A stretch of 35,640 nucleotides of DNA from Bacillota bacterium (GTDB taxonomy: Bacteria; Bacillota; UBA4882; UBA10575). Positions 1 through 35,640 of the stretch are shown here, piece by piece. The position numbers and the translations under genes were made by a program. The notes under the pieces were generated by a model. That model saw nothing but the letters and a program-made list of their open reading frames with translations, was not told where the DNA came from and did not search any database. How positions within the stretch are numbered: position 1 is the stretch's first letter; every line of letters begins with the position of its first letter. The DNA lies in assembly GCA_012838955.1 (NCBI GenBank), contig DUOH01000058.1, positions 1 to 35,640 on the forward strand, read 5' to 3'.

Positions 1-128
1 CTGGAGACAACATCAAGATGAGCATTGAACTGATCACTCCGATCGCCATGGAAGAAGGTTTACGTTTGGCCATCCGGGAAGGCGGCAGAACTGTCGGCGC
101 CGGTGTGGTTACCAAGATTATTGAGTAG
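1..128 (+). CDS. tuf: Elongation factor Tu, C-terminal end (partial)
   Basis: The reading frame is open from base 3 and encodes the last 41 residues of EF-Tu, the GTPase that delivers aminoacyl-tRNA to the ribosome. The visible part lies in beta-barrel domain 3 and contains the family signature ELITPIA, then [17 protein letters not shown] and the terminal KIIE, which match the universally conserved EF-Tu C-terminus. The 5' part lies outside the window. Its position directly before rpsJ is the normal str-to-S10 junction of Firmicutes. The product is certain. Whether a second tuf copy exists elsewhere cannot be seen. Confidence 0.97.
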
Positions 129-140
129 GGTTTATTGAGG

Positions 141-225
141 GGCAACCCCTCCCGGGAGGGGTTGCCTCGTACACGTGTACTCGTGCACGCTGGCGCGTGC
201 ACGTTAGCAAACATCATGTTTGCTA
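141..225. repeat. Array of four consecutive palindromes in the tuf-rpsJ gap
   Basis: Four inverted repeats follow one another directly. Bases 141-166 are a perfect 26-base palindrome centred on CCCGGG. Bases 169-180 are the perfect 12-mer GTACACGTGTAC. Bases 182-190 pair perfectly with 195-203 (9-bp arms around TGGC, each arm holding CGTGCACG). Bases 205-225 have 10-bp arms around a single base. None is followed by a T-run, so they are not simple intrinsic terminators. The rest of the 242-base gap holds a weaker hairpin (GTGTT/AACAC near 327-343) and the rpsJ ribosome binding site. They could act as attenuators, RNA-processing sites or protein-binding sites; the sequence alone does not say which. 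Confidence 0.8.
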
Positions 226-370
226 TTGGAACATGTTTCTCGAGCGGTTCTAATATGGGAAATACCACGAGTGACACCAAAACACGAAGTATTAAACCGC
301 GCGAAATTGCGATTAAAGGAAGGCGTGTTTGCGCCGAACACAATGTTCCCAGTTTAAGGAGGGACGCACG

Positions 371-679
371 ATGGCCAATCAAAAGATTCGAATTCGCTTA
401 AAAGCTTTTGACCATAGATTATTGGATCAATCGGCGGAGAAGATTGTGGAAACCGCCAAAAGGACGGGAGCGGTCGTATCCGGACCGATTCCGTTGCCTA
501 CTGAAAAGAGCATTTACACTGTTTTACGCTCGGTTCACAAGTATAAAGACGCGCGTGAACAGTTTGAAATGAGAACTCATAAACGTTTAATCGATATACT
601 GGAACCCAGTTCCAAGACGGTAGACGCCTTAATGCGTCTGGATCTCCCGGCAGGGGTGGATATTGAGATTAAACTTTAG
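371..679 (+). CDS. rpsJ: 30S ribosomal protein S10
   Basis: Encodes a 102-residue S10, the usual length, a component of the 30S head that also serves as NusE in transcription antitermination. The N-terminus [20 protein letters not shown] and the motif [39 protein letters not shown] are classic S10. The start at 371 is chosen because AAGGAGGG lies about 7 bases upstream; longer in-frame starts at 329 would add non-family residues. It is the first gene of the S10 cluster and is followed by rplC after 34 bases. No anomaly is seen. Confidence 0.98.
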
Positions 680-713
680 TCTTCTATGTTTTTAAGGTTG
701 GGAGGTGTCTACG

Positions 714-1355
714 TTGGCAAAGGGAATTCTTGGAAAAAAGATCGGGATGACACAGGTATTCAACGCGCAAGGCCGTTTAGTCCCGGTTACTGTAGTGGAG
801 ACCGGCCCTTGTATGGTGGTACAGAAGAAGAATGAGGAAAAAGACGGATATACTTCCATACAATTGGGATTTATGGAAAAACGGGAAAACATCGTAAATA
901 AACCGTTGAAAGGACATTTTGCCAAGGCCGGGGTCAAACCCATGCGTTATTTAAGGGAAATCAGACTCACTGCGGAGGAGAGCGAGAACTATCAAGTAGG
1001 TCAAGAGATCAAGGCCGACCTCTTTAAAGAAGGAGAAAAGGTTGACGTCATCGGGACTTCCAAAGGGAAAGGATTTGCCGGTGTGATCAAGCGTTATAAT
1101 TTCCACCGCGGGCCCATGGCTCATGGCTCTATGTATCACCGCAGACCCGGCTCTCTGGGAGCTACAGATCCGGCCAGAGTCTTTAAAGGTCGTCGGTTAC
1201 CCGGACGAATGGGCGGAGAGAGAGTAACTGTGCAAGGTCTGGAGATCGTGAAAGTTGATCCTGAAAAGAACGTTCTACTGATTAAAGGAGCGGTTCCGGG
1301 TAGAAACGGCGCTTTGCTTCTGGTCAGAGAGACTGTGAAAGCTGCCAAGGATTAA
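714..1355 (+). CDS. rplC: 50S ribosomal protein L3 (TTG start)
   Basis: A 213-residue L3, an early-assembling 23S rRNA-binding protein whose long central loop reaches toward the peptidyl transferase centre. [15 protein letters not shown] at the N-terminus, [21 protein letters not shown] and [39 protein letters not shown] are the diagnostic stretches. The start is TTG at 714, placed 7 bases after GGGAGG; the in-frame GTG at 705 falls inside the Shine-Dalgarno itself and is unlikely. It is the second gene of the S10 cluster. Confidence 0.97.
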
Positions 1356-1385
1356 TCCTTCAGGCAAACGGAGAGGAGGATAAGA

Positions 1386-2012
1386 ATGCCGACACTGCCG
1401 GTTTATAATATGGACGGAGAGCAGACAGGTGAGATCAGTCTGAATGATTCCGTTTTTAGCGTTAAAGTAAATGAGCCCCTCCTGCACCAGGCTGTGCTGA
1501 TGCAACAGGCATCAAAACGTCTTGGTACGGCTAAGGCAAAAACCCGGAGCGAGGTCCGAGGAGGAGGCAGAAAACCCTGGAGGCAGAAGGGTACGGGACG
1601 CGCCCGTCACGGAAGTCGTCGGTCACCGCTCTGGACGGGTGGAGGGATTGTATTTCCCCCGACTCCCAGAGATTATAAGTTTAAGATGCCGAAGAAAGCC
1701 ATGCGTTTGGCTTTAAAATCCGCATTATCGGCCAAAGTTAAGTCCGGTGAATTAATTATCCTGGAGAAATTGGAATTTGCGGAGCCCAAAACTAAAGCAA
1801 TGGTAAAAGTCTTAGACAATTTGAAGATCGGTGACCAAAAGGCCTTGTTTGTGCAGGCGGAAGCAGATGAGAATGTGGTGAAATCCGCGCGCAATATTCC
1901 GGGAATTTCGGCCATGAAAAGCGACGGGCTAAATGTTTATGACATACTTTTCCATGATCAACTAGTCCTTACTAAAGAGGCTGTTGGTCGAATCGAGGAG
2001 GCGTTGGCATAA
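1386..2012 (+). CDS. rplD: 50S ribosomal protein L4
   Basis: A 208-residue L4, which binds 23S rRNA and lines the polypeptide exit tunnel; in some bacteria it autoregulates the S10 operon. The RSEVRGGGRKPWRQKGTGRARHGSRRSPLWTGGG segment is the extended tunnel loop of the family. The ATG at 1386 follows GAGAGGAGGATAAGA. Its stop overlaps the start of rplW by one base (TAATG), so the two are probably translationally coupled. No E. coli-style L4 leader structure was recognised upstream of rpsJ. Confidence 0.97.
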   Translation: MPTLPVYNMDGEQTGEISLNDSVFSVKVNEPLLHQAVLMQQASKRLGTAKAKTRSEVRGGGRKPWRQKGTGRARHGSRRSPLWTGGGIVFPPTPRDYKFKMPKKAMRLALKSALSAKVKSGELIILEKLEFAEPKTKAMVKVLDNLKIGDQKALFVQAEADENVVKSARNIPGISAMKSDGLNVYDILFHDQLVLTKEAVGRIEEALA

Positions 2013-2296
2013 TGGAAGCCCGAGATATCATTAAGAAACCGTTAATCACCGAGAAATCTTCCAGATTAATGGAGGAGAACAAATATTCTTTCATGGTAGA
2101 CCGCAGAGCGAATAAAAACCAGATTAAGCAAGCGGTAGAAGAAATCTTCAATGTCCGGGTCCGGGGCGTTAATACCAGTAACGTTCTGGGAAAATTGAAG
2201 AGAATGGGTAAGCATGCCGGCCGGAGACCTAGTTGGAAGAAGGCTGTGGTTACCCTGGAGCCTGGAAACAGGATTGAGTTTTTTGAAGGAGTCTAA
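2012..2296 (+). CDS. rplW: 50S ribosomal protein L23
   Basis: A 94-residue L23, located at the tunnel exit, where it docks trigger factor and SRP. The family pattern is clear: [46 protein letters not shown], then [29 protein letters not shown]. The ATG shares a base with the rplD stop codon. Length is normal for bacterial L23. Confidence 0.97.
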
Positions 2297-2319
2297 GCTC
2301 GCAAAGAGGAGGTCATAAA

Positions 2320-3141
2320 ATGGCTGTTAAGAAGTTTAAGCCGACCTCGCCGGGACGCCGGTTCGCTTCGGTTTCCACGTTTGAGGAGATCACCAAGACC
2401 AAACCGGAAAAATCATTGCTCAAACCACTGACCAAGAGTGGCGGTCGTAATGACGACGGCAGAATTACCGTTCGTCACCGTGGTGGCGGTCATAAAAGAA
2501 TGTACCGGGTAATTGATTTTAAACGTGATAAGTTTGGGGTACCGGCGAAGGTCGCTTCGATTGAATATGATCCTAACCGTACTGCTCGGATTGCCTTGCT
2601 GCATTATGCGGACGGCGAAAAGAGATATATTATCGCACCGGACGGGTTGAGTGTGGGAGAAACCGTTGAATCTGGGCCGCAAGCGGATATCAAAACGGGA
2701 AATGCTTTACCTCTGGCCAATATCCCTGTTGGTACCATAATTCACAATATTGAACTACGGAAGGGTACTGGCGGTCAGCTGGTAAGGAGCGCCGGAGCCG
2801 GGGCGCAATTAATGGCAAAAGAAGGCAATTATGCCCATATCAGGTTACCATCGGGCGAAGTACGGTTAGTAAGGCTGGAATGTATGGCTACGATCGGTCA
2901 AACCGGAAATATTGACCATGAGAATATAATCATTGGTAAAGCCGGGCGTTCGCGTTGGTTGGGCAGAAGGCCGTCTGTTCGTGGTGTAGTAATGAACCCA
3001 GTTGACCACCCACACGGTGGTGGAGAAGGACGCTCTCCGATTGGTAGGGCTCCTGTCACCCCTTGGGGCAAGCCTGCGCTTGGTCGGCGGACCCGGAAGA
3101 AAAAGCCTTCCGATCGTTTAATTGTTAAACGGCGGGCATAG
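2320..3141 (+). CDS. rplB: 50S ribosomal protein L2
   Basis: A 273-residue L2, required for 50S assembly and peptidyl transferase activity. Diagnostic parts are [47 protein letters not shown] in the N-terminal OB fold and the C-terminal [18 protein letters not shown], which contains the conserved histidine near the catalytic centre, followed by the basic tail [27 protein letters not shown] precedes the ATG. Nothing unusual was seen. Confidence 0.98.
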
Positions 3142-3162
3142 TGCAGGAAGGGAGGATATTAT

Positions 3163-3447
3163 ATGTCACGCTCTTTGAAAAAAGGACCCTATATTGATCC
3201 GAGCATAGCAAAGAAGATTGCTGAAATGAATAAAAGCGGTCAGAAGAAAGTCATTAAAACCTGGGCGCGTAGTTCAACAATCTTTCCGGAGATGGTCGGG
3301 CATACAATCGCCATTCATGACGGTCGAAAGCATGTGCCCATCTATATTACTGAAGACATGGTCGGTCATAAACTTGGAGAGTTTGCTCCCACCCGTACTT
3401 TTCGTGGACATAGCGGCTCTTCTGAACGGTCCACTTCATTAAGGTAA
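3163..3447 (+). CDS. rpsS: 30S ribosomal protein S19
   Basis: A 94-residue S19, a head protein of the 30S subunit that contacts S13 and takes part in inter-subunit bridging. [76 protein letters not shown] are family hallmarks. The C-terminus, [11 protein letters not shown], is less basic than usual for the family. The gene is preceded by GGAAGGGAGGATATT and followed by an unusually long 104-base gap before rplV. Confidence 0.97.
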
Positions 3448-3450
3448 TTA

Positions 3451-3527
3451 CTTCTTTAAATTAAAGTAAAGAAGACTGCGTAAAGAGGATCGATAAGTGA
3501 AGGTATTATTTAGTAGGATTCGTCCTA
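3451..3527 (+). promoter_or_regulatory. Two small RNA hairpins between rpsS and rplV
   Basis: CTTCTTTA at 3451-3458 pairs perfectly with TAAAGAAG at 3467-3474 (8-base loop). TAGGA at 3514-3518 pairs with TCCTA at 3523-3527 around a TTCG loop, the stable UUCG tetraloop type, although the usual C-G closing pair is replaced by A-T. Neither is followed by a T-run. They may influence mRNA processing or the translation start of rplV, whose Shine-Dalgarno begins a few bases downstream. Function is not shown. Confidence 0.4.
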
Positions 3528-3551
3528 AGCAACGAGGGGAGGCGAGTCAAG

Positions 3552-3890
3552 TTGGAATCAAAAGCGGTAGCCCGATATATCCGGATCGCTCCACGGAAAG
3601 TTCGGCAAGTTGTTGATGAGATCCGTGGGAAACAAGTGGATGAGGCAATGGTGATGCTGAAGTATACTCCGCGTTCCGCAGCTGAGGTACTCTTGAAGGT
3701 CTTAAAGTCGGCTGTGGCCAATGCTGAGAATAATCACGAAATGAATAGAGCCAATCTAATAGTGGACAAAGCCTATGTAGATCAAGGCCCGACCTTAAAA
3801 CGGATTCGACCCCGGGCGCAGGGTAGGGCCGGTTTAATCAGGAAGAAAACCAGTCATATTACGATAATTGTCAGAGAGAAGGAGGGCTGA
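3552..3890 (+). CDS. rplV: 50S ribosomal protein L22 (TTG start)
   Basis: A 112-residue L22, whose beta-hairpin lines the exit tunnel next to L4. [27 protein letters not shown] and the C-terminal [33 protein letters not shown] are the standard family sequences; the loop contains the residues in which macrolide resistance changes occur in other species. The start is TTG at 3552, with GAGGGGAGG about 10 bases upstream. It overlaps no neighbour; rpsC starts 4 bases after its stop. Confidence 0.97.
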
Positions 3891-3894
3891 TGGA

Positions 3895-4557
3895 ATGGGT
3901 CAAAAAGTAAATCCGATTGGTCTTCGGGTTGGTATTATCAGAGATTGGGAAGGCCGCTGGTTCGCGGAGAAAGACTATGCCACCCTCCTGCATGAAGACC
4001 TGAAGATTCGGCGGTTTATTAAAGAAAAATTGTATGGCGCCGGGATCGCCAAGACCGAAATTGAACGGGCTGCAAACAGGATAAAGGTGACCATCCATAC
4101 TGCCCGTCCCGGAATGGTAATCGGCCGGGCAGGAACAGAGGTGGATAATCTCCGTAAAGAGCTGGAAAAGATCTCTGCGAAACAGGTATCTTTGAATATT
4201 GCCGAGGTGAAGGTGCCTGAGTTAAATGCACAGTTGGTTGCGGAAAACATCGCCTTTCAGCTTGAAAGAAGGACATCGTTCCGGAGGGCGATGAAGCAGG
4301 CTATAAACCGGTCTATGAGATTGGGCGCACAAGGAATTAAAATCTCTTGTAGTGGACGGCTGATGGGCGCCGAGATCGCCAGAACCGAAGGATACAGTGA
4401 AGGCAAGGTTCCCTTGCACACCTTAAGGGCAGATATTGACTATGGTTTTGCCGAAGCCAATACCACCTATGGAAAGATCGGTGTAAAGGTGTGGATCTAT
4501 AAAGGGGAAGTCCTTCCGGCGAAGAAGGAAGCAAAAGCTGAGGGAGGCGAGTCGTAA
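3895..4557 (+). CDS. rpsC: 30S ribosomal protein S3
   Basis: A 220-residue S3, part of the mRNA entry channel with a type II KH domain. [35 protein letters not shown] at the N-terminus and [20 protein letters not shown] (the KH GxxG loop is GRAG) identify it, with the C-terminal domain [38 protein letters not shown]. The ATG at 3895 is preferred over an upstream in-frame start at 3868 because AAGGAGGG lies at 3879-3886 and homologues begin MGQKVNP. Its stop overlaps the rplP start by one base. Confidence 0.97.
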
Positions 4558-4991
4558 TGCTGGTTCCCAAGAGAGTTAAACATCGGAAAGAACAACGTGG
4601 ACGGATGAGAGGCCGGGCTTACCGCGGCTCCCAGTTATCCCTCGGCGATTTCGGGCTGCAGGCGACGGAACCTGGCTGGATTACAAATGTTCAGATCGAA
4701 GCGGCGCGTATTGCCATGACCCGCCATATCAAAAGAGGCGGTAAAGTTTGGATCAAGATTTTTCCGGCCAAACCGGTAACGGCTAAACCTGCTGAAACCC
4801 GAATGGGTAGCGGAAAAGGCTCCCCCGAGCAGTGGGTGGCTGTGGTCAAACCGGGCAGAATCCTTTTTGAAATTGCCGGAGTCTCTGAAGAGTTAGCCAG
4901 GGAAGCCTTGCGTCTGGGCGGCAGTAAGTTACCGATTAAAACAAAATTCATTAAACGTGAGGAAGCGGGTGGTGAGACCCATGAAGGTTAA
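4557..4991 (+). CDS. rplP: 50S ribosomal protein L16
   Basis: A 144-residue L16, which lies near the A site and binds 5S/23S r[73 protein letters not shown] and [24 protein letters not shown] are the family signatures. It is coupled by TAATG to rpsC upstream, and its last 11 bases overlap rpmC. The arginine of the R(M)RG segment, often beta-hydroxylated in E. coli, cannot be evaluated here. Confidence 0.98.
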
Positions 4992-5184
4992 GGAGATTCG
5001 CGATCTGACCACTGAAGAATTACAGAAGAAATTGGCTGATCTAAAGGTAGAACTCTTCAACCTCCGTTTTCAGCTGGCCATTGGCCAATTGGATAACCCC
5101 ATGCGGGTACGTGATGTGAAAAAGAGTTTAGCCAGAGTCAAAACGATTATCCGTGAACGCGATTTGGAATCCAAATCTCTGTAA
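4981..5184 (+). CDS. rpmC: 50S ribosomal protein L29
   Basis: A 67-residue L29, a small helical-hairpin protein at the tunnel exit beside L23. [61 protein letters not shown] fits the family over its full length. The ATG at 4981 is chosen because homologues start there; it overlaps the end of rplP by 11 bases and has the purine stretch GGTGGTGAG upstream. Longer starts at 4957 would add unrelated residues. Confidence 0.96.
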
Positions 5185-5214
5185 GCAGGTTGATGGGGAA
5201 GGAGGTTAATTATA

Positions 5215-5472
5215 ATGTCTGAACGTCCTCGCCGAAAAACCAGAGTAGGGATGGTTGTAAGCGATAAGATGGATAAAACAGTCGTGGTGGCCGTGCAAAG
5301 ACTCGTAAAGCACCCCCTGATTGGGAAGACCTTAAGACGGACTACTAAGTATAAGGCTCATGATGCTCAGAATGAGTGCCGGATTGGAGATAAAGTCAGG
5401 ATTATGGAGACCAGGCCGTTGAGTAGAGAAAAACGGTGGCGTATAGTCTCCATCATTGAAAAGGCCAAATAA
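5215..5472 (+). CDS. rpsQ: 30S ribosomal protein S17
   Basis: An 85-residue S17, an OB-fold primary 16S rRNA binder in the 30S body. [78 protein letters not shown] is a full family match. GGAAGGAGG sits about 11 bases before the ATG. A 123-base gap separates it from rplN; that gap shows only a weak CTGAG/CTCAG hairpin near 5500 and no convincing promoter. Confidence 0.97.
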
Positions 5473-5595
5473 TTTTCTCTTTAATTAAAAGTCGGGCTGA
5501 GCAGTTCAACTCAGTCTACTCCACATAGAGATACGCGTAAAAAATTAAGCTCTAAGCAACCCTGGTAGTTTTTTGACAGAAAGGGGGATATAGCT

Positions 5596-5991
5596 GTGAT
5601 TCAGTCTGAAACCTATCTCAATGTTGCCGATAATTCCGGAGCAAAAAAGCTCTTATGCATACGTGTGCTCGGGGGATCCAAGAAACGCTATGCTGGTTTG
5701 GGCGATCTGATCGTGGCTGTGGTGAAAGATGCTCTACCGCCCTCTGCCGCCCGGAAAGGCGCGGGCGTGGTTGCGGTAAAAAAAGGCGATGTGGTAAAAG
5801 CGGTAGTAGTAAGGACAAAAAAGGAATCGAGAAGGCCGGACGGTTCGTATATCCGGTTTGACGATAACGCCGCGGTGATCATTAATGAACAAATGAATCC
5901 GAGAGGCACCCGTATTTTCGGACCAGTGGCCCGGGAACTTCGGGAGAAAAATTTCATGAAGATTGTCTCTCTTGCGCCTGAAGTGTTATAA
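5596..5991 (+). CDS. rplN: 50S ribosomal protein L14 with a small insertion (GTG start)
   Basis: A 131-residue L14, about 9 residues longer than the usual 122. L14 sits at the subunit interface and also binds the silencing factor Rsf[49 protein letters not shown] and [16 protein letters not shown]...[38 protein letters not shown] are normal. Between KDALP and VKKGDV, residues 49-60 read [12 protein letters not shown] where typical L14 has about three residues. The frame is intact on both sides, so this is an in-frame insertion rather than an error. GTG 5596 follows AAAGGGGGATATAGCT. Confidence 0.96.
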
Positions 5992-6008
5992 AGAGGGGAG
6001 GTATGACC

Positions 6009-6332
6009 GTGGGCGTTAAAACGCACCTTCGTAAGGGTGATGAAGTTGTTATTCTCTCTGGAAAAGATAAAGGTAAACGGGGAAAAGTGCAACGTGTGAT
6101 CAGAACAAAAGGTATGGTGCTTGTGGAAGGCCTTAATTTAGTGAAGAAACACGCCAAGCCCACCAAGACAAATCCCCAAGGCGGGGTTATTGATAAGGCA
6201 ATGCCTCTTCCTGCTGGGAAAGTAATGCTAGTTTGTCCGGGATGCGAACAACCGATCAGAATCAAGAGGGAGAAGGCTGCTGACGGTTCTCTCGTGAGGG
6301 CCTGCAGAAACTGCGGGCGTACTTTGGACTAA
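6009..6332 (+). CDS. rplX: 50S ribosomal protein L24 with C-terminal CxxC pairs (GTG start)
   Basis: A 107-residue L24, an assembly-initiator KOW-domain protein. [65 protein letters not shown] matches the family. The C-terminus carries two CxxC pairs (Cys76/79 and Cys99/102) that likely bind zinc, as in many clostridial L24 proteins. The GTG at 6009 is preferred over ATG 6003 because GGGGAGG ends at 6001, leaving 7 bases to the GTG and only 1 to the ATG. Confidence 0.95.
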
Positions 6333-6357
6333 GGCTGTTGAGAGGAGGTGCTGATTC

Positions 6358-6900
6358 GTGTCTCGATTAAAGGATAAGTATGTAAAGGAAGTTATTTCCG
6401 GTTTACAGAACCGCTTTGGATATAAAAACGTCATGGAAGTGCCTCGCCTGGAAAAGGTCATTATCAATATGGGTGTGGGGGAGGCCACCCAGGAGGCAAA
6501 GGCGATTGACGCGGCAGTAAATGATCTAACTGCGATTTCAGGGCAAAAACCCGTGGTCACCCGGGCCAAAAAGTCTATTGCCGCCTTTAAAGTCAGAACC
6601 GGGATGCCCGTAGGCTGTAAGGTCACGCTTCGTGGTGAACGCATGTATGAGTTCTTGGATAAGCTATTCAATATTGCTCTTCCTCGGATTCGTGACTTTC
6701 ATGGAGTATCCAGCAAGTCTTTTGACGGAAGAGGTAATTATAGCTTAGGCTTACGAGAACAATTAATCTTCCCGGAAATTAATTTTGATAAAGTTGACAA
6801 AGTTCGGGGAATGGACGTGGTGATCGTGACATCGGCCAAAACCGATGAAGAGGCCTTTGAGCTATTAAAACTCATGGGTATGCCGTTCCAGGCATCTTAA
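6358..6900 (+). CDS. rplE: 50S ribosomal protein L5 (GTG start)
   Basis: A 180-residue L5, a 5S rRNA-binding protein of the central protuberance that forms the bridge to S13. Family sequences include [82 protein letters not shown] and the [32 protein letters not shown] block. GTG at 6358 follows GAGAGGAGGTGCTGATTC. Length is typical. Confidence 0.97.
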
Positions 6901-6913
6901 GGAGGGGTAAAAA

Positions 6914-7099
6914 ATGGCAAAGACTTCAATGATTGTGAAGGCAAACAGAAAACCCAAGTTTCCTGTACGTGCCGTTAATCGCTGTAAAATTTGCGGGCGT
7001 CCGCGCGGGTATCTTCGGAAGTTCCAAATGTGTCGTGTTTGTTTCCGGCAGTTAGCCCATAAAGGCGAGATCCCCGGTGTAACCAAAGCCAGCTGGTGA
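6914..7099 (+). CDS. rpsN: 30S ribosomal protein S14, zinc-binding (type Z)
   Basis: A 61-residue S14 of the short zinc-binding class: cysteines 24, 27, 40 and 43 form CxxC-x12-CxxC ([10 protein letters not shown]...MCRVC). [61 protein letters not shown] is full length for this class; it packs in the 30S head with S10 and S19. TTAAGGAGGGGTAAAA precedes the ATG. The zinc form (also named rpsZ in some annotations) is the zinc-replete version. A zinc-free paralogue elsewhere cannot be excluded. Confidence 0.97.
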
Positions 7100-7117
7100 G
7101 GAAGGAGGATTGGCAAT

Positions 7118-7513
7118 ATGGCAATGTCAGACCCGATTGCCGATATGTTGACTCGAATTCGTAACGCTAATATCGCCCGGGCCAAAAGTGTTGAGATTCC
7201 GGCCTCCAATATCAAGAAGGAGCTGGCCAGGATCTTAAAGGCCGAAGGATACGTGGATGATTATGAGTTTGTGAATGACGATAAACAAGGCATGATTCGG
7301 ATTAAATTAAAATATAACGGCAAGGAACGTGTGATCACCGGATTGAAGCGGATCAGTAAACCCGGACTGCGTGTCTATGCCGCTAAAGATCAGATTCCAA
7401 AAGTCCTTGGCGGAATGGGAATAGCCGTCATCTCGACCTCAAAAGGGATTATGACCGATAAAAGCGCCAGGCAGGAAGGGATCGGTGGCGAGGTTCTTTG
7501 TTATGTCTGGTAG
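7118..7513 (+). CDS. rpsH: 30S ribosomal protein S8
   Basis: A 131-residue S8, a primary 16S rRNA binder of the central domain. [46 protein letters not shown] and the C-terminal [34 protein letters not shown] are diagnostic. ATG 7118 lies 9 bases after AAGGAGGA; a second ATG two codons later is possible but less well spaced. It is separated from rplF by 50 bases. Confidence 0.97.
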
Positions 7514-7563
7514 AATCCCTACCGGCAAGTGGTAATTCTTTCTGAATTGGGGGTGTAAACTAC

Positions 7564-8109
7564 ATGTCGCGGATCGGAAAAAAACCCATTCCTGTACCGG
7601 CAGGTGTGGAGCTCAAAGTAGAAGGTAATACCGCCTTAGTCAGTGGCCCTAAGGGAAAGCTTTCCCAGGAGATCCCGGCCGGGATCGAAGTGGTGTTAGA
7701 AGACGGGGCTATTGTGGTAAAACGACCGAATGATGAAAAAAAGTTTCGAGCATTGCACGGGCTAACCAGATCTTTATTAGCCAACATGGTCGAAGGAGTG
7801 TCTACAGGTTATTCCAAAACTTTGGAGGTTAACGGTGTTGGTTACCGGGCGGCTAAACAAGGAAATAAACTGGTGTTAACTGTTGGTTACTCACATCCGG
7901 TTGAGATTGAACCTTTTCCCGGAATCGAATTCGAAGTACCCGCGCCTAACAAGATCATCGTTAAGGGTATCGACAAACAAAAAGTCGGACAGATGGCTGC
8001 TGAGGTCAGAGGTGTACGGAAACCTGAACCTTATAAGGGCAAGGGTATTCGCTATGAAAACGAATATGTCCGGAAAAAAGCCGGTAAGACAGGTAAAGCC
8101 GGTAAATAG
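7564..8109 (+). CDS. rplF: 50S ribosomal protein L6
   Basis: A 181-residue L6, which lies near the sarcin-ricin loop and the factor-binding site. [64 protein letters not shown] and [34 protein letters not shown] fit the two-domain L6 fold. A weak GGGGGTGTAAACTAC precedes the ATG. A 111-base gap follows; it holds an isolated TTGACA (8117) without a matching -10, and no gene. Confidence 0.97.
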
Positions 8110-8220
8110 CATTTGTTTGACAGGTCTTTAGCCCAGGAAAGAATGAATGTTAAGATGCTGAATAGACTGCCTGAACAATAAGGTGGTTGGGAATATCAAG
8201 GGAGAAGGGAGTGGAAACAG

Positions 8221-8592
8221 GTGTATACTAGACCAGATCGTAAGGAAGCTCGGATCAAACGCCACCAACGGATTAGGAGAAAATTGACCGGTACAACCGA
8301 GCGGCCAAGACTTGCTGTTTATAAAAGTTTGCACCATATTTACGCTCAAATTATAGACGATACCGCCGGAAAGACCCTGATCAGCGCTTCTACTGTTGAT
8401 CCGGAGGTTAAGAAGAAGATTAAAGGTTTCAGCGGGAATATTGCGAGTGCGAAACTCATTGGAAAATTACTCGCTGAGCGTGCTTTAGCCAAAGGAGTCA
8501 AAGAAGTGGTATTTGATCGCGGTGGTCATGTTTACCACGGACGAATTGCCGCTCTGGCCGAGGCGGCTCGCGAAGGCGGCCTTGAGTTTTAA
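8221..8592 (+). CDS. rplR: 50S ribosomal protein L18 (GTG start)
   Basis: A 123-residue L18, which binds 5S rRNA with L5. [54 protein letters not shown] and [30 protein letters not shown] are family signatures. GTG 8221 is placed after GGAGAAGGGAGTGGAAACAG. The next gene, rpsE, starts 17 bases downstream. Confidence 0.97.
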
Positions 8593-8609
8593 AACAAAGG
8601 AGGGAAATC

Positions 8610-9110
8610 ATGAAGAAGCTGAACCCGAACGAAATGGAACTCACGGAACGCGTCGTCTTTATCAATCGTGTAGCGAAAGTAGTAAAAGGCGGCCGGCGTT
8701 TTAGCTTTAGCGCTCTGGTTGTGGTCGGAGACGGCCAGGGGCACGTTGGAGTTGGACTAGGTAAAGCCGGAGAAGTTCCGGAAGCCATCCGGAAAGGTGT
8801 GGAAGACGCCAAAAAGAAGCTATTCGAGGTACCGATCGTGAATACGACCATCCCTCATGAAATCACGGGGATCTTTGGCGCCGGAAAAGTGTTGCTGAAA
8901 CCGGCGGCGCCCGGTACCGGAGTGATCGCTGGAGGTCCAGTGCGTGCCGTCCTGGAATTGGCAGGTGTACGGGATATTCTCACCAAATCACTTGGTTCTT
9001 CTAATCCCCTTAATATGGTCAACGCCACAGTCCAAGGGCTTCAGTCTCTGAAACGTATTGAGGAAGTGGCTCGCTTACGAGGAATCCCCGTAGAGCGGCT
9101 TCTCGGATAA
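8610..9110 (+). CDS. rpsE: 30S ribosomal protein S5
   Basis: A 166-residue S5, required for decoding fidelity and mRNA unwinding at the entry channel. [61 protein letters not shown] is the double-stranded RNA-binding domain, and [43 protein letters not shown] the C-terminal domain. It is in the normal spc order between rplR and rpmD, with AAAGGAGGGAAATC before the ATG. Confidence 0.98.
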
Positions 9111-9122
9111 GGGGGTATATTA

Positions 9123-9323
9123 ATGCCTAGGAAAAAAGCTAGTGAAAAAGAGTTAACGATTACTTGGAAAAAAAGTGCGATTGGGCGGAAGGAAGACCAG
9201 AAAGCGACGATTACCGCTTTAGGACTTCGCCGCTTGAATCAAACAGTTATAAAACCCGATACTCCAGTGGTCCGCGGAATGATCAAAAAAGTGGAGCACT
9301 TGGTGGAAGTAACTGAAGGATAG
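9123..9323 (+). CDS. rpmD: 50S ribosomal protein L30
   Basis: A 66-residue L30. The core [54 protein letters not shown] is the ferredoxin-like L30 fold; the N-terminal PRKKASEK is a short basic extension beyond the usual 58-60 residues. It follows rpsE by 12 bases with a GGGGG stretch as ribosome binding site and precedes rplO by 17 bases. Confidence 0.95.
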
Positions 9324-9340
9324 ATAGGAGGCGCCAAGGA

Positions 9341-9781
9341 ATGAAGCTTCATGAATTGCAACCCGCTCCCGGTTCCCGATCCACACTGAAACGTGTAGGT
9401 CGAGGAATCGGTTCCGGGTTAGGGAAGACTTCCGGTAAAGGGCACAAAGGGCAGAAGGCACGCTCCGGCGGGGGGAAAGGTCCGGCCTTTGAAGGCGGAC
9501 AGACTCCGTTACAAAGACGGCTTCCGAAAAGAGGTTTCACCAACATTTTCCGTAGGGAAATGATCGCCATTAATCTTGATACCTTAAATCAATTTGATCA
9601 TGGGACGGAAATCACTCCCGCTTTCCTCAAGGAGAAAGGAATCATCAAAAAAAGCGCTGCCGGCGTCAAGGTTTTAGGCCGGGGCGAACTCGACAAAAAA
9701 CTCGTTATTAAGGTAAATGCTTTCAGTAAATCCGCTGTAGCCAAGATCGAGGCAGCGGGCGGAAAAGCTGAGGTGATATAA
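9341..9781 (+). CDS. rplO: 50S ribosomal protein L15
   Basis: A 146-residue L15, a late-assembling 50S protein. [70 protein letters not shown] is the glycine-rich, basic N-terminal region, and [36 protein letters not shown] the C-terminal domain. secY begins 1 base after its stop, so the two are probably translationally coupled. Confidence 0.98.
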
Positions 9782-9782
9782 G

Positions 9783-11030
9783 ATGTGGGAGGCCTTGAAG
9801 ACCGCTTTTAAGCTCCCGGACCTCAGAAAAAAATTCTTCTGGACTCTGTTCTTATTGGCCATCTTCCGGATTGGATCTCATATCGTAGTCCCGGGGATGA
9901 GACCGTTTGATTTCGGTGAGAATAACCTCTTTAGTCTGCTGGATATTTTTTCTGGAGGCGCGTTGAGTAATATGTCCCTGTTCGCGTTGGGCGTAAACCC
10001 GTATATTACCGCCTCTATTATTATGACTTTGCTGACCATGGTCATCCCACGACTGGAGGAGCTTTCCAAAGAGGGACCTGAAGGCAGAAGAGTGATTTCT
10101 AAGTATACCCGTTATGGTACGGTACTGTTGGGGCTAATCCAAGCCTCCGCTTTGACCGTGGCTTTTCGTGGCGCCATGGTTGATCCTGATAGCGTCTGGT
10201 CATACATTTCTATCGTCGTGACCATGACCGCGGGTACCGTCCTCTTGATGTGGTTGGGTGAAGTCCTGTCCGAAAAGGGGATTGGTAATGGGATTTCTAT
10301 GATTATCTTTGGGGGAATCGTAGCCAGATTATTGCCTGACGCCATTAATACTCTACGTAATATAGGCCCTGGTGGTTTTACAGTCGCCGGACTAATTGCT
10401 TCCCTGGTCATCTCAGTAATCGTAGTAGTTTTCGTTGTCATAGTGACGCAAGGCGAAAGAAAGATCCCAGTTCAGTATGCTAAGCGGGTGGTTGGACGAA
10501 AAATGTACGGGGGGCAGGCAACCCACCTTCCTCTCCGGGTGAATCAAGCCGGAGTAATTCCGATCATCTTCGCCTCTTCGGTGTTAGCCTTTCCTTTAAC
10601 GATTAGGGGATTTCTCGCATCGGAGAGCGGCTTCGCCAAATTTTTGGATCTTTTTGTCCCAGGAAGATGGTTATATTTGGTGTTGTATGCCTTATTCATC
10701 TTCATTTTCACCTATTTTTATACCGCCATCAGCTTTAACCCAGTAGAAGTCGCTAATAATATGAAGAAGTATGGCGGATTTATTCCTGGGATCAGACCGG
10801 GTAAACCAACAGCTGAATATCTGGATAAGGTCTTGACCAGAGTTACTTTGGCCGGCGCCTTATTCTTAGTATTCATCTCTTTGCTTCCCTATTTGATTAC
10901 GCCATTTACAAAAGTGCAAGTGGGATTGACCGGAACCAGTTTGCTGATTGCCGTCGGGGTGGCCATTGATACTATGAAGCAAATTGAGGCCCACTTATTG
11001 ATGAGGCAGTATGAAGGATTCTTGAAATAG
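9783..11030 (+). CDS. secY: Protein translocase subunit SecY
   Basis: A 415-residue SecY, the pore of the Sec translocon in the cytoplasmic membrane. About ten hydrophobic segments are visible. Family signatures include FDFGENNLFSLLDIFSGGALSNMSLFALGVNPYITASIIMTLLT and the cytoplasmic loops GERKIPVQYAKRVVGRKMYGGQATHLPLRVNQAGVIPIIFASS and NPVEVANNMKKYGGFIPGIRPGKPTAEYLDKVLTRVTLAGALFL. It sits in the standard place at the end of the spc genes and is followed at once by adk. Confidence 0.98.
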   Translation: MWEALKTAFKLPDLRKKFFWTLFLLAIFRIGSHIVVPGMRPFDFGENNLFSLLDIFSGGALSNMSLFALGVNPYITASIIMTLLTMVIPRLEELSKEGPEGRRVISKYTRYGTVLLGLIQASALTVAFRGAMVDPDSVWSYISIVVTMTAGTVLLMWLGEVLSEKGIGNGISMIIFGGIVARLLPDAINTLRNIGPGGFTVAGLIASLVISVIVVVFVVIVTQGERKIPVQYAKRVVGRKMYGGQATHLPLRVNQAGVIPIIFASSVLAFPLTIRGFLASESGFAKFLDLFVPGRWLYLVLYALFIFIFTYFYTAISFNPVEVANNMKKYGGFIPGIRPGKPTAEYLDKVLTRVTLAGALFLVFISLLPYLITPFTKVQVGLTGTSLLIAVGVAIDTMKQIEAHLLMRQYEGFLK

Positions 11031-11032
11031 AG

Positions 11033-11719
11033 GTGAGAACGATTAATCCAGAAGCTAATCAGTATAATTTAGTGCTCTTGGGACCGCCGGGCGCCGGTAA
11101 AGGCACGCAGGCGGAGAGGCTGGTTAAGGATTATCAAATCCCTCATGTATCGACGGGTGATATATTTAGGGCTTCAATTAAGGCTGGGACTGCACTGGGG
11201 CGCGAAGCGCAAAAATATATAGATGCCGGAGAGCTTGTTCCGGATAAAGTTGTAATCGGGATTGTTCAAGAGAGGCTCAAGGAGAGTGACACCAAGGCTG
11301 GTTTCCTCTTAGACGGGTTTCCACGGACTGTTCCCCAAGCGGATGCCTTGGACGATTTTCTCCGGCCGGCGGGTAGACCGTTATCCGCTGTCATTAATAT
11401 CGAGGTTGATCCGGAAATCTTGGTGACCCGGCTTTCCGGTCGGCGGATCTGTAAGCAATGCGGCGCCGTTTATCATGTTGCCACCAAAAAACCGGTACAG
11501 GACGGGGTTTGCGATCATTGCGACGGGCAGCTGCGACAAAGGGTGGATGACCAGGAGGAGACGGTGCGTAAACGCCTCCAGGTCTATGCTGCGCAAACAG
11601 AGCCGCTGATCCGATATTATCAAGAAGCTGGTTTATTACGGCAGATCAATGGCGATCAAGATATTAACCGGGTCTATCAGGATATTGTACACGCCTTGGA
11701 GGCCTTGGCTAATGATTAA
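11033..11719 (+). CDS. adk: Adenylate kinase, zinc-LID type (start uncertain)
   Basis: Catalyses ATP + AMP to 2 ADP. The P-loop GPPGAGKGTQ lies at residues 17-26, the AMP-binding region THVSTGD-like HVSTGDIFR follows, then LLDGFPRT. The LID carries Cys140, Cys143, Cys160 and Cys163 (CKQC...CDHC), the zinc-bound LID of Gram-positive enzymes. As drawn it is 228 residues, about ten longer than usual. The GTG at 11033 lacks a good upstream ribosome binding site; GAGGTGAG at 11031-11038 would better serve a start near 11042, but only ATT is available there. The start is therefore uncertain. Confidence 0.95.
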   Translation: MRTINPEANQYNLVLLGPPGAGKGTQAERLVKDYQIPHVSTGDIFRASIKAGTALGREAQKYIDAGELVPDKVVIGIVQERLKESDTKAGFLLDGFPRTVPQADALDDFLRPAGRPLSAVINIEVDPEILVTRLSGRRICKQCGAVYHVATKKPVQDGVCDHCDGQLRQRVDDQEETVRKRLQVYAAQTEPLIRYYQEAGLLRQINGDQDINRVYQDIVHALEALAND

Positions 11720-12506
11720 CCGTAAATCCAATTCTGAGATAGAGCGAATGCGAAAGGCCGGTGAGATTGTGGCCAGGATCTTGGGTCGGCTGGCCTTATC
11801 GGTTCGCCCCGGAGTCACTACCGCCGAGCTTAATGAGTTAGCAGAGGAAGGATGCCGGGAATTTGGGGTCATTCCTGCTTTCAAAGGATATCAAGGTTTT
11901 CCAGCCAGTCTTTGTACTTCTGTTAATGAAGAAGTGATTCATGGGATTCCCGGTCCACGGCGCCTCAAAGAAGGCGATATTATCGGTTTGGACTTCGGCG
12001 TAATCTATGAAGGATATTATGGTGATGCCGCTTTAACGGTAGGTGTCGGGCAGATCACCCCAGAAAACGCCAAATTGCTCCAAGTAACTAAAGAGGCTTT
12101 GTGGGAAGGAATTAAACAAGCCCGGGCAGGGAATCGCTTATCTCAAGTCTCTCAAGCCATCCAGCGCTATGTGGAAGGTAACGGTTTTTCAGTAGTGAGA
12201 GACTATGTTGGGCATGGCATCGGCCATGAGATGCATGAAGAGCCACAAATCCCGAATTATGTTTCCATCTATAGCAATGAATTTGATCCGATCTTAAAAT
12301 CCGGGATGACATTGGCGATTGAACCTATGGTTAATGCCGGGCGCTATCAAGTGAAGGTTGACCGGAACGACCATTGGACGGTGACTACGAAAGACGGATC
12401 CTTCTCTGCTCATTTTGAGCATACAATCTTGGTTACTGTAGACGCTCCGGAGATCTTGACCAGGGCGCCTGAAACGGATAATCCGGAGGGATTGGTCTTA
12501 TGGTGA
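11712..12506 (+). CDS. map: Methionine aminopeptidase, type I
   Basis: Removes the initiator methionine from nascent proteins. The 264-residue protein has all metal and substrate residues: His78 (EVIHGIP), Asp94 and Asp105 (GLDFGV...GDAALT), His168 (GHGIGHEMHEEP), Glu204 (LAIEPM) and Glu236 (AHFEHT). The ATG at 11712 overlaps the end of adk by 8 bases. Upstream in-frame starts at 11649 would lie deep inside adk. It ends overlapping the KOW-protein gene by 7 bases. Confidence 0.97.
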   Translation: MINRKSNSEIERMRKAGEIVARILGRLALSVRPGVTTAELNELAEEGCREFGVIPAFKGYQGFPASLCTSVNEEVIHGIPGPRRLKEGDIIGLDFGVIYEGYYGDAALTVGVGQITPENAKLLQVTKEALWEGIKQARAGNRLSQVSQAIQRYVEGNGFSVVRDYVGHGIGHEMHEEPQIPNYVSIYSNEFDPILKSGMTLAIEPMVNAGRYQVKVDRNDHWTVTTKDGSFSAHFEHTILVTVDAPEILTRAPETDNPEGLVLW

Positions 12507-12808
12507 AGATGACCGTAGCCGGACTTCGTTTGGGGCAGCTGGTTACCTCGATTCAAGGTCGTGATTGTGGGCAAAACTATATAATCATTGGTTTTATCGG
12601 TGATTATTATCTGTTGGTGGCTGACGGTGTCCGACACAAGCTTGACAAAGCGAAGAAGAAGAATCTGAAACACGTTAAGGTCTCGCTTCAGGTGGATAGG
12701 ACAATCGAAGCAAAGCTAACTGCCGGCCAAAGGGTCACAGACGAAGAAATACATTGCGCGCTTCAAAACCTTGAGAAAAGACCGGAGGAAGGGGAGGTAA
12801 AGTATTGA
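12500..12808 (+). CDS. KOW-domain RNA-binding protein (ribosomal L14e/L6e/L27e-like)
   Basis: A 102-residue protein in the position between map and infA where Gram-positive genomes such as Bacillus subtilis carry a small KOW-domain gene (ybzG). The N-terminal part [53 protein letters not shown] is the KOW fold with the KKKNLKH stretch typical of the group. The C-terminal ~40 residues are charged and probably helical. It overlaps map by 7 bases and infA by 4 bases, so it is co-translated. The family is annotated as RNA-binding; its exact role is not established, and a ribosome or translation function is inferred from context. Confidence 0.85.
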
Positions 12809-13023
12809 GTAAAGATGATGTGATTGAAGTCGAGGGGACTGTTCTGGAACCATTACCCAACGCCATGTTCCGAGTGGAGCTGGCCAACGGGCATAAGGTC
12901 CTGGCTCATATCTCCGGAAAAATGAGGATGAATTTTATTAAGATTCTTGCCGGGGACCGAGTAATGGTGGAATTATCCCCTTATGACTTGACCAGAGGCA
13001 GAATTGTGTATCGTTACAAATAA
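12805..13023 (+). CDS. infA: Translation initiation factor IF-1 (TTG start)
   Basis: A 72-residue IF-1, an S1-type OB fold that occupies the A site during initiation. [71 protein letters not shown] is a complete family match. TTG 12805 lies inside the stop of the preceding gene and follows GGAAGGGGAGGTAAAGTA, a strong ribosome binding site. Confidence 0.97.
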
Positions 13024-13040
13024 ATAATCTCCCTAATGTC

Positions 13041-13069
13041 TTGTCTTCTGAGCCAAGCACGTGTAGAAT
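13041..13069 (+). promoter_or_regulatory. Candidate sigma-A promoter upstream of rpmJ
   Basis: TTGTCT at 13041-13046 and TAGAAT at 13064-13069 are separated by exactly 17 bases; they match the consensus at 4/6 and 5/6 positions. It would start a transcript for rpmJ-rpsM-rpsK-rpsD-rpoA-rplQ inside the 202-base gap after infA. It is a sequence match only. Confidence 0.45.
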
Positions 13070-13106
13070 GTGTTTATGATTTTTGATTCATTCTGCCCAG
13101 TATTGC

Positions 13107-13205
13107 GTCAGGCGTTCCGAGCCTAGGCTGTACATGCAGTTTCGGGCGACGCCACAAAAATCGTATTGCGTTGGCGCCAGCGAATGAGCATGCGCGTAAA
13201 CGCAT
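13107..13205. repeat. Palindrome-rich stretch before rpmJ
   Basis: Within about 100 bases there are the palindrome AGCCTAGGCT (near 13120), the near-palindrome CGTTGGCGCCAGCG (near 13170), a longer-range GGCGT/ACGCC pairing (about 13111 to 13152), and ATGCG/CGCAT around CGTAAA near 13190-13205. The word TATTGCGT occurs twice. No T-run follows, so these are not simple terminators. Together they could form a structured 5' leader of the alpha-operon transcript. Confidence 0.5.
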
Positions 13206-13225
13206 ACCGCATAAGGAGGTACACC

Positions 13226-13339
13226 ATGAAGGTTAGACCGTCAGTCAAACCAATTTGCGAACACTGTAAGATTATCCGCCGTAAAGGCCGGGTCATGGTA
13301 ATCTGTATTAATCCTAAGCACAAACAAAAACAGGGCTAA
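13226..13339 (+). CDS. rpmJ: 50S ribosomal protein L36
   Basis: A 37-residue L36 with the zinc ligands Cys11, Cys14, Cys27 and His32 (CEHC...C-x4-H). The start [23 protein letters not shown] is diagnostic for the family. ATAAGGAGGTACACC gives near-perfect Shine-Dalgarno spacing to the ATG. It lies in the standard place between infA and rpsM. It is the zinc-containing version; a zinc-free paralogue elsewhere cannot be judged. Confidence 0.97.
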
Positions 13340-13352
13340 AGGAGGGAATTGA

Positions 13353-13727
13353 ATGGCACGTATATCCGGTGTTGATTTACCGAGGGACAAACGGATCGAG
13401 ATTTCACTAACCTATATATACGGTATAGGTTTGACTACCGCCCAGGAGATTTTGGCGAAAGCCGGGATTAACCCTGATACTCGCGTTCGGGATTTAACCG
13501 AAGACGAGATCACAAAATTAAGAGAGATTATTGATCATGAATATAAGGTCGAGGGTGACTTGCGCCGCGAAGAGAGCATGAATATAAAAAGGCTGATTGA
13601 GATCGGAAGCTATCGCGGTCTTAGGCATCGTAGAGGCCTGCCTGTTCGTGGCCAACGTACAAAAACCAACGCGCGGACGAGAAAAGGACCTATTAAAACT
13701 GTAGGTGCCCGTCGCAAGAAGTCGTAA
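13353..13727 (+). CDS. rpsM: 30S ribosomal protein S13
   Basis: A 124-residue S13, a head protein contacting L5 and the P-site t[63 protein letters not shown] is the helix-two-turn-helix region, and [45 protein letters not shown] the basic C-terminus. It is preceded by AAAGGAGGGAATTGA and followed by rpsK after 14 bases. Confidence 0.98.
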
Positions 13728-13741
13728 GGGAGGGTAACTAG

Positions 13742-14137
13742 ATGGCAAACGCCAAGAGAGGAACCAGAAGCCGTAAAAAAGAGAAGAAGTTTATTGAAAG
13801 CGGAGTGGCACATATAAGATCCACTTTTAACAATACCATTGTCACCATAAGCGATCCTCAGGGGAATGTTGTATCCTGGTCCACCTCCGGGGCTATGGGG
13901 ATGAAGGGTTCCAGGAAAAGCACACCTTATGCTGCGGGGATGGCTGCGGAGACGGCTGCCAAAGCAGCCATGGACCATGGTATGCGTCAGGTTGAGGTTT
14001 ATGTGAAGGGACCGGGTGCCGGCCGGGAAGCGGCTATTCGTTCATTACAAGCCGCCGGGCTGGAGGTAAGCATGATTAAGGACGTGACTCCGATTCCGCA
14101 TAATGGTTGCCGTCCGCCAAAACGGCGTAGAGTATAA
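13742..14137 (+). CDS. rpsK: 30S ribosomal protein S11
   Basis: A 131-residue S11, a platform protein near the mRNA exit. Signatures: [111 protein letters not shown], which covers the whole fold including the conserved [12 protein letters not shown] end. Spacing to rpsM and rpsD is 14 and 28 bases. Confidence 0.98.
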
Positions 14138-14165
14138 CTTTATATAGGAGGTGTAATCAGAGTAA

Positions 14166-14792
14166 ATGGCTAGATATACTGGACCGGTTTGCCGTTTGTG
14201 TCGCCGGGAAGGAGAAAAACTCTTCCTCAAAGGTCAACGTTGTATGTCGGAAAAGTGTAGTGTCGGACGGAGGTCTTATGCTCCCGGCCAACACGGACAA
14301 GGACGGAAAAAAGTCTCTGAATATGGGTTACAGCTTAGGGAAAAGCAGAAATTACGTAGAATATATGGGATCTTAGAGGCTCAGTTTGCCCGGTATTATA
14401 CCCAGGCTGAGCAGAAGAAGGGGATTACAGGTGAGAATCTCCTGCAGATCTTGGAGAGCCGTTTGGATAATATTGTCTATCGTTTGAACTTGGCAGCTTC
14501 ACGCAGTGAGGCCAGACAAATGGTGAGGCATGGCTTCTTTAAAGTGAATGGAAAGAAAGTTAATATTCCTTCTTATTTAGTGAAAGTCGGCGATGTTATT
14601 CAACTGAAAGAAGGAGCTACGGATTCTCCGTTAGTAAAGAGTATTATTGAAGCCCATAATGGTCAAAATATCCCTGAATGGTTGGAATTGGATACTAATT
14701 CCTGGACTGCCCGAGTAAAAGCCTTGCCGTCACGGGATCAGATCGACGTTCCCATTCAGGAACAACTTATTGTCGAGTATTACTCCCGTTAA
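14166..14792 (+). CDS. rpsD: 30S ribosomal protein S4, zinc-binding
   Basis: A 208-residue S4, a primary 16S rRNA binder and, in Firmicutes, often an autoregulator of its own transcript. The N-terminus carries Cys9, Cys12, Cys26 and Cys31, the four-cysteine zinc site of the zinc-plus S4 class. [35 protein letters not shown] and the S4 domain [47 protein letters not shown] follow. ATATAGGAGGTGTAATC precedes the start. Confidence 0.97.
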
Positions 14793-14845
14793 TAAGCGCC
14801 TTTACTGGGTTGACCTGTTAAGGCTTTGAGGGGGAGGATGTATGT

Positions 14846-15787
14846 ATGATTGAAATCGAGAAACCAAAGATTACGATCGAAGAAACTACCGAAAATTATG
14901 GAAAATTTGTGGTTGAGCCTTTGGAAAGAGGTTACGGGACGACCTTGGGGAATTCCTTACGCCGGGTCCTCCTGTCTTCACTGCCCGGTTATGCTGTGAC
15001 TTCTGTGAAGATCGAAGGGGTTCTGCATGAGTTTTCCACTGTGCCCGGGGTGGTAGAGGATGTTTCCGAGATTATTTTGAATATAAAGGAACTCCTGGTC
15101 AAGCTTCATGGTGACGGACCACAGGTCGCCCGGATTGAGGTTAGGGAACCAAAAGAAGTGACTGCCGCGGATATCCAGGTCTCCAGTGAAGTGGAGATCC
15201 TCAATCCCGAGCTACACATCGCCACTGTCGGCGAGGGTGGAAGTCTAGTGATGGAGTTAACCCTTGATAAAGGACGCGGTTATGTGCTGGCAGAGAAGAA
15301 TAAGAGTCCGGAGAATATCATCGGTGTTATTCCTGTAGATTCCATCTTTACTCCCGTTCGAAAAGTAAATTATATTGTTGGCCGGACCAGGGTTGGGCAG
15401 ATCACTGACTACGACAAATTAGAATTGGAGTTATGGACGGACGGTAGTATTAATCCTGTAGAAGCTCTTAGCTTATCTGCGAAGATCTTAACCGAGCATT
15501 TGATGCTCTTTGTCAATCTAAGTGAAACCATGAGTGAAGCAGAGATCATGGTGGAAAAAGAAGAAGAGTCTAAAGATAAGATTCTGGAGATGAATATTGA
15601 GGAGCTTGATCTATCAGTACGTTCTTATAACTGTTTGAAACGGGCGGGTATCAATACAGTAGAGGAACTGACCAAGAAGACTGAAGAAGATATGATGAAA
15701 GTCAGAAACTTAGGACGAAAATCATTAGAAGAAGTTCAAAGTAAACTGCAAGCTCTCGGTTTTTCCCTTCGTAAATCCGAGGAATAA
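14846..15787 (+). CDS. rpoA: DNA-directed RNA polymerase alpha subunit
   Basis: A 313-residue alpha subunit. The N-terminal domain (1 to about 230) scaffolds the core enzyme: [61 protein letters not shown]. After an acidic linker, the C-terminal domain (about 245-313) reads [51 protein letters not shown], the helix-hairpin-helix part that binds UP elements and activators. Three ATG codons overlap at 14838-14848; only 14846 is in frame. Confidence 0.98.
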
Positions 15788-15811
15788 ATCGCCTGTAAGG
15801 AGGGAGTTAAG

Positions 15812-16150
15812 ATGATCCTAAGAAGATTAGGGCGCAACGCCGGGCATCGTAAAGCGCTCTTTCGCAATTTAGTAACCGACCTTTTTAGATACGAACGTAT
15901 TAAAACCACAGAGGTTAAGGCGGAAGAAGTTCGGATTTTAGCCGAAAACTTAATTACTTTGGCGAAAAAGGGTGATTTAAGCGCCCGTCGGCAAGCGGCC
16001 GCGATCATTAATAATAATGAAGTAGTGAAGAAACTCTTTAACGAGATTGCTGGGAAATATTCGGACCGGAACGGTGGGTACACCAGAATTCTTAAGATCG
16101 GGCCCCGTCGTGGCGATGCGGCTTCCATGGTTATCTTAGAATTAGTCTAA
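15812..16150 (+). CDS. rplQ: 50S ribosomal protein L17
   Basis: A 112-residue L17, at the tunnel exit. [110 protein letters not shown] is a complete family match. Its ATG follows TAAGGAGGGAGTTAAG. It ends the alpha operon. In most Firmicutes ecfA1-ecfA2-ecfT come next; here only a fossil of an ecfA remains. Confidence 0.98.
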
Positions 16151-16189
16151 GAGGCCGGTAGGCGCAGTGTGTAACCAGTGCAGGTCTTA

Positions 16190-16405
16190 CAAAATAAAGT
16201 TTCCCTCTAGATACCCCGGCCTTTCGCGAACCGGGGTTGATCTGGTTTCTATTGAACTCCGGAAAACAGGTTTTGGTATTTTAGGGACCAACGGGTCAGG
16301 AGAGTCAACTCCTGCTCGTTGGTGTTCTGCTTTACTACCGTCCTGATGTGGAGTGGTTATAATGCATAGCCTGCTTCTATAGGAAATAGAAAACCGTAAA
16401 AAATT
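16190..16405 (+). pseudogene. Decayed remnant of an ECF-transporter ATPase gene (ecfA)
   Basis: The 421-base gap between rplQ and ecfT has no intact gene but keeps the N-terminal pattern of EcfA. After a damaged start region (QNKVSL, a stop, and a frame change) comes YPGLSRTGVDLVSIELRK, then [17 protein letters not shown] at about 16269-16319. This aligns with the usual RYPG...[30 protein letters not shown]. The essential Walker A lysine is changed to Glu (GAG, 16299-16301). LLPS follows, then a TGA stop (16344) and, after a second stop, EIENRKK, resembling the WEIRKK stretch. Walker B and the signature motif are gone. The position is exactly where ecfA1/ecfA2 normally lie. It is clearly non-functional. 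Confidence 0.75.
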
Positions 16406-16571
16406 CGACGGATCGCAGATACGTCTTTTCCCGGCCTGAACCAGCAGTTTTGTTAATACAGGAGTCTGCAAAGATTTTTCACGGTCCGGTAAAACTTACG
16501 GCTGTTCAATTCAGAGGGAATTCATGATGTCCCGGCCAAAGTGGGAATGCTGGTACGGAGGTGAGGAAGGA

Positions 16572-17351
16572 ATGAATCAGGGAAGAGCCTCTTCCCACAA
16601 TTCCTTTTGGCGCCGACGCGATCCTAGAATTAAGATACTGGTCCTATTTACCCTAATCATCCTGACTCTGCTGGAAAAGCGGTGGCAAGGTCAGGTCATG
16701 ATCCTTCTCCTCTATGGTTTCTTGTATTATTCGGCGCGAGTGCCGTTTTCCGTGCCATTGAGGGCAGTACACTCTTTTCGGTGGTTATTGAGTTTGACTT
16801 TTTTCATAAATCTTTTGTTTATCACAGCAGGGCGGAGAATACCGGGGTTACCCATCACCGATACAGCGCTGAATATATCCATTGTACGCATGAGTAAGTT
16901 GATTAACCTGATCTTAAGCGGAGTTTGGTTGAAGAGGGTGACTGATCCGCTTACTTTGATCAAGGGGGTGGAAGGGACTTTAGCGCCGGGAAAACGTTTT
17001 TTGCCCGTAGGTGACATAGCTCTGGTGCTGGGTCTAGCTTTACAATTTTTCCCAACCCTGGTCGAGGAGGCGCAGGAGATTACTATGGCGCAACGGGCGA
17101 GGGGACTTTCCTTTCGCGGAAATTTTCGGTGCAAAATCAAGGGTGTGCTCTCCATTGTGACACCTCTTTTTCTTTCCACCCTTCGTCGCTCTTCTGAATT
17201 GGCTCAAGCCATGGAGGCTAGAGGATTCATTCCAGGGGAGAAACGAGGTTCGTATGAAGAGATCTCGTGGAAACCGGAGGATACTTTGGTATTGGCTCTC
17301 CTCCTGTGTTTGTTGGCGGGATGGGTATTGTGGAGAAAGGTTTGGAGATAA
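16572..17351 (+). CDS. ecfT: Energy-coupling factor transporter transmembrane protein EcfT
   Basis: A 259-residue membrane protein, the T component that couples EcfA ATPases to vitamin-binding S components. After a hydrophilic N-terminus with RRRDPRIKILVLFTLIILTLLE, about five to six hydrophobic segments follow. The cytoplasmic coupling helices carry both Ala-Arg-Gly motifs: AQRARGLSF and AMEARGF. The start at 16572 is chosen because GGAGGTGAGGAAGGA precedes it; an earlier ATG at 16524 has no such site and lies in fossil ecfA sequence. Its local ATPase genes are lost, so it must use EcfA proteins encoded elsewhere, or be on its way to inactivity. It overlaps truA by one base. Confidence 0.92.
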   Translation: MNQGRASSHNSFWRRRDPRIKILVLFTLIILTLLEKRWQGQVMILLLYGFLYYSARVPFSVPLRAVHSFRWLLSLTFFINLLFITAGRRIPGLPITDTALNISIVRMSKLINLILSGVWLKRVTDPLTLIKGVEGTLAPGKRFLPVGDIALVLGLALQFFPTLVEEAQEITMAQRARGLSFRGNFRCKIKGVLSIVTPLFLSTLRRSSELAQAMEARGFIPGEKRGSYEEISWKPEDTLVLALLLCLLAGWVLWRKVWR

Positions 17352-18100
17352 TGGATTTTAGGAATATCAAATTGACCATTGCGTATGATGGAACCGATTT
17401 TTCCGGGTTTCAGCGTCAGGCCAAGGGAGAAAGAACCGTTCAAGGTGTGTTGGAAAGAGCCTTGTACCGGATCACTGGGGAAGATAAGACTCTCAGGTTA
17501 ACAGCAGCCGGGCGGACGGATGCCCGAGTCCATGCCGTGGGACAAGTGGTCAATTTTTTTACAAAGAGCCGCCTCCCGGTAGAAAAATGGCCGGCGGCAT
17601 TGAATGCAAATCTTCCGGTTGATGTAGCGGTGACAAGCGCTCAAGAAGTGGGGGAGGACTTCCACGCCCGGTATGCAGCGAAGAAAAAGACTTATCAGTA
17701 TCGAATTTACCGGGGCAAAGATAAAGATATATTTTTGCGTAATTATACCTATTATTATCCATATAGCTTAAACGTTGAAGAAATGCGAAAAAGCGCCCGG
17801 TATCTCTTGGGTGAGCACAGTTTCAAAGCCTTTGCGGCTAGCGGATCTTCTGTACAGACATTTGTCCGTAATTTGACCAGACTGAATCTGGAGGAACACG
17901 GCGCTGAATTACGAATTACTATGGAAGCCAATGGCTTTCTCTATAAAATGGCGCGTAATCTCGTCGGGACCATACTGTTGGTAGGAGAAGGGCGCCTCGC
18001 TCCCCAGGATGTAGAAAGGATATTACGTAGTGAGGACAGAAGAGGGGCCGGGCCGACCGCCCCCCCTCATGGCTTGTTTCTGTTACGAGTGGAGTATTAG
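17351..18100 (+). CDS. truA: tRNA pseudouridine synthase A
   Basis: A 249-residue TruA, which converts U38-40 of the tRNA anticodon arm to pseudouridine. NIKLTIAYDGTDFSGFQRQAKGERTVQGVLERALYRITGE and AAGRTDARVHAVGQVVNF hold the catalytic Asp57 in GRTDARVHA. The ATG at 17351 overlaps the ecfT stop (TAATG); longer in-frame starts from 17267 would add residues without family match. The ending GLFLLRVEY is normal. Confidence 0.97.
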   Translation: MDFRNIKLTIAYDGTDFSGFQRQAKGERTVQGVLERALYRITGEDKTLRLTAAGRTDARVHAVGQVVNFFTKSRLPVEKWPAALNANLPVDVAVTSAQEVGEDFHARYAAKKKTYQYRIYRGKDKDIFLRNYTYYYPYSLNVEEMRKSARYLLGEHSFKAFAASGSSVQTFVRNLTRLNLEEHGAELRITMEANGFLYKMARNLVGTILLVGEGRLAPQDVERILRSEDRRGAGPTAPPHGLFLLRVEY

Positions 18101-18193
18101 GATGAGAAGCTCGCGTGACGGGGTAGTGTCTACTGAGTAGTGCCTTTCTTTAGGAAGAGAAAAATAGTCGAGGCGCACAAATAATTGCGTATG

Positions 18194-18220
18194 GGTAATT
18201 TTACTAGGCCCAAAATTACC
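18194..18220 (+). terminator. Hairpin downstream of truA, weak terminator candidate
   Basis: GGTAATTTT at 18194-18202 pairs perfectly with AAAATTACC at 18212-18220 around a 9-base loop. No T-run follows on the + strand, so it is a poor intrinsic terminator. It lies in the 443-base gap between truA and rplM, upstream of the rplM promoter. Confidence 0.35.
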
Positions 18221-18260
18221 AGCGCTGAGCATAAAACAGTAAAGCTCTTCTTTCACACCC

Positions 18261-18291
18261 GAGTAACGAGCGACGAGCCACGAACCACGAG
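18261..18291. repeat. Degenerate 7-base tandem repeat next to the rplM promoter
   Basis: Four consecutive heptamers read GAGTAAC, GAGCGAC, GAGCCAC and GAACCAC, followed by GAG. The array ends 7 bases upstream of the -35 box at 18299. It could be a binding array for a regulator or a polymerase slippage product. Confidence 0.6.
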
Positions 18292-18298
18292 AATGCCC

Positions 18299-18327
18299 TT
18301 GACCAGTAACTATTCGTTTGGTATAAT
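18299..18327 (+). promoter_or_regulatory. Sigma-A promoter for rplM-rpsI
   Basis: TTGACC at 18299-18304 and TATAAT at 18322-18327 are separated by exactly 17 bases, matching the consensus at 5/6 and 6/6 positions. Transcription would start near 18334, giving a leader of about 210 bases before rplM. This is the best promoter match in the ribosomal half of the window. Confidence 0.8.
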
Positions 18328-18328
18328 T

Positions 18329-18543
18329 AAGAAGTTCTGTAATTATAAAACGCCCTTGTGACTCCCGAGCCCCGAGTCGGCAAGCGCGTATTGGCACGCA
18401 CGCATCCGTGAAGCATCATTCTATGCCGGTGCGATTCGTGTAACTTCTTCCATCTGTAAAAGTATTTTAAGCATGTAGACATACTTTTGCCTCATGTAGA
18501 TGGAGTCTACAAGAAATTACCTCAACAAAGGGAGGTTTCAGCA
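18329..18543 (+). promoter_or_regulatory. Structured 5' leader of rplM-rpsI (candidate L13 autoregulatory leader)
   Basis: AAGAAGTT (18329-18336) can pair with AACTTCTT (18442-18449), closing a domain that contains a GACTC/GAGTC hairpin (near 18360-18378) and a CGCAC-GCAT arm pairing with ATGC-CG-GTGCG (near 18398-18433). A separate 7-bp hairpin, TGTAGAC (18474-18480) with GTCTACA (18505-18511), lies just before the Shine-Dalgarno GGGAGG. Low-GC Gram-positive bacteria are known to have an L13 leader motif before rplM; whether this matches it could not be tested. The 5' edge of the outer helix overlaps the probable start site, so the outer helix may be shorter in the RNA. Confidence 0.5.
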
Positions 18544-18975
18544 GTGAAGACTTATCTGGCAAAAACCGGAGAAGTTAATAGTAATTGGTATGTGATTGAC
18601 GCCAATGGCAAGACATTAGGCAGGCTGGCCACTACGATAGCGAATATTCTCCGCGGGAAGCACAAACCGGAATTCACCCCACATGTTGACTGTGGGGATC
18701 ATGTGATTGTGATCAACGCGGAAAAAGTAGTGTTGACCGGTAAAAAGCTCGATCAGAAGAAGTATATTACCCACTCCATGTATCCCGGTGGTCTCAAGGA
18801 AACCCTTTATCGTCATTTGATGCAGAAAAAACCCGAATTGGTCATTGAAGAAGCGGTTAAGGGAATGCTGCCTCGGACCCGTTTGGGACGGGCGCAATTG
18901 AAAAAACTCAAGGTTTACCGGGGAGCGGAGCATCCACATGCTGCACAGCAACCCAAACCCTATGAAAATTTTTAA
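18544..18975 (+). CDS. rplM: 50S ribosomal protein L13 (GTG start)
   Basis: A 143-residue L13, an early 50S assembly protein. [72 protein letters not shown] and the C-terminal [31 protein letters not shown] are standard. GTG 18544 fits the family start and follows AAAGGGAGGTTTCAGCA; the earlier in-frame start at 18487 falls in the leader hairpin. It forms a pair with rpsI 27 bases downstream. Confidence 0.97.
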
Positions 18976-19002
18976 AGGTTGGACTGAAGGGAGGTTAGGT
19001 CT

Positions 19003-19413
19003 TTGCCAAGAGCAAAAAAGGCTGAAAAAGCAAGATATTATGGCACAGGTCGTAGAAAGACCGCTGTGGCTAGAGTATGGTTGGTGCCTGGTAATGGACA
19101 GATTAACATTAATGAGCGGACCATCGATGATTATTTCGGCCGTAAGGTTTTGGAGGTTTTGGTGAAACAGCCTCTAGAAAAAACCGGAACAACCGGAAAG
19201 TATGATGTCATCGCCAAAGTGCATGGGGGAGGAACCAGCGGACAGGCCGGAGCAGTCCGTCACGGAATCGCCAGAGCGCTTTTACGAGTGGACGATGAAT
19301 TTCGGCTGCCGTTAAAGCGGGCTGGTTTCCTAACCAGAGACCCTCGTGTAAAGGAACGCCGGAAGTACGGATTGAAGAAGGCAAGAAAAGCTCCGCAATT
19401 CTCAAAACGTTAA
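19003..19413 (+). CDS. rpsI: 30S ribosomal protein S9 (TTG start)
   Basis: A 136-residue S9, whose C-terminal tail reaches the P-site t[64 protein letters not shown] and [24 protein letters not shown], with the universally conserved SKR end, identify it. TTG 19003 follows GAAGGGAGGTTAGGTC. A clear terminator follows 17 bases after its stop. Confidence 0.97.
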
Positions 19414-19430
19414 AATTGCTAAGTATAAAG

Positions 19431-19454
19431 GCACGGCCTACTGGTCGTGCTTTT
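19431..19454 (+). terminator. Intrinsic terminator after rpsI
   Basis: GCACGGCC (19431-19438) pairs with GGTCGTGC (19443-19450), with one G-U pair, around the loop TACT; TTTT follows at 19451-19454. It ends the rplM-rpsI transcript just before thiN. Confidence 0.8.
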
Positions 19455-19473
19455 CTGATCTGGAGGGATAAGG

Positions 19474-20127
19474 ATGGCTGGGAAAGCCATAATTGTGGCA
19501 GGGGGCGACGTACATAGCGAAGACCTGTTGAAAGAGGTTCAACGGGGATACGATCTCTTGCTGGCTGCTGACAGTGGCGGTATAGTCCTCTATGAACTCG
19601 GGTATCTGCCTGACGTATTAATTGGAGACTTTGATTCGCTCGATAGGAATCTCTTGGCTCTTTTTAGAGCAAAGGGTGTTAAAATCACGGAATTTCCTCC
19701 CGAGAAAGACTGGACAGATCTGGAATTAGCTGTACAGACAGTTATTAATCTGAATGTCCAGGAGATAATAATTTATGGGGCCATCGGCGACCGACTGGAT
19801 CATACTCTAGGAAATCTAAGCTTGCTTTATCAGGCGATGGTGAGCGGAGTGAAAGCCGTAATAGTTGGATTAAGGGAAAGGGTTCTCTTGCTTGGTCCGG
19901 ATGAAACCCTTACTCTATCTCCTGCCGCTAATACTTTTTTTTCTCTGCTTCCCCTTTTTCCGGGAGTGGAAGGAGTAACTGAACGGGAGGCAAAATATCC
20001 TTTAGATAATGCCTCTATCCCTTTTGGCAGCACTAGAGGGATTCATAACGAATTTATAACCAGGCCGGTCACAATCTCCATTAAGCGAGGTTATGCTTTT
20101 GTTATTATCCACACCGGTAAGAGCTAA
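19474..20127 (+). CDS. thiN: Thiamine pyrophosphokinase
   Basis: A 217-residue enzyme that converts thiamine and ATP to thiamine pyrophosphate. Motifs in order: AADSGGIVLYELGYLPDVLIGDFDSL (substrate and metal-binding DSG and GDFDS), FPPEKDWTDLELAV (the KDxTD motif), YGAIGDRLDHTLGNLSLL and the C-terminal GSTRGIHNEFI, which corresponds to the thiamine-binding end usually reading GxSNEF. Length and motif order are normal. A GGAGGGATAAGG site precedes the ATG. Its closeness to ecfT (an ECF component that can serve thiamine uptake in relatives) is suggestive but not proof of a link. Confidence 0.93.
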   Translation: MAGKAIIVAGGDVHSEDLLKEVQRGYDLLLAADSGGIVLYELGYLPDVLIGDFDSLDRNLLALFRAKGVKITEFPPEKDWTDLELAVQTVINLNVQEIIIYGAIGDRLDHTLGNLSLLYQAMVSGVKAVIVGLRERVLLLGPDETLTLSPAANTFFSLLPLFPGVEGVTEREAKYPLDNASIPFGSTRGIHNEFITRPVTISIKRGYAFVIIHTGKS

Positions 20128-20184
20128 AGGCAGCCCAAAAAACCTGATTTTGTTTGGTAAAGAAGATTTAGGAATCATTACCAT

Positions 20185-20220
20185 TTGACTGAAAATTAAC
20201 CAAAAGTATATAATATATAC
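20185..20220 (+). promoter_or_regulatory. Promoter and palindromic operator candidate for mazEF
   Basis: TTGACT (20185-20190) and TATAAT (20209-20214) are 18 bases apart. The -10 box lies inside the 15-base palindrome GTATATAATATATAC (20206-20220). Toxin-antitoxin operons are usually repressed by their own antitoxin binding at such palindromes; the operator role here is inferred. Confidence 0.65.
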
Positions 20221-20242
20221 AGGTTTTACTGGAGGTGGTGAC

Positions 20243-20521
20243 TTGACTGGCCGTAGAGTTGTAGTTATCTTGCCCGAGAGCCTATTGGCAGCCGTAGATA
20301 AAGTTGTCAATCAGGAGTATGCGAGCAGAAGTGCTTTCATCCGTTTAGCTACACAACGTTATTTGGAGGAGTGCCTGTTGAAAGAGAAAAAAGAGAAGAT
20401 GGCGCGGGGATATGAAAAGATGGGCCAAATCAACCTGGAACTCGCTGAAGAGGGTATTGCGGATGATGCCAGTGAAATGGAAGAATATTTAAAAACACTA
20501 TTGGTGGGCGAGAGTCATTGA
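20243..20521 (+). CDS. mazE: Antitoxin of the MazEF type, ribbon-helix-helix (TTG start)
   Basis: A 92-residue protein of the EndoAI/CopG kind. The N-terminal [40 protein letters not shown] (about residues 4-43) is a ribbon-helix-helix DNA-binding fold: a beta strand followed by two helices with an SRSAFIR turn. The acidic, helical C-terminus (about 45-92) is the expected toxin-binding tail. It overlaps mazF by four bases (TTGA), so antitoxin and toxin are co-translated. GGAGGTGGTGAC precedes the TTG start. Confidence 0.92.
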
Positions 20522-20871
20522 TCGTCAAAAGAGGGGATCTGTTTTTTGCAAACTTGAATCCAGTAATCGGTTCTGAACAGGGTGGGCTCAGACCGGTGGT
20601 GATCATCCAAAATGATATTGGGAATACCTATAGTCCAACTACGATTGTGGCGGCTATAACTTCACAGATTAAAAGAGCGAAGCTCCCTACTCATGTAGAG
20701 ATAAAAAAGAATAAGAGTAATTTGGATCGTGATTCCGTCATTCTCTGTGAGCAACTAAGAACTATTGATAAAAAGCGTTTGAGTGAAAAAATTGGTCAGC
20801 TTGACAGTGACACCATGTCCAGAATTAACAAAGCCCTGGGAATTAGTATAGATTTACTTCCGCTTGATTAA
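20518..20871 (+). CDS. mazF: mRNA interferase MazF/EndoA toxin (TTG start)
   Basis: A 117-residue MazF-family endoribonuclease that cleaves mRNA at short sites when freed from its antitoxin. [36 protein letters not shown] and [22 protein letters not shown] are close to Bacillus EndoA, including Arg25 and Thr48 of the active site. [16 protein letters not shown] and the C-terminal helix are also normal. It appears intact and functional. The TTG start overlaps the mazE stop. A terminator begins in its stop codon, so mazEF is a self-contained unit between thiN and gltX. Confidence 0.95.
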
Positions 20872-20894
20872 CCGCCGCGCAATGCGGTTTTTTT
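20870..20894 (+). terminator. Intrinsic terminator after mazF
   Basis: AACCGC (20870-20875) pairs with GCGGTT (20884-20889) and is followed by a T-run to 20894. The left arm includes the last bases of the mazF stop codon. Confidence 0.8.
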
Positions 20895-21020
20895 GTTGCC
20901 GGTTTTTCAAGAAGAATAAAGAAGGCCCCAATAATTAAGGCGTAGATCGTTCTCTCTGGAAGGAATTGTTCCAAAGCTGGAGAAATTAAAATCTGATAGA
21001 AAGTGAAGAGGTGCATAATT

Positions 21021-22499
21021 GTGAAGAAAGAAAAAGTCAGAGTTAGGTTTGCCCCCAGCCCGACCGGGTTCTTACATATCGGGGGAGCACGAACCGCCCT
21101 TTATAACTGGTTACAGGCAAAGAAGAACGGTGGTTCTTTTTTGTTGCGGATTGAAGACACCGATCGGACCAGGTTTGTACCGGAGGCTCTGGATGATATT
21201 ACGGCGAGTCTAAAATGGTTAGGCTTGGAGTGGGATGAAGGACCGCTGGTAGGCGGGCCTGTCGGCCCCTATTTCCAATCCGAACGCTTGGAATTATATA
21301 AGAAACTGGCCCAGCAATTAGTGGAGGAAGGCAAGGCTTATTACTGTTTTTGTACTACGGAAAGGCTGCAGGAACTCAGAAAAGCGCAAGAACAGGGCAA
21401 GGCGGCGCCAGGTTATGACCGTTGTTGTCGTACGCTCACGCCAGATCAGATCAGAGAGGCTTTCGCCGCAGGAAAGATGCCGGTGATCAGGTTTAAAATG
21501 CCGGAGCAAGGAGAAATTAAGGTGGTTGACGCATTACGTGGTGAGATGCGTTTTGACCTGAGCACCCTGGATGATTTTGTGTTGTTGAAATCCGATGGAT
21601 ATCCCACCTATCATTTGGCGAATGTCATTGATGATCATTTTATGGAGATATCCCATGTCATGCGGGGTGATGAATGGATTGTCAGTACCCCAAAACACAT
21701 TATGCTATATCAATCGTTTGGTTGGAAGCCTCCGGTTTTCATCCATCTACCAGTCTTTTTAGCCCCTGATGGAAAGGGTAAGCTAAGTAAGAGACATGGA
21801 GCCACCAGTGTTAGGGATTATAAAGACAAAGGGTATTTGCCGGAAGCTTTAGTCAATTTTTTACTCCTTTTAGGATGGCATCCCGGAGATGACCGTGAGT
21901 TCTTCACTTTGGAAGAGGCGGTTGAGGCCTTTTCTATTGAACGGCTCAACACGTCACCAGTGGCCTTGTCCCTGGAGAAGTTGGACTGGTTTAATGGGAT
22001 GTACCTCAGGAAGTTGGACCCCCGGGAACTGGCCATCAGATGTTTGCCGTTTTTACAGAAGGAAGGGTTGCTTCCTACACCCTGCCCTCCGGAGCGCTTT
22101 GAGTACCTTGTTAGCTTAATCCCTTTGATCCAGGAGAGAATTAACTTGTTGACCGAGGCCGGTCCGGCCCTGCAGTATTTCTTGGAAGACGAGATCAGCC
22201 CGCCTGCCGCTGATCTTTTAGTCCCTAAAAAAAGCACCCCGGAGGAGGTTGTCACTGCTTTACAGAGCGCCTTGGCGGCTCTGAAAGAGGTAGAAGAGTT
22301 CACCGAGGGGATCTTGGAAGAAACCCTTCGTGGAGTGGCTACTGCATTAGGGATGAAGGCTGGACAAGTCTTTATGCCAATTCGGGTGGCGGTAACCGGA
22401 AGCACGGCTACTCCGGGTCTGTTTGAACTTTTGGCCGCCATCGGTAAAGAGCGGGTCTTAGCCCGGATTGAGCAAGCGATTAAAGTGTTAAAAAAGTAG
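21021..22499 (+). CDS. gltX: Glutamyl-tRNA synthetase (GTG start)
   Basis: A 492-residue class I aminoacyl-tRNA synthetase. RFAPSPTGFLHIGGARTALYNWL carries the HIGH-type motif (HIGG, residues 19-22), RIEDTDRTRF follows, and KLSKRHG at residues 254-260 is the KMSKS motif. A CFC pair and YDRCC (in the CP region) may bind zinc. It charges tRNA-Glu, and in many Firmicutes tRNA-Gln as well. GTG 21021 is preferred because GAAGAGGTG lies 7-15 bases before it and homologues begin there. No T-box structure was recognised in the 126 bases after the mazF terminator. cdaA follows 24 bases downstream. Confidence 0.96.
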   Translation: MKKEKVRVRFAPSPTGFLHIGGARTALYNWLQAKKNGGSFLLRIEDTDRTRFVPEALDDITASLKWLGLEWDEGPLVGGPVGPYFQSERLELYKKLAQQLVEEGKAYYCFCTTERLQELRKAQEQGKAAPGYDRCCRTLTPDQIREAFAAGKMPVIRFKMPEQGEIKVVDALRGEMRFDLSTLDDFVLLKSDGYPTYHLANVIDDHFMEISHVMRGDEWIVSTPKHIMLYQSFGWKPPVFIHLPVFLAPDGKGKLSKRHGATSVRDYKDKGYLPEALVNFLLLLGWHPGDDREFFTLEEAVEAFSIERLNTSPVALSLEKLDWFNGMYLRKLDPRELAIRCLPFLQKEGLLPTPCPPERFEYLVSLIPLIQERINLLTEAGPALQYFLEDEISPPAADLLVPKKSTPEEVVTALQSALAALKEVEEFTEGILEETLRGVATALGMKAGQVFMPIRVAVTGSTATPGLFELLAAIGKERVLARIEQAIKVLKK

Positions 22500-22523
22500 A
22501 ACTTAAGATTAGAGCGTGAGAAG

Positions 22524-23363
22524 ATGCCGGCTTTAAACTTGAATTTCCACGATATTCTATCTCAAGGGGTTCCGCTTTTACTATTGGACCTCATCCTCAC
22601 TTCCCTACTTTTCTACGTGATCTTTAAGATGTTACGGGGGACGAAAGCCATTCCATTGTTGAAAGGCTTGGGTGTGCTTTTTATCTTTACGGTCCTTAGT
22701 CAAAAAGTAAACCTGAAATTCTTCGGCGGTTTACTCCAGTACTTGCTGGGCGCATTAATGGTGGCTTTACCGATCCTCTTCCAACCTGAGCTGAGAAGAG
22801 CGCTGGAACAATTGGGGCAGAGGAACTTCTTTGCCCAGTGGTTGCCTTTTGTCAATCTACAAACTAATATAAACGCCTTGGAAGACATATCCCGGGCAGC
22901 GGAAGAAATGGCGGATCTGAAGATCGGCGCCTTAATCGTGATGGAAGGTAGCACAAAGCTTTATGAAGTGGAAGAGACAGGTTTCCTCCTTGACGCCTTA
23001 GTCTCGGATATATTGATCAAGCAGATATTTTATAAGAACACCCCTTTGCATGACGGGGCTGTTTTGGTGCGGGGGGCTAGAATAGCGGCTGCCGGGTGCA
23101 TCCTCCCACTCACTGAGGAGCATCACTTAGCCAATAATTTGGGAACCAGACACCGGGCGGGGTTAGGCCTGAGTGAGCAGTCAGATGCTATAGTCATTAT
23201 TATCTCTGAAGAAAAGGGGAGTATTTCTGTTGCTAAAGAAGGGCAATTAACGAGACTGAATCGGTCAGGCCAGTTACTGAAGTATCTAAAGACCAAGTTT
23301 GGTGAAGAGCGGGAAACAGCCTTTTATCCACCGAATTTTATCAATCGTAAGATGAGGGGATAA
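22524..23363 (+). CDS. cdaA: Diadenylate cyclase CdaA (c-di-AMP synthase)
   Basis: A 279-residue membrane-bound enzyme that makes c-di-AMP from two ATP. Three hydrophobic N-terminal segments (about residues 10-90) are followed by the DAC domain with the two hallmark motifs: Asp177-Gly-Ala in LHDGAV and Arg209-His-Arg in TRHRAGLGLSEQSDAIVIIISEE. c-di-AMP controls potassium and osmolyte transport and wall homeostasis in Firmicutes. Usually cdaA is followed by its regulator cdaR (ybbR) and glmM; here cdaR is absent and a DJ-1-like gene lies between. Confidence 0.95.
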   Translation: MPALNLNFHDILSQGVPLLLLDLILTSLLFYVIFKMLRGTKAIPLLKGLGVLFIFTVLSQKVNLKFFGGLLQYLLGALMVALPILFQPELRRALEQLGQRNFFAQWLPFVNLQTNINALEDISRAAEEMADLKIGALIVMEGSTKLYEVEETGFLLDALVSDILIKQIFYKNTPLHDGAVLVRGARIAAAGCILPLTEEHHLANNLGTRHRAGLGLSEQSDAIVIIISEEKGSISVAKEGQLTRLNRSGQLLKYLKTKFGEERETAFYPPNFINRKMRG

Positions 23364-23572
23364 TCTATTTGTAGAGGTGGAATTTGGCTGGGTCAAGAAA
23401 CCTGCCTGATCAGAGGTGAATATCATAATGGAACAGGGATCTTCTCGAGGCTGGTCGCTAGCAGCTCATCGTTTGTGAGATAGAGAGCCGTTGGGGTTTG
23501 GCTAGTGCCTGAGTCGATAGGCACGCGGTTAATGAAGTTTTGGATAAACCACAATAACTAAGGAGGGGTAAA

Positions 23573-24088
23573 ATGTCGAAGAAAGCAGTGTTAGTCCTTG
23601 CTGAACAGGTTTTTCGTGATGAAGAATACTTCGAGCCAAAAGAAGTGCTAGAAGGGGCGGGTGTTAAGGTGCTGACCGCCTCCACTACCACCGATGAAGT
23701 CCTTGGAAAACTGGGGGCCAGAGTAAAACCGGATCTATTAATCTCCGAGTTGGATTTGGAGGAGATTGATCTCTTGGTCTTTGTGGGAGGTGGAGGCGCA
23801 CAGCAGTATTTTGACGATCCCGTAGCCCATGCCGGTGCAAGGAAAATGGTGGAATCCGGGAAGTTGTTAGGCGCTATTTGTATTGCCCCAGTCATCTTAG
23901 CCCGAGCCGGACTGCTCAAGGGGAAGAAGGCTACTGTCTTCATTGACGGCGCTGATGAGTTAAGGGAAAACGGCGCAATCTACACGGGAAACCAGATTGA
24001 AGTTGATGGAAAGATCATTACCGCCAATGGCCCGGAGGCTGCCCGGTTATTTGGAGAAGAACTCGTTAAACAGTTACAGCTTATTTAA
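23573..24088 (+). CDS. DJ-1/PfpI family protein
   Basis: A 171-residue single-domain protein of the DJ-1/PfpI/ThiJ superfamily. KKAVLVLAEQVFRDEEYFEPKEVLEGAGVKVLTAS, the conserved VFVGGGGAQQYFDDP and the nucleophile elbow GAICIAPVILA with Cys103 are visible; Glu18 of FRDEEYFEP is the usual acidic partner. ANGPEAARLFGEELVKQL closes the fold. Members include chaperone, glyoxalase, deglycase-like and protease activities; which applies cannot be told from sequence. A strong AAGGAGGGG site precedes the ATG. It sits between cdaA and glmM. Confidence 0.9.
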   Translation: MSKKAVLVLAEQVFRDEEYFEPKEVLEGAGVKVLTASTTTDEVLGKLGARVKPDLLISELDLEEIDLLVFVGGGGAQQYFDDPVAHAGARKMVESGKLLGAICIAPVILARAGLLKGKKATVFIDGADELRENGAIYTGNQIEVDGKIITANGPEAARLFGEELVKQLQLI

Positions 24089-24142
24089 TACATAACACTA
24101 CAATTTGATGATTTGAGTTATTCGAATGGGGGATGTATCATC

Positions 24143-25501
24143 ATGGGACGATTATTTGGCACAGACGGGGTAAGAGGAGTGGCGAACAAGGATTTACTAC
24201 CGGAGTTGGCCTTTAGGTTGGGTAGAGCGGCGGCCAAGGTTTTGGTGGCGGATTCCCGGTCCGGCCGGTCTGAGGTCGGCCGGATACTGGTTGGCCGTGA
24301 TACCAGAGTCTCCGGTGAAATGCTGGAAGCGGCCCTGGTGGCCGGGGTGACTTCCGCAGGGGTAAATGTGGAGTTGTTGGAGGTGATTCCTACCCCGGGC
24401 GTAGCCTATTTGACCAGAAAATATCAGGCGGACGCCGGAATAATGATCTCAGCGTCCCATAACCCCGTGGCAGACAATGGTATTAAATTTTTTGATCATA
24501 ATGGTTTTAAACTTACTGACGAGTTAGAAGAGGAAATTGAAAGTTTTTTGGAGGGGGAGAAAGCCTCGCAGATCAGTCGGCCGATCGGGTTACAAGTGGG
24601 AAGGGTAACCAGGCGAGCAGAGGCGGTTGCCGATTATAGCGTATATTTAGCGCAAACAATCGGGGAACGGCTGAACGGGTTGACCGTAGCCGTAGATTGT
24701 GGTTTTGGCGCTACCTATCAAGTGGCTCCGCAAGTGCTGGAATCTCTGGGAGCGAAAGTAATCCCTATCAATAACCTGAATGATGGATCCAGGATAAATG
24801 TGGATTGTGGATCTACCAATCCCCAAGAACTACAGCGCGTGGTTATGGCAGAAGGTGCTCAGGTTGGCTTGGCTCATGACGGTGATGGTGACCGGGTAAT
24901 CGCCGTTGATGAAAGGGGCGAATTGATTGACGGAGATGAAATCATAGCCATCTGCGGCTTGCGGATGTTGGCGGAAGGCAGATTACCGGGAAAGGCGGTT
25001 GCGGCCACAGTATACAGTAATCTCGGCTTGCGAGAGGCTTTTCAGAAGTCCGGAGGCGAGGTAGTAGTCACGGAAAATGGTGACCGTAAAGTTTTGGAGG
25101 CAATGCGAGAAAGAGGGTTGGCTCTCGGAGGGGAACAATCCGGCCATATTATCTTTTTAGAACACAATACCACCGGTGACGGGATTCTCTCTGCTTTGCA
25201 ACTTCTTTCCACAATGGTTCATTCCGGTCAACCTCTTTCTGTTTTAAAGAAAGGGATGAGGAAGTTTCCACAACTATTAGAAAATGTGAGGGTGGCCAGG
25301 AGAACGGGTTGGGAAGAGAATCGAGAAATCAAGAAGGTGATCGAAGCAGCCCGGGAGAACCTTGGTGATAATGGCCGCATATTTGTACGGGCTTCCGGTA
25401 CGGAGCCTTTAATCCGCATTATGGCGGAAGGGCCGGATCGGCATATGTTGGCTCGTCTGATTAATGACATCGCCGAGGTGATTAGAATAGAGCTGTCTTG
25501 A
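24143..25501 (+). CDS. glmM: Phosphoglucosamine mutase
   Basis: A 452-residue enzyme interconverting glucosamine-6-phosphate and glucosamine-1-phosphate on the way to UDP-GlcNAc. MGRLFGTDGVRGVAN at the start, the phosphoserine loop MISASHNPVADNGIKFF with catalytic Ser105, the metal-binding DGDGDR, the sugar-binding GGEQSGHIIF and the phosphate-binding RASGTEPLIRIMAEG are all present. ATG 24143 is used because homologues start there and GGGGGAT lies upstream; a longer frame from 24113 lacks a site. GlmM is known to bind and inhibit CdaA in Firmicutes, fitting the linkage. Confidence 0.97.
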   Translation: MGRLFGTDGVRGVANKDLLPELAFRLGRAAAKVLVADSRSGRSEVGRILVGRDTRVSGEMLEAALVAGVTSAGVNVELLEVIPTPGVAYLTRKYQADAGIMISASHNPVADNGIKFFDHNGFKLTDELEEEIESFLEGEKASQISRPIGLQVGRVTRRAEAVADYSVYLAQTIGERLNGLTVAVDCGFGATYQVAPQVLESLGAKVIPINNLNDGSRINVDCGSTNPQELQRVVMAEGAQVGLAHDGDGDRVIAVDERGELIDGDEIIAICGLRMLAEGRLPGKAVAATVYSNLGLREAFQKSGGEVVVTENGDRKVLEAMRERGLALGGEQSGHIIFLEHNTTGDGILSALQLLSTMVHSGQPLSVLKKGMRKFPQLLENVRVARRTGWEENREIKKVIEAARENLGDNGRIFVRASGTEPLIRIMAEGPDRHMLARLINDIAEVIRIELS

Positions 25502-25576
25502 ACAGCTAGGTTTTGCCGGGCCGTTTTCGAAAGTTATAAATTTTTATTAACTTATATTATAATTGAGCGAATTTCA

Positions 25577-25640
25577 TACCCGTAATCTGTGGCAGCCAGT
25601 AATAAAAGACTGACTGCCACAGACTACGGGTATTTGTTTT
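25577..25640 (+). terminator. Very strong intrinsic terminator between glmM and glmS
   Basis: Arms 25577-25600 and 25609-25632 form a 24-bp stem with only two mismatches around the loop AATAAAAG, followed by TTTGTTTTT. It lies 75 bases after the glmM stop and 128 bases before glmS. It most simply ends the cdaA-glmM transcript. A TATAAT lies just upstream (25558-25563) with a poor -35, so the hairpin might instead act as an attenuator in a glmS leader. No glmS ribozyme was recognised in the 266-base gap. Confidence 0.9.
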
Positions 25641-25767
25641 TAAATAAATATATGAGATCCGTATAGACTAATAAACTTTGTATGGTAATAACTAACTGTA
25701 GTAGGAGTTGGCTGGACGGCAAAGTATAAATCTGACGGGAATAAAGCTTACGGAGGTTTAAAAATAT

Positions 25768-27597
25768 ATGTGTGGACTTGTTGGCTGTGTGGGATCGGAG
25801 GAGGCAGCCCCGGTGATCCTGGAAGGTCTTGAAAAGCTGGAATATCGGGGGTACGATTCGACCGGGATTAGTATATTATCAAAAGAACGGATAATCGGTC
25901 AAAAGGCTATGGGACAATTAAGTATCCTTCGGGAGAAACTGGAGAAAGAACCGATTTACGGATCTACCGGAGTTGGCCACACTCGCTGGGCGACCCATGG
26001 ACGGCCCTTAGAGCGCAATGCTCATCCGCAATACGACTGCGAGCAAGAGATATCCGTGGCGCATAACGGGATAATCGAAAACTACCTGGAATTGCAGGAA
26101 GAACTTCGGGAAAAAGGGCACATCTTTGTGTCTGAAACAGATACTGAAGTAATACCGCATTTGATTGAAGAGTATTATGAAGGGGATCTAGTCTTGGCTG
26201 TGCAAAAAGCCATATCCAAGTTGGACGGCGCCTTTGCCCTGGCGGTGATCGCCGCCAAAGAGCCGGGAAAGATTATTGCGGTCCGCCAATCTAGTCCTTT
26301 GATTGTGGGATTGGGTAAGGGGGAAAACTTGGTGGCCTCTGATATTCCCGCAATTTTGCACCGTACCAGAGATGTTTATATTCTTGAGGATGGGGAAATG
26401 GCGGAGATTACCAGAGAAAGCGTTAAGGTAATGGAGTTTGATGGAACGGAGATAAAAAAAGATGTTTTCCATGTGACTTGGGATGCGGTGGCGGCAGAGA
26501 AGAATGGTTATGAAGATTTTATGATCAAGGAGATTTTTGAGCAACCGCAAGCACTCCGAGATACTCTGACCGGGAAGGTTGATCGCGACCATTTACGAGT
26601 AACCCTTCCTGAAGTAGGAGTAACCAAAGACGATCTTCGTAGCTTGAAAAAGATCAGTATAGTGGCCTGCGGTACGGCTTACCACGCCGGGCTAGTCGGA
26701 AAACATATCTTTGAAAGACTCTTGCGCATACCAGTAGAGGTAGAGGTGGCTTCCGAGTACCGATACAGGGGTCCTATGGTTGGACCTGAGGTCTTAACTG
26801 TTGTGATCTCCCAGTCCGGGGAGACAGCAGATACTTTAGGCGGCTTGCGGCTGGCGAAGGCGGAAGGATCCAGAATCCTGTCTATTACCAATGTGATTGG
26901 CAGTTCGGCAGCACGGGAATCCCACGATCTACTGCTGACTATGGCTGGGCCGGAGATTGCGGTGGCTTCCACCAAAGCCTACACTACACAACTTTTATGT
27001 TTAAATCTGTTGGGTATCTTTTTTGCTCAGGAATTGCAGGTTCTAAGTGAAGATAGGCGCAAAGCGCTGGTCTCAGAGTTGCTGGAAGTTCCAAGACTGG
27101 TGGAGAAGGTTCTTACCACAGAGGCCAAGATTAAGGAGTTGGCGGAGGATTTCAGGAATAAGGAGAATATCTTCTTCATCGGGCGCGGACTGGATTATGC
27201 AGTCGCGCAAGAGGGCGCTTTGAAACTGAAGGAGATATCTTATATCCATGCCGAGGCTTACGCTGCCGGTGAGCTGAAGCACGGAACACTGGCCTTGGTG
27301 GTGGAAGGAGTGCCGGTCTTTGCTTTAGCTACCCAGCCGACCTTGTATGATAAGATGTTGAGCAATATTAAAGAAGTGAAGGCCAGAGACGCTACTGTGG
27401 TGGCTTTGGTCAACAACGGAGATTATGAAAGAGAAAAATCCGTAGACTACGTATTGTATATTCCAAAGACGCATCCATTCTTTACTCCTATTTTGTCTGT
27501 TGTTCCCTTGCAACTCTTCGCCTACCATACAGCCAAAGCCAGGGGCTGCGATGTGGATAAACCCAGGAATCTGGCGAAGAGTGTGACTGTGGAATAG
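25768..27597 (+). CDS. glmS: Glutamine-fructose-6-phosphate aminotransferase (isomerizing)
   Basis: A 609-residue enzyme making glucosamine-6-phosphate, the first step to UDP-GlcNAc. The N-terminal glutaminase domain (1 to about 240) starts MCGLVGCVG, with Cys2 becoming the catalytic residue after removal of Met, and contains GHTRWATHG and VAHNGIIENYLEL. Two SIS sugar-isomerase domains follow, with VISQSGETADT and GRGLDYAVAQEGALKLKEISYIHAEAYAAGELKHG. The end NLAKSVTVE is universal. TTACGGAGGTTT precedes the ATG. Confidence 0.98.
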   Translation: MCGLVGCVGSEEAAPVILEGLEKLEYRGYDSTGISILSKERIIGQKAMGQLSILREKLEKEPIYGSTGVGHTRWATHGRPLERNAHPQYDCEQEISVAHNGIIENYLELQEELREKGHIFVSETDTEVIPHLIEEYYEGDLVLAVQKAISKLDGAFALAVIAAKEPGKIIAVRQSSPLIVGLGKGENLVASDIPAILHRTRDVYILEDGEMAEITRESVKVMEFDGTEIKKDVFHVTWDAVAAEKNGYEDFMIKEIFEQPQALRDTLTGKVDRDHLRVTLPEVGVTKDDLRSLKKISIVACGTAYHAGLVGKHIFERLLRIPVEVEVASEYRYRGPMVGPEVLTVVISQSGETADTLGGLRLAKAEGSRILSITNVIGSSAARESHDLLLTMAGPEIAVASTKAYTTQLLCLNLLGIFFAQELQVLSEDRRKALVSELLEVPRLVEKVLTTEAKIKELAEDFRNKENIFFIGRGLDYAVAQEGALKLKEISYIHAEAYAAGELKHGTLALVVEGVPVFALATQPTLYDKMLSNIKEVKARDATVVALVNNGDYEREKSVDYVLYIPKTHPFFTPILSVVPLQLFAYHTAKARGCDVDKPRNLAKSVTVE

Positions 27598-27639
27598 CCG
27601 ATTAGGATAAGGAGACAAAGACAGTAAGGAGTGAAAACC

Positions 27640-27670
27640 CTGTGATGTATAAATACTGCACAGCGTTTTT
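27640..27670 (+). terminator. Weak terminator candidate after glmS
   Basis: CTGTG (27640-27644) pairs with CACAG (27659-27663), with an inner GTA/TAC pairing across a small internal loop, then CGTTTTT follows. It is the only terminator-like element in the 125 bases between glmS and the convergent flavodoxin gene. Confidence 0.4.
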
Positions 27671-27722
27671 AATGTAAAAAAGAGCCCACCCGGAATTAAA
27701 GAAGAGCGTCAACAGCGGAGAC

Positions 27723-28211
27723 CTAAAGAATCTTAGCGAGCCATTCTTTGATCTTAGTTTCCACTTTTTTCCTGTTTAGTGCTTCTCCCATCTTTGTTTT
27801 GATGCTGATCAGGTTATATACTTGGCCGCCCTGTTCTTTGACTTTCTTGCTAAGGGTCTTTATAGTTTTGAGTGGGGGTTTACTGTCTTGAAGAGTAAAA
27901 AACAGATAGACTTTTTTATTGACCAGGTTATAGCGGGTAAGAAAAGAATTCATTGCCGGAGTGGCCTTTCCCGCCCAGATTGGGGTTCCGAGAAAGATCC
28001 GGTTATAACGGTCGGGAGTAAACTCCATCTCCTTAATCCTGCTTTTTACGCCACAGAGTGCTTGAAAAGCGGCGATTACAAACCCCACTCCTTTTTTCCG
28101 CGCTGTTGTCTCCTGAATTTCCATTAATTCCCCATTGACAGCCGCAGCGATGACTGAAGCCACCGCCCTTGTGTGCCCGGTCCATGAATAGTAGATAATC
28201 AGATCTTTCAT
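27723..28211 (-). CDS. Flavodoxin-like protein
   Basis: A 162-residue protein read on the minus strand. MKDLIIYYSWTGHTRAVASVIA has the FMN phosphate-binding loop SWTGHT (residues 9-14), and RIFLGTPIWAGKATPAMNSFL matches the second flavin-binding loop of the flavodoxin fold. A KKKG-rich segment at residues 39-60 (ARKKGVGFVIAAFQALCGVKSRIKE) is typical of the NAD(P)H-flavin-like branch of short flavodoxins. It probably carries FMN and acts in electron transfer or quinone reduction; the partner is unknown. AAGGAG lies 8 bases before the start codon. Confidence 0.88.
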   Translation of the reverse strand: MKDLIIYYSWTGHTRAVASVIAAAVNGELMEIQETTARKKGVGFVIAAFQALCGVKSRIKEMEFTPDRYNRIFLGTPIWAGKATPAMNSFLTRYNLVNKKVYLFFTLQDSKPPLKTIKTLSKKVKEQGGQVYNLISIKTKMGEALNRKKVETKIKEWLAKIL

Positions 28212-28347
28212 AATCTAACTCCTTTTCTTTATCTGGTTGGTAATATTCTTCCCCGTCCGATTATTATTTCCTACTATTTTTCAAAAAATTTCCTTTTAAT
28301 CTCTGAAAAAGTAAGTCTGACTAGTGTTTCTCGTGGTGAGGTATAAG

Positions 28348-28384
28348 AAAAATGGAAGCAATCATTGATCGATGATTGCTTCCA
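28348..28384 (-). terminator. Terminator of apt (minus strand)
   Basis: Bases 28353-28365 and 28372-28384 form a perfect 13-bp stem (core GGAAGCAATCAT) around TGATCG. On the minus strand the stem is followed by a run of five T (28348-28352). It lies between apt and the flavodoxin gene, so apt is probably transcribed alone. Confidence 0.85.
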
Positions 28385-28431
28385 CTTGATGATTGTTTTC
28401 AATTTTAAAACAAAGGCTTCGTTCAGGTCTT

Positions 28432-28953
28432 TCACTCCCGCTCATAATGAATAAGACTGTATACATCATAAGCTTTAAGTTGCTCCCGGCCTTTCAGAAA
28501 ATCAAGTTCGATTAGAAAACCGGCGCCGATAATCTCTCCACCCAAGCGGTGGACTAACTTAATAACAGCTTTTGTTGTACCGCCGGTCGCCAACAAATCG
28601 TCGATAATCAACACCCGCTGACCGGGCTGTATAGCGTCTTTGTGAATCTCTAAAGCATCCTCTCCGTATTCCAGTTGATAAGTGACGCGTTCGGTTTCGG
28701 CCGGCAGCTTACCCGGCTTACGTATGAGCACGAATCCACACCCCATTTTATAGGCGAGAGGAGCGCCTAGAATAAACCCTCTGGATTCGGCGCCAACGAT
28801 CAGATCCGGTTTCAATGGGGAGAAATGTTCTGCAATTCCGTCGATCGCTGCGCGTAAGGCTTCACCGTTCTTTAGCAGGGTAGTGATATCCTTAAAACCA
28901 ATCCCTGGTTTAGGGAAGTCTTGGACATTTCTGATTAATGATTTCAGATCCAT
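28432..28953 (-). CDS. apt: Adenine phosphoribosyltransferase
   Basis: A 173-residue purine salvage enzyme forming AMP from adenine and [31 protein letters not shown] is the standard start, [21 protein letters not shown] carries the adenine-binding loop, and [13 protein letters not shown] (residues 114-126) is the PRPP-binding motif. ATG 28953 is used because homologues begin MDLK; two GTG codons up to 28965 are in frame and closer to AAGGAG, so the true start may be slightly longer. On the minus strand an AT-rich stretch with TATAAT-like words lies upstream around 29020-29035. Confidence 0.96.
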
Positions 28954-29238
28954 TGCCACTGTCACTCCTTATGTTGAATCAAATTCTGTTACACTTAAAA
29001 AAGCATCCCCCTATTTATTATTATATTATATTTTTCTTAATTAAGATAGGGAGATGATGAGCAGGCCCCCGTTCTTCGAAAAAGTTTAGGTGTTTACAGT
29101 TAACGCAAGACCAGGCACTGGTATTAATATGCAGGATTATGAATTATATTTCAGAAAAACGATAGCGGGTAAATCATTATCTAAGGAGCATTGTATTACC
29201 TCCTCACATTTTTACAATTTACCGTTATTTATAATATC

Positions 29239-29267
29239 TTTAAAAGTTATCAGAAATGACATATAAT
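29239..29267 (+). promoter_or_regulatory. Candidate promoter upstream of the serine-hydrolase-like gene
   Basis: TTTAAA (29239-29244) and TATAAT (29262-29267) lie 17 bases apart, matching the consensus at 4/6 and 6/6. It is in the 534-base gap between apt and the hydrolase-like gene, which is AT-rich in its first two thirds and has no recognised gene there. Only a sequence match. Confidence 0.45.
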
Positions 29268-29339
29268 TAAATTGGATCCGCATGCGCACGCACAGAGAAC
29301 GCTTTGACCATCTTTGACTGGAGACAAGATTGGAGACGG

Positions 29340-29483
29340 ATGCCGGGGAAATTCACCCTAATTACCCAGGGATTAAAACAGGCCTTGGCGGATGAAATCA
29401 CCGGCTATGATGGTTGGAACGAACCGTGTGAAGATGTATTAAGTCAGGGGGAACTGCGCCTACTGTACGGAATACCCATGTGA
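29340..29483 (+). CDS. Possible small protein of 47 residues, not recognised
   Basis: An ORF starting with ATG at 29340 encodes MPGKFTLITQGLKQALADE, then ITGYDGWNEPCEDVLSQGEL and RLLYGIPM. It ends 4 bases before the hydrolase-like gene starts, an arrangement suggesting co-translation. The only upstream purine site is the weak GGAGACGG directly before the ATG. It has no visible signal peptide or membrane segment and no family I recognise. It could be a genuine small protein, the displaced N-terminus of a longer ancestral gene, or chance. Confidence 0.3.
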   Translation: MPGKFTLITQGLKQALADEITGYDGWNEPCEDVLSQGELRLLYGIPM

Positions 29484-29487
29484 TCTG

Positions 29488-30597
29488 GTGAGAAAACCAT
29501 TTATCAAATCACCGGAGAACAAAGTATTGCTTGATGGTTTACGAGAAATATGCAGAATTAGCAGTGAACGAAGTTCTTCCAGGGGGCGATTCCCGGTGGA
29601 CAACACTTTACGCCACTTTATTCAGGCGGAAAAATTCAGCGGCAATATCCTGATTGCCCGGAAGGGAAAGGTGATTCTGCAAGAATCTTATGGTTATGCC
29701 GATGAAGGCAAGAAGATCCCCAATACAATTGAGACCCGCTTTTGCGTAGGCGACATTCAGCAGTCCATGACGGCCTTGTGCATTATGAAACTGGTGCAAG
29801 AGGAGAAGCTAAGGTTGACTGATCATATCGACTGGTTTTTCAACCATCTCTACTCGGGTCGGCAGATCACCGTTCATCACCTATTAACTCATACTTCAGG
29901 CATTAGAAACCACCTTTCCCTTAGGGAATTCAAAGACGGCAAGAACCATGTCATCTCCGAAGTCATCAAAAAAATGGCGGAGCGTCCTTTAGAGTTCAGC
30001 CCGGGAGAGCGGTTTTTATATAGTAATACCGGTTATGCCTTGTTAGGAACGATCATAGAAAAAGTTACAGGAAGGAATCTGCAAGACTACATCCGGGCCA
30101 CGATCTTTACCCCTCTAAAGATGCGGGACTCTTTTTTTGTCGGGGAGACCGTCGAGAATTTGGCCAAACCAGCCAGGCCTCTGTATGCTTGTCAGCCGGG
30201 CCTGCTATACGCTTCTGGGGCTTTAATTTCTACTGTAAGGGATTTATACCGGTATGATCAGGCTTTATATGGAGACAAGCTGGCGGAGAGGAGACTGATC
30301 GAAGAAATGTTGAAGCCTTTTTATAAAGGCAGATTTATTGAATATGGTTACGGATGGTTCATTAAGCGCCTCTTCGGGCAGAGAAGCGTTGTCGCCCATA
30401 ACGGCTTTCATCCGGCGGGTCATTCAGCCCACCTGGAAAGGTACGTGGACGACCGGACTACTATTATCGTGGTCTCTAATAAACTGCAGAGATATTCCGG
30501 CTTGGGTTGCAAAAATCTAAACAGTACGGACCTGGCCAGGGAATTGGCGGCCAGGATTTATGGGAAGAAGGTCCGGTTCTGGCAGAAGTGGTATTAG
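29488..30597 (+). CDS. Beta-lactamase/penicillin-binding-fold protein lacking the SxxK nucleophile (probable pseudoenzyme)
   Basis: A 369-residue protein of the class C beta-lactamase/serine-hydrolase (DUF-like AmpC/EstB) superfamily. The fold is evident: FSGNILIARKGKVILQESYGYAD, HHLLTHTSGIRNHL, the Tyr motif YSN (178-180) in FLYSNTGYALLGTIIEKVTG, and a C-terminal HNGFHPAGHSA. The catalytic segment, normally F-x-IGSITK-x-FTA, reads FCVGDIQQSMTA: Ser is Asp89 and Lys is Gln92. Thus both catalytic residues are missing in an otherwise intact frame. No signal peptide is visible. It may be a binding or sensing protein. The GTG start has no strong ribosome site and is uncertain. Confidence 0.85.
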   Translation: MRKPFIKSPENKVLLDGLREICRISSERSSSRGRFPVDNTLRHFIQAEKFSGNILIARKGKVILQESYGYADEGKKIPNTIETRFCVGDIQQSMTALCIMKLVQEEKLRLTDHIDWFFNHLYSGRQITVHHLLTHTSGIRNHLSLREFKDGKNHVISEVIKKMAERPLEFSPGERFLYSNTGYALLGTIIEKVTGRNLQDYIRATIFTPLKMRDSFFVGETVENLAKPARPLYACQPGLLYASGALISTVRDLYRYDQALYGDKLAERRLIEEMLKPFYKGRFIEYGYGWFIKRLFGQRSVVAHNGFHPAGHSAHLERYVDDRTTIIVVSNKLQRYSGLGCKNLNSTDLARELAARIYGKKVRFWQKWY

Positions 30598-30624
30598 AAG
30601 AATTAATGGTAATGGAGGGTTATG

Positions 30625-30945
30625 ATGATTATCACAACTACAAATGCGATTGAAGGTAAAAAGATCCTTGAGTACAAAGGGATAGTCTTTGGGGAAGTAG
30701 TTGCCGGGGTAAATTTTATCAAAGATTTTGCCGCTGGTCTTTCCAATTTCTTCGGGGGACGCTCCGGGTCCTATGAAGGGGAATTAATTAAAGCCCGTGA
30801 AGATGCCTTGCGGGAGATGGAGAAGAGAGCTGCTGCTATAGGAGGAAACGCCATTGTCGGGGTGGATATTGACTATGAGGTGCTGGGCCAGGGCGGGAAT
30901 ATGCTGATGGTCACCGCCTCCGGCACTGCGGTGGTAGTGGAGTAG
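30625..30945 (+). CDS. YbjQ/UPF0145 family protein
   Basis: A 106-residue protein of the YbjQ (UPF0145, DUF74) family. [85 protein letters not shown] is a full family match, including the GGRSxSYExEL stretch. The family is annotated as a possible heavy-metal-binding fold that forms pentamers; no function is established. ATG 30625 is preferred over 30622 because GGAGGG ends 5 bases before it. It follows the hydrolase-like gene by 27 bases, likely in one transcript. Confidence 0.9.
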
Positions 30946-31033
30946 TAAAGTTTTTAAAAGGCGCCCCTTTGATTGCTTGGTCGATAGGAGATTAGGTGCG
31001 GCTCAGTTTGGCGAGGCAGATAAGCTTTGAGAA

Positions 31034-32800
31034 ATGAATGAAAACCGTGCTAGCAGCGGAGGGTGGGAATCTGACGTGACCAGCGTTTATGTTTTAAAAA
31101 ATCTCCTTAGCAATATGAGTCTACTTTTACTGATCGCCTATTTTTTGTCAAAGACAGAGAACTTTAAGAATTTGGTTACCGGGCAGAAAGACACCTTGGC
31201 CAATAAATTGAAGATGGCTATAGTATTTGGGATGATTGGCATTTTAGCAACTTATACGGGTGTTTCCGTTAAGGGCGCCTTAGCCAACTCCAGAATTATC
31301 GGTGTTTTAGTAGGCGGACTCTTCGGCGGGCCGGTAGTGGGCTTGGTTGCAGGCTGTATCGCCGGGTTTCACCGCTGGGCCATTAATATCGGTGGGTTTA
31401 CTGCAGTGGCTTGCGGTGTCGCCACGGTAGTTGAGGGTATGGTCGGCGGGATAGTTTCGCAACGCTTTAAAAAAGCCCAAAATAACTGGGCTTATGCTTA
31501 TTTTGCCGGGATGTTCGCGGAAATTTTGCAGATGGGCATCATTCTGGTTTTGGCCAAGCCAACTACTGAAGCCTGGGAGTTAGTGAAGATTCTGTGGGTA
31601 CCTATGGTAGTCTTTAATCCGGTGGGGATCTCCTTGTTTGTAGGATTCATTAACGGGATTTACAAGGAAAAGGAGGAAGAGGCCGCTCTGCAAATGAAAT
31701 TGGCCTTGGACATTGCCGACCGGTGTCTTGGTTACTTACGTAAAGGACTTGCCAACCCGGAGATTGATGAGGTGGTAAAGATTATCCTTGACATGTCCGG
31801 TGCTTCCGCAGTGGCAATTACCGACCGTAAGCAGATCTTGGCCCATGCCGGTACTGGAGAGGATCATCATCATGCGCAGACCCCTATTTTGACTGACTTG
31901 ACGAAGAGGGCTATTCGGACCGGGACGATGGTTGTCGCCAACACCAAAGCGGAGATTGGGTGTTTGGACTCTGAATGTAGGCTAAAGTCGGCGGTACTTG
32001 TCCCTTTATGGAGACGAGAGGAAGTAATCGGTGTACTCAAAATGTACCTGGATCGGGAACATGCCATCTCGGATGTGCATATTACACTGGCACAGGGCTT
32101 GGCCAGGCTCTTTTCTACCCAATTGGAACTTGCTGAGATCGAATACCATAAAAAGCTGCGGCAAAAAGCTGAATTAAAGGCTTTACAATCCCAGATTAAC
32201 CCGCATTTCCTATTTAACGCCTTGAACACCATTATCGCCGCGTGCCGGGATAAACCTCAACGGGCCAGAGAATTATTGCTCAGCCTCAGTACCTATTTTC
32301 GAAACACACTGGCGCATACGGACAGTTTTATCCGTCTGGACGAGGAATTGAAGATGATCGAGGCTTATTTGGATTTAGAAAAGGCCAGATTCGAAGAGAA
32401 GCTGAAAGTGATTATAGAAGTGCCTGACGAGGTTAGAAGTTTTTTGGTGCCGCCCTTTATCTTACAGCCTTTGGTGGAGAATGCAGTCAAACATGGAGTT
32501 CTGCCCATGGAAGATGGGGGCGTGGTATCAATCATTGCCAGGAAGGGTGAGGGGGATATTCAAATCTGCATTGAAGACTCTGGGGTCGGTATTAGAGCGG
32601 AAACCATTCGCAGACTGAATACAGATCAGATGCCTGAGCAATGTGTGGGCTTGATTAATGTGCAGAAACGTTTGAAAAAGTTATATGGTGAGGGTTATGG
32701 ATTAAGAATTCGTCAAAAAAACCATGGAACTCTGGTCATGTTAAAGATTCCGGACTGGGTGGAGGGGGATTTTCTCAATGCTGAAGCTGTTGATCGTTGA
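31034..32800 (+). CDS. LytS-type sensor histidine kinase
   Basis: A 588-residue sensor of the LytS/BtsS family. Several hydrophobic segments (about 20-40, 60-110, 120-140, 155-175, 185-210) form the 5TMR-LYT membrane sensor. A GAF domain follows (about 225-365) with a Cys pair in GCLDSEC and an HHH stretch at 278-280. The kinase domain has the phospho-accepting His391 in QINPHFLFNALNTI and the ATP-binding VENAVKHG (Asn483) and EDSGVGI. The start may instead be GTG 31076, which GGAGGG precedes. It overlaps its response regulator by 23 bases. With CstA downstream it resembles the E. coli pyruvate-sensing BtsS/BtsR-BtsT. Confidence 0.93.
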   Translation: MNENRASSGGWESDVTSVYVLKNLLSNMSLLLLIAYFLSKTENFKNLVTGQKDTLANKLKMAIVFGMIGILATYTGVSVKGALANSRIIGVLVGGLFGGPVVGLVAGCIAGFHRWAINIGGFTAVACGVATVVEGMVGGIVSQRFKKAQNNWAYAYFAGMFAEILQMGIILVLAKPTTEAWELVKILWVPMVVFNPVGISLFVGFINGIYKEKEEEAALQMKLALDIADRCLGYLRKGLANPEIDEVVKIILDMSGASAVAITDRKQILAHAGTGEDHHHAQTPILTDLTKRAIRTGTMVVANTKAEIGCLDSECRLKSAVLVPLWRREEVIGVLKMYLDREHAISDVHITLAQGLARLFSTQLELAEIEYHKKLRQKAELKALQSQINPHFLFNALNTIIAACRDKPQRARELLLSLSTYFRNTLAHTDSFIRLDEELKMIEAYLDLEKARFEEKLKVIIEVPDEVRSFLVPPFILQPLVENAVKHGVLPMEDGGVVSIIARKGEGDIQICIEDSGVGIRAETIRRLNTDQMPEQCVGLINVQKRLKKLYGEGYGLRIRQKNHGTLVMLKIPDWVEGDFLNAEAVDR

Positions 32801-33527
32801 GGATGAGGCGTCGGCCAGGAAGGAGTTGCGGTACTTAATCGAGGAAGCGTCATCTTCTGTAGAGAGGCTGCAGATTTGGGAGGCGAAGAATGGACGAGAG
32901 GCTCTGGAGATAGTTGCCGAGTACGACATTGACGCCGCTTTTATCGATATTAATCTAGGCGATGTGAAAGGAACAAATTTAGCGCAAGAACTCGTGCAGT
33001 TCCGGAAAAATCTAAAGATCGTTTTTGCTACTGCTTATGATAAATACGCGGTCGAAGCCTTTGAGCTTAACGCTTTGGATTACATCTTAAAACCCTTCGA
33101 GCCTGAACGGGTGCGACTGGCCTTAACACGGATCGAGAGTTCGTGCGCGAATCCGGAGGAGACACGTGATAAAATCTCTCGGATCGCCGGAGAGATACGA
33201 AAGTTATCTGTCTGGAACGGGGATCGGGTGCTGCTGATTGAGATCGATCAGATCGTCTTTATTACTACTGCCGACCGGAACTGCCGGATCTGTACTCTAC
33301 AGGGAGTTTACTACACTAATCAGCCTTTGACCTATTTTGAGCAGAAGTTTACAGATCATAGTTTTATGAGGGTGAATCGGAGTTATCTTGTTAATCTCGA
33401 ACAGATTGTGGAGATCTTACCGTGGTTTAACCATTCCTACCTGTTGAAGATGCGCGGTTATGAGCAAGAAGAGATTGTGATTAGTAGGAAAAAGATCAAA
33501 GATTTCCGGCTGTTATTCGATTTTTAA
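32778..33527 (+). CDS. LytTR-family response regulator
   Basis: A 249-residue regulator. The receiver domain (1 to about 120) has the acidic pocket VEDE, the phosphorylatable Asp57 in FIDINLGD, TAYDKYAVEAFELNALDYILKPF with Lys105. The C-terminal LytTR DNA-binding domain (about 140-249) reads RVLLIEIDQIVFITTADRN, FMRVNRSYLVNLEQIVEILPWFNHSYLLKM and ISRKKIKDFRLLF. The 23-base overlap with the kinase gene shows they are a matched pair, with cstA the likely target. Confidence 0.94.
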   Translation: MLKLLIVEDEASARKELRYLIEEASSSVERLQIWEAKNGREALEIVAEYDIDAAFIDINLGDVKGTNLAQELVQFRKNLKIVFATAYDKYAVEAFELNALDYILKPFEPERVRLALTRIESSCANPEETRDKISRIAGEIRKLSVWNGDRVLLIEIDQIVFITTADRNCRICTLQGVYYTNQPLTYFEQKFTDHSFMRVNRSYLVNLEQIVEILPWFNHSYLLKMRGYEQEEIVISRKKIKDFRLLFDF

Positions 33528-33530
33528 TAT

Positions 33531-33576
33531 AATGTTAACTATTATTTTATACAGATCGGACATAATTTTTAACATT
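33531..33576 (+). promoter_or_regulatory. Inverted repeat in the cstA upstream region, possible LytR site
   Basis: AATGTTAA at 33531-33538 is repeated in inverse as TTAACATT at 33569-33576, 30 bases apart. LytTR regulators bind paired AT-rich sites near target promoters, so it is a reasonable candidate operator for the downstream cstA. A clear -35/-10 pair was not found between it and cstA. The role is inferred. Confidence 0.4.
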
Positions 33577-33655
33577 TTAGCCAAAAACCCCTCACTTTTT
33601 TAAATTTCCGGTTTATGCTTGTACTAGAAGATTTCAATAGTTTAGGAGGGGTTAG

Positions 33656-35086
33656 ATGCTGACTTTCTTGTTATCTTTAGTTCTATTGATTGCAGGTTAC
33701 TTTGTCTATGGGGCTATAGTAGAAAAGGTATTTAAGCCTGATCCGGACAGAACTACTCCGGCGTTGGCCAATAATGACGGAGTTGATTATGTCCCGCTTG
33801 ATTGGAAAAAGATTTTCCTGATTCAACTGCTTAATATTGCGGGCTTGGGGCCGATCTTCGGCGCTATTTCCGGAGCGTTATGGGGTCCTGTGGCGTTTCT
33901 CTGGATTGTCTTTGGTTGTATCTTCGCTGGTGCTGTTCACGATTATTTCTCGGGTATGCTTTCGGTGAGAAACAACGGGGCCAGTATCTCCGAGATCACC
34001 GGAAAATATCTGGGGCCGACCATGAAAAATGTAATGCGGGTCTTTTCTGTGATTCTTCTGGTTTTGGTCGGAACAGTGTTTATGACCGGTCCCGCTCAAT
34101 TACTGGCCAAGCTTACCCCCAAATCCCTGTCGATGAATTTTTGGCTGGTTGTGGTTCTAGCATATTACTTTTTAGCCACTATCTTACCGATCGACAAGAT
34201 CATCGGCCGACTTTATCCGATCTTTGGCATTGTCCTGATTATTATGGCAGTAGGTATTACTGGTGGGATCTTGGTGCAAGGATATGAAATCCCCGAGTTG
34301 ACCCTGGCCAACCTTCATCCGAAAGAGCTACCGATCTGGCCACTGATGTTTGTTACTATTGCCTGCGGCGCCATCAGCGGCTTCCACGCCACTCAATCAC
34401 CGATGATGGCCAGGTGTATCCAGAACGAAAAATACGGACGGCGGGTATTTTATGGGGCGATGATCGCTGAAGGTGTGATCGCGCTGATCTGGGCAGCGGC
34501 CGGGCTGGCTTTTTATAACGGAACAGCCGGGTTGTCCGCGGCTTTAGCAAATGGCGGACCCGGCGGAGTAGTGCATGAGATCGCTGTTACACTCTTGGGC
34601 GGAATCGGTGGTGTATTGGCTATTCTCGGGGTTATTGCTTGCCCGATTACCTCAGGGGATACGGCTTTCAGAAGCGCCAGACTGACTATTGCCGATTGGT
34701 TCAACATCAACCAAAAGCCGGTTGCTACCAGATTATATATGGCCGTGCCTTTATTTGCAGTAGGCGCTATTCTTTCACAGATTGATTTCAATATTATTTG
34801 GCGGTATTTTGCCTGGTCCAATCAGACTCTGGCTATGATCGCCCTGTGGGCGGCAGCGGTTTATCTCGTAAAATCCAAATTGACCCATTGGATTGTGACT
34901 GTACCAGCTACTTTTATGAGCGCTGTTTCAGTTACGTATATCCTCCAAGCGCCGGAAGGGTTTAAATTACCGGTGTCCATCTCTTATCCTATCGGGATAG
35001 CTGCGGCCTTGGTGTTATTAGGAATCTTCCTTAACTTTACCAGGAAAAATGGGCAAGTATCCTCCGGAGAGCAGCTTGCCGGATAA
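33656..35086 (+). CDS. cstA: CstA-family carbon starvation transporter (short form)
   Basis: A 476-residue integral membrane protein, shorter than the ~700-residue E. coli CstA and of the length common in Clostridia. Many hydrophobic segments run through it. Family motifs include DWKKIFLIQLLNIAGLGPIFGAISGALWGPVAFLWIVFGCIFAGAVHDYFSGMLSVRNNGASISEITG, GAISGFHATQSPMMARCIQNEKYGRRVFYGAMIAEGVIALIWAAAG and ITSGDTAFRSARLTIADWF. Family members such as BtsT and CstA import pyruvate, and peptide uptake is also reported. The LytS/LytR pair upstream probably controls it. AGGAGGGG precedes the ATG and a strong terminator follows. Confidence 0.94.
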   Translation: MLTFLLSLVLLIAGYFVYGAIVEKVFKPDPDRTTPALANNDGVDYVPLDWKKIFLIQLLNIAGLGPIFGAISGALWGPVAFLWIVFGCIFAGAVHDYFSGMLSVRNNGASISEITGKYLGPTMKNVMRVFSVILLVLVGTVFMTGPAQLLAKLTPKSLSMNFWLVVVLAYYFLATILPIDKIIGRLYPIFGIVLIIMAVGITGGILVQGYEIPELTLANLHPKELPIWPLMFVTIACGAISGFHATQSPMMARCIQNEKYGRRVFYGAMIAEGVIALIWAAAGLAFYNGTAGLSAALANGGPGGVVHEIAVTLLGGIGGVLAILGVIACPITSGDTAFRSARLTIADWFNINQKPVATRLYMAVPLFAVGAILSQIDFNIIWRYFAWSNQTLAMIALWAAAVYLVKSKLTHWIVTVPATFMSAVSVTYILQAPEGFKLPVSISYPIGIAAALVLLGIFLNFTRKNGQVSSGEQLAG

Positions 35087-35118
35087 ATACCGAGCAGATT
35101 CAGGCCTATCTGTAGTCA

Positions 35119-35155
35119 AAAAGGCGCCGGTCATCACTGATGACCGGCGCCTTTT
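35119..35155 (+). terminator. Strong intrinsic terminator after cstA
   Basis: A perfect 16-bp stem (35119-35134 with 35140-35155, core GGCGCCGGTCAT) closes the loop CACTG, with the A-tract and T-tract forming the outer pairs. It ends the cstA transcript and, by symmetry, could work in both directions. Confidence 0.9.
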
Positions 35156-35366
35156 ACATGAGTGGGCTACGCCTGGCACATCACCCACAGTGGAAAGTAT
35201 CTCTCGATGGGTGCTGGTGGTTGCCGGTTATTAGTTGCGTACATCCGTGCTTCTATTGCCGCTCTGGAAGTTTGGTAATAAATATATTATAATTACCCAT
35301 ATAAACCGGGATGAATTACTGTAAATGGATTTTATGACCTTTTTAGCGCGTAAGAGGTGACTTTGG

Positions 35367-35640
35367 TTGAAAGTAATAGGCCTGATTCCTGCCAGATATG
35401 CTTCGACAAGGCTTCCGGGTAAACCACTGAGACTAATCGCGGGTAAACCCATGATTGAACATGTGTTCACCCGCGCCCAAAAGGCCAGGTACCTGTCGGA
35501 GGTTTTTGTGGCAACGGATGATCAGCGGATTAAAGAAAAAGTAGAAGCTTTTGGAGGGAAGGCCATTATGACCTCTCCCCATCATCAAACCGGTACGGAC
35601 AGGTTGGTGGAAGCCGTTGGTTACCTGAATGACCTGAATC
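35367..35640 (+). CDS. kdsB: 3-deoxy-manno-octulosonate cytidylyltransferase (CMP-Kdo synthetase), N-terminal part
   Basis: The frame is open to the window edge, giving the first 91 residues of KdsB, which activates Kdo as CMP-Kdo for lipopolysaccharide or capsule. [39 protein letters not shown] is the nucleotide-binding start, then [38 protein letters not shown], which contains the family's MTSxxHxxGTDR block. TTG 35367 follows GAGGTGA by 6 bases. A TATAAT at 35288-35293 with a poor -35 may be its promoter. Kdo biosynthesis in a Firmicute suggests a diderm lineage or Kdo-containing surface glycan. Confidence 0.9.

Follow-up and report, generated by a model that had tools for sequence, protein, structure and literature searches.

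On the forward strand of the window (the whole analysed stretch of 35,640 nucleotides), positions 29488-30597 hold an open reading frame of 369 codons which starts with GTG and contains no internal stop codon, and the earlier statement that the frame is intact was therefore correct. Comparison of its product with the PF00144 profile gave an E-value of 1.9e-53 and a score of 182 bits (gathering cut-off 27), with a match spanning profile positions 3-312 of 329. The codon usage of the gene is normal in comparison with the other genes in the window. The encoded protein carries DxxQ in place of the SxxK motif and is referred to here as the DxxQ protein.

The frame at 29488-30597 is the longest one starting with GTG. 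A second GTG at 29596 is preceded by AGGGGG and has a predicted ribosome-binding duplex of -9.8 kcal/mol, compared with -3.5 kcal/mol for GTG 29488. In the alignment, homologous cytosolic proteins start close to the position that matches GTG 29596. Because of the stronger ribosome-binding site and the start of these homologues, GTG 29596 is probably the true start, which gives a likelier coding sequence at 29596..30597 (+) for a protein of about 333 amino acids. The Pfam domain begins at residue 39 of the longer frame, and residues 1-40 were predicted at lower confidence in the structural model (block means 54-74). Just upstream, in a different frame, lies a small open reading frame of 47 codons (29340-29483, +) with no significant family match, and comparison with Rfam gave no match for an upstream RNA element.

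Genomic neighborhood and cellular location

The ybjQ gene (PF01906; 30622..30945, +) lies 24 bp downstream of the DxxQ gene, and is followed by a pair encoding a LytS-like protein (5TMR-LYT, GAF and His_kinase domains) and a LytTR response regulator (31034..33527, +). These are the neighbors named in the preliminary description. The association is not conserved: ybjQ and lytSR are themselves conserved in relatives, but in the other genomes examined neither adjoins a gene of this kind. The stretch between the DxxQ gene and ybjQ showed no terminator-like site, so co-transcription of the two is possible, which says little about function. Among the genomes compared, conserved gene order points to no partner or ligand.

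Neither a signal peptide nor a membrane segment was found in the open reading frame or in the 15 in-frame codons upstream of it. The peak hydropathy over 15 residues was 0.83 for the N-terminal region together with these upstream codons, compared with 2.0-3.1 in the exported homologues L007, L147, L096, and L035. From its sequence, the DxxQ protein is read as cytosolic. A role in sensing wall fragments, which had been considered for the protein, is weakened by the missing export signal and by the unconserved YbjQ/LytSR neighborhood.

Replacement of the catalytic dyad in a fold predicted to be intact

The segment FCVGDIQQSMTAL aligned without gaps to the helix that bears the SxxK motif (consensus FRIGSxTKQFTA), so that F-C-V-G-D89-I-Q-Q92-S-M-T-A pairs with F-R-I-G-S-x-T-K-Q-F-T-A. 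Asp89 (codon GAC, 29752..29754, +) occupies the position of the nucleophilic serine (S89D) and Gln92 (codon CAG, 29761..29763, +) that of the general-base lysine (K92Q). Serine and lysine are present at these positions in 87 of 87 homologues. The preliminary description had paired GDIQQSMTA with GSITK-FTA and had claimed the replacement of both residues; the replacement stands, while the gap disappears. The conversion of serine and lysine codons into GAC and CAG requires at least three nucleotide changes, two of them in the serine codon, and therefore one sequencing error cannot account for the DxxQ motif. Inspection also spoke against a shifted catalytic motif, CIMK at residues 98-101, as it lies nine residues farther along the helix, where the homologues have ordinary residues.

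The change is confined to the dyad. Twelve alignment columns are invariant in the 87 nearest homologues, and the DxxQ protein differs from them at two, the serine and the lysine. Likewise, a reference set of 34 SxxK homologues, which includes the nearest relatives, has 23 columns with a conservation of at least 95%, and the DxxQ protein keeps 21 of them, those of YSN and HNG included; the exceptions are again S89D and K92Q. SxxK was found in 90 of the 92 other PF00144 loci of related genomes, as well as in every member of the genome-collection set with a readable motif. Since both residues required by the established mechanism are absent, the loss of classical SxxK chemistry, as read from the sequence, is nearly certain.

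The remaining motifs correspond to those of active relatives. Motif 2 of the SxxK acyltransferases, [SY]x[NT], is represented by YSN (Tyr178-Asn180; 30019..30027, +), the Tyr and Asn of which are invariant in the homologues. Motif 3 has been defined as [KH][ST]G (PMC2266909); the homologues compared here have HxG, and the DxxQ protein matches them with HNG (His304-Gly306; 30397..30405, +). The DxxQ protein keeps the histidine and glycine of this motif; the middle position, here Asn, varies among homologues. After HNG comes F-H-P-A-G-H, where the DxxQ protein has one residue more than most homologues. The HTSG segment (residues 135-138) is also kept. The view that the protein is otherwise well preserved, including YSN and HTSG, agrees with the 21 of 23 near-invariant columns retained. 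In the alignments, an insertion follows the conserved S-N in the last core strand (region 30481..30525, +); it is common to the DxxQ protein, L209, L210, and the L159/L204/L205 group and is missing in typical homologues.

A structure prediction, proposed in the preliminary description, was made with AlphaFold2 from 53 sequences and reached a pLDDT of 88.1 and a pTM of 0.86. The model matched Pab87 from Pyrococcus abyssi (Protein Data Bank entry: 2QMI) with a Z-score of 39.7 and an rmsd of 2.4 over 323 residues, and a D-amino acid amidase with a Z-score of 38.3; DD-peptidases, esterases and LACTB scored slightly lower. On the basis of the confident model and these structural matches, the serine beta-lactamase/DD-peptidase fold of the DxxQ protein is expected to be intact.

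Relatives, recurrent active-site change and evolutionary rate

A scan of the GTDB representative genomes with the single protein found no relatives, and in an alignment-based GTDB scan no relative among the matches listed exceeded 38% identity. The best matches in other genomes have 33-39% identity and keep SxxK. The other genomes of the same family that were compared contain no comparable copy, just distant paralogues of about 30% identity. The nearest relatives, L209 and L210 from two species of one genus, were recovered with a profile built from L159 and its orthologues and are 39% identical to the DxxQ protein over 319 columns. Neither has a signal peptide; SxxK, YSN and HGG are present in both, as is the insertion that follows the SN motif. 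A second cytosolic PF00144 group consists of L159, L204, and L205 (genomes G778, G795, and G787 of one genus). In this group motif 2 is Cys-Asn-Asp or Tyr-Asn-Asp, the histidine of motif 3 is lost (Tyr-Ser-Gly in the alignment), and motif 1 is SxxE in one member and SxxK in two. The tree joined the DxxQ protein with L209/L210 (90/72) and next with the L159 group (94/86), both with moderate support.

Homologues sharing Asp and Gln, a search for which had been suggested earlier, were found in no second genome among about 1,400 whole genomes and two GTDB scans (in one of these, among the matches listed). Since the nearest relatives, which are also cytosolic, keep SxxK, the change to Asp and Gln appears from these alignments to be private to this lineage among the genomes compared. 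The paralogue L003 was at one point a candidate for a further protein without SxxK and was rejected, because the profile alignment gives SVAK.

Other inactive-looking sites were present in the family. The lipoprotein-like proteins L220 and L224 (G853 and G822, two species of one genus) form a conserved inactive-looking pair; SxxS and FSN are common to both, and they are 60% identical with a dN/dS of about 0.23. L204 and L205 have Cys for Tyr and Asp for Asn at a dN/dS of 0.14-0.16, and for L159, L204, and L205 as a set dN/dS was 0.14-0.35. These sequence comparisons show that PF00144 proteins of Bacillota have lost catalytic residues on several independent occasions, with purifying selection acting on two or more of the lineages concerned. 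This makes a selected non-catalytic role plausible here, though unproven. Two further proteins were noted. The multi-domain PF00144 protein L215 (G1063) has ExxK, with Ser replaced by Glu and the lysine kept. L028 (G021) has ExxR and an eroded look, with 13 of 28 near-invariant positions changed, and is a candidate for true decay or for another role.

Relative-rate tests against L209 and L210 revealed no acceleration of the DxxQ lineage. The counts against the SxxK sister L209 with six outgroups were 46:38, 34:46, 34:32, 33:40, 39:36, and 31:39 (all p > 0.2), and the end branch of the DxxQ protein was 0.94 in comparison with 0.78 plus about 0.07 (about 0.85) for the sister. According to the preliminary description, relatives that all have SxxK together with relaxed selection in this copy would mean simple decay: the nearest relatives do have SxxK, but relaxation is not seen in the relative rates. 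In a simple neutral codon model the probability that both residues are lost while no stop codon arises and ten invariant residues are kept peaked at about 7e-4. This calculation argues against a long decay and still allows a short one, because it was made post hoc, ignores indels and is blind to where on the branch the loss fell.

Proposed role, alternatives and comparison with known systems

The preservation of the protein around a replaced dyad is best explained by a selected non-catalytic role in binding or regulation, to which we give a probability of about 0.56. The DxxQ protein would then be a cytosolic PF00144 pseudoenzyme folded like an SxxK acyltransferase/hydrolase, with the pocket-lining Tyr-x-Asn and His-x-Gly motifs kept. 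The formation of an acyl-enzyme would be blocked, as Ser, the nucleophile, has given way to Asp, and Lys, the activating base, to Gln. Most likely, a ligand or a partner protein would still be bound in or near the pocket, and selection would maintain the protein for this binding or regulation instead of hydrolysis. Such a role, already proposed in the preliminary description, is favored by the sole change at the dyad, the predicted fold and the absence of a rate excess. The SxxK motif of the nearest relatives speaks against it, and it is favored rather than proven because no orthologue with Asp and Gln was found.

The same SxxK relatives would be expected if an ordinary cytosolic enzyme had recently lost its dyad by drift and had not yet accrued further damage. 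The restriction of Asp and Gln to this genome among those compared is consistent with such an early decay, as are the same-family genomes without a comparable copy, in which the gene is evidently dispensable. However, drift that altered both codons should usually leave stop codons or broken invariant positions, and none was seen; the lineage has no rate excess, and the eroded relative L028 looks quite unlike the DxxQ protein. Early decay is regarded as the main rival explanation, possible but rather unlikely. A change of chemistry is considerably less probable still. Here a new catalytic or metal-binding site would be built from Asp89, Tyr178 and His304, perhaps with the extra His308 and His312 as well. 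In favor of it are the retained pocket residues Tyr, Asn, and His and the extra histidines in the loop after HNG (one of which replaces the Phe of 48 of 52 aligned homologues). Yet these residues were found in no relative, and we know of no member of the PF00144 family that uses Asp at the nucleophile position. Finally, the genome is a draft of 67 contigs, and both codons might be artifacts of sequencing or assembly; this is very improbable, since such an error would have to produce at least three separate base differences across the two codons and leave the frame otherwise intact and the codon usage normal.

The non-catalytic role may extend beyond this protein. Tentatively, and with some doubt, a cytosolic branch of Bacillota PF00144 proteins may have turned into binding proteins. 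Its separate lineages would have dropped different residues of the active site, namely Ser and Lys in the present one and Tyr, Asn, His and in one case Lys in the L159 group, with selection preserving the fold. If this is true, the branch would be a group of sensors or regulators with the beta-lactamase fold that has not been reported before. Serine hydrolase or beta-lactamase is the routine annotation for PF00144 proteins, and under it the DxxQ protein would be mis-annotated as an enzyme. A search of the open literature found no description of inactive PF00144 proteins, although such proteins may have been described elsewhere. If the binding role is real, one of the best studied folds in bacteria would gain a use without catalysis, and the repeated loss of catalytic residues in Bacillota PF00144 proteins is directly open to biochemistry.

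In comparison with known systems, the DxxQ protein is rated as an orphan PF00144 pseudoenzyme. It has the fold, the domain boundaries, YxN and HxG in common with the PF00144 (MEROPS S12) enzymes, which include Pab87 (2QMI), alkaline D-peptidase (4Y7P), R61 DD-peptidase (3PTE), EstB (1CI8), DltE, FmtA, and LACTB. Those enzymes have SxxK and many are exported, whereas the DxxQ protein has DxxQ and no export signal. L209/L210 and L159/L204/L205 resemble it more closely in the lack of a signal peptide, the insertion after SN, the extra residue after HxG and the full-length alignment, but DxxQ is present neither in L209/L210, with their SxxK, YSN and HGG, nor in the L159 group, with its altered motifs 2 and 3 and one SxxE. 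For the changed chemistry discussed above there is a precedent in MamO of magnetotactic bacteria, a serine protease fold reported to be repurposed for transition-metal binding (PMC4794232); MamO is unrelated to the DxxQ protein in fold and pathway. CspC of Clostridioides difficile is a pseudoprotease with two replaced catalytic residues that acts in germinant sensing (PMC6636752). It has the subtilisin fold of an unrelated family and its function was shown genetically, whereas the DxxQ protein is known from sequence and a model. Both combine a bacterial hydrolase fold with the replacement of two catalytic residues, and CspC, a soluble sensor, might by analogy rather than kinship illustrate how the DxxQ protein works.
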